Positions 1-64,000 of a stretch of 64,000 nucleotides of DNA are shown in pieces. Positions within the stretch are counted from its first letter, which is position 1. The number at the start of each line of letters is the position of its first letter. The stretch is from Pseudomonadota bacterium (GTDB taxonomy: Bacteria; Pseudomonadota; Alphaproteobacteria; Sphingomonadales; Sphingomonadaceae): NCBI GenBank assembly GCA_018240865.1, contig JAFEEY010000031.1, positions 1-64,000 on the forward strand, read 5' to 3'. The notes under the pieces are model-generated. The model did no database searches. It saw only the letters and a program-made list of their open reading frames with translations, and was not told the DNA's origin. Made by a program: the position numbers and the translations under genes.

Positions 1-1
1 C

Positions 2-1951
2 TTCGTCGTCGACGGCGTCACCTACGCCCGTTCGGGCGAGGCGTTCGGCGATCTGTACGACATCCAGCGCGTCGAAGTGCTGCGCGGGCCGCAAGGCACT
101 TTGTTCGGCAAGAACGCATCGGCCGGCGTCATCAGCATCACGACGCGCCGTCCCGGCGACGATCTCGGCGGCTTTGTCGAGGCGCAGGCAACCACCGACG
201 AGGAGTATAAAGTCCGGGGCGCGATCGACCTGCCGATCAGCGACACGATCAAGAGCCGCTTCACGGCGAACTATGGCCGCTTCGACGGCACGGTGCGCAA
301 CATTACGCTGGGCCGCACCGTCAATGGCTATGAGCGCTGGGGCGTGCGCGGCATGATCGTCGCCGAGCCGAGCGACGCGCTGACCCTCACTTTGATCGGC
401 GACTATCGCAAGCAGAATAGCGATTGCTGCGCTGAAGTGATCGGCACCGCGCCCGCGGGCGCGCTGGCCGGATCGCTGATCGGCGTCGATCTAAAAGGGG
501 ACGAAACGCGGGAAATCCGCCAGAATACGCTGACCCGCACCCGGGAAAAGAGCTGGGGCGTCTCGCTGCAGGGCGATCTGGACGTCGGTGCACTTGGCAC
601 GCTGACCTCGATCACCGCCTATCGCAAATACCGCAATTTCGGCATTCGCGACGGCGACTTCATCGACACGGTCTACAATATCGCCGGCGGCAACCAGCTC
701 GACGATTTCGGGCCGCAGCCGTCCAAGACCTTCACGCAGGAAATCCGGCTCACATCGCCGGGCAATCAGCAATTCGAATATGTGCTGGGCGGTTTCTACT
801 ACAATGCCAAGCAGCAGCGCACTTTCCAGCGCGACGATATCGTCTGCTCGGCAACGACCTCGCCGGCGGTGTCGCCGGGCCTGTTCCCGTGCCTGGCGGG
901 CTCATCGACGCTGCGCTTCCCGAGCGCAGTCGGCACGTTCGGCTCGACGATCGAGAATTACGCGCTGTTCGGCAACCTGACCTTCAACGTCAACGACTGG
1001 TTTCGGCTGATCGCGGGCGGCCGCTACACGCATGACAGCGTCGATGCGTTCAACGTGCGCACGCCCGCCACCAATGGCGGCGGTCCCGGCCTCGCCAATG
1101 CGGGCGCGAATTTCGACCTTCACACCAGCAACAATGATTTCTCCTGGAAGGCCGGCGCGCAGTTCGACGTGACCGACACCTGGATGCTCTACGGCACGTA
1201 CAGCCAGGGCTATAAGGGGCCGGCGTTCAACGTCTTCTTCAACCAGAATAGCGGTCAGGTCGCGCCGATCGCGGCGGAAACGGCGGACGCCTATGAAGCC
1301 GGCTCCAAGTTCCGCACCGCCGATGGCAGCTTCACGCTGAACACGGCACTGTTCTACGCCAAATATCACAATTTCCAGGCCAACAGCTTCGTCAACCTGA
1401 ACGGTTCGGTGATCACGCAGCTGACCAATGCCGGCGACGTTTCGACGCGCGGCGTCGAGGTGGATGCGCTGCTGCGGCCGTCGCACAATTTCACGATCAA
1501 TGGCGGCCTGGCCTTCACCGACGCGCATATCGACCGGTTCAACCTGCCGCCGGGCTCGCCCCCGGGCGCGTCCACCCGCCAGGGCGAAAGGCTGCCGCTC
1601 GCGCCCAAGTGGAAAGGCAATCTGGGCGCGCTCTGGACGATCGAGACCGGCGGCTTCGCCAATGTCGAGATCGGCACCCAGCTTTCGATGACCAGCGATC
1701 AGGTTTCGTCGCTGGAGGCCAACCCCGTCACGCGGCGGGCGATCACGATCGACAGCTACGCGATCGTCGACGCCAATATCGCGCTGGTCGATCCGAACGG
1801 CAAATGGCGGCTGAACTTCATCGGCCGCAACCTGACCGATCAGAGCTATGCGACGCTGATCACGACGGGCGGTCCGGGCGGCAGCTTCCGCTACCTGCTG
1901 CCGCGCGACGTGGACCGCTATTTCGGCGTCAACGCCCGCTTCAATTTCTGA
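2..1951 (+). CDS. TonB-dependent receptor, 5' end outside window
   Basis: Outer-membrane TonB-dependent receptor that imports a ligand into the periplasm. The reading frame is open from base 2, and begins inside the plug domain: VDGV, then IQRVEVLRGPQGTLFG, the standard plug signature, followed by NASAGVISITTRRP. A long beta-barrel follows and the protein ends in an aromatic residue (NARFNF), as expected for outer-membrane barrels. A GTG at 77 is an internal codon, not the start. About 650 residues are present; the signal peptide and TonB box lie outside the window. Gene order with a dioxygenase, MFS transporter and LacI regulator suggests uptake of the substrate of this catabolic locus. Ligand unknown. 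Confidence 0.93.
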   Translation, partial: FVVDGVTYARSGEAFGDLYDIQRVEVLRGPQGTLFGKNASAGVISITTRRPGDDLGGFVEAQATTDEEYKVRGAIDLPISDTIKSRFTANYGRFDGTVRNITLGRTVNGYERWGVRGMIVAEPSDALTLTLIGDYRKQNSDCCAEVIGTAPAGALAGSLIGVDLKGDETREIRQNTLTRTREKSWGVSLQGDLDVGALGTLTSITAYRKYRNFGIRDGDFIDTVYNIAGGNQLDDFGPQPSKTFTQEIRLTSPGNQQFEYVLGGFYYNAKQQRTFQRDDIVCSATTSPAVSPGLFPCLAGSSTLRFPSAVGTFGSTIENYALFGNLTFNVNDWFRLIAGGRYTHDSVDAFNVRTPATNGGGPGLANAGANFDLHTSNNDFSWKAGAQFDVTDTWMLYGTYSQGYKGPAFNVFFNQNSGQVAPIAAETADAYEAGSKFRTADGSFTLNTALFYAKYHNFQANSFVNLNGSVITQLTNAGDVSTRGVEVDALLRPSHNFTINGGLAFTDAHIDRFNLPPGSPPGASTRQGERLPLAPKWKGNLGALWTIETGGFANVEIGTQLSMTSDQVSSLEANPVTRRAITIDSYAIVDANIALVDPNGKWRLNFIGRNLTDQSYATLITTGGPGGSFRYLLPRDVDRYFGVNARFNF

Positions 1952-1963
1952 CGATGCAGGCAT

Positions 1964-2045
1964 CGTCATTGCGAGGAGCGAATGTGACGACGCACTCCAG
2001 CCCCGCCGACCCCTATTGGATTGCTTCGCTCCGCTCGCAATGACG
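1964..2045. repeat. Dispersed inverted repeat, type 1, copy 1
   Basis: The left end reads CGTCATTGCGAGGAGCGA and the right end is its near reverse complement TCGCTCCGCTCGCAATGACG. The same ends recur at 4151-4232 and 8472-8553. It sits between the receptor gene and the dioxygenase gene. Sphingomonad genomes carry many such intergenic palindromes; this is a family-level resemblance, not a database result. Confidence 0.85.
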
Positions 2046-2062
2046 GGAAAGGAATGAGGGCC

Positions 2063-2815
2063 ATGGCTTTCGAAGCGCAATCCCGCCAGTTCGCGGAAAA
2101 AGGCTATGCCGTCTTTCCGGGCGCGCTGGCGGGCGCGCCGCTCGACCTGCTGCGGCGCGAATGCGATGCGTTCGTGGCGCGCGAGGATGCGCGGATGGAT
2201 GCGGCGGGGGTCGATACGATCGGCATCAGCCATCGCGGCAAGCGCTATTTCGCGAACGAATGCCAGCGCGTCGTGCCTGAACTGCGCGGCGTGCTGTTCA
2301 GCCCCGTGATGGCGGAGATCTGCCGCGCGACATTGGGCCCCGACGCCTATTTCTTCTTCGATCAATATGTCGTGAAGGGACCGGAAGGCGGCCTGCCGTT
2401 TTCCTGGCATCAGGATTCGGGCTATGTCGTCGGCAATGGCGGCCCGGCCGATCACGCGCCCTACCTTACGTGCTGGTGTCCGCTCGACGACGCCACGGCG
2501 GAGAATGGCACGGTGCGGCTGATCCCTGGCAGCCATAAAATGGGTATCGTTCCCCATGACCGGCAGGCGGGCAGCAACGATCTGGTCGGCGCGCCGGCGG
2601 AAACACAGGGGATCATTGTCGAGGCTAAGGCGGGCGATGTCGTCGCATTCTCCAGCCTGACCCTCCACGCGACCGGCCCCAACCGCTCGAACAAGCCACG
2701 CCGCGTCTATCTCGCGCAATATACGCCGGAAGCGATGCTCGATCCGGGCACCAAGCATCTCAGGCGCAATGCCATTCCGATCCTCAGGAGTGGCGAGCAG
2801 GTTACCACTGGGTGA
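2063..2815 (+). CDS. Phytanoyl-CoA dioxygenase (PhyH) family protein
   Basis: Predicted cytoplasmic Fe(II)/2-oxoglutarate dioxygenase of about 250 residues. The iron ligands are visible as SWHQDSG (H and D) and a distal LTLHATGPN histidine followed by RSNKPRR, where the arginine should hold 2-oxoglutarate. A longer open frame begins at 2021 but its first residues (LRSARNDG) are translated repeat sequence; AAAGGA at 2048-2053 is nine bases before ATG 2063, so I chose that start. The TGA overlaps the GTG start of the next gene (GTGA), so the two are likely translationally coupled. In this context it could hydroxylate or O-demethylate an imported glycoside. Substrate is inference. Confidence 0.85.
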   Translation: MAFEAQSRQFAEKGYAVFPGALAGAPLDLLRRECDAFVAREDARMDAAGVDTIGISHRGKRYFANECQRVVPELRGVLFSPVMAEICRATLGPDAYFFFDQYVVKGPEGGLPFSWHQDSGYVVGNGGPADHAPYLTCWCPLDDATAENGTVRLIPGSHKMGIVPHDRQAGSNDLVGAPAETQGIIVEAKAGDVVAFSSLTLHATGPNRSNKPRRVYLAQYTPEAMLDPGTKHLRRNAIPILRSGEQVTTG

Positions 2816-4146
2816 GTTCGGCGGAACGCCCCTCGACTACGCTCGGGACAAGCGGGAAAGTTCAGCCAAGCCAGCCGCTCGTCCCGAGCGAAGTCGAGGG
2901 GCGTAAACTCAGAGCCCGAACAGGAATCCTGTTCGCGCTCGCGCTGACGGCGACGGTGCTGAACCTTGTCGATCGCCAGATCATCGCCGTGCTCAAACCG
3001 CAGATCGCGGGCGATCTCGGCTGGAGCGACAATGATTACGGCACGCTCGCCGCCTGGTTCCAGGGCGCGGCGGCGGTGGCTTTGCTGTTCACCGGCTGGA
3101 TCGTCGACCGGGTCGGCGTCAAATGGGCGAACCCGCTGGGCGTCGGCCTGTGGAGCGTTGCTGCGATGGCGCATGCGGTGGCGCACAGCTTTGTCCAGTT
3201 CGTGCTGTGTCGTGTCGGGCTGGGCGCGACCGAGGCGATGGGCACGCCCGCCGCGATCAAAACGGTCGCGGCGATCTTCCCGCCCGAAAAGCGCTCAAAC
3301 GGCTATGGCCTGCTGAACGCGGTGGGGAGCGTCGGCGCGATCATCACGCCGCTCCTGATCCCGCTGATCGGCGTCGCCTGGGGCTGGCGCGCGGCCTTCC
3401 TATTGGGCGGCGGGCTTGGACTGATCTGGGTGCTGCTGTGGCTGCTGGTGACGCGCGGCGTGCATTTCGCGCAGGACCATGAGCGGCCGGGCGAGACCCC
3501 GGCGACGCAGCGCGGTCCGTCGATCCTCACCGAAAAGCGCAGCTGGGCGATCGCCATCGCCAAATTCCTGTCGGACGCGACCTGGTGGCTGATGCTGTTC
3601 TGGATGCCGGACTTCTTCCACCGCAGCTTCGGACTGGAAGGCACGGCGCTTGGGCCCCCGCTGGCAATCGCTTACACCTGCGCGGCGCTGGGCGCGCTGA
3701 TCGCGGGCGCGGTGACGACGCGCTTGATCGCGCGCGGCGTGCCGCTGGCGCGCGTGCGCAAAGGCGCGCTGTTCGCAGCCGCCTTGTTCGCGCTGCCGCT
3801 GCCGTTCGCCGATCTGGCGCATGATTACTGGCTGGCGATCGCGCTGCTGGGCCTCGTCATGGCCGCGCACCAAGCCTTTTCATCCAGCCTGTTCACGCTG
3901 ATCGCCGATGTCTCGCCGCCGGAAAAGGTCGGCCGCGTCACCAGCTTCGGCGCGTTCGCCGGCAATGTGGGCGGCATGGTCATCGCCAAGGTCGCGGGAC
4001 TGACGCTGGCGGCCGGCCTCGGTTACCTGCCGCTCTTCATTTTTGCAGGCTGCTCATATCTGCTGGCAGCGACCGCGATCCACCTGATCCTGCCGCGCCT
4101 GCCGTTGGACGGGGTGGGAGGCGGCGTGGCGGTGGCTGGACATTAG
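2812..4146 (+). CDS. MFS transporter, ACS/ExuT-like
   Basis: Inner-membrane major facilitator of 444 residues with about 12 hydrophobic segments. The motif LNLVDRQIIAVLKPQI in helix 1, GWIVDRVG between helices 2 and 3, and FCRVGLGATEAMGTPA-like helix 4 (here LCRVGLGATEA) are typical of the anion:cation symporter family that carries sugar acids and related anions. The GTG start overlaps the dioxygenase stop. Residues 6-31 are encoded by a dispersed repeat (2827-2903), giving an N-terminal tail with TTLGTSG and PLVPSEVEG; no ATG lies between the repeat and helix 1, so the tail is probably translated. Probably imports the substrate after the TonB receptor. Exact substrate not determinable. Confidence 0.88.
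   Translation: MSSAERPSTTLGTSGKVQPSQPLVPSEVEGRKLRARTGILFALALTATVLNLVDRQIIAVLKPQIAGDLGWSDNDYGTLAAWFQGAAAVALLFTGWIVDRVGVKWANPLGVGLWSVAAMAHAVAHSFVQFVLCRVGLGATEAMGTPAAIKTVAAIFPPEKRSNGYGLLNAVGSVGAIITPLLIPLIGVAWGWRAAFLLGGGLGLIWVLLWLLVTRGVHFAQDHERPGETPATQRGPSILTEKRSWAIAIAKFLSDATWWLMLFWMPDFFHRSFGLEGTALGPPLAIAYTCAALGALIAGAVTTRLIARGVPLARVRKGALFAAALFALPLPFADLAHDYWLAIALLGLVMAAHQAFSSSLFTLIADVSPPEKVGRVTSFGAFAGNVGGMVIAKVAGLTLAAGLGYLPLFIFAGCSYLLAATAIHLILPRLPLDGVGGGVAVAGH
2827..2903. repeat. Dispersed inverted repeat, type 2, inside MFS N-terminus
   Basis: Ends CGCCCCTCGAC (2827) and GTCGAGGGGCG (2903) are exact reverse complements, with further pairing of GCTCGGGAC and GTCCCGAGC inside. It lies within the reading frame of the MFS gene just after its GTG start and has no stop in that frame. 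Confidence 0.85.
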
Positions 4147-4150
4147 GCAG

Positions 4151-4232
4151 CCGTCGTTGCGAGGAGCGTAGCGACGAAGCAATCCAGCGAGATCGACGCC
4201 GCTGGATTGCTTCGCTACGCTCGCAATGACGG
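4151..4232. repeat. Dispersed inverted repeat, type 1, copy 2
   Basis: Ends CCGTCGTTGCGAGGAGCG and CGCTCGCAATGACGG, with inner pairing of GCAATCCAG and CTGGATTGC. It fills the space between the convergent MFS and LacI genes and abuts the LacI stop codon, so it could fold in both transcripts as a transcript end. No T-tract is present. Confidence 0.85.
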
Positions 4233-4233
4233 A

Positions 4234-5226
4234 CTATGCTGCCCCACTCGTCGACCCGCGCTCGACCAAATCAGACGCCAGCACGAGCCGCTCGTCCGAT
4301 CCCGAAAACAGCAGGTCCGCCGCTTTCGCCGCCATGTCTTCGAACGGCTGGTGCATCGTCGTGATGCCGGGCCAGACCAGGCTGGCGAGGGGCGTGTCGT
4401 CGAAGCCGGCAATCGACAGATCCTGCGGCACGCGCATGCCGCGCTGCATCGCGACGCTGAGGGCGCCCGCCGCCATGTCGTCGCTGCTGGCGAAGATCGC
4501 CGTCGGCGATTGCTTCAGGTCGAGCAGGAGCTCGGCCGCGGCTTGGCCGGACTGGAAATCAAACCAGCCCTGCTGGAGCAGATTGCCGTCCAGCGGCACG
4601 CCCATTTCGCGTAAAGCATCGAGATAGCCGCCGAGCCTTTGCTCGCTGACCGGGAATCCCTTGTGCCCGATGATGAAGCCGATGCGCCGGTGGCCAAGGT
4701 CGATCAGATGCCGCGTCATGCGCCGCGCGGCCTCCGTATTGTCGATCGAGACCGACGCGCCGCGCTCCACTTCCGTGCCGGGCTGGATGCGCACATAGGG
4801 CGTGCCGGCGCGCTCCAGTTCGTCGAGCACGGGCAGGTGATCGGCGATCGGCGGGGTCAGGATCGCGCCGTCGAAGCCCATCTGGCGGAAAAAGGTCAGC
4901 ACGTCCGCGCCCAGTTCGTCCGTGTCCGTCTGATAGGCGTGGACGATCAGCCGCACGCCTTCCTCAGCGCAGCGCCCGCGCAGGCCGGCGATCATGCCGT
5001 GCAGATAGTAAGCGCCGGGATTGGAGCAGACGAGCGCGATCTGGAACGAGCGGCCGCCGGCCAGCGCCCGCGCCGCCTGGCTCGGCTGAAAGCCCAGCGC
5101 GGTCATCGCTTCCTCGACCTTGGCGCGGGTCGCCGGCTTGACGTATTTCTCATTGTTGATGACGCGCGAGACCGTCTTGATCGACACCCCCGCGCGCTGG
5201 CTCACGTCCTTGATGTTCACCCGCAT
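4234..5226 (-). CDS. LacI-family transcriptional regulator
   Basis: 330-residue sugar-type repressor. The N-terminal LacI helix-turn-helix is clear: VNIKDVSQRAGVSIKTVSRV with the hinge helix PSQAARALAGGRS, followed by a periplasmic-binding-protein-like effector domain to the end (GFDDTPLASLVWPGITTMHQP near the C-terminus is the typical LacI pattern). It faces the MFS gene and lies between the two oppositely directed halves of the catabolic locus, so it most likely controls this locus in response to the sugar or an intermediate. Its operator was not identified. Confidence 0.93.
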   Translation of the reverse strand: MRVNIKDVSQRAGVSIKTVSRVINNEKYVKPATRAKVEEAMTALGFQPSQAARALAGGRSFQIALVCSNPGAYYLHGMIAGLRGRCAEEGVRLIVHAYQTDTDELGADVLTFFRQMGFDGAILTPPIADHLPVLDELERAGTPYVRIQPGTEVERGASVSIDNTEAARRMTRHLIDLGHRRIGFIIGHKGFPVSEQRLGGYLDALREMGVPLDGNLLQQGWFDFQSGQAAAELLLDLKQSPTAIFASSDDMAAGALSVAMQRGMRVPQDLSIAGFDDTPLASLVWPGITTMHQPFEDMAAKAADLLFSGSDERLVLASDLVERGSTSGAA

Positions 5227-5290
5227 GGCCGTGTTCTGTGCGATGCGGCAGGGCGCTGTCCAGCGGGATTAGGACCGGTTTGATTCTACC

Positions 5291-5380
5291 CGTCACCCCG
5301 GGCTTGACCCGGGGTCCCGCTGTTTTTCTTCCCTGGCAAAAAGATTGAAGCGGGGCCCCGGATCAAGTCCGGGGTGACGG
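5291..5380. repeat. Dispersed inverted repeat, type 3
   Basis: CGTCACCCCGGGCTTGACCC at the left pairs with CCGGATCAAGTCCGGGGTGACG-type sequence at the right (5357-5379), around an AT-rich loop. Located between the LacI start and the stop of the flavin monooxygenase. This GTCACCCCGG...CCGGGGTGAC form is widespread in alphaproteobacterial intergenic DNA (recalled, not searched). Confidence 0.85.
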
Positions 5381-5387
5381 CTGGACG

Positions 5388-6449
5388 CTAGGCGAGCGGT
5401 CCGTGCTTGATCCTGGGCAGCACGTGCCGCGCGAACAGGTCGGCCTCGGCGGCGTGCGGATAGCCGGAAAGGATGAACGCCTCGATGCCCATCGCCTGGT
5501 AACGCTGCAGCTTGGCGAGCACCTGGTCGGGATCGCCGACGATCGCGGCGCCGCAGCCGGAGCGGGCGCGGCCGATGCCGGTCCACAGCCCCTCCTCGAC
5601 AAAACCTTCATTGTCCGCCGCGTCGCGCAGCGCCGCCTGGGCGGTGACGCCGACCGACGTCGAATCGAGCGACTTCTGGCGGATGGCCGCACCCGTCTCG
5701 GCATCGAGCCTGGAGAGCAGGCGGCGGGCATAGGCGCGCGCCTCGTCCTCGGTCTCGCGGACGATCACGTGGGCGCGGTAGCCGAAGCGCAAGCTGCGGC
5801 CATGCTTCGCCGCGCGCGCTTTCATATCGGCGATGATGTCGCGCACGGTTTCCTCGCGATCCGGCCACATCAGATAGACGTCTGAGCCCTGCGCCGCCGC
5901 TTCGCGCGCATCGGGCGACAGGCCGCCGAAATAGAGCGGCGGGCATTTGCCGGAGACAGTTCCGATGCGTGGCGGGTCGAGCTTCAGCTGATAGAATTCG
6001 CCCTGGTGATCGAGCGGCTGGCCGTTCAGCAGCGTCTTCAGGACCTGCATCACTTCCAGGCAACGGGCGTAGCGCGGCGCGGAGGACAGGGCTTCGCCCG
6101 GCATCTCCGAGGAGATGATGTTGACCGTGAGGCGGCCGCCCAGAATCCGGTCGATCGTCGCGATCTGGCGGGCGAGCTGGGGCGGCCATGTCTCGCCGAC
6201 CCGCACCGCCATCAGCAGGCGGATGCGGCGCACCAAGGTCGCGATCGCGGCGGCGAAAGCGGTGGTGTCGATGCCCAGCGCATAGCCGGAGGGGAGGAGG
6301 ATATTGTCGAAGCCGCCCGTCTCCGCCGTCAGCACGATATCGCGGCAATGCTCCCAGCTGGAGCGCAGTCGCTCGTCGGGCACGCCCAGAAACTCGTAAT
6401 CATCGTCGCACAGCGCTGAAAACCAGCTGATCTCGCAAGAGCCCGTCAC
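5388..6449 (-). CDS. LLM-class flavin-dependent monooxygenase, SsuD/SmoC-like
   Basis: 353-residue FMNH2-dependent monooxygenase of the bacterial luciferase fold. It resembles alkanesulfonate monooxygenases: GGRLTVNIISSE, PPLYFGG, RFGYRAHVIVRET (Arg and His of the SsuD active site), the GRARSG arginine loop and SGYPHAAEA (Tyr). In SsuD and SmoC these residues act in oxygenolytic C-S cleavage that leaves an aldehyde and sulfite. The frame is open upstream to 6491, but GTG at 6449 overlaps the stop of the aldo/keto reductase as GTGA with GAGAGG just upstream, so I placed the start there. No flavin reductase partner is in view. Sulfonate specificity is inference; other LLM substrates are possible. 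Confidence 0.85.
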   Translation of the reverse strand: MTGSCEISWFSALCDDDYEFLGVPDERLRSSWEHCRDIVLTAETGGFDNILLPSGYALGIDTTAFAAAIATLVRRIRLLMAVRVGETWPPQLARQIATIDRILGGRLTVNIISSEMPGEALSSAPRYARCLEVMQVLKTLLNGQPLDHQGEFYQLKLDPPRIGTVSGKCPPLYFGGLSPDAREAAAQGSDVYLMWPDREETVRDIIADMKARAAKHGRSLRFGYRAHVIVRETEDEARAYARRLLSRLDAETGAAIRQKSLDSTSVGVTAQAALRDAADNEGFVEEGLWTGIGRARSGCGAAIVGDPDQVLAKLQRYQAMGIEAFILSGYPHAAEADLFARHVLPRIKHGPLA

Positions 6450-7363
6450 GGCAGCCTCTCCCCCATCGACGCCTGCAGCACCGCGTACCATTCCGCCCGT
6501 GTCCAGCGCGGTTTCAGCGCTTGCTGGATTTCGGCAATCCGCTCAGGCCGCTGGGTGCCAACGATCGGGATCGGCCGGGCCGGGTGCATCATTGTCCAGC
6601 TGAGTGCGGCGGCGGCGCGATCGACGCTGAACTCCGCCGCTTTCTTGTCCAGAAGTGAAGCAACGCTGTGAGCGCGATCATCGGCCGGGGCCACAATCCG
6701 CCCGCCGCCAAGCGGCGACCAGGCGAGCACCGCCAACTCCATCTGGATCGCCTGGTCGAGCAGGCCCGACCGGATCGGATCGAGCGTGAGCGCCGAGAAT
6801 TCGGGCTGGGTGCTGGCGAGCGGGAAGGAGAGATATTGCTGCAGCGCCGCGGTCTGCGCGGCGGTGTAGTTCGAGACGCCGGCGGTCACGATCTTGCCGG
6901 TCGCCCGCGCCTTGTCGAGCGCGCGGGCGATCTCGGCGGGGTGAGCAAGTATGTCGGGGCGGTGAATCTGCCACAGCTCGACGCGCTCCACGCCCAGCCG
7001 CTTCAGCGAAGCGTCGATCGCCTGCTCGATATAGGCCGCGCTCGAATCATAGGGGGTGCCGATGACGATGCCGCCCTTGGTCGCCAGCACCATCTCGTGG
7101 CGGAGCGACGGCGCGTCCTTGAACACGCGGCCGAGCAATGCTTCCGCCGCCCCGAACGGCTCGCCATTGTCCGGTCCGTAAATATCGGCGGTGTCGAACA
7201 AAGTGATGCCGGCGGCGAGCGCGGCTTCGATCTTGCGCCTTGCGAGCGTGACATCGTCGCCGGCGAAGCGCCACATGCCCCAGGCGATGGGCGAAATCTC
7301 GATCCCGCTCTTGCCGAGCGGCCGTTTGTCGGGTGAGAAGGGCAAATATGTCATCGCTGTCAT
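6446..7363 (-). CDS. Aldo/keto reductase, YdhF/SmoB-like
   Basis: 305-residue NAD(P)H-dependent carbonyl reductase. The AKR tetrad can be read: FDTADIYG (Asp and Tyr), LATKGG (Lys) and WQIHRPD (His). AWSPLGGG and PIPIVGTQRPERI match the YdhF subgroup, to which the 6-oxo-glucose reductase SmoB of sulfoquinovose catabolism also belongs. Its TGA overlaps the GTG start of the monooxygenase, so the two enzymes are probably made together, fitting reduction of the aldehyde the monooxygenase makes. The start is only 20 bases from the divergent dehydrogenase start, so both must share one short regulatory region or have leader-poor transcripts. An ATG at 7354 is an alternative start. Confidence 0.88.
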   Translation of the reverse strand: MTAMTYLPFSPDKRPLGKSGIEISPIAWGMWRFAGDDVTLARRKIEAALAAGITLFDTADIYGPDNGEPFGAAEALLGRVFKDAPSLRHEMVLATKGGIVIGTPYDSSAAYIEQAIDASLKRLGVERVELWQIHRPDILAHPAEIARALDKARATGKIVTAGVSNYTAAQTAALQQYLSFPLASTQPEFSALTLDPIRSGLLDQAIQMELAVLAWSPLGGGRIVAPADDRAHSVASLLDKKAAEFSVDRAAAALSWTMMHPARPIPIVGTQRPERIAEIQQALKPRWTRAEWYAVLQASMGERLP

Positions 7364-7383
7364 ATGGCACGAAGGAAAGCGGA

Positions 7384-8472
7384 ATGGGAAGCAAAGTTCG
7401 CTACGGAATGATCGGCACCGGCATGATGGGCGTCGAGCATATCCAGAACCTGAAAGTGACGCCCGGCGCCGAGCTGACCGCGATCTGCGATCCGACCCCG
7501 ACCTCGCTCGATTGGGCGCGAACGGCGTCGGACGGGTGGAGCAGCCCCAAAGCCTATGACAGCCCGCGCGCGCTGGTCGATTCGGGCGAGGTGGACGCCG
7601 TCATCATCGCCTCGCCCAATTTCACCCACCGCGCGGTGCTGGAGCCGATCATCGACGCGCCCGTCCATATCCTCTGCGAAAAGCCGCTGGCGACGACAGT
7701 CGCGGACGCGCGCTGGATCGCGGACAGAGCGAAAGGCCGCGAACATGCTTTCTGGACGGCGATGGAGTACCGCTTCATGCCGCCCGCCGCGAAGTTCATC
7801 GAGCAGGTGCATGGCGGGCGCGTCGGCCGCTTGCAGATGCTTTCGATCCGCGAGCATCGCTTCCCGTTCCTGGTGAAGGTCGGCGACTGGAATCGCTTCG
7901 CCCGCAATACCGGCGGCACGATGGTCGAGAAATGCTGCCATTTCTTCGACCTGATGCGGCTGATCGTTCGGTCGGAGGCCGTGCGCGTCTATTGCTCCGG
8001 CGCAATGGACGTGAACCATCTGGACGAACGCTATGGCGGCGAGACCCCGGACATCATCGACAACAGCTATACGATCGTCGATTTCGAAAATGGCGTGCGC
8101 GCGATGCTGGACCTGTCGATGTTCGCGGACGGCGCCGAGAATCAGGAGGAAATCACCGCGGTTGGCGACAAGGCGCGGCTGGACGTGCTGATCCCTGAAG
8201 GCTCGCTGGTGTTCAGCCCGCGCGTCGGTTTCATGAACCCCAAGCAAGTGACGCGCGAGCATGTGCCGGTCGATGAAACCGCGCTTGCCGCCGGCCAGCA
8301 TCACGGCTCCACATACTACCAGCACCAATATTTCAACGCGGCGGCGCGCGGGGAAGGGCCGGTGATCGTGACCGCCGAGGACGGGTTGCGCGCGGTCGAG
8401 ATCGGCGCCGCCGCCGAGCTCAGCGCACGCGAAAAGCGCGTCGTGACACTGGAGGAAGTGCGCGCGCTCTAA
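7384..8472 (+). CDS. Gfo/Idh/MocA-family oxidoreductase
   Basis: 362-residue dehydrogenase with an N-terminal Rossmann fold (MIGTGMMGVEHIQNL, GxGxxG type) and the family EKP motif in CEKPLATTVADA. The C-terminal Gfo domain contains GGTMVEKCCHFFDLMR with a likely catalytic histidine. Family members oxidise or epimerise sugars and cyclitols with NAD(P). AAGGAAAG precedes ATG 7384; the longer frame from 7333 overlaps the divergent gene and lacks a ribosome site. Probably acts on the sugar part of the imported compound. Substrate unknown. Some Gfo/Idh proteins are NAD-dependent glycosidases (GH4/GH109/GH188-like chemistry), which is also possible here. Confidence 0.88.
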   Translation: MGSKVRYGMIGTGMMGVEHIQNLKVTPGAELTAICDPTPTSLDWARTASDGWSSPKAYDSPRALVDSGEVDAVIIASPNFTHRAVLEPIIDAPVHILCEKPLATTVADARWIADRAKGREHAFWTAMEYRFMPPAAKFIEQVHGGRVGRLQMLSIREHRFPFLVKVGDWNRFARNTGGTMVEKCCHFFDLMRLIVRSEAVRVYCSGAMDVNHLDERYGGETPDIIDNSYTIVDFENGVRAMLDLSMFADGAENQEEITAVGDKARLDVLIPEGSLVFSPRVGFMNPKQVTREHVPVDETALAAGQHHGSTYYQHQYFNAAARGEGPVIVTAEDGLRAVEIGAAAELSAREKRVVTLEEVRAL

Positions 8473-8553
8473 TCGTCATTGCGAGGCGCGAAGCGCCGCG
8501 GCAATCCAGTGTGCGGTGGAATGGATTGCCGCGCCCTTCGGGCTCGCAATGAC
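8472..8553. repeat. Dispersed inverted repeat, type 1, copy 3
   Basis: CGTCATTGCGAGGCGCGAAG at the left and GGGCTCGCAATGAC at the right, with inner GGCAATCCA pairing with TGGATTGCC. Sits between the Gfo/Idh gene and the formaldehyde dehydrogenase gene. Confidence 0.85.
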
Positions 8554-8599
8554 ACAGAGGGGGCGATAGAGGCTCTCTCGATCAGCTGGAGACACATGC

Positions 8600-9712
<1,113 letters not shown>

Positions 9713-9723
9713 TACTTCGCGTC

Positions 9724-9792
9724 CGTTCGTGTCGAGCGAAGTCGAGACACGACACGCGGCAAGGGCGCTTCTCGACTTCGCTCGAAGCGAAC
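9724..9792. repeat. Dispersed inverted repeat, type 2-like
   Basis: GTTCGTGTCGAGCGAAGTCGAGA at the left pairs with TCTCGACTTCGCTCGA and CGAAC at the right. It belongs with the 2827-2903 repeat by its GTCGAG/CTCGAC core. It fills the gap between the dehydrogenase and hydrolase genes and ends just before the hydrolase start. Confidence 0.8.
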
Positions 9793-9802
9793 GGTGAAGA
9801 TT

Positions 9803-10636
9803 ATGGAATTAGTTTCCACCAGCAAGAGCCATGGCGGCGTCCAGGGCGTCTACCGGCATGCGAGCGACGTCACCGGGACGGAAATGACATTCTCCGCCTT
9901 CGTGCCGCAACATGAACCGGGCGAGCGGCTGCCGGTACTGTGGTATCTCTCCGGCCTCACCTGCACTTCCGCCAATGTAACGGAGAAAGGGGAGTTCCGC
10001 GCCGCCTGCGCGAAGCACCGCATCGTCCTGATCGCGCCGGACACAAGCCCGCGCGGCGATGACGTGCCGGACGACGAAGCCTATGATTTCGGCCAGGGCG
10101 CCGGCTTCTATGTGGATGCGACGCGCGAGCCCTGGGCGCGCAATTACCGGATGCGGTCCTATATCGAACGCGAGCTGCCGGGCGTGGCGGCGATGGGCCT
10201 GCCCGTCGATATGACCGCTCAGGGCATCACCGGTCATTCGATGGGCGGCCACGGCGCCCTCACGATCGCGCTGCGCAATCCGGACCGCTTCCGCAGCGTC
10301 TCCGCCTTTTCGCCGATCGTCTCGCCGATGAACTGTCCCTGGGGCGAAAAGGCGCTCACCGGCTATCTCGGCCCTGACCGCGCTGACTGGCGCCAATATG
10401 ATGCCTGCGCGCTGATCGACGACGGCGCCCGGGTGAAGGAATTGCTGGTCGATCAGGGCGATGCCGACGGGTTCCTAAAGGAACAGCTCAAACCCGAGCT
10501 GCTGGAAGCCGCCTGCGCCCGCGCCGGCATCCCGCTCACGCTCCGGATGCAGCCCGGCTATGATCACAGCTATTATTTCATCTCGACCTTCATGGCCGAT
10601 CACATCGCCTGGCACGCGGAGCGGCTGCGCGGATAG
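9803..10636 (+). CDS. fghA: S-formylglutathione hydrolase
   Basis: 277-residue alpha/beta hydrolase, esterase D family, which splits S-formylglutathione to formate and glutathione. The nucleophile serine is in GHSMGGHGAL, and an acid and histidine are in QGDADGFLKE and GYDHSYYFI. The LSGLTCTSANVTEKG segment is typical of this enzyme. An upstream GTG at 9794 is in frame, but MELVST at 9803 fits family N-termini better. Together with the preceding dehydrogenase it forms the formaldehyde oxidation pair. Confidence 0.95.
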   Translation: MELVSTSKSHGGVQGVYRHASDVTGTEMTFSAFVPQHEPGERLPVLWYLSGLTCTSANVTEKGEFRAACAKHRIVLIAPDTSPRGDDVPDDEAYDFGQGAGFYVDATREPWARNYRMRSYIERELPGVAAMGLPVDMTAQGITGHSMGGHGALTIALRNPDRFRSVSAFSPIVSPMNCPWGEKALTGYLGPDRADWRQYDACALIDDGARVKELLVDQGDADGFLKEQLKPELLEAACARAGIPLTLRMQPGYDHSYYFISTFMADHIAWHAERLRG

Positions 10637-10663
10637 GGTTGGGCACGATTTCAGGAGCGTTGC

Positions 10664-12691
10664 ATGATGTCCTGGTTTCGCGTCCTCGCTCTCGTCGCTC
10701 TGGCCCTTTGCGCTATCCCCGCACAGGCGGCGGAGCGCGCAAGCTTCGGCAACGCCACGATCGCGCTCGATTGGGAGCAGGACGGTCACCTCTCCGGGAT
10801 GCGGGTGGCCGACAAGGCCAATCGCCGTGACATTGCCGTCACCGCGCCGTTCGCGCTCCGTCTCAAGGACGGCACGGTTCTCACGCCCGCCGATCTGATC
10901 CAGCAGGGCGACGCGCGCGCGACCAGCCTCGCACCCGACCCGAAAGCGTCCCGCCTTGCCGAGCGCAAGCCGCGCGCGCGGCTGGATACCAGCTTTACTG
11001 ACAAGGACGGCCGGTTCCGGATCGACTGGCAGCTGACCCAGGTGTCCGGCGCGCCCTATCTGCGGGCGGTGGTCACGATCACGGCGTTGAAGCAGGACGA
11101 AGCGATCGCGCGTGTCGATCTGTTCCAGGCCGAGACGGCGGGCGCCGAAGTGGCGGGCCGCGTCGACGGATCGCCGGTGGTCGTCGGCCCCGACTATTTC
11201 CAGTTCGAAAACCCGTTGGCGAAAAGCAGCACGGGTGTGAACCGCCCGACGATCCGACTCTGGATCGATCGCACGCTGCCGCTCGAAAAGGGCAAGCCAG
11301 TGACGTACTCGGCCGCGGTCGGCACGACGCGGCCGGGGCAGCTCCGCCGCGATTTCCAGATCTATGTCGAGGATCAACGCGCGCATCCGCACCGCACTTT
11401 CCTTCACTATAACAGCTGGTACGATATCGGCTATTTCACGCCCTATACCGCCGCCGAAGCGGTCGAGCGCATCGGCGCCTATTGCCGCGAGCTATCGCAA
11501 AAGCGCGGGGTGACGCTCGATTCCTTCCTGTTCGACGATGGCTGGGATGATCGCAGCGGCAGCTGGAATTTCTCGAAGGATTTCCCCGACGGCTTCATGC
11601 CGCTGCGCGAGGCGGCGGCCAGATGCGGCGCGGCGCCCGGCATCTGGCTCTCGCCTTGGGGCGGTTACGGCAAGCCCAAGGCCGAGCGCGTCGCCGCGGC
11701 GGCCGGCAAATATGAGACGATCGACGGCGGCTTCGCGCTGTCAGGCCCCAAATATTACCAGCGCTTCCACGACGTGACGTTGGATCTGCTGACCCGGCAG
11801 GGCATCAACCAGTTCAAGTTCGACGGCACCGGCAATGCCAATAGCGTCGTTCCCGGCAGCCGCTTCGACAGCGATTTCGGCGCGGCGATCGCGCTGATCG
11901 AGGATCTGCGGAGCGCCCGGCCGGACCTGTTCGTGAACCTCACCACCGGCACTTATCCGTCGCCCGCCTGGCTGCGCTACGCCGACTCGATCTGGCGCGA
12001 CGGGCAGGATCACGATTTCGCCGGGGTGGGCAGCCGGCGTGAACGCTGGATCACCTATCGCGATAAGCAGACCTATCAGAATATCGTGATCGCCGGCCCG
12101 CTCTTCCCGCTCAACTCCTTGATGCTGCACGGCATCATCTATGCGCAGCACGCGACCGGGCTCGACAGCGATCCGGGCGACGATTTTGCCAACGAGGTCC
12201 ATTCCTATTTCGCCAGCGGGACGGCACTGCAGGAGCTTTACGTGACGCCCTCCCTGCTGACGCCGAAGAATTGGGATACGCTCGCTGAGGCCGCGCGCTG
12301 GTCCCGCGCCAATGCCGAAATCCTGAAGGATTCGCACTGGGTTGGCGGCGATCCGGGGCGGCTGGAGGTCTATGGCTGGGCCGCGTGGAGCCCGGAAAAG
12401 GCGATCGTCACGCTGCGCAATCCCGATGCCCGGCCGCAATCCTTCCTGCTGGACCTGCCCCGCGCGCTGGAACTGCCGGAGGGCGCGGCCAAGACCTATA
12501 CGGCAAAGGCGCTCTGGTCACGCGGGGCGGTGGTTCCGGCCTCGCTCCGCACCGATCGCCCGACGGAAATCAGGCTCGCGCCCTTCGAAGTGCTGACCAT
12601 CGAACTGCACCGAGTGGAGTCCGCGGCAGCGCGCGGCGATATGGTGACCCCTACGGGACTCGAACCTGATTTTTCGGGTATCGAGGGGTAA
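10664..12691 (+). CDS. Secreted clan GH-D (GH36/27-like) alpha-glycosidase; C-terminus runs into att site
   Basis: 675-residue retaining alpha-glycosidase, probably periplasmic: residues 1-23 form a signal peptide ending AQAA. The catalytic TIM barrel contains FLFDDGWD, the nucleophile motif QFKFDGTGN and a probable acid/base aspartate in WRDGQDHDF, as in clan GH-D alpha-galactosidases. AGGAG is eight bases before ATG 10664. The last 17 codons (from ATG 12641) are the minus strand of a tRNA 3' end followed by element DNA, so the present C-terminus, MVTPTGLEP and eight further residues, was shaped by integration. The functional domain seems to end before this, near ELHRVE. Probably removes a glycosyl group from the imported substrate. 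Confidence 0.85.
   Translation: MMSWFRVLALVALALCAIPAQAAERASFGNATIALDWEQDGHLSGMRVADKANRRDIAVTAPFALRLKDGTVLTPADLIQQGDARATSLAPDPKASRLAERKPRARLDTSFTDKDGRFRIDWQLTQVSGAPYLRAVVTITALKQDEAIARVDLFQAETAGAEVAGRVDGSPVVVGPDYFQFENPLAKSSTGVNRPTIRLWIDRTLPLEKGKPVTYSAAVGTTRPGQLRRDFQIYVEDQRAHPHRTFLHYNSWYDIGYFTPYTAAEAVERIGAYCRELSQKRGVTLDSFLFDDGWDDRSGSWNFSKDFPDGFMPLREAAARCGAAPGIWLSPWGGYGKPKAERVAAAAGKYETIDGGFALSGPKYYQRFHDVTLDLLTRQGINQFKFDGTGNANSVVPGSRFDSDFGAAIALIEDLRSARPDLFVNLTTGTYPSPAWLRYADSIWRDGQDHDFAGVGSRRERWITYRDKQTYQNIVIAGPLFPLNSLMLHGIIYAQHATGLDSDPGDDFANEVHSYFASGTALQELYVTPSLLTPKNWDTLAEAARWSRANAEILKDSHWVGGDPGRLEVYGWAAWSPEKAIVTLRNPDARPQSFLLDLPRALELPEGAAKTYTAKALWSRGAVVPASLRTDRPTEIRLAPFEVLTIELHRVESAAARGDMVTPTGLEPDFSGIEG
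12642..12666 (-). other. tRNA 3'-end fragment, probable attachment site of integrated element
   Basis: On the minus strand this is the T-loop GGTTCGAGTCCC, then GTAGGGGTCACCA: the T arm, acceptor 3' strand and CCA of a tRNA, most like tRNA-Glu. The rest of a tRNA is absent; to the right the sequence becomes unrelated. Integrases that target tRNA genes leave such a 3' fragment on one side and an intact tRNA on the other. With the 3' end facing left, the element lies to the right, and an intact tRNA is expected at its far end. Confidence 0.75.
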
Positions 12692-12753
12692 CCGAGGGCG
12701 CTTATACCGCCGATTTCCTAAAGATCAATTGCCCTCCAGTACCCTGCATTCCC

Positions 12754-12779
12754 CTAATTGGGCCACCTAATTGGGCCAC
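12754..12779. repeat. Tandem 13-bp direct repeat inside element end
   Basis: Two exact adjacent copies of CTAATTGGGCCAC (12754-12766 and 12767-12779), 88 bp inside the putative attachment site. Such repeats can be arm-type integrase or excisionase sites, but nothing else supports this. The rest of 12692-12899 shows no gene. Confidence 0.6.
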
Positions 12780-12899
12780 TATAGGGCGAGGCGCCCGCAG
12801 TATGATTCGACACAATTTTCCAAGGATAATCGGATTGTTGGACCTGCCTTCTGAGGTTAGCATCGGGACCCCTGTCGCTTTGAACAGAGGGCGTAAGGC

Positions 12900-13327
12900 G
12901 TGAGCAGGCATAGTTTCCTCCCTAAGGATGACGATTCGAATTATGTGGTCGTCGTCGGCTGGGATGCGGGCCTGCAGTCCTTCTTCCTGCAATATGGATA
13001 TCCGGGTTCGGGCCTTCCGCTCATCCTGGCAACGGGCCAGCGCGTCGCCGAACATCCGAGTCCCGATATGGGGTAGCACTCGCCCGCCATCTGGGGGATC
13101 GCATTCCCGATGACCTTGCCCAAACGCTCGAGGCCGACCGTCAGGCCGATGGCCGGTTTGAGGATGCCGACTTCCCCGAACACATCATGCTGACGACGCA
13201 AGCCGATAATGGCGCGCAGATCGGTTTCACTATGCCGCGCAACGCGGTGCTGGACCTCGACCGAATGGGCCTTATCGCAGACCATATCATCAGCGGCGAC
13301 GCGGAGCGTGCCATGCGGACCACCTGA
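12900..13327 (+). pseudogene. Small hypothetical gene split by a frame break
   Basis: From GTG 12900 the frame gives a protein beginning SRHSFLPKDDDSNYVVVVGW, then DAGLQSFFLQY, and stops at TAG 13074-13076. The next frame continues without a gap as ALARHLGDRIPDDLAQTLEA, then PEHIMLTTQADNGAQIGFTM, ending at 13327. The first part resembles a small family I recall from alphaproteobacterial integrative elements (pattern VxVGWDxxLQTFF), and the two halves look like one gene with a frame change near 13050-13076. It could be two separate small genes. Function unknown. Confidence 0.5.
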
Positions 13328-13382
13328 ACGACGATCTGAGTTTGAACCGGAGCCAGCCCCACCCGTCATAGCGGCGTGCGCG

Positions 13383-13526
13383 ATGAAATCGCTCGAGCAG
13401 GATCATCGCAAGTGGATGGCGTTGCGCGCGTATGAGCGTGCCACGCAAGACGCTGATGAGCCCTTGTGGTCGACCGAACAGGTCCGAGATTTCACCAAAG
13501 GAGGTCGGAGCACAGAAGCTGAATGA
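13383..13526 (+). CDS. Small hypothetical protein (47 aa)
   Basis: ATG 13383 opens a hydrophilic 47-residue protein beginning MKSLEQDHRKWMALRAYERA and ending GGRSTEAE. Codon use resembles its neighbours and the amino-acid pattern (charged helix, WSTEQV) looks coded rather than random, but there is no clear ribosome site and I do not recognise the family. Confidence 0.35.
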   Translation: MKSLEQDHRKWMALRAYERATQDADEPLWSTEQVRDFTKGGRSTEAE

Positions 13527-13717
13527 CGCAGGCAGGATCTTGCATTTCTCTCGGTTTCGATCTGGGAGCTGCCGGTCTCCTCACGAGCAATTAGGCCGCT
13601 GATGCCGTCGGACGTGTCCGAATAGCGCCCAAACTCCGCCAAAGTGCGACCGCTGCGATTATTACCTATTCGGCCACTTTTGTTTCATCGGACGCCAACA
13701 ACTTGCTATTTGACCTC

Positions 13718-14536
13718 ATGGATAATGAAGGGCCTCTTTGCGAAGCGTTGGTAAGCCTGCTGGAAAACGAACTCTGCACTACCCGTACGGATGTTACCTT
13801 TCCAGAGAAGGATGGGTCGGGACCACCGGTCGAGATGCGCTTGCGGCTGGGCGGTCGGCGCATTGCGATCGAGCATACCCTTATCGAGCCTTTCCCGCTT
13901 GCTATCCAGACCGGAAAGGAATTTGTCGAACTGACAGCCGCCATCGTGGAAAATCTAAACGGAAATATGCCCAAACCCGGCACCTTCGTCCTCGTTTTTC
14001 CGGTCCACCCAACGCTTGGCAAACATCGCCGAACGCACGACCAGCTTCGGCAAAAGATCTCGGCATGGATTATAGAAGCCGGAGCGGAGCTTCACAACGA
14101 ATGCCCGGATCGCAAAGATCGAGATAGATGCCCGCATGGATATTGCGGCTCCCGCTCTGCAGTGGTCGACGATATTCCGTTGCAACTATCTCTTCGGGCG
14201 CACTGGTCGGAGGCCGGGCGTCACGACGGTGCGCTTTTTCTCTCTCGAGCTGTCGGGGAGAATATCGAGCATTTGCGTCTCGAGCGGATGCGGACGGCGC
14301 TTCGAATGAAGCTTCCCAAACTCCACGAATGTGCGGCTGAAGGCGACACTACATTTCTCATTCTGGAGTGGTCCGACATCTCGCTCAGCAATCAGATCGT
14401 CATTGCCGAAGCACTCGAAACGGCGCTGGCCGATCGAGACGACTGCCCAGACCATATCGTGCTCGCGGACACGACGACTGATCAGTGGCACTTCTTCCGG
14501 CCTGTCATCGACGGTCAGTTCTCGATCGACAGTTAG
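13718..14536 (+). pseudogene. Hypothetical protein, 3' end cut by IS66 insertion
   Basis: Start ATG 13718 (an upstream TTG at 13703 is in frame; no clear ribosome site). About 272 residues of unknown function; the early part PVEMRLRLGGRRIAIEHTLI has the strand-rich, acidic look of restriction-endonuclease-like folds, but this is only an impression. The stop TAG 14534-14536 is supplied by the left end of the IS66 element. Removing the IS and one copy of its 8-bp target duplication restores reading through 17656-17684, adding MEYIDIERP and a TGA. So the IS cost the protein nine C-terminal residues and replaced them with one serine; it may still work. Confidence 0.75.
14524..14531. repeat. IS66 target-site duplication, left copy
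   Basis: GATCGACA, repeated exactly at 17648-17655. Eight bases is the usual IS66-family duplication length. Confidence 0.93.
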
Positions 14537-14600
14537 CGATGCGAGCACCCCACCTCGACGCTGTCGATCTGATCGCCAAGATGGCGGCTGGTGATTTGGC

Positions 14601-15062
14601 TTGGGGATTGATGTGGCTTTGGACGAAGAGATGCACGGTGCTGATAGTGCTTTGGACCATGCGGCGCATGGTGCGAGCACGGATTTATCCTGTGCGCCGC
14701 ACGGTGCGAATGTGACTTCGTACGGTGAGACGGTCATTGGACCGCGCCGGACGAACCGGAAGTGGAGTCCGCAGCAGAAGGCAAGGATCACGGCGGAAAG
14801 CTTTGAACCTGGCGCGAACATCACCGCGGTTGCCCGCCGCTATGATGTGGGAGTGGGGCTTTTGCATTACTGGCGGCGGCGGGTGCGTGATCGTGGCGGG
14901 CTGGAGAAGATCTCGTTTGTTCCCCTTGCTGTAGAGGATCGCGCCCCGACACCGACGCGATCGGAACTCGAGATCGAGCTGGGCGGTGCGCGTGTTCATG
15001 TGCGCGGCCATGTCGATCAGGCCATGCTACGGACGGTGTTCGACGCCCTGCGTCCCCAGTGA
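14601..15062 (+). CDS. tnpA: IS66 accessory protein TnpA
   Basis: 153 residues from TTG 14601, or 143 from ATG 14631; I cannot decide between them. The centre holds the helix-turn-helix KWSPQQKARITAESF through AVARRYDVGVGLLHYWRRRV typical of IS66 TnpA. The stop overlaps the tnpB start as GTGA. Needed in addition to TnpB and TnpC for full IS66 transposition. Confidence 0.9.
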   Translation: MGIDVALDEEMHGADSALDHAAHGASTDLSCAPHGANVTSYGETVIGPRRTNRKWSPQQKARITAESFEPGANITAVARRYDVGVGLLHYWRRRVRDRGGLEKISFVPLAVEDRAPTPTRSELEIELGGARVHVRGHVDQAMLRTVFDALRPQ

Positions 15063-15412
15063 TCGGTTATCACAGTGACCTGAAGGTCGTGCTTGTGACC
15101 GGTCCGATCGACTTCCGCGCCGGGATCAACAGCCTGGCGTCGCTTGTCTTCAATGCCATGGGCAGAAATCCTTATGACGGCCAAGTGTTCGTGTTCAGGT
15201 CGAAGCGCGCCGACCGGCTGAAACTGCTCCATTTTGACGGATCGGGCATGATCTTGCTGACGAAATGGCTCGAGGCGGGAAAGTTTGCGTGGCCGCCTGT
15301 CCAGGACGGCGTGATCAAGCTGACGAGCGCGCAGATGACCTTGTTGCTGGGCGGCATGGACTGGCGCAGGCTGGAGGAAAACCCGGTTAAAAAACCGCTG
15401 ATGGCGGGCTAG
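15059..15412 (+). CDS. tnpB: IS66 accessory protein TnpB
   Basis: 117 residues from GTG 15059, overlapping the tnpA stop by four bases. Family hallmarks: GPIDFRAGINSLASLV, then FVFRSKRADRLKLLHFDGSG and the KWLEAGKFAWP segment. IS66 TnpB proteins of 115-120 residues are standard. Its precise role in transposition is not established. Confidence 0.95.
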   Translation: MIGYHSDLKVVLVTGPIDFRAGINSLASLVFNAMGRNPYDGQVFVFRSKRADRLKLLHFDGSGMILLTKWLEAGKFAWPPVQDGVIKLTSAQMTLLLGGMDWRRLEENPVKKPLMAG

Positions 15413-15457
15413 AAAATGGCGATTTTACTGGGCTTTTGAGGGCTTCTACGCTAGAGA

Positions 15458-17020
15458 ATGGCGGTGAAAAGCCGCCCTGAAAACCTGCCCGAAACGCTCG
15501 CGGCGATGACGGTGAAGGTCGCCGAACTGGAGGCTCAACTCGCGGCTGCCAACAAGCTCGTGGCGGCTTACAAGGCCATGCTCTTTGGCTCGAGTTCGGA
15601 AAAGGCACGGGCAATCCTCGGCGACCAGGGCCGGCTTGACCTGGGGGATCTGAGCGAGGTCCCGCCCACCCCGGTTGCGGCCAATGATGATCCGGCGCCG
15701 GCGCGCTCGCGGCCGGGGCCGCAGCGCAATATCGGTGCGCTGCCCAAGCATCTGCCGCGTGTGACAGAAGTGATCGAGCCAGACAGCCTGCAGTGTCCCT
15801 GTTGCGATGCCGGCCTGCACCGGATCGGCGAGGATGTCAGCGAGGCGATCGATATCGTGCCGGCTATCCTGCGCGTCATTGCCACTGTTCGGCCCAAATA
15901 TGCCTGCCGCGCGTGTGACGGAGGGATTATCCAGGCCCGCGCGCCGCGGCGCATGATCGAGGGCGGAATGGCAACCACGTCGTTCATCGCGTGGATCGTC
16001 AGCCAGCGCTTTGCCTGGTATCTGCCGATCTACCGGCAAACCCAGATGCTGGCAGGTCACGGCCTCACGCTCGACCGCTCGACGCCGGTGCGCTGGGTCC
16101 AGCGTGCAGCCTGGTGGCTCGAGGGACTTTACGACCGGCAGCTGGCGTTCATCCACCGTCAGGGCCGGATCCATGTTGACGAGACCCGGATGCCGGTGAT
16201 CGATCCGGGACGCGGCAAGGTCCGCTTTGATCAGTTCTGGGCCCATGGTATCGATGATCGGGGGTGGAATGGGCCCGCACCGCCTGCTGTCTGCTATGTT
16301 CATGATCGCTCTCGCGGCCACCGCACGATATCCGAGCAACTTGGGCGCTATCAAGGCGTGCTGCAGGTCGATGGCTATAGTGCCTACAAGAAGCTCGAGG
16401 ATCCTGGACGCAAGGGAGGGACAATCGTGCTTGCCTTTTGCCTTGCTCATCTGCGGCGACGTTTTGTCGATCTGCACAAGAGCACGCAGTCGCCCATTAC
16501 CGCGCAGATCATTGCGCTGCTCGGTCGGGTCTACCGGATCGAGGCGGATATCCGCGGCACGAGTGCCGAACATCGTCTGGCGGTCCGGCAGGAAAAGACC
16601 AGGCCGATCATGGACGAACTCAAGCTGCTGCTCGATGATACGCTCGAGCGGATATCGACCAAGGCCGATCTGGCCGAACATATCCGCTATGCCCAGGGTC
16701 ACTGGCGCGGGCTGATCCGGTTCCTTGATGATGGCCGCATCGAGGTCGACAACAACATGATCGAGCGCCAGATGCGCCCGATTGGAATCAGCAGGCGCAA
16801 CTCGTTGTTCGCCGGCAACGAAGGCGGCGCAAAGAGCTGGGCGATACTGGCATCCCTGCTTCAGACAGCAAAACTAAACGGTCTTGATCCGTTCACCTGG
16901 CTCAATGACGTGCTGACGCGGATCGTGTCGGGCGCGGTGAAGAACAATGAACTTGATCAGTTGTTCGCCTGGAACTGGGCGCCGGGACAACAAGCGGCTC
17001 AGCTGGAAATCGCTGCATGA
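15458..17020 (+). CDS. tnpC: IS66 transposase TnpC
   Basis: 520-residue DDE transposase. N-terminal coiled region (VKVAELEAQLAAANKLVAAYKAMLFG), a zinc-binding block with CPCCDAG and CRACDGG, then the catalytic core with IHVDETRMPV, QVDGYSAYKKL and EVDNNMIERQMRPI carrying the acidic residues, and a short C-terminal domain. Full length for the family with no break. Cuts and joins the IS ends. Confidence 0.96.
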   Translation: MAVKSRPENLPETLAAMTVKVAELEAQLAAANKLVAAYKAMLFGSSSEKARAILGDQGRLDLGDLSEVPPTPVAANDDPAPARSRPGPQRNIGALPKHLPRVTEVIEPDSLQCPCCDAGLHRIGEDVSEAIDIVPAILRVIATVRPKYACRACDGGIIQARAPRRMIEGGMATTSFIAWIVSQRFAWYLPIYRQTQMLAGHGLTLDRSTPVRWVQRAAWWLEGLYDRQLAFIHRQGRIHVDETRMPVIDPGRGKVRFDQFWAHGIDDRGWNGPAPPAVCYVHDRSRGHRTISEQLGRYQGVLQVDGYSAYKKLEDPGRKGGTIVLAFCLAHLRRRFVDLHKSTQSPITAQIIALLGRVYRIEADIRGTSAEHRLAVRQEKTRPIMDELKLLLDDTLERISTKADLAEHIRYAQGHWRGLIRFLDDGRIEVDNNMIERQMRPIGISRRNSLFAGNEGGAKSWAILASLLQTAKLNGLDPFTWLNDVLTRIVSGAVKNNELDQLFAWNWAPGQQAAQLEIAA

Positions 17021-17607
17021 GTCTTCTCGATGAAATCGCGCTGTCGGACGACGCGCTCGAGGCGTGGCTGGCCGTGAAGGTCAATCGCCGTCCGCTGGTG
17101 CGGACGATGTCGGCGCTCGAAGGCTTTGTGACGGCGGCGGTCACTTGCCCGGTGTATATCGATCCGCAACACTGGATCTGTCCGGCCATGGGCCTGCCTC
17201 TCGATGTGCTGCACAACGGCACCGACGTCGAGCAGGCCGTGTTCGCCTCGGTCGCCCGGGTCCATAACCATGTCAACGAAATGCTGGTGCACGACTTTGC
17301 GCCGCGGTTCGCCACCAAGGCCAATGGCAATATCGATCCGCGGCCCTGGTGCCACGGGTTCTATGCCGCCATGCAGCTCAACAAGAAGGACTGGAAGCCG
17401 TTGCTCGACCTGGGCAACGTCAACCATGGGTTGCTGCTTCCTATCCTGATCTACTGCGTCGACAAGAAAGGAAACCCGGTCCTCGGAAAACCCCGTCCAG
17501 GACCGGAAACCGCGCACTTCATCGAGCATGAGGCCTATCTGGATATCGCGCTCGTCATCCCGGCGCTCAAAGAGCTGAATAACGAATCCCGCTACGGCAA
17601 CTCTTAA
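17017..17607 (+). CDS. UPF0149/YecA-like protein carried by the IS66 element
   Basis: 196 residues starting at an ATGA overlap with tnpC, so co-translated with the transposase. The EGFVTAAVTCPVYIDPQHWI segment is the UPF0149 (YgfB/YecA) core. The gene lies within the inverted repeats and is therefore part of the element. Its role is unknown; a regulatory or chaperone role in transposition is only a guess. Confidence 0.75.
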   Translation: MSLLDEIALSDDALEAWLAVKVNRRPLVRTMSALEGFVTAAVTCPVYIDPQHWICPAMGLPLDVLHNGTDVEQAVFASVARVHNHVNEMLVHDFAPRFATKANGNIDPRPWCHGFYAAMQLNKKDWKPLLDLGNVNHGLLLPILIYCVDKKGNPVLGKPRPGPETAHFIEHEAYLDIALVIPALKELNNESRYGNS

Positions 17608-17647
17608 AAACCTCCGCACGTCAACGTGGGGTGGTCGCATCGCTAAC

Positions 17648-17655
17648 GATCGACA
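17648..17655. repeat. IS66 target-site duplication, right copy
   Basis: GATCGACA, identical to 14524-14531. The coding remnant of the interrupted hypothetical gene follows to its original TGA at 17682-17684. From there to 18032 I see no convincing gene; there is a purine-rich tract at 17957-17980. Confidence 0.93.
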
Positions 17656-18032
17656 TGGAATATATTGATATCGAAAGGCCGTGACGCGATTACCCGCTGA
17701 TATCGGGCCCCGGCAGCGCTTTCGGGACCGGAATGATCTCATCCGCGTGGGCTTTCCTGCTGTGCCACCCTGGCTTCGGGGACAGGGCTCCATAGTATCG
17801 ACGCTTGTGTGCAGCTTGTACGATGAGCGGCAAAGGACGCGTCGCAGATCAGAAAAGTGCCATGATGTTAATTGCTTCGGCATCGCACTCTCCCTCACAA
17901 GGCGCATTGCCGGACGATGGAATTCAGGCATGATGCCCTTGGAACATTCCGTTCCGAACTGAGGGGGGAGGCAAGCAAGGGCGAGACATCGACGCGGTTC
18001 GCACGATGACACTCGCGATGGGACGGAGTGCG

Positions 18033-18626
18033 ATGCCCATGAAACACGAAGGTCAAATCAAACCTATGCTGGACGAACACGGCCGCCTAGCCGTTTTCGC
18101 TCCCCTTTGCAGGTCGATCATCAACGCCAGAGCGATGTCGACCGCAGCGTTCGGTTCACTTTGCTCCGATCCTGGGAGCGAGATGCTTCTCGATCTCTAC
18201 TGGCGCGAAAGCCAGGGTCTGAAGACATCTTTGACAAGCCTTTGGCTCGCATCGAAGGCATCCGAAATGACAGGCCGTCGCTGCTTGGCGGTCATGGAGG
18301 AGCAGCGCATTGTCGAGCGCATGCCCGACCCTTCGGACGGGCGGCGAGTCAATGTGCGCTTCACGATAGAGGGGCGCAGCAAAATGGACGCCTGTTTCAG
18401 CGCCCTTTTGCTAGGCTATGTCGAAACCTGCCAAGATTGCGCCACCCATTGCGGCCACACGCCGCTCTCAGGTGAAGCTGGCCACACGCTTCCAGTTCCC
18501 TTCTGCGTCGTGGCCAACGCTTTTTCTCCCCGTTCGTGGCGGCCACATGCCGCAGAAGCGGCGACATGTTCGGGTCAGCTCAAAGGCAAATCACAAGGCT
18601 GGGACAACAAATTTCCTAGCCAATAG
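18033..18626 (+). CDS. MarR-like winged-helix protein
   Basis: About 197 residues from ATG 18033 (GGAG four bases upstream; ATGs at 18006, 18018 and 18039 are alternatives). The middle reads MLLDLYWRESQGLKTSLTSL, WLASKASEMTGRRCLAVMEE, then ERMPDPSDGRRVNVRFTIEG: a winged helix with the DxxDGRRVxxxLT-like wing of MarR proteins. The C-terminal 70 residues are cysteine and histidine containing and of low complexity, and may be read-through into non-coding sequence. A second protein of this type is at 41047-41445. Probable DNA-binding regulator of the element. Confidence 0.6.
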   Translation: MPMKHEGQIKPMLDEHGRLAVFAPLCRSIINARAMSTAAFGSLCSDPGSEMLLDLYWRESQGLKTSLTSLWLASKASEMTGRRCLAVMEEQRIVERMPDPSDGRRVNVRFTIEGRSKMDACFSALLLGYVETCQDCATHCGHTPLSGEAGHTLPVPFCVVANAFSPRSWRPHAAEAATCSGQLKGKSQGWDNKFPSQ

Positions 18627-18826
18627 AGCTCGAACCAGCGCGATGGTGTCATTCGTTAGAACCGGCCTCCCTGTCGCTTTTGATTTCGATACGGCCGGGA
18701 TGCCGCTGAGTGCATTTCGGTCGGTGACCGCACTTGATTCGATTGGGCGGTTCGCCTGACGAAATGGAGCGACAGAAGGGGAGAAGGGGCTGGGCTGGAG
18801 GACAATCTTCAGCTGGAGTGTTTCTC

Positions 18827-19843
18827 ATGGCCCTTTCAAGGACGAGCGCCGATCCTCGCCTCCACGCTGCCGCCACCAGCATCGTCAAATCCTTGGGCGG
18901 CGAATGGACGCCCTCGGGCGCAATGTGCCGTTGCCCTGCCCATGACGATCACCGACCGAGCCTGTCGGTCAGAGTCGGTGAGCGAAGCATCCTGTTCAAA
19001 TGCTTCGCGGGCTGCTCGACCCGCGATGTCATTCGCGCCCTTCGCGACGATCGGCGGCGCATCCCTTCGAGCGAGGGCGGCGGCACGATGCCCGATGGGC
19101 AAGAACGTCGGCTAACGGGACGGATACGCAGCCTGTGGAAGGAGGCAATCGCGATCACCGATTCACCGGCGGCGGCTTATCTTGCATTGCGGGGGCTGGT
19201 TGGTCCGCAGGCCTCCCTCCGCTACCATGGCCATGTTCCTTATGGGCGCAAAGAGAACCTCCGCTTTGGCCCCGCGCTGATTGCCGCCGTCGAGGGCGAT
19301 ACCGGCATCATCGCCCTCGAGCGGCTATTCGTCGATCCTCGTACTGGTCTTCCCGTCGCTGACCTCGATCCCCCAAAACGGCTTCTCGGTCGCCCTATTG
19401 GTGGCGCGGTTCGTTTTGGCGCGGCGACGGATGTTCTGGGCCTTGCGGAGGGCTGGGAGACGGCATGGTCTGCGCATCTTCTGCTGGGCATTCCGGTTTG
19501 GGCGGCGCTTGGGGCTGATCGCCTGCCCTTGGTCACGATTCCCGAGCGGGTCGAACATCTCATCCTGCTCCCCGACGATGATCCGACCGGCCGACGTTGC
19601 GCCCGACGGGCTCGCGATGCGTGCGCGCGGCTCGGCCTCGTAATCGAGACTAGATTGCCGGGTGACGGCTTCAACGACTGGAACGACCGCCATCGCGCAG
19701 AAAGGAGAGGGGGGAGAGAGGGGGGTGGGGCAGGCAGCCTGATGGTCGGCCGCGCTCCGCACATTCGGGCAGGTGCTCCGGACGGGGTGCAGAAGAGACC
19801 TCCAAAACGAACCTGCCACATCCCACGAGGAGACGAGCCTTGA
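18827..19843 (+). CDS. Toprim-domain protein, plasmid/phage primase-like
   Basis: About 338 residues from ATG 18827 (GGAG nine bases upstream). N-terminal CHC2-like zinc finger CRCPAHDDHRPSLSVRV ... FKCFAGC, a middle DUF7146-type region (AYLALRGL, ALIAAVEGDTGIIALERLF, PKRLLGRPIGGAVR) and a Toprim domain with GLAEGWETAWSAHLL and LILLPDDDPTGRRCAR. Such proteins are seen on plasmids and integrative elements and may prime or support replication. The stop overlaps the TTG start of the ParB gene (TTGA). A polypurine tract at 19698-19737 codes a Gly/Arg-rich stretch at the C-terminus. Confidence 0.82.
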   Translation: MALSRTSADPRLHAAATSIVKSLGGEWTPSGAMCRCPAHDDHRPSLSVRVGERSILFKCFAGCSTRDVIRALRDDRRRIPSSEGGGTMPDGQERRLTGRIRSLWKEAIAITDSPAAAYLALRGLVGPQASLRYHGHVPYGRKENLRFGPALIAAVEGDTGIIALERLFVDPRTGLPVADLDPPKRLLGRPIGGAVRFGAATDVLGLAEGWETAWSAHLLLGIPVWAALGADRLPLVTIPERVEHLILLPDDDPTGRRCARRARDACARLGLVIETRLPGDGFNDWNDRHRAERRGGREGGGAGSLMVGRAPHIRAGAPDGVQKRPPKRTCHIPRGDEP

Positions 19844-21471
19844 CCTCGCCACAACCGAACTATCCCGCCATGCTGCCGCTCTCGAAGATCGTGCAAGGCG
19901 ACAATCCTCGCCGCTATTTCGACCAGAAGAAGCATGACGAAATGGTGGTTTCGATCCGCCTGCGCGGCATACTTCAGCCCATATTGCTCCGCCCGAAAGG
20001 CGACGTTTACGCCATCGTCGCCGGCGAGCGCCGGTATAGGGCTGCCCTGGAAGCTTATGGCCCGGACGGAGCAATGCCCGTCCTCATTCGCGAAATGACC
20101 GACCAGGAAGCCCTGGATGCCGCAATCGCCGAGAATGACGACCGTGATAACCCTTCGGAGACCGAGCAGGCGGATGCCGCTGTCCGCTACCTCGCGGCGT
20201 GTCAAGGTGACCGGGCTGAAGCCGCCCGGCGGCTCGGCTGGTCACGGGCCAAACTCGATCGCCGGCTGGCGCTGGCCGACCTCTCCGACGCCGCCAAAAC
20301 CGCCCTCGATGAACGCCGGATCAAAGTTGGCCATGCCGAACTGCTTGCCGCCGTTCCCCTGGACAAGCAGGAAAAGGCACTCGAAACGATCCTGAATGCC
20401 GGCCTCGATGTGAACAAGACGCGCGACTTGCTCATGCGGGTCACGCAGAGTCTCGCGAACGCCTGCTTCGACAAGACCGAGTGCAGGGCGTGCCCCTTCA
20501 ACTCGGGCACGCAGCGCGTTCTCTTCGAAACCCATATCGACGAGGGCCACTGCACTAATCCAGGGTGCTTCCAACTCAAGACCGACGCCGCCGACGTAAT
20601 CCGCTTCGAGATGGAGGAATGCGCCGCGAAGGCGGCAAGGGCTGCTTCGCCTCACACCGTCGATGACGCCGACCACCTTGGTGAACAGGACGAGGTTATC
20701 GACGAATCCACGAGATCGAGCGATCGTGGGCACGACAGTATCACGTCCCCCGACACTATCGGAACCAGCACACCCATTTCGGCGACTCCTGCCGATATCG
20801 TGCGCAGCACATCGATGGCGCGCAAACCAACCGTCACCGCGACGTCGATCGCGAGCCGCACCGCGGAGCTCCGCGAGTCGGCATGGCGAACGGCACTCGC
20901 CCGGGCGCTTGCGGGCAATGCCGCGCACGCCCAGACCACAATTCTCGTCGCCGCGATGTCCGGTACGCTCTCGCAGATAAAGGCCGATACGCTGACATCA
21001 CGCGCCGGCCTGCTGGTAGATATCTCGTTCCCTGATCTTGATTATAGCGCCAAGATCGCGGCGATCCGCGCGCTACCTGATGCGCGAGCGGCCACCATAT
21101 TATCCGTCATCGGCGGCGCCTACGCCAAGGATGTGCTTAGCTTCGGCCATGTCGCAGACCTTGCGAGAAGCTTCGACATCGACCTCCGCGACACGTGGAA
21201 GGTCGATCAGGCATTCCTCGAGCGATACACCAAGGATGAGTTAAAATTCATCGCGCAGGAATGCGGCCTGGTCGCGCATGTGGGCGAAAGGCGCTTCGCG
21301 AAGCTGCACGCATCTAAGAAGCCCGAACTCATCACTGGCATGCTCAATCGAATTGGCTTCGATTGGGCCGGGCGCCTGCCGAGCGCAATGACCCTCGATG
21401 GAAAATATGGTCCGCCCTCGGATCGCGCGGACCGCCAGGTCGAGGCGCCGCCCCCAGAACTCGCCGCCTGA
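19840..21471 (+). CDS. PRTRC system ParB-family protein
   Basis: 543 residues from TTG 19840, with GAGGAG six bases upstream and a four-base overlap with the previous stop. ParB/Srx-like nuclease-fold domain: GDNPRRYFDQKKHDEMVVSI, GILQPILLRP, IVAGERRYRAA, then an HTH with AARRLGWSRAKLDRRLALA. A cysteine cluster CRACPFN ... HCTNPGC follows, a feature of the PRTRC ParB family, and a long C-terminal region of unknown fold. First gene of the PRTRC (ParB-related, ThiF-related cassette) set. Presumed to bind DNA of the element; whether it segregates it is not known. Confidence 0.88.
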   Translation: MTSPQPNYPAMLPLSKIVQGDNPRRYFDQKKHDEMVVSIRLRGILQPILLRPKGDVYAIVAGERRYRAALEAYGPDGAMPVLIREMTDQEALDAAIAENDDRDNPSETEQADAAVRYLAACQGDRAEAARRLGWSRAKLDRRLALADLSDAAKTALDERRIKVGHAELLAAVPLDKQEKALETILNAGLDVNKTRDLLMRVTQSLANACFDKTECRACPFNSGTQRVLFETHIDEGHCTNPGCFQLKTDAADVIRFEMEECAAKAARAASPHTVDDADHLGEQDEVIDESTRSSDRGHDSITSPDTIGTSTPISATPADIVRSTSMARKPTVTATSIASRTAELRESAWRTALARALAGNAAHAQTTILVAAMSGTLSQIKADTLTSRAGLLVDISFPDLDYSAKIAAIRALPDARAATILSVIGGAYAKDVLSFGHVADLARSFDIDLRDTWKVDQAFLERYTKDELKFIAQECGLVAHVGERRFAKLHASKKPELITGMLNRIGFDWAGRLPSAMTLDGKYGPPSDRADRQVEAPPPELAA

Positions 21472-21509
21472 CCTGCTGCCACCACACGTCCAGATAAAGG
21501 AACACAGCC

Positions 21510-21944
21510 ATGCTTGTTACAAGCCTGCTCCCGCTGCTTGCCCGCTACTCTCTCAGTTTCGACCTTATCGCCGGTCCCGACGAGACCGTCACCGTGACCA
21601 TCATTCCGCGCAAGGCAGATGGCAAGTCGCCCGCTCTTGAGACCAGCGAGACCCGGCCGATCTCGATCACAGCGAGCGCAGCCGAAATCGACGCGGAGCT
21701 TAGCCGAGGCGAGGACGGCGCACTTGGCCAACTCATCGCGACCCGCAGGACCCTCGCCGACCAAATCGCCGAACAGCGGCAGGCAGACGAAGACGCGAAA
21801 GCGGCGGCTGCGGAAGCAGCGAAAGCAAGAGCCGCGAAGACCGCAACAGCCAAGCCTACCGCACCGACCAACTCAGCAAGGGGCCAGGCGCCGAGTAGCC
21901 CGCCGGCCGATGCCAAGCCCGACGAGCCTGCCACGCTCTTCTGA
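21510..21944 (+). CDS. PRTRC system protein E
   Basis: 144 residues. AAAGGA eight bases before ATG. N-terminal half LSFDLIAGPDETVTVTIIPR is the recognisable PRTRC-E part; the C-terminal half is an Ala/Lys/Glu-rich helix (RQADEDAKAAAAEAAKARAA) that tapers into a Pro/Ala tail. Function unknown. Lies between ParB and the ubiquitin-like protein C in the usual cassette order. Confidence 0.82.
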   Translation: MLVTSLLPLLARYSLSFDLIAGPDETVTVTIIPRKADGKSPALETSETRPISITASAAEIDAELSRGEDGALGQLIATRRTLADQIAEQRQADEDAKAAAAEAAKARAAKTATAKPTAPTNSARGQAPSSPPADAKPDEPATLF

Positions 21945-21987
21945 CGGACGTCGCTCGCACCTCTTCATCATCAACCCAGAGGCCCTT

Positions 21988-22194
21988 ATGCAGATCAACC
22001 ACCTCCAGCGCGCTTATCGCTATGACGGCATCGACCTTCCGGTCCCGCCGCATCTTGCCGACGATCGGGATGCCTTACGCAACTACCACGCCACCCTATA
22101 CCCGGCGATTCTCAACGCCGAGATGGTGGACGCGGGCGTGACCGGCGGTGCGCACGTCACCGAATATCGCCGCGCGGTCGGCACCAAGGGCTGA
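21988..22194 (+). CDS. PRTRC system protein C, ubiquitin-like
   Basis: 68 residues, MQINHLQRAYRYDGIDLPVP to a C-terminal GTKG. This matches the PRTRC-C family, predicted in the work of Aravind and colleagues to have a ubiquitin-like beta-grasp fold. The exposed C-terminal glycine is what an E1-like enzyme would need to adenylate, and the cassette supplies such an enzyme (ThiF protein at 26234). A conjugation target is unknown and the fold is a family-level prediction. Confidence 0.82.
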   Translation: MQINHLQRAYRYDGIDLPVPPHLADDRDALRNYHATLYPAILNAEMVDAGVTGGAHVTEYRRAVGTKG

Positions 22195-22270
22195 CTCATG
22201 CCGCCCCGCAAACGCGCGGCCGTCCCGCCAGCGCGCCGCAGAACTCTCATCGAATGGATCGAGCACGACA

Positions 22271-23362
22271 ATGGCAACTCGGCTGACATCTCCCACCCTG
22301 CCTGCAGCAGCCAGGTCCAGATGCTCCATACCCGGATATTCCTCGACCCTCAGGACAACAGGAACGAAGCCCAGGAGCCGCTTCAGCTACCGCCTGACCT
22401 GCGCCTCCCGCCGCTCGGCTGATCTCGCGGGTCGATCGATCGCGCTCTCAGGAGACATCCCCGCCATATTCGATGCTCCGTTGGCGCGGCATCACAAGTT
22501 GATCGGTCGCTGGGTCGCTGCACGGGAGAAAGCGTCGCGAGCATATACGCGTTCTGAGGCCCGCCTCCACATTGAACGGGTCTTCAATGCCGCCGTGCTC
22601 GAAATCATCAGCCCTATCGACATAGCTGATTTCCGGATCGCCGTCCTTCATAGCGAGGACGACGGCACGCCGGCGATTGCCGTGATTTGTCAAAGCCTCG
22701 GTCAAATCGACCTTGGGTGGATCGAAACCGGCGACGCGCCCGTTTCCTGGCGCGCCGCCGCTTACAGGGCGCTCGAGTGGAGCCTGGGCCGCGTGCTCCC
22801 GGTATTCGGCTATCGGGACCTCTTTAATGAAATCTCGATGTACTATTGGGACGGTGAGATCGACGACGAAAGCGCCCGTCAAAGCCTGACCGAGTATCAT
22901 GGGGCAGACCCCGATGAGCTCGACGAACATGTACTGCCATCGACCATGGACGCGCGCCGACCCGAATGGATGATCGAGGCGAACGCAGCAGCACCGGTGC
23001 AGCTCCCTGCTGGACTTCGCCAAAAGCTGGCCAAACTTCGCGCGACACACAAGGCGCTCGCGCATCTCCAACCAGAGCACGACGCCTGGCACTTCGATTT
23101 ACAGACCGTCTACGATTACATTCCGGAATTCGAGGAATACTCATCCTTGCCGCCGCTCACGCTGGTGCCCTTTGAACATTTCGCGCGCGAACTCGACGAC
23201 GTCGCCCGGCACGGCATGGAAATGGGCTTCATGGACGTCGCCGGACTCTGTCCGCTGCCGGATGCCGAGAACATCGACGACTGGTTCGCGTCGCTTCGGC
23301 TCGGCGCCCGGTTCCTGCTCGCAGCACAGGACCTGATCCAGCTCGATCCAGCAAAATTATGA
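22271..23362 (+). CDS. PRTRC system protein F
   Basis: 363 residues from ATG 22271; ribosome site weak, and the frame is open further upstream into protein C. The conserved part is residues 60-363: IPAIFDAPLARHHKLIGRWV, PVFGYRDLFNEISMYYWDGE, DEHVLPSTMDARRPEWM and the C-terminal GFMDVAGLCPLPDAENIDDW. This matches the PRTRC-F family as I know it. The first 55 residues are Arg/Ser-rich and may be divergent or partly out of frame. Function unknown. Confidence 0.78.
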   Translation: MATRLTSPTLPAAARSRCSIPGYSSTLRTTGTKPRSRFSYRLTCASRRSADLAGRSIALSGDIPAIFDAPLARHHKLIGRWVAAREKASRAYTRSEARLHIERVFNAAVLEIISPIDIADFRIAVLHSEDDGTPAIAVICQSLGQIDLGWIETGDAPVSWRAAAYRALEWSLGRVLPVFGYRDLFNEISMYYWDGEIDDESARQSLTEYHGADPDELDEHVLPSTMDARRPEWMIEANAAAPVQLPAGLRQKLAKLRATHKALAHLQPEHDAWHFDLQTVYDYIPEFEEYSSLPPLTLVPFEHFARELDDVARHGMEMGFMDVAGLCPLPDAENIDDWFASLRLGARFLLAAQDLIQLDPAKL

Positions 23363-23370
23363 GGTGCCTC

Positions 23371-24195
23371 ATGTCCGACCATTCAACCCAGTTCGAGGCC
23401 ACCGGCGGCGGCCTGGTCTTGAAGAGCGCGATCCTGCTCTACCGGAACGAAGGGCCTCGCAATTTCCGCTCCTATCGCGCCGACTTTGAGGATGCAGCGG
23501 CCTTTGCCAGCGTGCATGCCATCGAGCCCGACGGCGACGGGCGGCCGACAATCGCGGCGGGCGTCCCATTATCGCACGCGCACTTGCAGCAATGGACGGA
23601 AGCCCTCGGGCGGACCGTCCTACCTGAAATTCTCCCCGGCAATGTGCTGGTGGCCCATCCCGAGATGCTTGCTTGGTGGATTCCGGAGCAGGTGCGTCCT
23701 GCTTATTTCGATCTCTCGACGCGCCCCGCGGACTTGCAAATCCTGTCCGATCGAGTCGTCGTGCCGGTCCCATATCCCGCGCATCTGCTTATCGCCACGC
23801 GATCTCGTCTCGGCGTCTATGCCCTGCCGGCAAACGAGCGCCCTACAGCCGACACCCGGGTGCTGCATTCACCGATCCTGAATGTCTTTGTCGATGGGTC
23901 GCTTTGCTGGGGTAATATCCCGAAGCCGAGAGCGCGTGCTATCGCGTCCATCCCCGAGTTTGAATGCGCGGTGTTCGACAGCTGGTCGACGCACCCCAAT
24001 CCGGGACAGGAACTGACGATCACCGGCAAGGGCGGCCTCGTCAGGCTCTGGGACGGCCTTGCCGCGCGCCGGGCGAAGCGTTTTCCGACCAAACGGCTCA
24101 AGCCCTTTGGTGCAGGGGCTCGGCGGCATCTGCAGCGACGGCCAGTCGAGCCGGTGACGGTCGGACAGCTTATTGCGGGAGGCGCTCCACGATGA
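23371..24195 (+). CDS. PRTRC system protein B, E2-like
   Basis: 274 residues from ATG 23371 with GAGGT just upstream; an ATG at 23359 overlapping the F stop is the alternative. The PRTRC-B family is described in domain databases as a prokaryotic E2-like (Prok-E2_D) fold. VPVPYPAHLLIATRSRLGVYAL and FVDGSLCWGNIPKP are the core; the cysteine in the SLCWG stretch is the best candidate for a thioester site, which is inference. Stop overlaps the start of protein A (ATGA). Confidence 0.82.
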   Translation: MSDHSTQFEATGGGLVLKSAILLYRNEGPRNFRSYRADFEDAAAFASVHAIEPDGDGRPTIAAGVPLSHAHLQQWTEALGRTVLPEILPGNVLVAHPEMLAWWIPEQVRPAYFDLSTRPADLQILSDRVVVPVPYPAHLLIATRSRLGVYALPANERPTADTRVLHSPILNVFVDGSLCWGNIPKPRARAIASIPEFECAVFDSWSTHPNPGQELTITGKGGLVRLWDGLAARRAKRFPTKRLKPFGAGARRHLQRRPVEPVTVGQLIAGGAPR

Positions 24196-24851
24196 GCATG
24201 CTCGCCGACGATCCGACAGCCGCTGCGCTGCTCGCTGTCGTTCCCTGCTATCCAGTCCCCTCTAGCGGGCGATCACCCGCACTCGACGCTCTGCGCGCTT
24301 CTCGGGCAGGGCACGGCCTCGCTATCGGGACGGACGGGGTCATGTTGATCCTGCGCCGACCCTGGCTCGCACTCGATGTCCCGATCACCCAGCCGATCCC
24401 AGCGCACCTTCCTTATGGCAGCATTGGCGTCTCGAGGGCCGAGTTGCGCTGCGGACGAATCCCACGCAGGCATCTCGATCATATAATCGATAAGCTTCGC
24501 GCTGCGCTTCCCAATGAGGCCGCGGCGTTCGTGCTATGGAACGAGGCGACGCGCGAGTTCGCCGTGGAATTCCCCGTCGTCGATGAGGCAACCCCCTCAC
24601 GCCTTGTCTATCGCTCCCCGATTCTGGAGCGGGGTTGGCACATGGTTTGCGATATCCACAGCCACGGGTCCGGGCCGGCCTTCTTCAGTGCCACGGACGA
24701 TAGCGACGACGCCCATGCCACGAAGATATCGCTCGTCTTCGGCCGGCTAAATCAAATCGACGGCCCGACGAGGGCATCGCGACTCTGCGCCGGCGGCCTG
24801 TTCCTTCCTCTGCCGCGCAGTCCATTCGCGGAAGATTTCGACGCCGCCTGA
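24192..24851 (+). CDS. PRTRC system protein A, JAB/JAMM protease
   Basis: 219 residues starting in an ATGA overlap with protein B. The JAMM metalloprotease motif is complete: H156-S-H158, seven residues, S166, two residues, D169 (in CDIHSHGSGPAFFSATDD), with a candidate upstream glutamate at E126 (FAVEFP). JAMM proteins remove or mature ubiquitin-like tags. With C, B and ThiF this completes a tag, activator, carrier and tag-removing enzyme set. Confidence 0.86.
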   Translation: MSMLADDPTAAALLAVVPCYPVPSSGRSPALDALRASRAGHGLAIGTDGVMLILRRPWLALDVPITQPIPAHLPYGSIGVSRAELRCGRIPRRHLDHIIDKLRAALPNEAAAFVLWNEATREFAVEFPVVDEATPSRLVYRSPILERGWHMVCDIHSHGSGPAFFSATDDSDDAHATKISLVFGRLNQIDGPTRASRLCAGGLFLPLPRSPFAEDFDAA

Positions 24852-24984
24852 TTCCAGTGCTCGCCGCAAACTTTCCGGCGCTTTCGATAATCGCGCGAAG
24901 TGAATCTCGCTCGCGAATTGCGACGGCAATGCGCGCCGTCGGCAATCGCCAATGTTCGTCAACAACTGCCTGAAAGGTGATCTC

Positions 24985-25284
24985 ATGGATGCTCATCGCT
25001 GCATCGGCCTCGTGCTGAACGCGCCTGAATTCTTCGCGGACTTCGCATTCCGACAATGGCTCGGAAACGGCCAGCCTAAGTTTACCTGGTACAGGGGTGG
25101 GGACGTCGATGAATGGTCCGATGTCGTCGTCCTGGTCGATCCCAGCCTTAACGGCGACGGAAGCGACGCTGACATGCCAGCGGCGATCTGGAGTCGGATC
25201 GTCGAGATTTGTCGCGAGCATCTCGGAGCCCGGCCCACCATGCCTAGCCATTACGTGGTGCGGCTGACGAATCTCGCCGAATAG
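24985..25284 (+). CDS. Hypothetical protein (99 aa) in PRTRC operon
   Basis: Start ATG 24985 preceded by AAAGGTGAT. Begins MDAHRCIGLVLNAPEFFADF; acidic with a Trp-rich centre (FTWYRGGDVDEWSD). No family recognised. The 133 bases before it hold no gene. Same direction as the PRTRC genes and probably in their transcript. Confidence 0.6.
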   Translation: MDAHRCIGLVLNAPEFFADFAFRQWLGNGQPKFTWYRGGDVDEWSDVVVLVDPSLNGDGSDADMPAAIWSRIVEICREHLGARPTMPSHYVVRLTNLAE

Positions 25285-25325
25285 ACCCAAAGCCGCCGCA
25301 AGCCACCGCACAGAGGAGACCCGAC

Positions 25326-25550
25326 ATGACTCTGGTGAGATTTTACCCGCAGGCCTGGGTGAACGACTATGCGATGGCGGTCGATCCCGAGGGCGAAACC
25401 CTATGGGACGTGGGGGATGTCGCAGCCGGCCTCAAATCGAACTCGGACGAGACTGACGGCTTTCGCGATCATCCGAACGCCCCCGACTGGGTCAGGGAGT
25501 GGCGCGGACCATATTATATCGAGATGCTCTGCGACACCGCCGTCGATTGA
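25326..25550 (+). CDS. Hypothetical protein (74 aa)
   Basis: ATG 25326 with GAGGAG eight bases upstream. Begins MTLVRFYPQAWVNDYAMAVD and ends MLCDTAVD; acidic, Trp-rich (WVREWRGPYY). Pattern of a compact small domain seen around element-borne genes, but no family recognised. Confidence 0.6.
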   Translation: MTLVRFYPQAWVNDYAMAVDPEGETLWDVGDVAAGLKSNSDETDGFRDHPNAPDWVREWRGPYYIEMLCDTAVD

Positions 25551-25590
25551 CCCATCATTGCCGACGACATCCCGACCTCAGGGCCGCGCT

Positions 25591-25640
25591 GGGTGAGGAG
25601 AAAGGGGGAAAGGAAGGGCGCGAGGAGGCAGCCGAAAGGG
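25591..25640 (+). repeat. Polypurine tract in leader of antirestriction gene
   Basis: A run of almost only G and A (GAGGAGAAAGGGGGAAAGGA and on to GGCAGCCGAAAGGG) 46 bases before ATG 25686. Similar tracts lie ahead of several other genes of the element: 17957-17980, 18770-18802, 27352-27390, 34431-34460, 38248-38270 and 41750-41790. Confidence 0.6.
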
Positions 25641-25685
25641 TCGCTGTCTGATCCTCCATCCCATTCCTTATGCGGGAGACACATC

Positions 25686-26117
25686 ATGCCCAATTCCGAT
25701 TCCTCCACGGCTACCCTCATGCCGGCGGCGACGATCGTTCCCGAAACCGAGCGCATGGATTTCCTGCCTCGCCTCTTCGGCAAGCGCCATTTCTTCATGG
25801 GCGAGATGCAGCTCTACGACTTCATGGGCCGGCTCAGTAGCGACTATCGCGGCGGCTTCTGGGCCTTCTACGATTTAGCCGGCGAGCCGCTGTTTCTTGC
25901 CCCTACCTCGGGCGCCAGATTCCGGATTTGCTGGAATGGTAACGGCTATGAGGGCGAAGTAAGCGCCGAGGCTGCTGGGATCATCGCGACGCTCTTCACT
26001 TTGTCGAACCTGTCGATTGCGCGCCAGGACGATGGTCTCGCCCACGCCTATTTCCGTCTTCTTGACTATGCGAGCCGTCATCCGGAAGCCGCGGAAATCC
26101 TGAGCGCCATCGACTAG
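25686..26117 (+). CDS. ArdB/KlcA-family antirestriction protein
   Basis: 143 residues from ATG 25686. The family pattern is clear: PRLFGKRHFFMGEMQLYDFM, DYRGGFWAFYDLAGEPLFLA, and AAGIIATLFTLSNLS with a C-terminal YASRHPEAAEILSAID. ArdB and KlcA reduce type I restriction of incoming DNA, which suits a conjugative element. It lies inside the PRTRC set, between protein A and ThiF. Confidence 0.88.
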   Translation: MPNSDSSTATLMPAATIVPETERMDFLPRLFGKRHFFMGEMQLYDFMGRLSSDYRGGFWAFYDLAGEPLFLAPTSGARFRICWNGNGYEGEVSAEAAGIIATLFTLSNLSIARQDDGLAHAYFRLLDYASRHPEAAEILSAID

Positions 26118-26233
26118 CCCCTCACCGCCAATGCACGCTCGCTTCCCGGATCATCCGGATTCCGTGGAAGTGACCGCGCGGACCGAGAGCATGTTCCTGC
26201 CGCCGCCGCGCATTCCATTCTCAGGAGATAGCC

Positions 26234-26992
26234 ATGCAGCCTATCAATGGCGATCGCCACTATTTGCCCGCCATGCTCCAAGATCGTCCGATCAGCATCC
26301 TGCTTGTCGGTTGCGGCGGGAACGGCGCACAAATGCTGATGGGTCTTGCCTCACTCGACACGGCGCTGCGCGCGACCTCATCGCGATCGCTGCAAGTCAC
26401 GACAGTGGACGACGACGTCGTAACCGAGGCGAATCTCGGCCGTCAGCCGTTCTTCGGCTGTGACGTCGGGAATTCAAAGTCGCGCACGCTGACGGAGCGC
26501 ATCAACCTCGCGCACGGTCTTGCCTGGAACGCGGTTCACGGCCGCGCGCCGGCAGCAGCTCGCATCGAAGGCGTCGATATCCTCATCAGCTGCGTCGATA
26601 CCGCTTCGGCTCGTCGTGCGCTTGGTGCCGCGCTCGGTGACGGCAGCGGCACGCCCGCCTACTGGATGGACCTCGGCAATCGCGCGGGCGATGGCCAATT
26701 TCTCATCGGCTGCCCGAGCCGCGCCAACAACAAGCACCAGCAGCGCCTGCCTACCGTGCTTGAATATTTCCCGGAACTCGCGGACGACAGCCTGCCCGAA
26801 GACAATGCTCCATCCTGTTCCGTCGCCGAGGCACTTGAACGCCAATCGCTCTTCATAAACCGCGTCATTGCGAGCCACGCCCTTGCACTGCTTTTCGATC
26901 TTCTCGGACGCGGCTCCATCGGCCACGCAGGCGCCTTCATCAACCTCGCCAGCGGCCAGGCCGTTCCGATCCCGCTGCCGCACGTCGAGTGA
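26234..26992 (+). CDS. PRTRC system ThiF-family E1-like protein
   Basis: 252 residues. Adenylation domain with VGCGGNGAQ (G26, G28, G29, G31), an acidic turn DDD59-61, then NLGRQ (N67, R70, Q71) and K82, the residues that bind ATP and the substrate carboxylate in E1/MoeB/ThiF enzymes. C120 (ISCVD) and C195 (PSCSVAEAL) are candidates for a catalytic or metal-binding cysteine. Expected to activate the C-terminal glycine of protein C. An ATG 26234 start follows CAGGAGA. Confidence 0.88.
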   Translation: MQPINGDRHYLPAMLQDRPISILLVGCGGNGAQMLMGLASLDTALRATSSRSLQVTTVDDDVVTEANLGRQPFFGCDVGNSKSRTLTERINLAHGLAWNAVHGRAPAAARIEGVDILISCVDTASARRALGAALGDGSGTPAYWMDLGNRAGDGQFLIGCPSRANNKHQQRLPTVLEYFPELADDSLPEDNAPSCSVAEALERQSLFINRVIASHALALLFDLLGRGSIGHAGAFINLASGQAVPIPLPHVE

Positions 26993-27027
26993 AACGGCTT
27001 GAACAAATTCCTGGAAGGATGATGTGC

Positions 27028-27303
27028 ATGACGCCGATCACCCAAAATCATTGGACTCTCCACTATACGATCGGTCGCATACTCGCCGCCGAGGTCAGGT
27101 CTGGCGACCTGGTTCACATGCCAGGCGGGCGCGGCGACCTGATCATGCTCGGTGGCCGCCCCCCACGACGAGCCAATGATTGTGGCAGCGTCACCGTCCG
27201 CGACCCTCTCGTCGAAGGCGGCGAAGGCTTTGAGACGCGTCCTGGCACATTAGGAATGGTCTGGATCAGCGCCGGCGGCGGATGGTCCGAGCTGCCGGCA
27301 TAA
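27028..27303 (+). CDS. Hypothetical protein (91 aa)
   Basis: AAGGA at 27014-27018 is nine bases before ATG 27028 (MTPITQNHWTLHYTIGRILA); earlier ATGs at 27019 and 27022 are too close to it. Reads like a small beta-rich protein (SGDLVHMPGGRGDLIMLGGR). No family recognised. Directly follows ThiF in the same direction. Confidence 0.6.
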   Translation: MTPITQNHWTLHYTIGRILAAEVRSGDLVHMPGGRGDLIMLGGRPPRRANDCGSVTVRDPLVEGGEGFETRPGTLGMVWISAGGGWSELPA

Positions 27304-27418
27304 AACCGCGCTTTGTCCATGTGCATATCACGATCGGGATCAAGGTCGCGCTGACCGAAGGAAGAGGAGGGGGAAGGAGAAAGGCGCTCCGTTTGTTGGA
27401 GCAGTCTGGAGCATCCCC

Positions 27419-27895
27419 ATGAAAATCGAACTACGGCGCATTTCCTACAACGCCGCGCTCTCGCGGGAAACCGCGGCTTTCTCCGCAGAAGTCTGGATCG
27501 ATGACGCACTTGCGTTCCACGCGCGCAACCACGGAACGGGCGGGGCAGACCTCTACCATCAGGTCGGCCGCTGGACCGAAGCCGAAGTCAACGCCTGGCT
27601 CAAGGTCAACCGGCCGCCCCGCTGCCTCGGCGATATTGCCTGTGATCACGATCTCGAAATCGAGGTGAGCGATCTGCTCATTCGCGGCGTCGAGGGCCGC
27701 CGCCTGAAGCGCCTGCTCCGTACCAATCTGGTAACGATCGAGAGCGGTCAGATTCTACAATATCCGCTGCGGAAACGGCCACTCGCACTCGTTGCACGCG
27801 CCGTGCGCGCCACCAATTCCGAGGCCGTCATCGTCAACGACGCCGGCGATGAAGTGTTCGCACGCGCCTTGGACGTGCTGCTCGCCAGCCGCTGA
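27419..27895 (+). CDS. Hypothetical protein (158 aa)
   Basis: Begins MKIELRRISYNAALSRETAA, then AEVWIDDALAFHARNHGTGG and DIACDHDLEIEVSDLLI. A polypurine leader (27352-27390) precedes it. Mixed alpha/beta composition, no transmembrane segment, no family recognised. Co-directional with PRTRC genes. Confidence 0.65.
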   Translation: MKIELRRISYNAALSRETAAFSAEVWIDDALAFHARNHGTGGADLYHQVGRWTEAEVNAWLKVNRPPRCLGDIACDHDLEIEVSDLLIRGVEGRRLKRLLRTNLVTIESGQILQYPLRKRPLALVARAVRATNSEAVIVNDAGDEVFARALDVLLASR

Positions 27896-27916
27896 CGCTC
27901 CAGATCGGAGATTGTC

Positions 27917-29155
27917 ATGACCGACAACTTTGATCCCGCCAACGCGGGATGCTGGATAGCGCGCGGCCGTCCGGTTCACCACGCCCATGCAATCGCCGAC
28001 GCCTGGCAGCGCTTCCCCGACCTGCCGAATGATATGCCCTTGGACGCTCGCATGGCGCGTACCCGCGAGCGCGTCCAGATGCTTCGCCCGTTCCATGAGG
28101 CGATCCGACTCGAAGCCGAGCAGCGGCGTACATCCGCGAACTTCGCCTTCGTCGAACGCCAGATCGCGCAGGGCAGCACGGACAGTCGCAATGCCTCGAT
28201 CCTCCATGCCCGCGCCGTCCATGGCTATGATTGGGACGCCGCGGTCGCATATGCCGATGGGTGCTATGCTGCCCGCGCAGGGTGGGAAGTCCGCCCGCCT
28301 TCGCCGACCCGTGCGGGGGAGCCGGATATTCGCAGACCGGCCTACCATCAGGGATTTCTGGATGGTGGCGGTCAGCCCGACGACATTTTCGATGCCGCCC
28401 GGCGATCCCTCGCGGCCACGCTGTCCGAGCCTAGTTCCGTGGAACAGCCGCGCACCGCACGGCCGCTTCCCAGCCAATGGCCGGGGCCCAGAGACGCACC
28501 GATACCCGCTTCCTGGCATCGACGCCTGCTCCTGCTCGGCGCTTCGGAACGCGCGACCGGGTCGGTCGGCATTATCGCGATGCTGCGCGAATGCCCCGGA
28601 CACGAAGCCATGGTGATCTTCGTGGTCAGCGCCGAAATCGGACTGCATCGGCTATCGACGGGGACCGATCCGGCGCTTGGCAATCATGCCGCGCTGCGCG
28701 AGCAGCTGCGCCAGGGTGACTATACCGACATCCTGATCGTGGCCGATGAGGCGGAACTCGGACGGCTGGACGCCGACGCCGATATCCTGCCGCTCGCGCG
28801 AACCATGGAGCGGACCCGCAATTCGGTCCTTCAGCAACGCGCGCAGTTCCGCCTCTGGCTTGCCCGGGGCCGCGCGCCCGGTGATCAGTTCGCTGCTGGT
28901 CACATCCGATGGGGCAAGATGGCCGTCGGGCTTTCGGGACGTCTCGGGGATTTCACCACACGCTACGCGGGGTCGGCGCAGCCCCGCGGCCACCGCATCG
29001 TCATCGAGGACGCAAGCGGCGATCTCGCGCATGGCTACCGCACCCCGACTGGCCATGAACTCCATCCAGAGATCGTCATCGGCAACAAGGCGCATGCCCG
29101 AGCCGCGATCGCCCGCCTGCTGCGTCAATTTGCCGCTTCGCTGCGCCTGGGTTGA
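27917..29155 (+). CDS. Hypothetical protein (412 aa)
   Basis: Starts MTDNFDPANAGCWIARGRPV with GGAG upstream. A charged N-terminal third, a Pro-rich linker near residues 170-195, then a Rossmann-like stretch (YTDILIVADEAELGRL) and a C-terminal basic helix. I do not recognise it. It precedes the methylase-helicase with its stop about 95 bases before that start. Confidence 0.65.
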   Translation: MTDNFDPANAGCWIARGRPVHHAHAIADAWQRFPDLPNDMPLDARMARTRERVQMLRPFHEAIRLEAEQRRTSANFAFVERQIAQGSTDSRNASILHARAVHGYDWDAAVAYADGCYAARAGWEVRPPSPTRAGEPDIRRPAYHQGFLDGGGQPDDIFDAARRSLAATLSEPSSVEQPRTARPLPSQWPGPRDAPIPASWHRRLLLLGASERATGSVGIIAMLRECPGHEAMVIFVVSAEIGLHRLSTGTDPALGNHAALREQLRQGDYTDILIVADEAELGRLDADADILPLARTMERTRNSVLQQRAQFRLWLARGRAPGDQFAAGHIRWGKMAVGLSGRLGDFTTRYAGSAQPRGHRIVIEDASGDLAHGYRTPTGHELHPEIVIGNKAHARAAIARLLRQFAASLRLG

Positions 29156-29250
29156 CCCGACGCGCAGCGCAAGACCCGCTGGCACACGCTGACACCCCCA
29201 ACGGGACGCCATCCGGCGCCGGCGAGACCATCAAAAAAAGGAAGCATTCC

Positions 29251-32200
29251 ATGCGAAACAGTGCATCGGCGCTGGCTCTCCAGCTGTGCCTGGATTTCGA
29301 CCAACCCGCCGCGCCTGCCAGGGTTCAATCAGCTCCTGATACTCTGGAATTGCCACTCCTCTCGCCGAAAACGGTCGTTGCCGCCACATCGGCACCGCTC
29401 GATCTGGTCGATTTTTCCTTTGTCATGGGTCGGACCCTGGCGGCTTCATGGAAGGGCCGCGCGCACGACAATCTCGAGGCGATCAGGCTGTTGAACCTCC
29501 TCGATCGCGAGCAGCGACCGGCGACACCGGATGAGCAGATTGCCATTGCCAAATTCGTCGGCTTCGGGGCGTCCGAATTAGCCAACAACATCTTCGCCGA
29601 TCGCACGAGCGGCTTTCGAGAAGGTTGGGAGGAGCTGGGGCACAGCCTGGTCGCGGAAACGACCGATGTTGAGCTTCAGTCGCTCAAGCGGGCGACGCAA
29701 TATGCCCATTACACGCCCGAATATATCGTCCGGGCCATGTGGGAGGCCGCTCGGCTTCTCGGCTTCCGCGGGGGACAAATTCTCGAGCCGGGATGCGGGA
29801 GCGGCCTGTTCATGGGTCTGCGACCCGGCTTTCTGTCCAGCGACACGATATTCGTCGGCGTCGAGAACGATCCCGTCACCGCCCGCGTCGCGCGCGCTCT
29901 CTATCCCAAACAGGTCATTCGCTGCATTGATTTCGACAAGGCTACGTTGCCAGGCGACTTTGACCTTGCGATCGGAAATCCGCCTTTCTCGAATCTCACC
30001 ATCCACGACAGGACCGAACTCGGTCGGCTCGGCCTGTCACTGCACGATTTCTTCATCGCCAAATCGCTCGAGCACCTCCGGGTGGGCGGCATCGCGCTGT
30101 TCGTGACGTCGCGTTATTCGCTGGACAAGAGCGATCCCAAAGCCCGCCGCCACATCGACGGCATTGCCGATTTCCTCGGAGCCGTGCGTCTGCCGGCTAA
30201 GGCCATGCGGCAAGAGGCCGGCACCGACGTCGTGGTCGATATCCTGCTCTTCCACAAGCGCGCGCCGGAAACCCCGCGGCCCGAGTGCAACTGGATCGAA
30301 CTTGGCGAGGTTCCCGACAGTGACGAGGGATGCGGACCGCTCCGGATCAACCGCTATTTCCTCGATAATCCCGGTCATGTGCTGGGCACACACGAATGGC
30401 GGAACGGCCAGTTCGGCAGGGATTATAATTGCGCAGCGGAGTCAGGCGTCGATCTGGGTGCGGCACTCGCTGCCACTTTGACGGCAATCGCGTCGAACCA
30501 CAAAGGTATCTGCAAGCCGATCGAGCGCACAACATTGCTGCGCGACACGCTCAACGTCACGACGGACGTAGCAATCGGCACCGCGGCCGATGAAGCGGAC
30601 TTCAAGGAAGGCAGCTATCTCGTCTCGGACGGTGCCCTCCACCAGATCATCAACGGCTTCCCGACGATCGTTGGCGTAAAATCCGGACGCGGTGGCGCCG
30701 GACTGTTTCCCAAGCACGCAGCCATAATCAGAGCCCTCATTCCAATCCGCGATACGATTCGCGCGATCCTGCGCGCCCAGCTCAATGATCAGCCCTATGC
30801 GGGCTCTCAGGAAAAGCTGCTCGCGCACTATCGGCAATTCACCAAGAAATACGGGCCGATCAACCGGACGATCACCAGCATTCGCACGGACCCGGACACC
30901 GGCGCCGAGAAGGAATATCAGCGCCGCCCGAACCTTCAGCCATTCCTCGACGATCCCGATGTCTGGCTCGTTGCCTCGATCGAAAATTATGACGAGGCAA
31001 ATGACGCGGGCGTCCCGGGCGCGATCTTCACCGAATGCGTCGTCAAGCCGCCAGCAACCCATGAAATCCATTCGGCGCAGGACGCACTGGCGCTGGCGCT
31101 CCACGAACGGGGCCGCGTCGATCTACCCCTGATCGCTGACATGCTCGGGGTCACGGAGGCTGAAGCGCTCGCCGACCTTGCCGGCGACATTTATCTCGAC
31201 CCCGTCCGCAGCACACCCCATTTTGACCATTGGGTCACATCCGATGAGGCGCTTTCGGGTCCGGTCCGCACCAAGCTCGCCCTGGCGCGCGAGAAGGCCG
31301 AAAGCGATCCACGGTTCCTCGGCACGGCCACCGCGCTCGAAGCGGTCCAACCGGTCGACCTCAAGCCGAGCGAGATCACCGCGCGCTTAGGTGCACCCTG
31401 GATCCCCGTGGACGTCATCGAGACGTTCATCACGGAGACCATGGAGGTCGAGACCCGGATTCATCACACCGTCGAGCTTGCGAGCTGGACCGTCGATAAG
31501 GCCCCGTTTTTCGGACACGTCAGTTCAACCTCGACATGGGGCACGGCGCGGCGTGGCGCCGCCGACCTCCTCGAAGACGCCCTCAATTCTCATGTCCCCA
31601 AGATCTACGACACCTGGCGGGATGAAAATGGTTCGGAGCGCCGCGAACTCAACGTCAAGGACACCGAAGCCGCGAAGGAGAAGCTCGCAGGTATCAAGTC
31701 GACCTTCGAGACGTGGGTCTGGCAGGATAGCGAACGCGCTGACCGGCTCGTCCGCATCTATAACGATGCCTACAACAATCTGGTGCCCCGGAGCTTCAAC
31801 GGCCAGCATCTGAAGCTGCCGGGTGCGTCCACCACGATCCGGATGCGCGATCATCAGAAGCGCGTCGTCTGGCGGATCGTTGCGGCGGGCTCGACCTATG
31901 TCGCCCACTCCGTCGGCGCCGGAAAGACCTTCAGCCTATGCGCCGCGGTGATGGAACAGCGTCGTCTCGGCCTGGCCAACAAGCCGATGATCACCGTGCC
32001 CAATCACTGTCTTGCGCAGATCGCGCGCGAATTCCTGATGCTTTATCCCACGGCGCGCATCCTCGTTGCCGACGATACGAATTTCGTGAAGGAAAAGCGC
32101 CAACGGTTCCTGGCGCGGGCGACGACCGGCAACTGGGATGCGATCATCATCACGCACGACGCTTTCAAATTCATCCCGACGCCGACCTCGTTCGAGAAGC

Positions 32201-34467
32201 AGCTCATTGAAGACCAACTCGACAGCTACGAGGCCCTGATCACCGGCATCGACAGCGCAGATCGCGTTTCCCGCAAGCGCGTCGAACGCCTGAAGGAAGG
32301 GTTCAAACAGAGGCTGGAGAATCTACGGGCTCGTAAGGACGACCTCGTCCATATTGGCGAGATCGGCATTGACCAGATTCTCGTCGATGAAGCCCAGCAG
32401 TTCCGCAAGCTGACCTTCGCGACCAATCTCGGCGATCTCAAGGGTGTCGATCCGGTCGGCTCGCAGCGCGCCTGGGATCTCTATGTAAAGACCCGATATC
32501 TGGCCGGCATCAATCCCGGACGCGAACTGATCCTCTCGTCGGGCACGCCCATCACCAACACCCTGGGCGAGATGTATACGCTGCAACGCTTCATGCAGCC
32601 CGACGAGCTTCACGCCAAGGGCCTGCACGAGTTCGATGCCTGGGCGGCCACTTTCGGAGACACCCGCACCGAACTCGAACTGCAGCCGAGCGGCAGCTAC
32701 AAGCCCGTCACCCGGTTCTGCGAGTTCGTCAATGTCGCCGACCTCATGGCGATGTATCGCAGCGTCGCGGATGTCGTGCTGAAGGACGATCTGCGGCAAT
32801 ATGTCCGGCTCCCGACCATCAATGGCGGCAAGCGGCAGATCATCGTCGCGAAGTCCGGCGCGCCCTTCAAAGCCTATCAGAAGGTGCTGGCCCGGCGCAT
32901 CAGGGCCATCGAAAACCGCAACGGGCGACCCAAAAAGGGCGACGACATCCTCCTGTCGGTGATCACCGATGGCAGACATTCAGCCATCGATTTGCGTTTC
33001 GTCGATCCGAGCGTCGGAAACGAGGAGGGCAACAAGCTCAATCTTCTGATCGAGAACGCCCATCGCATCTGGGAAGAGACGGGCAACCATCGCTACACGA
33101 ACCCGGAAACCGGGAAGCCCTATCCGCTACCCGGCGCAGTGCAGATGATCTTCTCCGATCTCGGCACGGAAGCGGCGCTCGAAACGCGGGGCTTTTCCGC
33201 CTATGTCTGGATTCGCGATCGGCTTGTCGAAATGGGCGTTCCCGCGGAGCAGATCGCCTTCATGCAGCATTACAAGAAGAACAGCGCGAAGCAGCGCCTG
33301 TTCAACGACCTCAACCATGGACGCAAGCGCTTCGTTCTGGGGTCCACGGCGACAATGGGAACCGGGGTCAACGCGCAGCAGCGCCTCAAAGCTCTGCATC
33401 ACCTCGATGTCCCCTGGCTCCCGTCGGATATCGAGCAGCGGGAGGGGCGCATCGAGCGCCAGGGCAACCAAAACGACGAGATAGACCTCTACGGCTACGC
33501 CACCAGCGGTTCGATGGACGCTACCAACTGGCAGATGCTCGAGCGCAAGGCCCGCTTCATCAATATGGCGATGTCAGGCGATCGCTCCATCCGCCGGATC
33601 GAGGATGTCGGCTCCAACGTCAACCAGTTCGCGCTGGCCAAGGCTCTCGCATCCGGTGACGACCGCTTAATGAAGAAAGCCGGACTCGATGCCGAGGTGG
33701 CACGGCTTCTGCGCCTGCGCGATGCCCATACCGACGACCAATATAATATCCGCAGGACCATCAGGCGGACGAAGCAGGAGATTGAAGACTTCCAAAAGCA
33801 GATTGCCAGGCTGGAGGCCGATATCGATCGACGGGTTCCGACGAACGGCTATGAGATTCTGTTCAATTGCGATGGTGTGATCATGACCGATCGCAAAGCC
33901 GCCGGTGAACGAATCCTGCGCTATGGGCAGCAGATGCGGACCGATGGCGCAGAGGCTCGCTGGGCGCTGGGGACATTTAACGGCATCGACCTGGAAATCT
34001 CCGGCTTTGAGGCCATCGACGACGAGCAGCCTGCTCTTTCCATCTTTATCACAGTGCTGCACCACGGCGAGCAGGGCAGATTTGAAATCACCGAAAAGAC
34101 GAGACCGGGCACGATAGTCGGTCGTATCGAGTCGTCTATCTGCAACCTCGACGCCGATCTTGCCGTCGTCAGGACCAACCTCGAAGCCAATGAACGGCGC
34201 CTCCCAGCGTTCGAGGCGCGCTTGGGCAACGAATTTCCTGACGCCGCGCTGCTTGAAGAGAAACTCCAGGAACTTGCCGAGCTTGAGACCGAGCTGGCAA
34301 ATACCAAGGGCGAATTCGAGCCGAGCAACGACGACGACATGTTGTTGGCGGACAACGGATGCGATGAAGGCGAGCTGTTGCCGGGCGGACGCCCGACCGG
34401 CTTCGCGGCCTCCGGGGACTGCGGCCCGATTGGAGAGGAGGGGGAGGGATTGAGGCGGGCGTGTTGA
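29251..34467 (+). CDS. Giant N-6 adenine methylase-helicase fusion (N12-class, DarB-like)
   Basis: 1738 residues. Start ATG 29251 follows AAAAGGAAG; the frame is open to 29152 but lacks a ribosome site there. Residues ~180-260 form a methyltransferase: ILEPGCGSGLFMG binds AdoMet and N243PPF is the catalytic motif. A superfamily 2 helicase follows: Walker A VGAGKTF near 888, VDEAQQF near 1045, SSGTPITNT, and LGSTATMGTGVNAQQR with EQREGRIERQGNQ as motifs V and VI. The C-terminus is a charged coiled region ending in a polypurine-encoded Gly/Glu tail. Such proteins occur on plasmids and phages; P1 DarB of like build protects DNA from restriction. That role here is inference. Confidence 0.88.
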   Translation: MRNSASALALQLCLDFDQPAAPARVQSAPDTLELPLLSPKTVVAATSAPLDLVDFSFVMGRTLAASWKGRAHDNLEAIRLLNLLDREQRPATPDEQIAIAKFVGFGASELANNIFADRTSGFREGWEELGHSLVAETTDVELQSLKRATQYAHYTPEYIVRAMWEAARLLGFRGGQILEPGCGSGLFMGLRPGFLSSDTIFVGVENDPVTARVARALYPKQVIRCIDFDKATLPGDFDLAIGNPPFSNLTIHDRTELGRLGLSLHDFFIAKSLEHLRVGGIALFVTSRYSLDKSDPKARRHIDGIADFLGAVRLPAKAMRQEAGTDVVVDILLFHKRAPETPRPECNWIELGEVPDSDEGCGPLRINRYFLDNPGHVLGTHEWRNGQFGRDYNCAAESGVDLGAALAATLTAIASNHKGICKPIERTTLLRDTLNVTTDVAIGTAADEADFKEGSYLVSDGALHQIINGFPTIVGVKSGRGGAGLFPKHAAIIRALIPIRDTIRAILRAQLNDQPYAGSQEKLLAHYRQFTKKYGPINRTITSIRTDPDTGAEKEYQRRPNLQPFLDDPDVWLVASIENYDEANDAGVPGAIFTECVVKPPATHEIHSAQDALALALHERGRVDLPLIADMLGVTEAEALADLAGDIYLDPVRSTPHFDHWVTSDEALSGPVRTKLALAREKAESDPRFLGTATALEAVQPVDLKPSEITARLGAPWIPVDVIETFITETMEVETRIHHTVELASWTVDKAPFFGHVSSTSTWGTARRGAADLLEDALNSHVPKIYDTWRDENGSERRELNVKDTEAAKEKLAGIKSTFETWVWQDSERADRLVRIYNDAYNNLVPRSFNGQHLKLPGASTTIRMRDHQKRVVWRIVAAGSTYVAHSVGAGKTFSLCAAVMEQRRLGLANKPMITVPNHCLAQIAREFLMLYPTARILVADDTNFVKEKRQRFLARATTGNWDAIIITHDAFKFIPTPTSFEKQLIEDQLDSYEALITGIDSADRVSRKRVERLKEGFKQRLENLRARKDDLVHIGEIGIDQILVDEAQQFRKLTFATNLGDLKGVDPVGSQRAWDLYVKTRYLAGINPGRELILSSGTPITNTLGEMYTLQRFMQPDELHAKGLHEFDAWAATFGDTRTELELQPSGSYKPVTRFCEFVNVADLMAMYRSVADVVLKDDLRQYVRLPTINGGKRQIIVAKSGAPFKAYQKVLARRIRAIENRNGRPKKGDDILLSVITDGRHSAIDLRFVDPSVGNEEGNKLNLLIENAHRIWEETGNHRYTNPETGKPYPLPGAVQMIFSDLGTEAALETRGFSAYVWIRDRLVEMGVPAEQIAFMQHYKKNSAKQRLFNDLNHGRKRFVLGSTATMGTGVNAQQRLKALHHLDVPWLPSDIEQREGRIERQGNQNDEIDLYGYATSGSMDATNWQMLERKARFINMAMSGDRSIRRIEDVGSNVNQFALAKALASGDDRLMKKAGLDAEVARLLRLRDAHTDDQYNIRRTIRRTKQEIEDFQKQIARLEADIDRRVPTNGYEILFNCDGVIMTDRKAAGERILRYGQQMRTDGAEARWALGTFNGIDLEISGFEAIDDEQPALSIFITVLHHGEQGRFEITEKTRPGTIVGRIESSICNLDADLAVVRTNLEANERRLPAFEARLGNEFPDAALLEEKLQELAELETELANTKGEFEPSNDDDMLLADNGCDEGELLPGGRPTGFAASGDCGPIGEEGEGLRRAC

Positions 34468-34495
34468 TGCGCCTTGATCTCAGGAGTTCGTCCCT

Positions 34496-35143
34496 ATGTC
34501 CTATGACATCGCCTTTCGCTTTCAGCAGGCGCTCGATCCCTCTGCGCTGATCACGCTGCCGACCGCCTTGCATGCGCTCAATGCCGCCATCGAGGATTGC
34601 CGCAATGCCGGGCGACCGCAGGATAGCGATCCAGCCGTCCTTCTGCTCGCCCGCCACCTCGGCGCCATCGCTTCTCAGATCGAACGTCCCAATGTCGATC
34701 TGCGGCGTGCCTGCATGGACGCGATCGCCAACCTTCGTCGCAAACCCGCGCTCATAGCCCTCGCACATAAGGGCGTCGCCTACGACGAACCCGCGAAGAA
34801 GCTGTTCCACAGCGACGGGCGCAAGGCACTGAAACGTCTCGCCGACGCGCTCCGGCTGGCCGAAGGAAGCTATGATCTTCGCTCGAACAAGGGTGGAATT
34901 GCGGTCAGCGGCGAGGTGACGCTCCACGGCGAGGAGGTTTATGTTCAGCTTAGCCTCGGCAGCTTGGGCCGCGGCAACGAAATCATGTTCCGCCGCGTCG
35001 CCGGTCGCAAGGATTATTGCGGGGACCGCAACCATTGGGCGGACATCGCCGAATTAATGGCCCCTGACACTTTCGCGGTCCGCATCCGCCGTGAACTGCA
35101 TCTTTCCGCTCCCGACGTCACGCCCACGCGGCTCGTCGCCTGA
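34496..35143 (+). CDS. Hypothetical protein (215 aa)
   Basis: MSYDIAFRFQQALDPSALIT to a C-terminal LSAPDVTPTRLVA. Begins 28 bases after the methylase-helicase stop with CAGGAG upstream. Helical N-terminal half; strand-rich C-terminal half (GGIAVSGEVTLHGEEVYVQL). No family recognised. Confidence 0.65.
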   Translation: MSYDIAFRFQQALDPSALITLPTALHALNAAIEDCRNAGRPQDSDPAVLLLARHLGAIASQIERPNVDLRRACMDAIANLRRKPALIALAHKGVAYDEPAKKLFHSDGRKALKRLADALRLAEGSYDLRSNKGGIAVSGEVTLHGEEVYVQLSLGSLGRGNEIMFRRVAGRKDYCGDRNHWADIAELMAPDTFAVRIRRELHLSAPDVTPTRLVA

Positions 35144-35154
35144 GGAGACCATTC

Positions 35155-35616
35155 ATGCAAATCATCGTCTCCCGTTCCCGCATCGCGGGGACGCTGCCTC
35201 ACTATATCTATCGCGCGCTGGTTCCTGCCGAGGGTGTCGCCGCCGAACGGCGAGCGCTTGCCGGTACTGTCGCCGGGCCCAAGTCCGCGGGACGCTTTGC
35301 CTGCATTCGCATCGCACCCCTTTTGGCACCCGCCCGCTATTTCGTTATGAACCATGTCGAGCGGACCATGCTCGCATCTCGCATCGGGGCGGTCGGCCGC
35401 CGCATCGAGTGGCTGATCATCCGGACCATCTTCCCCGAGATGACCGCGGCTTCGGTGCCGATCGTCTTCCAACTCGACCACGATCCGGGCGATGCCTGCG
35501 TCTGGACCGATATCGAGGATCTCGTCGACACTTTCGATCGCTTCGAGCCCGACCTCGCCATCCTCACCGCCTTCGATCTCGGACTGCGCCAAGGCGATGG
35601 CCGCCAAGTGGCTTGA
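35155..35616 (+). CDS. Hypothetical protein (153 aa)
   Basis: MQIIVSRSRIAGTLPHYIYR; 11 bases after the previous stop, GAGGAGA upstream, so same transcript. Contains VERTMLASRIGAVGRRIEWL and an acidic WTDIEDLVDTFDRFEPD. No family recognised. Confidence 0.62.
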   Translation: MQIIVSRSRIAGTLPHYIYRALVPAEGVAAERRALAGTVAGPKSAGRFACIRIAPLLAPARYFVMNHVERTMLASRIGAVGRRIEWLIIRTIFPEMTAASVPIVFQLDHDPGDACVWTDIEDLVDTFDRFEPDLAILTAFDLGLRQGDGRQVA

Positions 35617-35628
35617 CGGTAGGAGACC

Positions 35629-36237
35629 ATGAGGAACAGCCCTATGATCCAGGATCCACCATTCAAGAAGATCTTCAATGGTATCGCGACGCGCAAACAG
35701 ATGTTCGAACTGTTCAACCGCGTTCCAGACTGCCCGCTCGGAGATCGCATTTCGGGCAAGGCCTATGAGAGGCAGTGGTTTGAAATCAAGCGTGAGTCCT
35801 ATGACTCCATGCTCGAAATATTACCGCCCCTCTTCATGCGAGCCGGGATGTTCGCCATGTCCGAACTCAAGGCGGGCTCCGTCGGCTCGGTCTTTTTTGA
35901 AATCATGATCGACGGACGCAATCGTTGGTTCACCGGATATTGCGACTTCAGCGATCATGGCAGTCCCGATGCGATGCGCGCGGGAATCATCGGACATGAG
36001 AAAGCATCCGTTGCCGGTTTGTCGCGCGAAGCGAAGCTCAAGCTGATATGGGCGCGCACGCCGGCCGACTATCGTGGCCGCGCCGGTCAGTTCGATCCCG
36101 ATTCCTGGCCGACCGAACATCACGGCAAGCGCGCTATTCTCGTTTACGAACCGGGCGTCGGCACCGTCCAGAAACTTCTCGAAAATCTTACCGACGATGA
36201 GATCGCCGACCGGCTGCCAAAGGGGCCGACGATCTAG
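35629..36237 (+). CDS. DUF1419-like protein
   Basis: 202 residues, or 197 from the ATG at 35644. FNGIATRKQMFELFNRVPDC, EILPPLFMRAGMFAMSELKA, VFFEIMIDGRNRWFTGYCDF and DYRGRA match what I recall of DUF1419, a family found on rhizobial and sphingomonad plasmids. Function unknown. Part of the long co-directional run of the element. Confidence 0.65.
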   Translation: MRNSPMIQDPPFKKIFNGIATRKQMFELFNRVPDCPLGDRISGKAYERQWFEIKRESYDSMLEILPPLFMRAGMFAMSELKAGSVGSVFFEIMIDGRNRWFTGYCDFSDHGSPDAMRAGIIGHEKASVAGLSREAKLKLIWARTPADYRGRAGQFDPDSWPTEHHGKRAILVYEPGVGTVQKLLENLTDDEIADRLPKGPTI

Positions 36238-36281
36238 CCAGTCCGCGTCCGCGCGTTCCAGTCTCCATCAAGGAACTTTCC

Positions 36282-36641
36282 ATGACAATACACCGCAAGG
36301 TGCTGGTCGTGATGCGATCCAGCCATCTCCACACCGAGTTGATCGAGGTCACCGCGAAGGTGAACGTCATCGGCGACCCGACGAATCCCAAAGTCGAGGC
36401 GAATCTCGCAGCGGTAGAAACCCAGGCACGAGAAGCCCTACGTCGCCAAGAGCCGCTGCCTGGACAATCGGCACCCGGCTTCGGTCCCTGGTACGATCCC
36501 GAAGACGCTTTCGAGGTTGACTTCGTGCTATGCGCGCCCATCGACGCGGCAATGAACAGGGGGCGGATCGTTACCGTCGAGCAGGTCGCGACCGAGACCG
36601 TCCAGCGCTGGGGCACGCGGTCGGAGACGCACGATGCCTAG
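36282..36641 (+). CDS. Hypothetical protein (119 aa)
   Basis: MTIHRKVLVVMRSSHLHTEL with AAGGAA upstream. Hydrophilic; FGPWYDPEDAFEVDFVLCAP near the C-terminus. The stop lies inside the next gene (8-base overlap). No family recognised. Confidence 0.6.
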   Translation: MTIHRKVLVVMRSSHLHTELIEVTAKVNVIGDPTNPKVEANLAAVETQAREALRRQEPLPGQSAPGFGPWYDPEDAFEVDFVLCAPIDAAMNRGRIVTVEQVATETVQRWGTRSETHDA

Positions 36642-36906
36642 AAACCCCATGGGTGCGAATCCGACCCGAGCCTGCACGATTGCCGCGCTGCTATGTGAAC
36701 TCCTCGAAACTCACGTCAAAAGATGCGACGGGGGCGGCCATGGCGAAGATGAGCGTCCATTGGATGTGATTTCGGATGTTCACGACACCGGCGCCAACAT
36801 CGATAGCTTTGCCAGCTGCGACACCGAAACGGGGACGCAAATCTATCTTGTGCTGAACGACCACGCCAAATTCCGCATTGCCGTTGAAGCGGTTTCCTCA
36901 TCATAG
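36634..36906 (+). CDS. Hypothetical protein (90 aa)
   Basis: MPRNPMGANPTRACTIAALL; overlaps the previous gene by eight bases, so probably coupled. Ends DHAKFRIAVEAVSSS. No family recognised. The 264 bases that follow hold no gene I can support; on the minus strand 36920-37010 an uninterrupted stretch looks mildly coding but is broken by a stop. Confidence 0.5.
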   Translation: MPRNPMGANPTRACTIAALLCELLETHVKRCDGGGHGEDERPLDVISDVHDTGANIDSFASCDTETGTQIYLVLNDHAKFRIAVEAVSSS

Positions 36907-37170
36907 AAATGCACATGGCGCTGAACGCGCTTCGAGGAATAGCGCTTGCTTCCCCAGGTAGGGCGAACTCGATGTCGCCAGGATGGACGTAGCCGATATT
37001 CTTGATCAGGCCGATTGAGAGAAATCAGCGCGCACCATCATCAACAGAATCGATCGCCCGGTCCTCTTCGACGATCGAGAGCGCCCGTCGCCGCAAGGCC
37101 TGATTCCGCATCGAACCCGTTTGCATGCGGGAGCGCAACGCTTCCTCACTTCAACCACTTGGAGGATATC

Positions 37171-37359
37171 ATGGTCCAACTGTCTCCCCTTCGCGGGCGT
37201 TTGGCGAGCGCCGAGCACGCATATGCTTGTGCGATCCAGCGCCGAAGCGCCACCGGCCGCAACCAATATGTCATCCGTACCGGCAGTCCGATCCAACCGT
37301 TCCGTGTGACCGAGGCCCGCCCGGCAAAGGACGAAGATCTGGTCCTGCACGTCGCCTGA
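37171..37359 (+). CDS. Small hypothetical protein (62 aa)
   Basis: ATG 37171 with GGAGG six bases upstream; MVQLSPLRGRLASAEHAYAC to KDEDLVLHVA. Basic N-terminus, strand-rich C-terminus (RNQYVIRTGSPIQPFRV). No family recognised. Confidence 0.6.
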   Translation: MVQLSPLRGRLASAEHAYACAIQRRSATGRNQYVIRTGSPIQPFRVTEARPAKDEDLVLHVA

Positions 37360-37390
37360 TCACGCTTCCCCTCGCGATGGAGGCAAACCA

Positions 37391-37585
37391 ATGAAAAATG
37401 CCAACCAATATCCAATTGAGCCCGGCATATGGATCAGGACCGAGGAAGACGAGAAGCTCTTTTTCCTGCGATATTCCTCGACCGGCCATTGGGGCTTCTT
37501 TTCGAAGAGCAACCACCGCACAGCGCGGGAATACAAGCTTCCGCTCGCGGGCCTGAAACCCTGGCAAGAGGAGTACCGGACATGA
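37391..37585 (+). CDS. Small hypothetical protein (64 aa)
   Basis: MKNANQYPIEPGIWIRTEED, then LFFLRYSSTGHWGFFSKSNH. Compact aromatic-rich protein; stop overlaps the next start as ATGA. GGAGG lies upstream. No family recognised. Confidence 0.6.
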   Translation: MKNANQYPIEPGIWIRTEEDEKLFFLRYSSTGHWGFFSKSNHRTAREYKLPLAGLKPWQEEYRT

Positions 37586-38157
37586 AAACCCACGCGATGG
37601 TGAGCGGCCTTCGGGTCACGCTCACGAAGACCGAACTCCTGGCCCTACTATCTCTCGCACGATATGGTGCCGACCAGATCGCGACCGCACGCCACCAATA
37701 TTTCATGCCCAAGCGGCAGGAAGCCGTGGCTGCCGACGTCATCCAGGGCCTCGCTCGCGGTTTGGCATCGGTCCAGTGGAAGCAGGCGGAGGCCAAGGCG
37801 AAACGCGAAGCGCCCAAACGAGAGGCCGAGCGGCGCGCGGCGCGCGCGCATAACGCTTTGATCGACGGTTACACCGTGTGGGGCATATTAGGCGACTGGA
37901 CCGATCTCTCCGACGATCCTGACCGTCGCCAATGGGCGGATATGTTCCATCCCGACACCGAACCGCGCGCGCAGGGTGAGATCAGACGAAACGTCTGGCG
38001 GATATTCATCAGCAAAGGCAGCGCGACGTCGGACGATAGCAAGAACAGCGCGGCGTCGGACGACTTCGCGGTTATTCCGGGCGATTGCACGGAAACCGCC
38101 GATTGCGGCGAAATCGAACAGCTCGCCCGTCGGCTCATCGCCAAATATCAGAGGTGA
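37582..38157 (+). CDS. Hypothetical protein (191 aa)
   Basis: MKTHAMVSGLRVTLTKTELL, coupled to the previous gene by ATGA. Middle part is a basic helix rich in Lys/Arg/Glu/Ala (EAKAKREAPKREAERRAARA); acidic C-terminus. Composition fits a nucleic-acid-binding or scaffold protein; not recognised. Confidence 0.6.
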   Translation: MKTHAMVSGLRVTLTKTELLALLSLARYGADQIATARHQYFMPKRQEAVAADVIQGLARGLASVQWKQAEAKAKREAPKREAERRAARAHNALIDGYTVWGILGDWTDLSDDPDRRQWADMFHPDTEPRAQGEIRRNVWRIFISKGSATSDDSKNSAASDDFAVIPGDCTETADCGEIEQLARRLIAKYQR

Positions 38158-38294
38158 CGGTCTCGAGTCCCGGAAGATGCGCGCGGTCTAATCGATCCTG
38201 CCCTCAACCGGCCGCGCAAAGGCGGGGATTCCTGAAAAAGCCGCCATGGAGGAAAGGAGGAGGTGGGCGTCGAGTTTCAATCGGGGAGTTCGCC

Positions 38295-38810
38295 ATGACC
38301 GCTATCGTCTCTGCCACACACCATCGGCGGACATCGCCGCCTGTGTTCATCTCCGGATCGCTTTCCATCCGGCAATTACCTGTCTGCGTAATGACGCGGC
38401 TCGGGGTGCTCATCGATCAAGAGCGGCCGATCTTGATCGGTGATGCGCCCGGCGTGGACGTCTCCGTCCAGCGGTTCCTCGCCGATCACGGCGTGCGTCG
38501 TGTCACAATCTTCTGCGGCGGTCGAAATCCCCGACATAATGTCGGAGCATGGCCTATACGGCAGATCTGGACCGATGGCGCTCGGGGCACGCGGGCCTTT
38601 CATAGCGCCAAGGATCGGGAAATGTCTCGCCTCGCGGGGGCCGGCTTCGTTGTATGGGACGGAGCTAGCCGAGGCAGCCAAGCCAACATCCGGCGCTTAT
38701 GTGAGCGCGGACGCTATGTCCTCATATATCTTCGCCCTAGGGATCGCTTCATCGCTTTAGCCACCGATGCGCAACGGATGGCGTTCATGACGTCGGGTTA
38801 TCTCGACTGA
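38295..38810 (+). CDS. SLOG/DUF2493-like Rossmann protein
   Basis: 171 residues from ATG 38295 with GGGGAG seven bases upstream. VFISGSLSIRQLP, PILIGDAPGVDVSVQRFLAD and VTIFCGGRNPRHNVGAW have the GS ... GDAxGVDxxxxxxA pattern of SLOG-superfamily proteins, which bind nucleotide-derived ligands. A clearer DUF2493 protein is at 56687. Role unknown. Confidence 0.6.
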   Translation: MTAIVSATHHRRTSPPVFISGSLSIRQLPVCVMTRLGVLIDQERPILIGDAPGVDVSVQRFLADHGVRRVTIFCGGRNPRHNVGAWPIRQIWTDGARGTRAFHSAKDREMSRLAGAGFVVWDGASRGSQANIRRLCERGRYVLIYLRPRDRFIALATDAQRMAFMTSGYLD

Positions 38811-38833
38811 CATCGCCGTAGCCGGGCGGAGGT

Positions 38834-39229
38834 TCAGCGCATCGACCGACGGGCTGCTTCGACCGGACGATACATGTCCGCACGATTGCGCATCACGTCG
38901 GCAAGCCAGACCAGATCACTCGCGGCATCGGCCAGCGGAAGGGTCGCCACCGCGTCAAACAAACGGCGCTGGTAGGAAGAACCGCGATCGAGGATGTCAA
39001 CCAGACGATCGCGTGCGGGGCTGTCCAGATCAGTGATTCCCGCGTTGGCTTCTCGAGCCGCCTCAAGAAAGGCTTCGGCCAGTTCCTGAGACTCATAATA
39101 TCCGGAATCCAGACCTTCCCTAAGGGCGAGGGCGGCGATCTCGCTGCGCACCTCGGCAAGATCGGGGTCGTTCACCGCGTCGATCAGCGGCAGGTTGAAA
39201 TCGAACGTGGCAAGATAATCCGCAATCAT
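38834..39229 (-). CDS. Hypothetical protein (131 aa)
   Basis: GAAGGACG is eight bases before ATG 39229 (MIADYLATFDFNLPLIDAVN); the longer frame to 39322 is not needed. All-helical, acidic: EGLDSGYYESQELAEAFLEA. First gene on the minus strand after the long plus-strand run. No family recognised. Confidence 0.55.
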   Translation of the reverse strand: MIADYLATFDFNLPLIDAVNDPDLAEVRSEIAALALREGLDSGYYESQELAEAFLEAAREANAGITDLDSPARDRLVDILDRGSSYQRRLFDAVATLPLADAASDLVWLADVMRNRADMYRPVEAARRSMR

Positions 39230-39370
39230 GGGGAGCGTCCTTCCGCCCGAATAATAGAACGTAAAATGAACACGGACAAGCCTCCAAGCCGCCTGCACAT
39301 GGTAGCGAAGCTGGATGTTCATGTTTCCTGGAGCCGTCCAGCGACAGGTTCATTCCGGAGAAGAGCTTCG

Positions 39371-39916
39371 CTATCTTCTAGCTGGCTGATCCCGGTCGTG
39401 GCGCGCCAGCCGCACCGCCTGGCGCGCGACCTTCATTGGGAGGTACAATCGCGCCGTCATTCGTCCAAGCGGCGCAAACCCATAACGACCGTAGAAGGTG
39501 CCGGCATTTTCGTCGATCGGATCGACGACGATCATGCGCGCGGCAGCCTCGATCGAGCAGAGACGCATCATCGCATCGATCAGCAGCAGCTCGCCAAGGC
39601 CCTTGCCCTTCATCGTGACGTCGCGCGCGAGCCGACCAATCAGAAAGGCGGGGATTCGGTCATAGCCTGGCAAGCCCTTCTTCTGCTCTGGCGATAGTTC
39701 GCTCTCCAGCACCGCATGTGCCGAGATGGTGTAATAGCCGAGGACTTTGGCAGAGTCCGGTGCGAGCGCCACGAAGCAGGCGGCGATGTCGCTGCGCTCG
39801 TTCTGACCTGCGAATTTCAGCAGATAGTCGGTAAGCGAGGGTTGTTCGCAGGCAAACGCACTCCGATCATGCTCCGCCGCCAGCCGTTCGAACCGGACTT
39901 CAACTTCGTCGCTCAC
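39371..39916 (-). CDS. GNAT-family acetyltransferase toxin, TacT-like
   Basis: 181 residues. GNAT fold with acetyl-CoA loop ARDVTMKGKGLGELLLIDAM (RxxGxG/A type) and the catalytic-type tyrosine in FYGRYGFAPLG. N-terminus RLAAEHDRSAFACEQPSLTD is typical of TacT/AtaT toxins, which acetylate aminoacyl-tRNA and halt translation. Start overlaps the antitoxin stop (ATGA). Likely helps keep the element in its host. Confidence 0.88.
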   Translation of the reverse strand: MSDEVEVRFERLAAEHDRSAFACEQPSLTDYLLKFAGQNERSDIAACFVALAPDSAKVLGYYTISAHAVLESELSPEQKKGLPGYDRIPAFLIGRLARDVTMKGKGLGELLLIDAMMRLCSIEAAARMIVVDPIDENAGTFYGRYGFAPLGRMTARLYLPMKVARQAVRLARHDRDQPARR

Positions 39917-40203
39917 GCATTGCCCGTGATCGCGCGGTGCCTCGCCGCGGCGGCGCGCAGCGCCTGGTTGGGCTCCACCTCGGCATCAAGCGCGCGTACC
40001 AGTGCCGCGAAATCGTCGCGATTGAGCCGCGTCACCTCAGCGTCCTCGATCGCGCGCTGGGCGGCATCCTGCACCGCAGCGGAGACGAAGGCCGCCAGCG
40101 TCTGACCACGCAACGCTGCCGCCTGGCTCACGCGACTATGCAGTGAGGGCGGAACCCGTACCTCCAGCCGTTCCGAGCGGCGCTCTTGGGATCTCGCGAC
40201 CAT
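39913..40203 (-). CDS. DUF1778 ribbon-helix-helix antitoxin, TacA-like
   Basis: 96 residues. N-terminal RHH segment RLEVRVPPSLHSRVSQAAAL followed by a helical toxin-neutralising tail (VTRLNRDDFAALVRALDAEV). Antitoxins of this family bind the GNAT toxin and repress their own operon. The upstream 60 bases are AT-rich (TTATGTACGGCAATATACCG), a probable promoter and operator region. Confidence 0.9.
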   Translation of the reverse strand: MVARSQERRSERLEVRVPPSLHSRVSQAAALRGQTLAAFVSAAVQDAAQRAIEDAEVTRLNRDDFAALVRALDAEVEPNQALRAAAARHRAITGNA

Positions 40204-40295
40204 GACAATGCTCCTTAGGCATTTATGTACGGCAATATACCGACAAAATCAAGGTCGATGATGGGGCTTGCTCCAAGCCTGTCGCCACGGGCTGC

Positions 40296-40631
40296 TTAGG
40301 ACGGTGCCTCGTTTAACGGCCAAACTTCAACGACCCCATGCGCCACAGCGCAGGGCACGTGCGAAACCTTCTCGATGGCTTCAGCTAAGTCGGCGGCCTC
40401 GATGATGGCGAAACCGGCGATCGGCAAGGCGGAGGACATGAAGGGGCCATCGAGGGTTTCCAAACCGCGGGCCTCGGGATTGCGGACCTGCACCGGCGCG
40501 CCGGCGATTCCCATCACGGCGCCTTCGGACAGCAGCTTCGTGTCCTGGGCATGAGCGGCATCCCTGATGGGCCGGGGTGTGCGCTCATAGCCGGCCCGGT
40601 CGCCATACCCGATCGTAATGAACCTGGGCAT
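40296..40631 (-). CDS. YCII-related domain protein
   Basis: 111 residues; MPRFITIGYGDRAGYERTPR, DAAHAQDTKLLSEGAVM, then DGPFMSSALPIAGFAIIEAA. This is the YCII/DGPF pattern (DGPF present) of small ferredoxin-like-fold proteins, often next to ECF sigma genes. GGAGAAG precedes the start. Role unknown. Confidence 0.82.
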   Translation of the reverse strand: MPRFITIGYGDRAGYERTPRPIRDAAHAQDTKLLSEGAVMGIAGAPVQVRNPEARGLETLDGPFMSSALPIAGFAIIEAADLAEAIEKVSHVPCAVAHGVVEVWPLNEAPS

Positions 40632-40707
40632 GGTTTCTTCTCCTTTCAGGCTTGTTGAGGCCAGGCCTCGGCCACAACCGCCGCACAGGCGGCTTGCAAA
40701 ATGTGCA

Positions 40708-40980
40708 TCAGGCCCCGTCGATCAATGCCGCGTCGATCATCGCCGCAAATATCGTGCGGGCGCCGTGCGCGTCGACATCGAGGACGAGATCGTGGGCGGA
40801 TTTGGCTCCGACCTCGGCCATAGCATCGGTTGGATTTTGCAGTTCCATCAGGGCGGCCCGCGCATTGGGCAAGAAGCTTTGCCACATCGGCTTGCCCTCG
40901 AACATGATATTCTCGGGATGACCATCCAGGCGGCACAGTGCGCGAGCGACCAATTCCAGGGCGGGCTTCTTCATCCTCAT
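40708..40980 (-). CDS. Hypothetical protein (90 aa)
   Basis: MRMKKPALELVARALCRLDG, then FLPNARAALMELQNPTDAMA. Start could also be ATG 40974. Helical; a longer minus-strand frame at 40646-40987 overlaps it and is a shadow. No family recognised with confidence. Confidence 0.6.
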   Translation of the reverse strand: MRMKKPALELVARALCRLDGHPENIMFEGKPMWQSFLPNARAALMELQNPTDAMAEVGAKSAHDLVLDVDAHGARTIFAAMIDAALIDGA

Positions 40981-41046
40981 GACTCAACTATACATCAATC
41001 GATCGCGGCAAAAAATGACCTGATGCTTCCTTCAGAAACTGGATGC

Positions 41047-41445
41047 TCATGTTTTTGCATCCCGCTGCTTCGGCTGAAACTTGGCAAGCAACCGGCGTTT
41101 TCTTTGCAGGACAGCATGGACCAGCCGATGCGTTTCGCCAGACAGGCACACCAGTGTGCGCCTTCGATCCAGAGGGTCCCGTCCCGTTATCAGAAGCCCC
41201 TTCTGCGCCAGCCTAGCGATCGCGCGTAATGCGGTAGCCTTCGGGACCGGCAGCGACGAATAGAGGCCGGAAAGCGAGAGGCGCTCGCCCTTCTCTGTCG
41301 CAACGAAGAGGTCGACAAGCATGATCCAGACAAAATCCGTTGCCGCGATTTCTGGCAGCAATTCGTTGCGGCCACGGCGCGCGGTGAGGAGTTGCCGAGC
41401 AAAAGCGAGCACGTCGGAGTCGCCGATCGGTGCCGGTGGTTTCAT
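41047..41445 (-). CDS. MarR-like winged-helix regulator
   Basis: 132 residues from ATG 41445, chosen because it overlaps the stop of the small upstream gene as ATGA. ERLSLSGLYSSLPVPKATAL, RAIARLAQKGLLITGRDPLD and RRRTLVCLSG form a winged helix with the DPxDRRRxxxxLS wing. Similar in plan to the protein at 18033. A perfect palindrome at 41682-41700 upstream is a candidate binding site. Confidence 0.75.
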   Translation of the reverse strand: MKPPAPIGDSDVLAFARQLLTARRGRNELLPEIAATDFVWIMLVDLFVATEKGERLSLSGLYSSLPVPKATALRAIARLAQKGLLITGRDPLDRRRTLVCLSGETHRLVHAVLQRKRRLLAKFQPKQRDAKT

Positions 41446-41633
41446 GCTGCGCTCTTGCCCGGCCATCCGCACCCTGATCGTGGCGAGTGCGCCAGAAAGG
41501 CGTTGTCTTGCCCCCGTTCGAGCATCGGAACGTCTCGGCTCAATTCGAACAAATAGTTTGCCTGCGCGTCTGCGCTACGCAGTCGCCCCATCATATCATG
41601 CCGGCAGCCAAACTGTTCCTCAATCGGGATCAA
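41442..41633 (-). CDS. Small hypothetical protein coupled to MarR-like gene (63 aa)
   Basis: From TTG 41633: MIPIEEQFGCRHDMMGRLRS to GCGWPGKSAA. Its stop overlaps the regulator start as ATGA, which supports both genes. Internal ATGs at 41594 and 41591 are alternative starts. Acidic centre (FELSRDVPMLERGQD). Function unknown. Confidence 0.5.
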   Translation of the reverse strand: MIPIEEQFGCRHDMMGRLRSADAQANYLFELSRDVPMLERGQDNAFLAHSPRSGCGWPGKSAA

Positions 41634-41681
41634 ATTGAAGGTATTTTAAAGAGATAGGACCGTTTTCTGTCCCACATCGCG

Positions 41682-41700
41682 GCACATTTGACCAATGTGC
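41682..41700. promoter_or_regulatory. Perfect 19-bp palindrome between divergent regulator units
   Basis: GCACATTTGACCAATGTGC: two exact 7-bp arms around a 5-bp centre. It lies between the minus-strand MarR-like unit (start 41633) and the plus-strand sigma-like gene (41841). Size and place suit a MarR-dimer operator. Confidence 0.6.
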
Positions 41701-41840
41701 GAGGGGTATCTCTAAGCGGTCCCACTTTTCCTTCTGCGCGCGTTGCCCGGCCGAAAGGGGAGGGGGGTGCGGGCGAGTGGCAAGAGCAGGCGCGAGACGC
41801 GCTCCGCTGTGCCTCCCTCAAGACCGAAAGGTGCCCTCTT

Positions 41841-42335
41841 ATGCCCAGCAATGGCTCCGATCCGCTCCTCCGCGAACTCCTCGATTATCTCGTGTCGCAA
41901 TCGGGGTGGCGCTCTCTCTGGCGGTCGCGCACGAGGCCAGCGAAGCTGATCACACGCTTGCGCGCCGTTCTCGCCTCGACCGACGCCCGCCTGCAATTTC
42001 CCGATGTCATCGACGCGACCCGCCAGGCTTGGGCGGACGATCCCCGCGTGCGGATCGACGGGGACAGCCGCATCGCGGTCGACCGCGATGGCCTCTGGGT
42101 AGCGGCTTGGCTGCTCGCCGGCGACACGACCGCGGCGCGGTCACCAGAAGCGATTACCGCGGCACTTGCTGACTTGCCTCCTTTGCGACGCGAAATCTTT
42201 CGTCTCTATCGTGCCGAACATCTGGACCATGACGAAATAGCATCCCGGCTCGATATAAGTGCGGACATGGCGCGGTCCGAACTGGTCGCCGCGTTTGTCG
42301 CCCTCGATAGGGCGCTGCACGGGCGGGAGGCCTGA
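41841..42335 (+). CDS. Sigma-70 region 4-like protein
   Basis: 164 residues from ATG 41841 with AAAGG about ten bases upstream. The C-terminus ALADLPPLRREIFRLYRAEH, HDEIASRLDISADMARSELV and AAFVALDRAL is the sigma region 4 helix-turn-helix. The N-terminal 100 residues do not resemble region 2, so core polymerase or -10 binding is doubtful. It may be a stand-alone DNA-binding or anti-sigma-linked factor. Confidence 0.68.
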   Translation: MPSNGSDPLLRELLDYLVSQSGWRSLWRSRTRPAKLITRLRAVLASTDARLQFPDVIDATRQAWADDPRVRIDGDSRIAVDRDGLWVAAWLLAGDTTAARSPEAITAALADLPPLRREIFRLYRAEHLDHDEIASRLDISADMARSELVAAFVALDRALHGREA

Positions 42336-42395
42336 TCGCGAACCGAAGTCAGCGCCGTTGCGCCCGCCGATCCTGTCGGGCAGAAAGGCCCCGCC

Positions 42396-43322
42396 ATGAG
42401 AGCAGATATCGACCATCTACCCGAAAGGAATCGGCGCGAACTCAACCGGATCGTTCCCGCGATTTTCGAGGAGTTCGAAGACGCCCACAAGTTCGCGTCT
42501 GGTGACCGGAAGATGGCGCGGATCCTGAAGGTCATCCTCTATGGCTCATTCGCGCGCGGCGACTGGATCTATGAACCGACCACCGAGAAGGCCTATGCCT
42601 CGGACTATGATATCCTCATCATCGTCAATGACGACGAAGCGGCCAAGGACGTGCATTGGCTCGACCTCGAGGAGCGGCTGTCGCGCGACTTCTCTATCCT
42701 ACGCCACCTCCGCCATTCCGTCAGCCTGATCGTTCACACGCTTCAGGAGGTGAACAGCAATCTGGCCCAAGGCCGCTTCTTCTTCACCGATATCGCGGCT
42801 GAAGGGATCGCGCTCTACCAGTCCGACGATAGCGAACTCGCGACGCCGAAGCCCAAGACCCCGGCGGACGCACTCGCCCTGACTCAGGAGTATTTCGAGG
42901 AATGGTTTCCGAGCGCGGGCGCATTCTATAAGATGTACGAGGCCGCCCTATCTGAAGGAAGCAGCGGAATATTTCTCAAGAACGCGGTATTCCAGCTCCA
43001 TCAGGCAACGGAGCGACTTTATCATACCGTTCTTCTGACCTGCACCCTCTACACGCCCCACAGCCATAATCTCGAGCATCTGCGCAACCTCGCGAACAAG
43101 CTCGACCGGCGTCTTCTTCATGTCTGGCCGAGCGAAACGAAAGCGGATGGCCGGCGCTTCGGCTTGCTCAAGGATGCCTATGTTAAGGCGCGCTACTCGA
43201 AGCATTATCACATCAGTCCCGAGGACCTCGCCTGGTTGGGTGAACGCGTCCGCGAACTGAGCGGTGTCGTTCAGACCATCGCGAGCGAGCGCATTGCATC
43301 GCTTCAAAATCAGGCTGTCTAG
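42396..43322 (+). CDS. Nucleotidyltransferase-HEPN fusion protein
   Basis: 308 residues, GAAAGG eight bases before ATG. N-terminal minimal nucleotidyltransferase with LYGSFARGDW and SDYDILIIVND (the paired catalytic aspartates). C-terminal HEPN domain: FFEEW-like start (YFEEWFPSAGAFYKMYEAAL), FQLHQATERLYHTVLLT and VKARYSKHYHIS with an R-x5-H motif. In MNT-HEPN systems the HEPN part is an RNase toxin and the MNT part an AMPylating antitoxin, normally separate; fused forms also exist. Role here is inferred. Confidence 0.82.
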   Translation: MRADIDHLPERNRRELNRIVPAIFEEFEDAHKFASGDRKMARILKVILYGSFARGDWIYEPTTEKAYASDYDILIIVNDDEAAKDVHWLDLEERLSRDFSILRHLRHSVSLIVHTLQEVNSNLAQGRFFFTDIAAEGIALYQSDDSELATPKPKTPADALALTQEYFEEWFPSAGAFYKMYEAALSEGSSGIFLKNAVFQLHQATERLYHTVLLTCTLYTPHSHNLEHLRNLANKLDRRLLHVWPSETKADGRRFGLLKDAYVKARYSKHYHISPEDLAWLGERVRELSGVVQTIASERIASLQNQAV

Positions 43323-43457
43323 CGCCCCGACAATCGGCTTCAGAAACATTCAATTTGGGTCTTGTTGTTCCGTCTCGCGACAGATTTTTGAAGAAACCGT
43401 TAATGTATCGGCCCTAACTTTTCCGCTTCGAAGAGGGCGGACATCGGCGGGCGGGAC

Positions 43458-45332
43458 GTGCTTAATTTCAAGGCCGAGACACTGGAATTAATGGTCCGGG
43501 GCGTGCCGCTCGCCGGGCTCGCCGAGCATGTTTGCCGGCATGTCGAACGCCGTTTCCCTGGCACAGCTTGCTCGATCCTGACCGTCGACGCGGGCGGGTT
43601 GCTCCATATCCTGTCGGCCCCAAGTCTGCCCGAACATTATCTGGCCACCATCGACAATGTCGCCGCCGGCCCTGATGTCGGATCATGTGGGGCTGCCGCT
43701 TGGTCTGGTCAGCCCATCGAAGCGCACGATATCGCCTGCGATCCTCGGTGGGACAGTTGCCGCGACCTGCCCATCGCGCTTGGCCTGAAAGCCTGCTGGT
43801 CATCGCCTTTCACCGATGCGTCGGGACAGGTCATTGCCACGATCGCGCTCTATTTCCGGGAATGCCGCGGCCCAACTCCCGGCGAACGGGCCTTTGTCGA
43901 ACTCTGCATACACCTGTGCGGCCTCGCCATGTCGCGCCAGTCGCGGATCGACGATCGTGAGCGCGGCGTCGCGCTCGACGCCCTGACAGGGCTCCCCAAT
44001 CGGGGGAGCTTCGAGCGCACCTTGTCCGGCCTGAGCTGCGTCATACCCCGAAGATGGGGTCTGTTCATCGTCGATCTCGATAACCTCAAGATGACGAACG
44101 ACACCTTCGGGCATGCGGCGGGCGACTGCCTTTTGCAGGAGGTTGCCGCGCGGCTTGCAAACTACGCCGCGCCGGATCGAGTATTTCGGATCGGGGGCGA
44201 CGAATTCGCCGTCCTGGTCCTCGCGCCCGAACGTCTGGCCGCCCCAGACCGGACGGCGGCCGAAATCCTTGCGCGGCTCACACCTCCGCTGGATTTTGGC
44301 GCTTTCACGCTCATCCCGATGGCGACAATTGGCAGCGCCAGCGTTGCCGGCAGCGAGCTCGACGCCAGCGTGGTGTACCGCAATGCCGACACCGCGCTCT
44401 ATCACGCCAAGGAAACCCAAGTCGGTGGCCATGTCCGTTTCCATTCCGTGCTTGCAACGCGGATCACGGCTCGCCTCTCTTCCATCGAGGCCGTGCAGGC
44501 CGCGCTGGATGAGGAGCGGATCCACGCCTGGTATCAGCCGATCGTCGATCTGGAGACTGGATATATTACGGGTTTCGAGGCGCTGTGCCGAATGATCACG
44601 GCGGACGGGAACGTCATTCCGGCCTCGGTCTTTCGTGAAGCCACGACTGATGCCCGGATCGCGCCGGCCCTGACAGAGCGCATGCTGACTCAAGTGGCTC
44701 GCGACATGGAGCACGGTCGCGATCTTGGTATTCCGCTTTGCCCGATCGGCGTAAATCTGTCGGCCATCGACTTGCGCGGCGGAAAGCTCAGCGAGGCGCT
44801 CAGCAGGATATTCCGCAACGACTACGATCGGTTGCGTAACCTCGTCGTCGAGGTCTCGGAGAACGTCTATCTCGGAAAACGCGCGCAACTCATCATCGAC
44901 GAAATTCAATCCCTCCGCGTACAAGGGATTCGGGTCGCCCTCGACGATTTCGGCACGGGCTATGCCTCGCTTACGCATCTGCTGAACCTCCCTGTCGATG
45001 TGATCAAGATCGACAAGAGCTTTATCGACCGGCTTCCCGCCGACGAGTTGAGCGCCACCATTATTTCTTCCATCGCCTCCATCGCTGACAGGCTTGGCGC
45101 CCGCGTGGTCGCGGAGGGCGTGGAGACAGAAGATCAGGCCGCGGCTTTGGCGACCCTGGGATGTCAGGCCTGCCAAGGGTTTCTTTACGGACCCGGCGTG
45201 CCGCGATCCGAGGCTTTTCGTCTGGCGATGCGCCACTCTGTCTTGAGCAACCGCGCCATGCCGATGATGCGCTGCCTTACGAATGTTGGCGGCGAAAGCA
45301 GCGAGGGCGTGGCACGTCGCCGGACCGGATGA
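43458..45332 (+). CDS. GAF-GGDEF-EAL cyclic-di-GMP protein
   Basis: 624 residues from GTG 43458 (no strong ribosome site; an ATG at 43491 is in frame). An N-terminal GAF-type sensor (VGSCGAAAWSGQPIEAHDIA) is followed by a GGDEF domain with intact RIGGDEFAVLV near 247 and an EAL domain with GFEALCR near 372, LDDFGTGYASLTHL and VAEGVETEDQ. Both active sites keep their key residues, so it may make and degrade c-di-GMP, or one domain may regulate. No membrane segment. It lies upstream of the lasso-peptide sigma factor but separated by 226 bases. Confidence 0.92.
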   Translation: MLNFKAETLELMVRGVPLAGLAEHVCRHVERRFPGTACSILTVDAGGLLHILSAPSLPEHYLATIDNVAAGPDVGSCGAAAWSGQPIEAHDIACDPRWDSCRDLPIALGLKACWSSPFTDASGQVIATIALYFRECRGPTPGERAFVELCIHLCGLAMSRQSRIDDRERGVALDALTGLPNRGSFERTLSGLSCVIPRRWGLFIVDLDNLKMTNDTFGHAAGDCLLQEVAARLANYAAPDRVFRIGGDEFAVLVLAPERLAAPDRTAAEILARLTPPLDFGAFTLIPMATIGSASVAGSELDASVVYRNADTALYHAKETQVGGHVRFHSVLATRITARLSSIEAVQAALDEERIHAWYQPIVDLETGYITGFEALCRMITADGNVIPASVFREATTDARIAPALTERMLTQVARDMEHGRDLGIPLCPIGVNLSAIDLRGGKLSEALSRIFRNDYDRLRNLVVEVSENVYLGKRAQLIIDEIQSLRVQGIRVALDDFGTGYASLTHLLNLPVDVIKIDKSFIDRLPADELSATIISSIASIADRLGARVVAEGVETEDQAAALATLGCQACQGFLYGPGVPRSEAFRLAMRHSVLSNRAMPMMRCLTNVGGESSEGVARRRTG

Positions 45333-45558
45333 TCGCCTGACATCTTCGGTCTTGCCGAACCGTCGGCGACAGGGCATGATTCCCTCGCGCGTCGCCTTGG
45401 CGACTGCGCCTATCGACACACGCTCGACCAGCCGGGTCGGCCGTCACATCGCCAGCGCAACTTGACCGAATAGGTCCGCTTGCGCGCGTCTCGACGAGCT
45501 GCCCTTGCAATGCCTTTCCCATATCTATCGCCCGGCCTCGCGACGGGTTGTGTAGCCC

Positions 45559-46107
45559 ATGAGCCACGATGACGACGACGGCACATGCCAATTCGCCGAG
45601 CGGCGCAGCGACAGGTTCATCGACCGGCTGTTCCGGACCGAAGCGCCGCGCCTTGCGCGCTTCATCCGGCGTTCGATCAAGCAACCTGACGACGTGCATG
45701 ACCTTGTCCAGGAGACATTCGTCAACTTCGTCGCCGGCGCCCCCAAATCCTCCGTGCGCAATCCCGAAGCCTATCTCACGACCATCGCACGCCGCCTCCT
45801 CTGGGGCCGGGCAAAGCGCAGGGAGGCACAGGGCAATGTGCAGCACGTATCGGTGGATGACGCCGATGAACTCTCGATCGGACCCGAGCAGGAATGGATG
45901 ATGGAAGCATCGGATGTCATCCGAAGATATGAGCAGGCTCTCGCCGAACTCCCCGCTCGTACCCGCGAGGTGTTCCGACTGAGCCGCCAGGAAGACCTAG
46001 CCTATGAGGAGATCGCCGAGCGTCTCGGCATCACCAAAAGGATGGTCAAATATCATTTGCGCAAGGCGCTCATTTATCTCGACAGGCGAGTGAACGGCAA
46101 TGACTAA
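45559..46107 (+). CDS. ECF sigma factor, FecI-like
   Basis: 182 residues. Region 2: IDRLFRTEAPRLARFIRRSI, QPDDVHDLVQETFVNFVAGA; region 4: ALAELPARTREVFRLSRQED, AYEEIAERLGITKRMVKYHL. FecI-type factors are released by a FecR protein when a transducing TonB receptor binds its ligand. FecR follows with an 8-base overlap, and an STN-type receptor follows FecR, so the surface-signalling trio is complete. Expected to turn on receptor and isopeptidase genes, and perhaps others. Confidence 0.93.
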   Translation: MSHDDDDGTCQFAERRSDRFIDRLFRTEAPRLARFIRRSIKQPDDVHDLVQETFVNFVAGAPKSSVRNPEAYLTTIARRLLWGRAKRREAQGNVQHVSVDDADELSIGPEQEWMMEASDVIRRYEQALAELPARTREVFRLSRQEDLAYEEIAERLGITKRMVKYHLRKALIYLDRRVNGND

Positions 46108-47119
46108 CCGCGAACGAAATCCCTTTGCCAAGGGCCAGCTCAGAAGCGAGGCGACGAACTGGTTTCTCACGATGCGGGATCGCGACGCCGAGCAGCATCG
46201 CGCCGAGTTCGAGAAGTGGCTCGCCCGCGGCGCCATGCACCGGGCCGCCTATAACAGCATTGCCCATACCTATCTCATCGGCGATGTGAATTGGGACGGG
46301 CTACCGCCGCCGCAGCCTGTTCGCGGCACGGTCATTCGGACGCGCTTCGCGCTTGCCGGCTTGCTGATGCTGCTGGCTTGCCTCGTCTGGCGTGTCGTGG
46401 TCCCCTCCGATCTCGCCTCTGAGCGCCAGAGGGAACAGCCGGCCGCGGCGATCGCGCAGGCGCCTGCGCAATTCGTCACCCGGCTCGGCGAGGTCAGGCG
46501 CATCAAGCTCGCCGACGGTTCCCAGATCACTCTGGACACCGACACATTGGTGTCGGTCGATTATCGCAAGGACGAACGGGACCTTCGCCTGGAGCATGGA
46601 CGAGCCCGTTTCGAGGTCGCGCATGAGGGCCGTCCCTTCGTCGTCGAAGCCGGCGATAGCGAAGTGATCGCGCGGGGCACTGTCTTCGACGTCAGCGTCC
46701 TCGAGCCTGACGAGGTTCGCGTTCATCTGTTGCGTGGCAAGGTCGAGGTCAGAAGCCGGCGGCAGGGACCGCGCCGCGATATGATCCACTTGGCCGTCTT
46801 GCAGCCGGGCCAAGGGATGTTGCTCGACGATGACCCCACGCCGACGCGACCTTCCAAACCGCGAACCGAGCCGGTATCGGACTGGCCATCCGGCTCGATC
46901 GATTTCGCGCATTCGACGCTCGGCGAGGTGATCGCGACGGCCAATCGTTATTCCGTAACCAAGATTCGCCTGGCTACACCCGAAATGGAGCGGCTTCCGG
47001 CATCCGGTGTGTTTCGGGTGAACGATCCCGATCGACTGGCGAAATTGCTCTCCCAGCTGTTCAAGCTGGAGATCACTCGCGCGCCGGGCGAAATCATCCT
47101 GAGCAAGCCCGGCAAATAA
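46100..47119 (+). CDS. FecR-family anti-sigma/signal transducer
   Basis: 339 residues. N-terminal FecR_N domain NWFLTMRDRDAEQHRAEFEK, a single membrane helix near residues 80-95 (FALAGLLMLLACLVWRVVV), then the periplasmic FecR domain: TRLGEVRRIKLADGSQITLD, DLRLEHGRARFEVAHEGRPF and a C-terminal STN-contacting part (GVFRVNDPDRLAKLLSQLFK). Holds the sigma factor at the membrane and relays the receptor signal. Overlaps the sigma gene, so co-translated. Confidence 0.93.
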   Translation: MTNRERNPFAKGQLRSEATNWFLTMRDRDAEQHRAEFEKWLARGAMHRAAYNSIAHTYLIGDVNWDGLPPPQPVRGTVIRTRFALAGLLMLLACLVWRVVVPSDLASERQREQPAAAIAQAPAQFVTRLGEVRRIKLADGSQITLDTDTLVSVDYRKDERDLRLEHGRARFEVAHEGRPFVVEAGDSEVIARGTVFDVSVLEPDEVRVHLLRGKVEVRSRRQGPRRDMIHLAVLQPGQGMLLDDDPTPTRPSKPRTEPVSDWPSGSIDFAHSTLGEVIATANRYSVTKIRLATPEMERLPASGVFRVNDPDRLAKLLSQLFKLEITRAPGEIILSKPGK

Positions 47120-47213
47120 TTTTTCCTCGTCTTGGTCAAATTCGAGGATTCGGCACTCAAGCCATATGTAACGCGGGCACCTTGAAGCCTCGCGTCTAGC
47201 ACGGGGAAAAACT

Positions 47214-49778
47214 ATGATATTCCGCATCGGAGCGGCAAGCGTTGCGCTTGCCGCAATGGGTTCTGTTGCGTCTCAAACGGCTTATTGCCAACCATCTTCG
47301 ACTATTCGATACGACTTGCCGTCTCAGGACTTGGTGGTGTCGCTTCGGACTGTCGCACGCATGTCGGGTCGCGACATCATCATTTCGACAGGCGCCGTCG
47401 AGGGCAAGATTGCTCCGGAACTCCGTGGAACCTACCTGCCGGACGAAGCGGTACGGAAGCTCACGGCCGAGAGCGGTGTCCGCGTTCGCTTCACGCGTGA
47501 CGCAGTACTGGTTGGCGGCGATGCACAAACCAATCTGAGCGAACCCCGCCCGATCGACAGTCCAAGCGAAATTCTTGTAACCGGTTCGCGTATTCGGCAA
47601 GCGCCGACGCCATCCCATGTCGTTGTCCAGACACAGGAGCAGATGCGAGACGCTGGCCAGAATACGCTTATGGAAGCGATCCGGACCATCCCGCAGAACT
47701 TCAACGGCGGACAGAATCCTGGCATCGGCCAGCAAGTTCCGGTGCAGAGCGGCGGGAGCAATATCGGCGCGGCTTCGACCATCAACCTTCGGGGATTGGG
47801 AAGCGACGCGACCCTGACGCTGCTGAACGGACACCGGCTTCCCTACAGCTCATCGCGAAGCAGCATCGACGTTTCGTCCATTCCCTTCCTCGCGATCGAC
47901 CGCATCGAGATCGTCGCGGATGGTGCGTCAGCGCTCTATGGCTCCGATGCGGTTGGCGGTGTCGCCAATATCCTTTTGAAGCGGGACTATGGCGGGGCCA
48001 TCGCCAGCGCCCGGTTCGGGGCTGCGACGGAGGGCGGATACGAGCAACAGCAATATGGCGTTCTTGCGGGCCGACGCTGGTCCGGCGGCGGCGTGGTTGC
48101 CGCATATGAATTCGAACGGGATACCGAGATCGTCGCGAGACAGCGGTCCTATGCAGCCGAAGTGTCGCCAGGGCTGACGCTTTTCCCATCGATCAAGCGC
48201 CACAATGTGATGATCGCGGCTCATCAGGAGCTTTCCCCGGAGGTTAGCGTCGCGGTCGATGGGCTTTACAATAAGCGGTGGAGCACGACGCGCTACCAGA
48301 CCTTTCCCACGGCAAAGTGGTTCGTGAACGGCAATGAACAAAACTCGACGACGGAATCGTTCGTGGTTTCGCCTTCGGTGACGTTCTCACCTTCCTCGTC
48401 GTGGGAGGTGACGGCAGTCGGCGTCTATGGGGAGGAACGCGCCCGCTTTGACTATAGGCCCTATCGGAACGGCGTACTTTCGCGGTCGACGGGTTGCTAT
48501 TGCAATACGGCCAAATCTATCGAGGTGAACGCCGATGGCGAACTCTTTGCGCTTCCGGGCGGGCCGCTGAAGGTTGCGTTCGGCACAGGCTATCGGGAAA
48601 ACCGCCTCGTCGTCGAGAGCAGGATTGGTACGACCCAACCTCTCGATGGACGCCAGAAGGTCTATTATGCGTTCGGCGAACTCTCCGTCCCCTTGATTGC
48701 GCCCGAACTTAATTCGCCGCTCGGCGACGCGCTGACATTGAGCGCGGCGGCGCGCTATGAAGACTATAGGGGGATCGACAAGGTCGTCTCGCCGAAGCTG
48801 GGCGTCATCTACTCCCCGAGCCGCGACCTCGACCTCAAATTCTCCTGGGGCAAGTCGTTCAAAGCGCCCACGCTCTTCCAGCAGTTTACGCAATCACGGA
48901 TCGATCTCGACTCCCCCGCATATTTTGGCGGACCCGAATATCCTGCGGATTCCACAATCCTCTTTTTGTGGGGAGGAAACCCCAATCTCCGGCCGGAAAG
49001 GGCCACGACGTGGTCGGCTACCTTGAGCCTCCATCCACGATCAATGCCGGGGTTGCGGCTTGATGTCGGCTACTTCGATGTGAAGTATCGCGACCGGGTC
49101 ATTATCCCTCTCACCTATGCGCAGCAGGCGCTTTCGAACCCGATCTACGCTGACCTCGTCGAGCGCAATCCGTCGGTTGATCGTGTACAGGAGCTCGTCG
49201 CAGCGGCGGATAGATTTGACAACTACACCTCCGGACCTCTCGATCCCGGCAAAGTCGTTGCAATCATCAACAGTGCCTATCTGAATGCCTCACGCCAGGA
49301 TGTGCGTGGGGTCGATGCGACCCTCTTCTATGATGTGGACCTCGGTGAGAAAGCCGGCGAACTGAGCCTCAGCGGGAACGCGAGCTACATCGATAGCCAC
49401 CAGCGGCTTAGCAAGCTTCAACCCGAAATCGACCTTGCAGGAACCCTGTACAATCCGCCCCACTTTCGCGCGCGGCTGGGCGGCGTCTGGAAGAAGGGAG
49501 AGGCCGTCGCCAGCGCCTTCGTGAACTATACAGGCGGCGTTTCAGACGTTCGAACCTCCGCGCCTGTGAAGGTTTCGTCCATGACGACCGTCGACCTTTC
49601 CGCCCGTTACAAGATTTCCTCCGTGCTGCAGGTTGGTCTGTCGGCGCAGAACATTTTCAATCAAGCACCCGGGATCATCGCCACCAATCCCCGATACGCC
49701 TACGAAGCGCCCTACGATTCTACGAACTATTCTCCATTCGGGCGGGTCGTGAGCTTTAGCCTCACGGCGACCTGGTGA
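47214..49778 (+). CDS. STN-domain TonB-dependent receptor for lasso peptide
   Basis: 854 residues. Signal peptide to about residue 25; STN domain 30-105 (YDLPSQDLVVSLRTVARMSG, GTYLPDEAVRKLTAESGVRV); TonB box/plug from EILVTGSRI with TINLRGLGSDATLTLLNGHR and DRIEIVADGASALYGSDAVG; 22-strand barrel ending FSLTATW. STN means it signals through FecR to the sigma factor. Its place directly before an S9 isopeptidase marks it as the importer of the lasso peptide, as in astexin-type loci. Ligand identity is inferred from context. Confidence 0.93.
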   Translation: MIFRIGAASVALAAMGSVASQTAYCQPSSTIRYDLPSQDLVVSLRTVARMSGRDIIISTGAVEGKIAPELRGTYLPDEAVRKLTAESGVRVRFTRDAVLVGGDAQTNLSEPRPIDSPSEILVTGSRIRQAPTPSHVVVQTQEQMRDAGQNTLMEAIRTIPQNFNGGQNPGIGQQVPVQSGGSNIGAASTINLRGLGSDATLTLLNGHRLPYSSSRSSIDVSSIPFLAIDRIEIVADGASALYGSDAVGGVANILLKRDYGGAIASARFGAATEGGYEQQQYGVLAGRRWSGGGVVAAYEFERDTEIVARQRSYAAEVSPGLTLFPSIKRHNVMIAAHQELSPEVSVAVDGLYNKRWSTTRYQTFPTAKWFVNGNEQNSTTESFVVSPSVTFSPSSSWEVTAVGVYGEERARFDYRPYRNGVLSRSTGCYCNTAKSIEVNADGELFALPGGPLKVAFGTGYRENRLVVESRIGTTQPLDGRQKVYYAFGELSVPLIAPELNSPLGDALTLSAAARYEDYRGIDKVVSPKLGVIYSPSRDLDLKFSWGKSFKAPTLFQQFTQSRIDLDSPAYFGGPEYPADSTILFLWGGNPNLRPERATTWSATLSLHPRSMPGLRLDVGYFDVKYRDRVIIPLTYAQQALSNPIYADLVERNPSVDRVQELVAAADRFDNYTSGPLDPGKVVAIINSAYLNASRQDVRGVDATLFYDVDLGEKAGELSLSGNASYIDSHQRLSKLQPEIDLAGTLYNPPHFRARLGGVWKKGEAVASAFVNYTGGVSDVRTSAPVKVSSMTTVDLSARYKISSVLQVGLSAQNIFNQAPGIIATNPRYAYEAPYDSTNYSPFGRVVSFSLTATW

Positions 49779-49784
49779 CGGCTC

Positions 49785-51914
49785 GTGCGGCCGATTTCGA
49801 GGCGTTGGAGCACGCTTCCCGTTCTCGCCGGCGCGCTTTTCGCCGCTCAAACATCGGTCGCCGCCGATGGGACGACCTGCAAGGACATCTTGCCGGTGGC
49901 GGCCGCCGCGGGAACGGCGCAACGCGACGTGTCCGCAAAGGATTTGGCGTCGCTTCGCGATCTAAGCTCGACGGCTGAGCTGCCCCAAGAAACCCCATTG
50001 GGGGTTTCGCCGGACGGTCGCAACTTGGCGTTCGTTCTCTATCAAGGAGAACCCGCCGACAATCGGGTGTGCCGCGCGCTAATAGTCTTACCCCTCGCGC
50101 GCGGTGGACAGCCGCGCATGATCGACAGCGGCGGCGACGTGATATTCGCTCCAAGCATCTTCCGGAATCTTGTGCAGCCGTCGGGACCGTGGGCCACCAA
50201 CCAGCCGCAGTGGTCGCCAGACGGCCGCACAATCGCATATCTTAAGCGGATTGACGGCGTAACCCAGGCTTGGCTCGTTCCGATCGACGGCGGTTCCTCC
50301 CGACCGGCTACCCGATCTCCCGTGGATGTGGAGGCCGTGGCTTGGGCGGCCGATGGTCGAGGGCTGATCTTCCGTAGTAGCCCCGGGCGACTGAGGGAGC
50401 GGCAGGAGTTCGAACGGGAGAAGCTGTCGGGATTCCGCTATAATGATCGGTTCGTACCCGGCCGGAGTAACGAGCCTCTCCCGACCGGGAGCATGCAGGC
50501 CGAATATTCTTTTATCGACGTTCAGTCCGCCGAAGTCCGATCAGCACGGCGGGAGGAGATCGCCCGTTTGAATGCGGTTGATCTCTCGCGGCCCGAAGGC
50601 TCGCCCAGCTTGGCCCGCATGGTCTCGGTACGCTCCGAACGGCCGGGCGAATGGCCGGATATCTCACGCCTTTGGCTGACAGGAGGCGGCCGAGAGCCTT
50701 TGCCCTGCAAGGCCGATGCGTGCGCAGGCCAATATTACCGCGATCTCTTTGCCTTCTGGTGGCGCGAAGCCCCCCAAGAGCTGTTGATCCTCCGACGCGA
50801 GGGGCCGGGAAGAAGCCTGACGGCGCTTTACCGATGGTCGCCGCGTGACGGTCGTTCGTCGCGTATTTTTTCGACAGAGGACCTCATTGCCGGATGCCGT
50901 TCCCTCAACGAGGCGCTTTTCTGTGTTCGGGAAACGTCGACGTCGCCGCAGCACATCGTAAAGATCGATATCGCTACCGGCCAAATTGACACGCTGTTCG
51001 ATCCGAATCCGGAGTTTAGCAGCTTGCGGAAAGGTAAGGTGACACGACTCCATTGGCGCAACGATCTTGGGCTGGAGACCTTTGGCGATTTGGTCCTTCC
51101 CCCTGAGTACAAACCGGGCAAGAAACTCCCCCTGATCGTCGTCCAGTATCGCTCGCGCGGTTTCTTGCGAGGTGGTGTTGGCGATGAATATCCCATCTTT
51201 CCGTTCGCGGCGCACGGTCACGCTGTCCTCAGTGTCGAACGGTCGCCATTTTATGATGAAGCCGGTGGGAAGAAATGGCCCAGCTATGAAGATGCGGAGC
51301 GCGCAGGGAACGCGAATTGGAATGATCGCTGGAGCAGCCTCTCTTCGGTCCGCAACGGGGTAATGGCCGCGATCGCCACGGGCTTCATCGATCCCGCCAG
51401 AATCGGCATTACCGGTTTGAGCGACGGGGCGACGACGGCTCGCTTCGCGCTCATCAATGATCCCGACCTGTTCGTTGCGGCATCGGTCAGTTCCTGTTGC
51501 GCCGATGGCGATCCGCTGATGATCTACGGGGGACCGGCAATTGCCCGCGAGCGCCTGGACATGGGATTTCCATCGGTATTTGGAGCAAAGGCAACTGAAG
51601 CATGGGCTCCGGTTTCGCTGAGGATCAGCGCTGCCAAAGTTCGCGCGCCGATCCTGATGCAACTCGCTGACCGTGAATTCATTGGAGGGTTGGAAGCCTA
51701 CACGTCTCTGAAGGCTCATAAGAAGCCCGTCGACATGTATGTCTTTGACGGCGAATATCATATCAAATGGCAACCGGCGCATCGGCTCGCGATCTACAAT
51801 CGCAACATCGATTGGTTTGATTTCTGGCTGCTCGATAGGCGTGATTCAAATCCCGCTAAGGCGGAACAGTATAGGATGTGGGAGGCTCTAGACGAGCAGC
51901 GAGGTTCGCATTGA
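49785..51914 (+). CDS. Lasso-peptide isopeptidase, S9 family
   Basis: 709 residues from GTG 49785, six bases after the receptor stop. Signal peptide (LPVLAGALFAAQTSVAA), a beta-propeller-like domain with PLGVSPDGRNLAFVLYQ and QWSPDGRTIAYL repeats, then an alpha/beta hydrolase domain. Candidate catalytic triad: S546 in ITGLSDGATT, D629 in LADREF, H659 in DGEYHIKW. Enzymes of this kind cut the macrolactam bond of lasso peptides after import, giving the linear form. The last 27 bases overlap the end of the cyclase gene on the other strand. Confidence 0.88.
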   Translation: MRPISRRWSTLPVLAGALFAAQTSVAADGTTCKDILPVAAAAGTAQRDVSAKDLASLRDLSSTAELPQETPLGVSPDGRNLAFVLYQGEPADNRVCRALIVLPLARGGQPRMIDSGGDVIFAPSIFRNLVQPSGPWATNQPQWSPDGRTIAYLKRIDGVTQAWLVPIDGGSSRPATRSPVDVEAVAWAADGRGLIFRSSPGRLRERQEFEREKLSGFRYNDRFVPGRSNEPLPTGSMQAEYSFIDVQSAEVRSARREEIARLNAVDLSRPEGSPSLARMVSVRSERPGEWPDISRLWLTGGGREPLPCKADACAGQYYRDLFAFWWREAPQELLILRREGPGRSLTALYRWSPRDGRSSRIFSTEDLIAGCRSLNEALFCVRETSTSPQHIVKIDIATGQIDTLFDPNPEFSSLRKGKVTRLHWRNDLGLETFGDLVLPPEYKPGKKLPLIVVQYRSRGFLRGGVGDEYPIFPFAAHGHAVLSVERSPFYDEAGGKKWPSYEDAERAGNANWNDRWSSLSSVRNGVMAAIATGFIDPARIGITGLSDGATTARFALINDPDLFVAASVSSCCADGDPLMIYGGPAIARERLDMGFPSVFGAKATEAWAPVSLRISAAKVRAPILMQLADREFIGGLEAYTSLKAHKKPVDMYVFDGEYHIKWQPAHRLAIYNRNIDWFDFWLLDRRDSNPAKAEQYRMWEALDEQRGSH

Positions 51915-53687
51915 ACTTCCTTCTAGAGGGGGGCCGGCCACCAGATCGGCTTGCGCGCTTGCCCAGGCCTCTACGTCTACGAATGACATAAGCCGTGGGT
52001 ATTCCAGTTCCGAGCACGGCCGATTGGAATTTAGTGCCGCCCACACAGCATCTCGATCGAGAATGCCGTGACGCACGAGTCCACCGTCCATCAATAACTC
52101 CGTGATGCGTGACCTATTAGCCTTGAAGACGTCGGTGACGAAGCTGTTGGGGGTCGCTTTGGAACGACGGTAGATCACGCGCCGAGGCAGGTTGTCGGCA
52201 AACGCCGCTCGCGCGACCCATCGGTTATGCCCGTCATGGAACCACATCCAACTTGGAATTCTCAGGGCGGCTTCAACTACAGGCTGCGCGGTCAGGGGCG
52301 ATATCGTTGGCGCGACCCTGCTTCGTTCCAAACCCTCAAAATGGTTCTGCGTATGCAGCAACAGGGCTACATGGGCAGCCTGTCCCGGCAATGCGCCGCT
52401 TGGTGGATTCAACCAGGGGTGCGAGAAAATTTGAACTTCGTTTGCGATCTCCTCCTTCAGGAAGCTCCTATCCGTGGGCCAACGATATTGCGCCGCGCCG
52501 CGCCAAGCTCGCCGGAGGCCGCCGCGCAGCGCGGTCGCCCAGCTGCACCCCGTCAAGAATGCGATATCTCGAGATGTCTTGAACGCGCCTGGTCCCAATC
52601 CCCCAACGCGGATCCGATCTGCGACCGGCGCGACCGACTGGAGCGAGCAGAATACATTGTCGCCGCCGCCGCCGCTAAAAAAGATGTCCGCGCCGACCGC
52701 CGCCGCCGCCGCGATTTGAAGTCGGTCGGATTCTTGCGCGAACGATCTCGCCACGGGTCGAGGAAGATTGGCTGCGGTTGATCGACCGACGTCGACAGTG
52801 CCCACCTGCCGGACCTCCTCGAACAGCGGCACGTCCAGGAGGTCTGTCACCTGGCGGGCGTAATCCCGCTCGTCCCCGTCCGGATCAGCGCTGACGAGGT
52901 TGAGGCATGAAAAGGGCTGACCGCACTCCGCCAAGGCAGCGGCTACGATGGAAGAATCCAGTCCTCCCGACAGGCCCAGTAACACATGTCGCCGGCCCGC
53001 GGACCATCCTGCTATGCTATCGGCAATCGATCGGTGAAGCCGGAGCGCGGCATCGTCAGGATCGTCCAATTGGTGAGCAGACGCCGCGTACGACCATGGC
53101 GACCAGACAGGGGAGATATGCGCGTCCGCGACGCTGATAGTCATCCGGAATCCGGGCAATAGTTCCATCACCCCGGCGATCGAGGTGCGCTCGGATCGTA
53201 GCCCGACTGCAAAGAGGTGATGGGCGATCTCGCGCCAATCAATCTCATGCTTGGCGCCGCAAACGGAAATTAGGGTGGCTAAGTCCGACGCGATAACCCA
53301 GCCACCACGCACCTGCGCATAGAGGCACGGTTGGCCACCCGAAGGGTCTCTGATAATCAGCGTCTCGCCATCTCTGGGGCCAGGAATCACTGCGACGTAG
53401 GCGCCCCAATATCGTTCTAGAAGCTCAGCCCCGTTCGATTGCAGAATTCGTCGTCCGCCGTCACTGTTCAGTCGTCTTACGCTTTCTTGCTCCCCGGGGG
53501 AGAAAACCGTTCCGATAGCTGCGCCGACCCCGTCTATAAGGACAACCTCTTTCGGATTGTCGGCAAGCAACACGAAGTCATTGCGTGCAAGAATGACGGA
53601 CAGGGCTGTCGCTTCGATTGCCTTTGCGATCAGATCCGCAACGCCGCTGTCGGGCGAACCGGTGACGATGGCGAAGGATGTGCTCAT
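51888..53687 (-). CDS. Lasso-peptide cyclase (asparagine synthetase-like, C protein)
   Basis: 599 residues. N-terminal glutamine-amidotransferase-like domain without an N-terminal cysteine (starts MSTSFAIVTGS), then the synthetase domain with the ATP-pyrophosphate loop LLGLSGGLDSSIVAAAL and FFSGGGGDNVFCSL. It adenylates an Asp or Glu side chain of the core peptide and lets the new N-terminal glycine attack it, closing the ring. ATG overlaps the protease stop by one base (TGATG), so B and C are coupled. Confidence 0.93.
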   Translation of the reverse strand: MSTSFAIVTGSPDSGVADLIAKAIEATALSVILARNDFVLLADNPKEVVLIDGVGAAIGTVFSPGEQESVRRLNSDGGRRILQSNGAELLERYWGAYVAVIPGPRDGETLIIRDPSGGQPCLYAQVRGGWVIASDLATLISVCGAKHEIDWREIAHHLFAVGLRSERTSIAGVMELLPGFRMTISVADAHISPVWSPWSYAASAHQLDDPDDAALRLHRSIADSIAGWSAGRRHVLLGLSGGLDSSIVAAALAECGQPFSCLNLVSADPDGDERDYARQVTDLLDVPLFEEVRQVGTVDVGRSTAANLPRPVARSFAQESDRLQIAAAAAVGADIFFSGGGGDNVFCSLQSVAPVADRIRVGGLGPGAFKTSRDIAFLTGCSWATALRGGLRRAWRGAAQYRWPTDRSFLKEEIANEVQIFSHPWLNPPSGALPGQAAHVALLLHTQNHFEGLERSRVAPTISPLTAQPVVEAALRIPSWMWFHDGHNRWVARAAFADNLPRRVIYRRSKATPNSFVTDVFKANRSRITELLMDGGLVRHGILDRDAVWAALNSNRPCSELEYPRLMSFVDVEAWASAQADLVAGPPLEGSSMRTSLLV

Positions 53688-54346
53688 CAGATCACCAAGA
53701 TCGGCGTGAATGTTCTGACGTTGTCGATGTCGTCGTTCAGCACGAGGTCTTCATGCTGTACCCAGCAATGGGCGAGAAACGGATCCGGTCGGATACCGAT
53801 CACCAGCTTCGCTGGGACACCACGGGATGCGCAGTGCTGCGCCATGGCTATTGAGCGTGGAAGACATAGGTCGTGGACCCCGGTCAGCAGACCGGACCAC
53901 CGATAGGCTGCTGCAATCGCGTCGAGGTTGCCTTGATAGCTTGCTAGGGTGGGGCGCCGGCGGGTTTGAATGGCGAAAAGGGCTTTCTGCGCCATCCCGC
54001 GCGCAATTTGGCGCCTAACGCGCAGGAAGCGCCATGACGCGGCTAACACGTCTATGATCCGAAACCGCGCCATCGGTAGATCGAGAATGCTCGCGCTCGC
54101 TGGGCAGTCCAGCCGACACGGAGAAGGGACTTGATCTGAAACAGAGTGCGCCAGAACGCCCTTTCGGATCAATGCTCCGATCGCTTCCTGCTGAGACTCG
54201 AGCAAGGGCTCTCGCTTAATCAATTTCAAAAAGGCTGTCTGCGCAGGTTCCAGCAGGGTGGAGTAGCGCATGCTGCGGAGGTCCAGAAACTGAACGCGCG
54301 CATCAGAAACGCAAAAGTGCAGGTCTTCTCGTAGCGTGTAGCCCAC
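53687..54346 (-). CDS. Lasso-peptide RRE-leader peptidase (B protein, B1-B2 fused)
   Basis: 219 residues from GTG 54346, with GAGGTAAG eight bases upstream. The longer frame to 54403 would run through a terminator hairpin and overlap the precursor, so I reject it. Residues 1-80 form a PqqD-like recognition element (GYTLREDLHFCVSDARVQFL, LIRKGVL) that binds the leader; residues ~90-219 are a transglutaminase-like cysteine protease with C161 (HDLCLPRSIAMA), H193 (FLAHCWVQ) and D205-206 (VLNDD). It removes the leader before cyclisation. The fused form is usual in proteobacteria. Confidence 0.92.
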   Translation of the reverse strand: MGYTLREDLHFCVSDARVQFLDLRSMRYSTLLEPAQTAFLKLIKREPLLESQQEAIGALIRKGVLAHSVSDQVPSPCRLDCPASASILDLPMARFRIIDVLAASWRFLRVRRQIARGMAQKALFAIQTRRRPTLASYQGNLDAIAAAYRWSGLLTGVHDLCLPRSIAMAQHCASRGVPAKLVIGIRPDPFLAHCWVQHEDLVLNDDIDNVRTFTPILVI

Positions 54347-54358
54347 CGATCTTACCTC

Positions 54359-54392
54359 AAAAAAATCAGCGCGCGGCGGAACCGCGCGCTGA
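54359..54392 (-). terminator. Intrinsic terminator between lasso precursor and B gene
   Basis: On the minus strand: an 11-bp perfect stem (arms TCAGCGCGCGG and CCGCGCGCTGA, 54366-54376 and 54382-54392) with a 5-base loop, then seven T at 54365-54359. It starts eight bases after the precursor stop and ends just before the B ribosome site. Likely lets most transcripts end after the precursor so that substrate exceeds enzymes. Confidence 0.9.
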
Positions 54393-54399
54393 CATCGGT

Positions 54400-54531
54400 T
54401 CAATCGGCATCGAGCCCGAGGAGGGCGATTCCGCCCTGCTCATCGACCCGCTGATGCAGCGGGCCTTTGGTTTCGACATTCGCGTCGCCCAAGTCGATCA
54501 GCACATCGACGGTGTCATCATGGCGTTCCAT
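54400..54531 (-). CDS. Lasso-peptide precursor (A protein, 43 aa)
   Basis: 43 residues, ATG at 54531, AAGGAG seven bases upstream. The leader MERHDDTVDVLIDLGDANVE is followed by T-K, then the core. The LIDLGDA...ET pattern and a threonine two residues before the core glycine are hallmarks of proteobacterial lasso leaders. Core: GPLHQRVDE as the ring part and QGGIALLGLDAD as the tail. Gly1 would join Asp8 or Glu9 (8- or 9-membered ring). B, C and an isopeptidase follow in context. No aromatic residue is present in the core, so any steric plug would have to be Ile or Leu. No close named relative comes to mind. Confidence 0.9.
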   Translation of the reverse strand: MERHDDTVDVLIDLGDANVETKGPLHQRVDEQGGIALLGLDAD

Positions 54532-54579
54532 GGCATTGCTCCTTCAATTTGCCGCATCATTGCGACCTTGGGAGCGTGC

Positions 54580-54642
54580 TACGAACGAGACATATATCCC
54601 AATCTATATGGGTTCAGACTTGGTCTATATATACGAACGAGA
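54580..54642. promoter_or_regulatory. Two direct repeats upstream of lasso precursor
   Basis: TACGAACGAGA occurs exactly at 54580-54590 and 54632-54642, 52 bp apart (about five helical turns), flanking an AT-rich stretch with TATATA elements. This lies between the GntR gene end and the precursor start. Probable promoter with two sites for one regulator; the neighbouring GntR protein or the ECF sigma system are candidates. Confidence 0.6.
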
Positions 54643-54648
54643 TGATCC

Positions 54649-55278
54649 TCACGATTTCTGGTGAAGATGCTCAGCATCTCGCAGAGCAATTCGCCGCGCA
54701 ATTCCAGACGCATGATCGAGGCGTCGGCGGTGATAGCCATGCACGGCGCGACGCAATTTCGCTTCAGGACCCGTTCGAACCAACACATCCAGATTGGCGA
54801 ACTCGCGGTTCAAACCGCCAAGTTCCCATTGTTCCGCCTGTCGAATTCGACACATGCGATCATTGATCGACTCGATGATCGCCGAAAAGATCGGATTGTC
54901 AGCGCCGCGGGCAAGGTCCGCCAGAAGAACATCAATCGGCGGTTCGAGATCCCGGCCGCTTGGGGCCGCCCCTTCTGCCGCGCCACCCGCGCTGCGCCAT
55001 GCGACCGCCAGGAGCGTCAGACGCAGGCTCGCCTCGTAGAGGTCGCGGACATCCTGTTCATCCAAAGACGGACATGCGAATCCTCCAGTCGATCTCATCT
55101 CGATCAAACCCTCGCCGACCAATCGCAGGAGTGCCTCGCGAACGGGTGTCGCGCTCGCCGAGTAGCGCGTTTCCAATTGTGTGATCTGTAGCCGGCCCGG
55201 AGCGAACCCACCCGCCAGAAGGTCCGCCTTCAAGGCCGTATAGACGCGTTCGCTCGTTTCGTGATCGGCGGTCAACAC
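54649..55278 (-). CDS. GntR-family (FCD-type) transcriptional regulator
   Basis: 209 residues. Winged helix SERVYTALKADLLAGGFAPG, QLETRYSASATPVREALLRL, VGEGLIEMRSTGGFACP is the GntR pattern; the C-terminal all-helical part (FSAIIESINDRMCRIRQAEQ, LRRAVHGYHRRRLDHASGIA) is FCD-like. It is directly upstream of the lasso precursor in the same direction, and GntR genes recur next to sphingomonad lasso loci as I recall. Likely controls the precursor operon. Confidence 0.88.
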   Translation of the reverse strand: MLTADHETSERVYTALKADLLAGGFAPGRLQITQLETRYSASATPVREALLRLVGEGLIEMRSTGGFACPSLDEQDVRDLYEASLRLTLLAVAWRSAGGAAEGAAPSGRDLEPPIDVLLADLARGADNPIFSAIIESINDRMCRIRQAEQWELGGLNREFANLDVLVRTGPEAKLRRAVHGYHRRRLDHASGIARRIALRDAEHLHQKS

Positions 55279-55659
55279 ACTCTCCAGACACCGACGATGC
55301 CCGCAGCCGCCTTACCGATGGCGCTGTCACACATGATCGAAGCGGTGAGGGTTGTTTCGTGACGCGCCAGCGGCATGAAGGCCGCAAGTATAGAATAGTT
55401 CGCCATTTTCCTCGATATCGCAACGAAAATAGGTCTCATTCCGAGACCATCAAGGACGCGCGCGGTTTCCCGCCGCTTTGGGCACGCCAATCTTCGTCGA
55501 GGCACGCAGGGCGAGCTGCGGCCTCCTCGACGCCCCCTAACCCAGGCCGGTCTAGCCACCCCGCGCGGCGGGCTCCGCGCTATGCCTCAGGCGTCGCGTT
55601 GGTGGCGAGGGCGCGGCGGTCCTCGGCGGGACGCCTCGGCCCGCTATCCCCATCGGACG

Positions 55660-55918
55660 CAGTCGTTCACCGCATCCGAAGCCACCTCCGCAGTTTCTCG
55701 GCGTGCCGGGAGTGGCCCGGGGCTGCAAGGGCTGCCTCCGGCCAAGAAAACCTAGGAGAAATTGGGCCTGCCGACAGGGTTATTTGATCCAAAGGTGTCG
55801 GCAGACCCAATTTCTCCAAGCTTTTCTAAAGGCCGCAGCGCGACGTCCCTTGCAGCCCCGGACCACTCCCGACCCTTGAGCCCCGGCGAAGGCGGCTCCG
55901 GATGCGATGAACGACGAC
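55660..55918. repeat. Large imperfect inverted repeat (about 2 x 118 bp)
   Basis: The left arm 55660-55776 and the reverse complement of 55796-55918 align along their length, with shared blocks GTCGTTCA, CGCATCCG, GGGAGTGG, CGGGGCTGCAAGGG and a 22-bp inner arm (55755-55776 and 55796-55817) with one mismatch. The centre is a 19-base loop. No gene fits the whole stretch 55279-56131. Could be a small non-autonomous mobile element, a replication or transfer site, or two facing copies of a regulatory region. Confidence 0.85.
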
Positions 55919-56131
55919 CCCGGTCGCGTCCGTTGGTGATCAGGAAGGAATGGCTCCGCCATGCTTTTCTTTGTTCGGGCCGCTGCCGCGGCCGTTTTAG
56001 TGGCTCAGGCTCACCAAATACGATGAAAATCTGTCAAGAAAACAATGGAATATACGATAAAAAGGGGAGGTTGTATAAGTATAGATGCAGAAGGGAAATA
56101 AATCCCTGAAGCATTTATCGGAGTAAAGGCA

Positions 56132-56605
56132 ATGAATATCGGTGAGTTTAACTTGAACAAGGGGCGCATGATGGGGTGGATTGCTACCCGCACAATCGAC
56201 TTGCCCAAGCTGGGATTGCGTCCCGTCGAGAGCCAGAACGAACTTGCGCCCGCATATGAAATTCTCGCTCTCAATGTCGGCGACCGCTGGGTGCAGGTCG
56301 GCGCGCTTTGGGAAGCCATCGCCAAGAAAACCGGCGAGGTTTTCCTGCAAGGCAATGTCGATGACCCCTGTATGCCCGAAGCGCTGCCCATCGCGCTTTT
56401 CGGCAATGATGCCGAAGGCTATCGCGTGGCATGGCGCAGGCCGGAACGTCGCGACGATTTCGGCCCCGCCGTTCGCACGCCGCGCGGCGATGCCCCGTCC
56501 AGCCGTGGCGACGACTACGGTTTCGGGGGCAGCACGGCGGACGAACATGGCGGGCTGACCACCGACACCGCCGCCGCCGACCTCGACGACGAGGTTGCAT
56601 TCTAG
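56132..56605 (+). CDS. DUF736-family protein
   Basis: 157 residues. GGAG nine bases upstream, preceded by about 100 bases of unusually AT-rich DNA (56015-56130), a likely promoter region. MNIGEFNLNKGRMMGWIATR, AYEILALNVGDRWVQVGALW and EALPIALFGNDAEGYRVAWR are the DUF736 core; the C-terminal 45 residues are Asp/Gly-rich and disordered. DUF736 genes are common near relaxase and transfer genes of alphaproteobacterial plasmids and elements. Function unknown. Confidence 0.82.
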   Translation: MNIGEFNLNKGRMMGWIATRTIDLPKLGLRPVESQNELAPAYEILALNVGDRWVQVGALWEAIAKKTGEVFLQGNVDDPCMPEALPIALFGNDAEGYRVAWRRPERRDDFGPAVRTPRGDAPSSRGDDYGFGGSTADEHGGLTTDTAAADLDDEVAF

Positions 56606-56686
56606 GACCGGACCAAGACGGGCCGGGGGAGCGCAGCCACGCTTCCCCGGACCCTGACCGATCATCCCGCATCAGGAGTCAGACCC

Positions 56687-57742
56687 ATGACGAAGAAATC
56701 AGCTAAGAGGGCGGTTAGCACATTTGCCGACCTGCCGGAACTTATCGCCGAGGAAACCGCAACCACCGACTTTGAGGCATCATTCGGCGACCCGATGCCG
56801 CTTTCCATCATCGAGCAAGGCGACGAACCGGGCGAGCATACCATGCCTGAACCATTCGCCGCGCAGAAGGTTTGCGGCGAGCTTATGACGTCGCTTTTCC
56901 TGCTGCTGGAAGATACGCGGCTTTCCCCGCTCGCCCCCGATATCGCATGGGGTATCGTCAACAGCTTTCATTTCGTGGCGGGAAAGCAGGAACGTCGCGA
57001 AGATCGATTGACCGACATAATCCGCGACATGACCCGGCGCATGGAACCGGGCGAGGTGTTCAACGAGACGCTTGAGAGCAAGCAGCTTGAATGCCAGTCC
57101 GTGACCGAACAGCGCGTCGCCATCGAGGCCATGCGGGATTATACCGCCGCCATGTATCGCGCTTGCTGGCGTCGTGCATGGGCGCCGACGAAGGGCAGCA
57201 AGGCGTCCTCCGTCACGACCGCAAGTTATATTAGCGCCGTCGATTTCCTTCGCGAACGTGCCCTTGCCAAACGGGAACGGGTTGATCCGCAAGGCCCGGT
57301 TGTCATCTTCTCCGGCCCCGCGATTTGGCACGACTGGGAACCGCTTTGGGCGAAGCTAAGCGAGATCAAGGCTCGCATCCCGCACATGACGCTTGTCACC
57401 ACCGGCCAACGCAAGGGGGCGGATGCTATCGCGGCGGCATGGGCCGCGCGCGAAGGCGTGCCCATTGTCGCATTTGGCCTCTACGGGGGCGGCAAGAAGC
57501 CCGCATTCGCCCGCAACAAGAAGTTTGCGGAGCTTGGCCCGGTCGAAGCCGTCCTTTGCGAGGGGTCGGGCATACAGGCCAATCTTTACCAGACCATGCG
57601 GAAACTGGACGTCCCCATTCACGCCTTCCACTGGCCCAAGGACATGCCCAAGCGGCAAAAGCCGCACACCATCTACACTTGGGAGGCGGAGGATTATTTG
57701 CAGCGCTCCGACACATTCAGGAGCGCGAGACGCTACGCCTGA
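56687..57742 (+). CDS. DUF2493 (SLOG-like) protein
   Basis: 351 residues. The N-terminal 190 residues are acidic and helical (DITRxMEPGE-like stretch RRMEPGEVFNETLESKQLEC). The C-terminal part GPVVIFSGPAIWHDWEPLWA, MTLVTTGQRKGADAIAAAWA, VPIVAFGLYGGGKKPAFARN is the DUF2493/SLOG Rossmann domain (here GxRKGADxxAxxWA). Usually found with DUF736 on mobile elements. Ligand unknown; nucleotide-sugar or nucleotide binding is a family-level idea. Confidence 0.82.
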   Translation: MTKKSAKRAVSTFADLPELIAEETATTDFEASFGDPMPLSIIEQGDEPGEHTMPEPFAAQKVCGELMTSLFLLLEDTRLSPLAPDIAWGIVNSFHFVAGKQERREDRLTDIIRDMTRRMEPGEVFNETLESKQLECQSVTEQRVAIEAMRDYTAAMYRACWRRAWAPTKGSKASSVTTASYISAVDFLRERALAKRERVDPQGPVVIFSGPAIWHDWEPLWAKLSEIKARIPHMTLVTTGQRKGADAIAAAWAAREGVPIVAFGLYGGGKKPAFARNKKFAELGPVEAVLCEGSGIQANLYQTMRKLDVPIHAFHWPKDMPKRQKPHTIYTWEAEDYLQRSDTFRSARRYA

Positions 57743-57750
57743 CCCTATAA

Positions 57751-57779
57751 GCCACGGCGCTGCCGGACAGCGCCGTGGC
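57751..57779. terminator. Strong hairpin after DUF2493 gene
   Basis: Perfect 12-bp stem GCCACGGCGCTG / CAGCGCCGTGGC with a 5-base loop, nine bases after the DUF2493 stop. There is no T-run on either strand, so it may protect the transcript end or be a weak terminator. Confidence 0.5.
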
Positions 57780-57905
57780 CTAATCGCACAGACCCGCCAG
57801 GGCTGGCCCGCTTTACGCGCGCTGGCCCTGTTTTCGTACCACAGGCCGCCGCCGCGCCTGACGGCGCGGCGGCGGGGAACCCGAAAAGGGAAAGGGCCAA
57901 CAGGT

Positions 57906-58229
57906 TCACGCCTCGGCATGGGGGTTATCGACCGTGCCGCTATCTCCCTTTTTTGGTGCTGGCGTGGCTGGCGATTTCCCTGAGCGAGAGGTGTCGGACG
58001 CCGCTGACGCTCCCTTGAGCGCGGCCAGTGCGGCAACGCCGCCGAGCCGCAGCACATAGCCCAGCACGTCGCGGAACTCGCGTTCCGTCACTTGCTCGAC
58101 CGGCAGCGCCGTCACGATGCCCGCATAGCGATCACGCAGCTTCAGCCGTGTCGCGGCAATCTCAACTGATATTCTCTTTTCGCGCTCGACCAGATCGGCG
58201 AGCCTGTCGCGTTCAGACATTTTCGGCAT
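57906..58229 (-). CDS. Small TraC/TraD-like mobilisation accessory protein
   Basis: 107 residues, [20 protein letters not shown], then a basic helix and [19 protein letters not shown]. The layout (charged coiled N-terminus, then a short helical block with an aliphatic pattern) resembles small TraC or TraD proteins that sit beside relaxases in alphaproteobacteria. Sequence match is weak. It is divergent from the RHH protein and transfer genes. Confidence 0.4.
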
Positions 58230-58449
58230 GACCAGTTTCCTTGTTCAGGCTGGCCCGCTCGTCACGCGATCCTTGTCGCACAGGCTCACCCGCGCCACAA
58301 GCGACCCCGCCGCGAACAAGGCGGCCAAACTCCCCCACATCGATCAACGCCGCAAAGGGTGCGCCCGGCAGCGGTAGAGCAGACGCAGCGACGCCGTCGC
58401 TGCGGGCAAGCGACGCACGCGCTTCGCGGTTGTATTGCACCGTACGCAC
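58213..58449 (-). CDS. Hypothetical protein (78 aa), tentative
   Basis: Begins [20 protein letters not shown], continues [20 protein letters not shown], and ends with overlap of 17 bases into the next minus-strand gene. Overlap and smooth composition favour a real gene, but there is no clear ribosome site and no family is recognised. Confidence 0.4.
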
Positions 58450-58493
58450 GGGTGCTGAGGCCTAAAACGATCATGAAATCAAAGCCTTGATCC

Positions 58494-58607
58494 GGCAGAC
58501 ATGTCAGCCAGAAACCGCTTTATATGGCCGACGCGTCTGCCACCTCAGAAAATCCCTTCTCGAAACCCTAGTATTTCCGGGATTTCCGGCTGGCAGACAC
58601 GTCCGCC
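58494..58607. promoter_or_regulatory. Three copies of a 16-bp palindrome upstream of RHH/transfer genes
   Basis: GGCAGACATGTCAGCC (58494-58509), GGCCGACGCGTCTGCC (58526-58541) and GGCAGACACGTCCGCC (58592-58607) share the symmetric consensus GGCnGACnnGTCnGCC. Start-to-start spacings are 32 and 66 bp. They lie in the divergent gap before the RHH gene and transfer operon. Likely operators for a dimeric or tetrameric repressor, with the RHH protein itself the first candidate; they could also mark a transfer origin. Confidence 0.8.
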
Positions 58608-58697
58608 ATACTGATTTTATTGTGATTGCGGCGGGTCCGCGCTATAGTAGCTTCGCGTCTTGGCCTCCTTGCCGAAGCTCCTGATGGAGCGCCCACC

Positions 58698-58997
58698 TTG
58701 GCAAGGGTCACAATCCGGATTGACGATGCCCTTTACGAGCGGCTGCAACGCCGCGCCCGTAAAGTTGGCGTCAGCGTCGCCGAACTCCTCCGCCCCGCGA
58801 TCGACCAGGCCGCCGATCCCCGCAGCGGCTACGTCTATACGACGCAGGACGAAATCCTCTCCTGCGTTCTGCAGACGCTTTCCATCGTCGCCGCATCGGT
58901 GCGGCGCCGCTCGCCCGAAACGCTCGAGCAAGGCATGGCCGACGCCAGGGCGCTGCTCGAAGCGAAGGGCCTGCTCGGGCCGGAGCAACAGTCGTGA
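58698..58997 (+). CDS. Ribbon-helix-helix DNA-binding protein
   Basis: 99 residues from TTG 58698 (GGAG about nine bases upstream); the frame is open to 58626. RVTIRIDDALYERLQRRARK, VGVSVAELLRPAIDQA is a CopG/Arc-type RHH fold; a helical tail of about 60 residues follows. Placed directly before the coupling protein and relaxase genes, so it is probably a transfer regulator or relaxosome accessory protein binding the palindromes just upstream. Confidence 0.78.
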   Translation: MARVTIRIDDALYERLQRRARKVGVSVAELLRPAIDQAADPRSGYVYTTQDEILSCVLQTLSIVAASVRRRSPETLEQGMADARALLEAKGLLGPEQQS

Positions 58998-59169
58998 ACC
59001 GGCGCGCGGATCTCCGTGTCGTCGGTGTGCGAATTGAATCTCCGTTCCCCACCTCGGACCTCCGACCAGACACCGCTATTGGCCCTCGCGCCTTGCTGCC
59101 CTTCCGGTGCTTCCCCGATCCGGGGGCGCGGCGAACTGGCGGGCACTCTGTTCAGGGGAGCGCGCGGCC

Positions 59170-61317
59170 ATGAGCATCTTCCGCAACGATACCCTCGGCT
59201 CATGGACGCGTGGCGGTCAGGCCATCGTCCACAATGTGCGGATGACCACCCAGGTCTTCTACCAGACTATGCTCGCCGGGCTACTGCTCTGGGTGATGGG
59301 CACCTGCTGGTATGCGTTCGAGAGGTCGACCGAATATCAACGCTTCGTTCTGGTCAAGCTGGTCGAGGCGACCTTCAAGGCAGATGCGGCTCCCGGAACC
59401 AACGACCCGGTGCTGTTCCGCACCCCCGACGGCCGCCAATATTGGACGTCGGCCGACACCCTGGCCGAGGCGCCGGTGGTCAAGAATGCGCTCCACAAAT
59501 TGGAGACCGACCTGATCCATGGCGCGGCGATCGCCGGGGCCATCGCCCTTTTAGGACTGGTCAGCGCCTGGTTCTATTTTACCCGGACGGGGCGGGGGCT
59601 GGGGTCAAACGAATATCTTCGCGGCGCCCGATTCGGATCGGTCTCGGAAGTCCGCCGCGCGCTCCGGGGGCAGAAGAAAGGGACCCTTTCGATCGGCGGC
59701 ATCGCCGTGCCCGACGCCTTCGAGCCGGAGCATATCCTGCTGGTCGGCGCGCCCGGGACGGGGAAAACCAATCTCATCACCACCATGCTCGAAGGTGTCC
59801 GCAAACAGGGAAAGCGGGCGATCGTCTATGATACGGCCGGGAGCTTCGTCGAGAAGTTCTACCGCCCCGGCACGGACATCCTGCTCAACCCGCTCGACAA
59901 GCGCACCGACATATGGAGCCCCTGGGTCGATGTCCCGCAGGAATATCATTACGACCAGATCGCGGAGTCAACGATTCCGGACAAGCATGGGGATCCCTTC
60001 TGGTCGAAAGCAGCGCGTGGCACCTTGGTCGCCGTCCTGCGCAAGCTCGCGAGGCAGAAGCACACCCTGATCTCGGTGCTGCTCGATCGGGTGCTGCGCT
60101 CCCCGCTCGCCGACCTTGCCGCCTACGTGAAGGGAACTGATGCCGCCGCCTTCATCTCCGCTGAAGGGGAACGGACTTCGGCCGGCGTCCAGGCCGAGCT
60201 TGCCTCTGTCATGCGCAGCTTCGCCTATCTCGACGATACCGAGGACGGCTTCTCGATCCGGCGCTGGGTCGAGGACGAGAAGGACGACAGCTGGTTGTTC
60301 GTCACCGTCAAGGCCGACCAGCTGCCCTCGCTGCGTCCCCTGATCACCGTCTGGCTCGACATCGCGATCAGCGCGATCATGAGCCTCACGCCCGACCGCG
60401 ACCGGCGGCTTTATTGCGTCATCGACGAGCTGCCGACGCTCCAGAAACTGCCAAGCCTTTCCGACTTCCTTGCCCGCGCGCGCAAATATGGCGGCTGCGG
60501 CATATTGGGCTTCCAGTCCTATCCCCAGCTCACCGCAACCTACGGAAAGGAGGATGCGGCCGCCATCACCGGCTACTGCTCCACGTGGGTGGCGCTCAGG
60601 GCGAACGATACCGATACCGCCGAACTGATCTCGAAGAATCTTGGCCGGGTCGAGCAGGTCGAGGCCAATGAGGGGATGTCCTATGGCGTGAACGACATGC
60701 GCGACGGGGTGAACCTGTCACGCATGCAAGTAACTAGGCCGCTGGTGCTGGACACCGAGGTCAATCACCTGCCCAACCTCACGGGCTTTCTCCGGTTCGG
60801 TCGCAACCTTCCCGTCGTACGCTTCACCGATCGCATCAATCCGCGGCCCAGCGTCGTTCCGGCTTTCGTCGAACGATCCGAACCGCCCAGGCGCCTGCCG
60901 CTCGGAAAAGCCATCATCTCCCAGGCATGGGCACGCCGGCGCGCGCTTCAGGCGCAGCAGGCTGCGGCCAGACAAGGCCCGGACTCCTCTCCGCCCGCCG
61001 CGCCGGACGCTTCGCCGTCCCCCGGCACGACGCAAGGCGATCTTTTCTCCGACCAGCAGAATCCCCGACCCGCGGACGAGGAGACCGGGGTGTCCCGCCC
61101 CGAAGAGGCTGGCGAGCATGAAGAGGCCTTCGGGCCACATCAGCCTGTCGAACCAGACACGAAAGGTGAAGGTGCGCCGATTTCCGATCCTCCGGATGAG
61201 GACAATGTCGTCGCGACACCCGTGCCCCTGCTGGGTGCGGTGCGCGGCACCATTCGCGTGTCGCTTGCCAGCCATGGGCGCGCCGAAGGTCCGCGTGAGA
61301 AGGCGAAACCGGCATGA
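59170..61317 (+). CDS. traD: Type IV coupling protein, TraD-type
   Basis: 715 residues from ATG 59170, with AGGGGAG eight bases upstream. Two N-terminal membrane helices (MLAGLLLWVMGTCWYAF; AAIAGAIALLGLVSAWFYF) flank a periplasmic loop, then the hexameric ATPase with Walker A VGAPGTGKTNL near 192 and Walker B YCVIDELPTL near 416, QSYPQL and a Pro/Glu-rich C-terminal tail. Passes the relaxase-DNA complex to the transfer channel. Stop overlaps the relaxase start (ATGA), so the two are made together. The transfer channel genes are not in the window. Confidence 0.93.
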   Translation: MSIFRNDTLGSWTRGGQAIVHNVRMTTQVFYQTMLAGLLLWVMGTCWYAFERSTEYQRFVLVKLVEATFKADAAPGTNDPVLFRTPDGRQYWTSADTLAEAPVVKNALHKLETDLIHGAAIAGAIALLGLVSAWFYFTRTGRGLGSNEYLRGARFGSVSEVRRALRGQKKGTLSIGGIAVPDAFEPEHILLVGAPGTGKTNLITTMLEGVRKQGKRAIVYDTAGSFVEKFYRPGTDILLNPLDKRTDIWSPWVDVPQEYHYDQIAESTIPDKHGDPFWSKAARGTLVAVLRKLARQKHTLISVLLDRVLRSPLADLAAYVKGTDAAAFISAEGERTSAGVQAELASVMRSFAYLDDTEDGFSIRRWVEDEKDDSWLFVTVKADQLPSLRPLITVWLDIAISAIMSLTPDRDRRLYCVIDELPTLQKLPSLSDFLARARKYGGCGILGFQSYPQLTATYGKEDAAAITGYCSTWVALRANDTDTAELISKNLGRVEQVEANEGMSYGVNDMRDGVNLSRMQVTRPLVLDTEVNHLPNLTGFLRFGRNLPVVRFTDRINPRPSVVPAFVERSEPPRRLPLGKAIISQAWARRRALQAQQAAARQGPDSSPPAAPDASPSPGTTQGDLFSDQQNPRPADEETGVSRPEEAGEHEEAFGPHQPVEPDTKGEGAPISDPPDEDNVVATPVPLLGAVRGTIRVSLASHGRAEGPREKAKPA

Positions 61318-64000
61318 TCCATCCCCGTCGCCTCAAGGGTGCGCCTGCCAATATCGCGCGCTATTATAAGATTGGCGATTATTACACCAAGGGCGGCAAC
61401 GAGCCGTCCGAATGGGGCGGCAAGCTCGCCGTCAGCCTCGGCCTGTCGGGCGAGGTCGACGCCAAGCAGTTCGAGGAACTGCTCGGCGGCAAGGTCGGCG
61501 ACCAGCAACTCGGCCGCCGCCGCAAGGACGGCATCCAGCATCACCCCGGCTGGGACTTCAACATCAGTGCCCCCAAGTCGATCTCGATCCTGGCGTTGGT
61601 GACGGGCGACGAGCGTATCCTTGCCGCCCATGAGCGAGCGGTCGGGGTCGCGCTCGCCTATCTCGAGGAACATGCCGAGCTTCGCCGCCGGGTCGAGGGT
61701 GAAGTCGTCAACGAGACCACCGGGCGCCTGCTGTTCGCGCGCTTCACCGAATATGCGAGCCGCGAACTCGATCCGCAGCTTCATACCCACGTCGTCGTTC
61801 TCAACATGACCAACCATCTGAACGGCGATCGCATGTCGAGCCTCGAGACGCGCTCGATGTTCGCCGAACAGATCGTCGCAGGCCAGATTTATCGCAACGA
61901 GCTTGCCCATGATGTGCGCGAGATCGGTCACGAGGTCATGTTTGATCCGCGCAAGGGGCTGTTCGAGATCGAGGGTATGCCCGGCCAGCTCATCCGCGAC
62001 TATTCGCAGCGCGCCGAGCAGATCAACGCCCATGCCGCGGAACACGGGTTTGAGGGGCAAGCCATGCGCCGCGTCTCCTTCTTCGCGACGCGTAAGGCGA
62101 AGGAGAAGGTCGGGCTGGAAGAGTTGCGCGACCAATGGCGGGCGCGAGCCGAGCCTTATCGTGAGGAATTGGACCAACTTCAGTCCGCCGCCCGTCAGCG
62201 TGGCGAACGGACGATCGAGACCGATCCGGGCGTTGCCCGCCGCGCCGCCCTGTTCGGCATCCGTCAAAGCGAGACGCGCGAAGCGGTCAACAATATCGGG
62301 CGGCTCTATCGCACCGCGCTCGCATCGCATGTGGGCGAGGTTCGCTTCGGCGATGTGCGGCCGCTGTTCGACGTGCAGGAATCCAATCGGAAGCTGCTCG
62401 TCACCGTGCGACAGACCGGCGATCAACCGCTCCCGCGCGGACGTACATCACGCCGGACCGCGAAACTCGAACTCGCCCTGTCGGAACATCTTTCGCTCGC
62501 AATGGGCGACGCCTCTCCGGCCGCAAGCCGTGAACGCCTTTCGGAAGTCGCCATGGCGCAAGGACTCACATCCGACCAGACCGCGGCGCTGATCGCGATC
62601 GGCAGCAGCACCAACCGGGCGGTCGGCGTTCACGGTGTCGGCGGTGCGGGCAAATCGACCTTGGTCCGCGCATTGGTCGAGGCGACGAGCGACGATCATA
62701 TCACGCTCGCGCTTGCGCCGACCTCCTCGGCGGCCGCGGAACTCGGGCAGAAAGCGGGCATCGAATCCCGGACGCTCGCCTCGCTCCTCGCGAGCGGCGG
62801 CCATAACATCACCGACAGGCATATTCTCGTGCTGGACGAAGCCGGCCAGCTTGGCAACCGGCAGGCGCTGCGCGTGCTGGAGATCAGCCGCGCCACCGGC
62901 GCGCGGCTCATATTTCTCGGCGACAACAAGCAAACCGGCGCGATCGAACAGGGCAAGGCCTATTGGCTGCTCCAGCAGCTGGGGCTGCCGACCAGCCAGC
63001 TCAAGGAATCCCTGCGCCAGAAAACCGGCTCCGCGAGGGAAGCCGCGGATATGGCGCGCAAGGGCGACTATGTCGCCTCGCTTGCAGCGCTCGACCGTGT
63101 GACCACCGGGGAAAGCGCGGAGAACCTTGCCAGGGCGATGGTCGCCGACTGGACTCGCCTGAACCCGGAGACGCGCACCGACACCAATATCCTCGTCCTC
63201 GACAATGCAACCCGCCTGATCGTGAACAGCCATATCCGGGAGGTGCTGAAGCGCGAGGGTACGGTCGCGGCGGAGGACCATCGGCTCGAGGTGCTGACGC
63301 CTGCCGGGATGACCGACCAGGAAAAGCAGATGGCGCGCTTCTACAGCGAAGGCCAAGTGCTGAAGTTCTCGCGCGACAATCCGGGGCTGGGGATCGCTCG
63401 AGACGCCGACTATCGCGTCGTCGGAATCAGTCGGAACAACCATGGCCGGCAGGTCGTGCGTCTTGCGGACGAGCATGGCCGCATCATCGATTGGCGTCCG
63501 GGGCTCGGCAAGGCGGCCCATGTCAACGTGTTCCTGAACGAGAACCGCCAGATCTCTGAGGGCGATCGGATCCAATGGCGGCTGCTCAACAAGGAGATCG
63601 ATGTCAAGAATGCCGAGCGCGGCACCGTCCTGACGCTCGACGGTCCCATCGCGACCATCAAATGGGATCGGGGCGATCGCGTCCAGCAAGTCGACCTGTC
63701 GGTCCACCGGACCTGGGATCATGGCTATGCCGAGACCGTCTATTCCGCGCAGTCCAAGACTTATGCCCGCGTCTATGTGCTGGCCCCCGTGGAATCGGGT
63801 CTGGTCAATGGCCAGAACTATTACACCGCCATCACCCGCGCCGCTTTTGGCGTGAAGCTCTGGACCGAAGATCAGGAGCGCCTTGCGGCCAAGCTCGCGA
63901 CGCGCTCCGGCGAGAAGACCTCTTCGCTCGAAGGGCTTGGCCGGATCAAGGCCGACAGCCACAAGGTTCGCGGCGCGCGTCATAAGGACCGGCACGACCG
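61314..64000 (+). CDS. MobF conjugative relaxase-helicase (TrwC/TraI-like), 3' end outside window
   Basis: 895 residues are visible and the frame is open at the window end. The N-terminal relaxase has tyrosine pairs Y17-Y18 and Y23-Y24 (IARYYKIGDYYTK) and the metal-binding histidines in ELDPQLHTHVVVLNM (H157, H159). A RecD-like helicase follows: Walker A VHGVGGAGKST near 440, LVLDEAGQLG, FLGDNKQTGA and YAETVYSAQSKT as motif V-type. Nicks the element at oriT and unwinds it for transfer. MobF relaxase with a TraD-type partner places this in the F/R388-like class. Confidence 0.95.
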   Translation, partial: MIHPRRLKGAPANIARYYKIGDYYTKGGNEPSEWGGKLAVSLGLSGEVDAKQFEELLGGKVGDQQLGRRRKDGIQHHPGWDFNISAPKSISILALVTGDERILAAHERAVGVALAYLEEHAELRRRVEGEVVNETTGRLLFARFTEYASRELDPQLHTHVVVLNMTNHLNGDRMSSLETRSMFAEQIVAGQIYRNELAHDVREIGHEVMFDPRKGLFEIEGMPGQLIRDYSQRAEQINAHAAEHGFEGQAMRRVSFFATRKAKEKVGLEELRDQWRARAEPYREELDQLQSAARQRGERTIETDPGVARRAALFGIRQSETREAVNNIGRLYRTALASHVGEVRFGDVRPLFDVQESNRKLLVTVRQTGDQPLPRGRTSRRTAKLELALSEHLSLAMGDASPAASRERLSEVAMAQGLTSDQTAALIAIGSSTNRAVGVHGVGGAGKSTLVRALVEATSDDHITLALAPTSSAAAELGQKAGIESRTLASLLASGGHNITDRHILVLDEAGQLGNRQALRVLEISRATGARLIFLGDNKQTGAIEQGKAYWLLQQLGLPTSQLKESLRQKTGSAREAADMARKGDYVASLAALDRVTTGESAENLARAMVADWTRLNPETRTDTNILVLDNATRLIVNSHIREVLKREGTVAAEDHRLEVLTPAGMTDQEKQMARFYSEGQVLKFSRDNPGLGIARDADYRVVGISRNNHGRQVVRLADEHGRIIDWRPGLGKAAHVNVFLNENRQISEGDRIQWRLLNKEIDVKNAERGTVLTLDGPIATIKWDRGDRVQQVDLSVHRTWDHGYAETVYSAQSKTYARVYVLAPVESGLVNGQNYYTAITRAAFGVKLWTEDQERLAAKLATRSGEKTSSLEGLGRIKADSHKVRGARHKDRHD

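Follow-up and report, generated by a model that had tools for sequence, protein, structure and literature searches.

Lasso peptide clusters of the isopeptidase type have a nearly constant architecture, in which a GntR regulator precedes the precursor gene and a TonB transporter and a sigma/anti-sigma pair lie beyond the isopeptidase; the uptake role of these clusters has been called enigmatic (PMC9266682). Across lasso peptides as a whole, the steric lock is usually a bulky aromatic residue (PMC13352647). Benenodin-1 has an 8-residue ring, is held by Glu14/Gln15, and is reported to be trimmed at its C terminus (PMC13352647). Sphingonodin II (GMGSGSTDQNGQPKNLIGG) and caulonodin I (GDVLNAPEPGIGREPTGLSRD) are class II lasso peptides whose cores contain no Phe, Tyr, or Trp (PMC12427821 Table 1). 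Both sphingonodin II and syanodin I have been listed as lacking heat stability (PMC7549694). In the sphingocin system of Sphingomonas BPH, which is linked to phenanthrene use, the precursor SpgA has a LIDLG...ETKGPG leader/core layout, a GL-D C terminus, and Phe in the core, and the isopeptidase and TonB receptor genes are divergent (PMC11006600). The closest relative of the precursor described here is an already annotated member of family NF033522 from Sphingomonas paeninsulae (WP_121152054.1; core, GPLGQGVDENKRIPVAGLSED).

We analyzed a window of 64,000 nucleotides from a member of the Sphingomonadaceae and found a GntR regulator, a lasso precursor (A), its B and C enzymes, and then, in divergent orientation, an isopeptidase, a TonB receptor, a FecR-like protein, and a sigma factor (Table 1). 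This order is exactly that of the published architecture (PMC9266682). An annotated locus on a plasmid of S. paeninsulae contains all eight genes in the same order, and one on a plasmid of Caulobacter rhizosphaerae matches from GntR to the TonB receptor, which is as far as that sequence was retrieved. The AtxE2-type isopeptidase, the TonB receptor, the FecI/FecR pair, and the upstream GntR gene, all missed by the earlier note, define the kind of cluster. Because of the family matches of A, the homology of the B2 domain, C, and the isopeptidase, the shared gene order, the acid at core position 8, and the conserved leader and core positions, we are highly confident that the locus is a benenodin/subterisin-family lasso cluster of the isopeptidase (uptake) type and that it is complete. 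Gene content, homology, motifs, catalytic residues, and the stem-loop are observed here; how the peptide is processed and threaded, its ring size, and its uptake and regulation are inferred.

Table 1. Features of the lasso peptide cluster in the window
Feature	Coordinates	Strand	Evidence
FecI-like ECF sigma factor	45559..46107	+	Position, sequence; annotated sigma factor likewise placed in S. paeninsulae locus; second-locus homologue
FecR-like anti-sigma factor	46100..47119	+	Homologue beside second isopeptidase locus; position of annotated FecR in S. paeninsulae locus
TonB-dependent receptor	47214..49778	+	PF00593, PF07715
AtxE2-family lasso isopeptidase	49785..51914	+	NF033523, 746 bits (cut-off, 400)
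C, asparagine-synthetase-like lasso macrolactam synthetase	51888..53687	-	PF00733, 86 bits
B, leader peptidase, 219 aa, B2 domain plus N-terminal extension	53687..54346	-	NF033537, 77 bits; PF13471
13-bp GC-rich stem-loop plus U tract between A stop and B start	54359..54393 (stem, 54365-54393)	-	Folding, z -4.6
A, lasso precursor, 43 aa	54400..54531	-	NF033522, 40.5 bits (cut-off, 33; full length); PF24178, 45.5 bits (cut-off, 27); family alignment
A leader	Residues 1-22 of A		
A core, GPLHQRVDEQGGIALLGLDAD	Residues 23-43 of A		
Ribosome-binding site of A, AAGGAG	54539..54544	-	Sequence
GntR-family regulator upstream of A	54649..55278	-	PF00392, 45.8 bits; likewise placed in S. paeninsulae and C. 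rhizosphaerae loci

The earlier note had proposed a 43-residue lasso precursor with a good ribosome site, followed by B and C genes, and this proposal was borne out. The open reading frame encodes MERHDDTVDVLIDLGDANVETKGPLHQRVDEQGGIALLGLDAD, its ATG is preceded at 7 nt by AAGGAG, and B lies just downstream, followed by C. The translation scored above the curated cut-offs of both NCBIfam NF033522 ("benenodin family lasso peptide") and Pfam PF24178 ("Subterisin"), which places A in the benenodin/subterisin family; NCBI's own model thus detects A, and close relatives are already annotated. The leader carries the LIDLG...ET motif of the family, and a regular expression for the leader motif matched once in the window, versus 0.06 times per shuffled window. 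The leader/core boundary (MERHDDTVDVLIDLGDANVETK|GPLHQRVDEQGGIALLGLDAD) and the Thr at position -2 of the 22-residue leader were correctly predicted, and the 21-residue core begins with Gly1. Leader and core positions are conserved in the family alignment. The core contains no Cys and has Asp8 and Glu9 as the acids among positions 7 to 9, as in class II lasso peptides. The hand-summed mass of about 2155.10 Da ([M+H]+ near 2156.11) agrees with the value computed for the core minus one water, 2155.1022 Da ([M+H]+, 2156.1095), which alone cannot separate closure at Asp8 from closure at Glu9. A is the sole precursor of the benenodin family in the whole 3.6-Mb genome. A search of PDB sequences with the precursor, a weak query at 43 residues, found no relative, and a nucleotide search of positions 53600 to 54700 against plasmids gave no match.

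The precursor from S. paeninsulae is 51% identical to A and shares its leader, the GPL-Q-VDE ring start, the 21-residue core length, and the lack of aromatics, whereas the A core differs in its tail and in having His4 and Arg6 within the ring. The A core also differs in sequence from sphingonodin II and caulonodin I. It resembles SpgA in leader/core layout and C terminus but lacks the Phe of the SpgA core. Astexin-3, unlike the A core, has Tyr/Trp in its tail and Asp at position 9; its isopeptidase, AtxE2, is homologous to the one found here over about 670 residues, and the TonB/FecIR logic is common to both (PMC9266682).

The B peptidase and the C macrolactam synthetase adjoin A. In B, the B2 domain is a transglutaminase-like peptidase domain in which Cys161, His193, and the Asp of LND, the catalytic residues, are conserved in relatives. 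The N-terminal part of B is presumably a B1/RRE leader-binding domain, judging by its position and its resemblance to relatives; none of the B1 or PqqD models scored against B. The true start of B is probably the GTG at 54346, which has GAGG (54355-54358) 8 nt upstream. A TTG at 54403 was rejected as the start since translation would run through the stem-loop after A, and in relatives translation begins at the M-GY position, past the loop. C contains an SGGLDSS ATP motif and was matched via the general Asn-synthase family; it is homologous to the named lasso cyclase models NF033535 and NF033561 yet falls below their cut-offs, a score that might be expected of a divergent C. The isopeptidase matched the sequence of the AtxE2 crystal structure (5txc) with an E value of 3e-130.

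Between A and B lies a stem-loop that, in the window, is terminator-like. We collected relatives from about 400 Sphingomonadaceae genomes and further loci and extracted their precursors with a purpose-built profile. A GC-rich stem-loop directly follows the stop codon in 71 of 73 distinct family A genes (loci L001-L104), counted where the stem had 9 bp or more and started within 16 nt of the stop; 24% of dinucleotide shuffles scored positive by the same test. After the stops of other genes, such a stem was found in 7% (B), 26% (C), 11% (isopeptidase), and 18% (GntR) of cases; the TonB receptor, FecI, and FecR were represented by 2 to 4 sequences each, too few to count. The median fold z was -3.2 after A, versus about +0.2 inside B and -1.4 upstream of A, and the element recurs in Caulobacter. 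Several relatives' clusters contain tandem precursor pairs, each with its own stem-loop (L007/L067, L021/L066, L020/L069, L063/L093, L083, L101, and L103). We rejected a general role for the stem-loop as an intrinsic terminator in the family, since a clear U tract (at least 5 T in the next 9 nt) follows it in only 3 of the 73 genes; in most of them, the stem-loop therefore more likely serves in 3'-end protection or processing than in termination. In other RiPP operons, such as that of nisin, partial terminators separate the precursor gene from the enzyme genes. The stem-loop probably sets the ratio of A to B/C. It may also be undescribed: Rfam returned nothing above the gathering score, and no description of a lasso A-B hairpin was found in the open-access literature. 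Our broadest proposal, offered tentatively and with the odds against it, is that the stem-loop is a family-wide functional and undescribed RNA element that sets precursor dose versus B/C across uptake-type lasso operons, including that of the aromatic-free A, via 3'-end protection, processing, or partial termination.

The same sample yielded 70 distinct family cores, and a class-wide search with NF033522 outside it found no further member above the cut-off. One recovered core, GIEPLGPVDEDQGEHYLFAGGITADD (locus L081), which we take to be sphingopyxin I, provides an informal positive control for the extraction. An acid occupies position 8 in 62 of the 70 cores and is the sole acid among positions 7 to 9 in 42, which favors a macrolactam through Asp8 and an 8-residue ring; we consider this closure likely. 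The earlier note had drawn the ring as GPLHQRVDE: its start at Gly1 stands, but the family conservation makes the 9-residue closure less likely. The same lasso peptide closed at Glu9 is nonetheless the strongest of the alternatives, though an improbable one: Glu9 is available in the core, position 9 holds the only acid among positions 7 to 9 in 6 of the 70 cores, and the L081 core places Asp there, whereas the prevalence of acids at position 8 and the 8-residue ring of benenodin-1 (PMC13352647) argue against it.

The earlier note had regarded a core without Phe, Tyr, or Trp as unusual. This view did not hold, since 16 of the 70 cores (23%) lack all three residues, as do the published sphingonodin II and caulonodin I, and since benenodin-1 is held by Glu14/Gln15; novelty on this ground is ruled out. 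In 29 of the 70, the part of the core beyond the first acid at positions 7 to 9 is free of these three residues. Given that most locks are bulky aromatics and that sphingonodin II and syanodin I are listed as lacking heat stability, a heat-labile lasso is plausible here. The same two points would fit a core that is cyclized yet not kept threaded without a bulky plug, giving a branched-cyclic or easily unthreaded peptide. We consider that outcome unlikely, as A is accompanied by an AtxE2-type isopeptidase, and such enzymes accept threaded lassos only (PMC9266682), and as aromatic-free cores are common among natural ones.

In the threaded product that we favor, the LIDLG...ET leader would be bound by the N-terminal domain of B and cut after ...ETK (Lys22). 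C would then activate a side-chain acid, most likely Asp8, and an 8-residue macrolactam would close around the tail. The predicted product is the class II lasso GPLHQRVD-EQGGIALLGLDAD, of 2155.10 Da, possibly trimmed at the C terminus, with the tail held by medium-sized residues, e.g., Leu, Ile, or Gln, rather than by aromatics. The peptide would probably be exported and then reimported by the TonB receptor, which may also signal through FecR and the sigma factor, and the isopeptidase would linearize the reimported peptide. The stem-loop would probably keep the A:B/C ratio high.

The presence of the isopeptidase, TonB receptor, FecIR, and GntR genes suggests uptake or signaling rather than antibiosis. 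Many lasso peptides are antimicrobial, and the product could in principle be a narrow-spectrum antimicrobial. This is still less likely than an unthreaded product, as there is no ABC exporter or immunity gene beside A, B, and C and isopeptidase-type clusters are reported to lack antimicrobial activity (PMC9266682). That A is a spurious or decayed gene, for which its shortness is the sole argument, is very improbable given two curated models above cut-off, intact B, C, and isopeptidase genes, a good ribosome-binding site, and the conserved stem-loop.

To the right of the cluster, positions 56132 to 64000 (+) contain conjugation-type genes, including a DUF736-like protein, a type IV coupling protein (59107-61317), and a MobF relaxase (from 61299 onward); the region is partly 75 to 77% identical to sphingomonad megaplasmids. 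A plasmid or an integrative element may carry the cluster. The same genome contains a second lasso locus (contig C80, 4863-12674), whose C, isopeptidase, and TonB receptor are 40 to 42% identical to those of the first and which also has FecR and a sigma factor. The first residue of its C corresponds to residue 89; no A or B was found there, and the whole genome has only one B2 domain. The second locus may be a decayed cluster that retained only the uptake and linearization half.

A adds one sequence to a well-known lasso family. As roughly one in four uptake-type sphingomonad lasso cores lacks aromatics, the absence of Phe, Tyr, and Trp is no reason to regard a core as exotic or as failing to thread. 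When no ribosome-binding site is apparent in the A-B region, published refactorings swap the region for one from Escherichia coli (PMC12670498). Such replacement of the intergenic region is common in heterologous expression, and the conserved A-B stem-loop may be relevant to this practice, provided that the element has not been described before.
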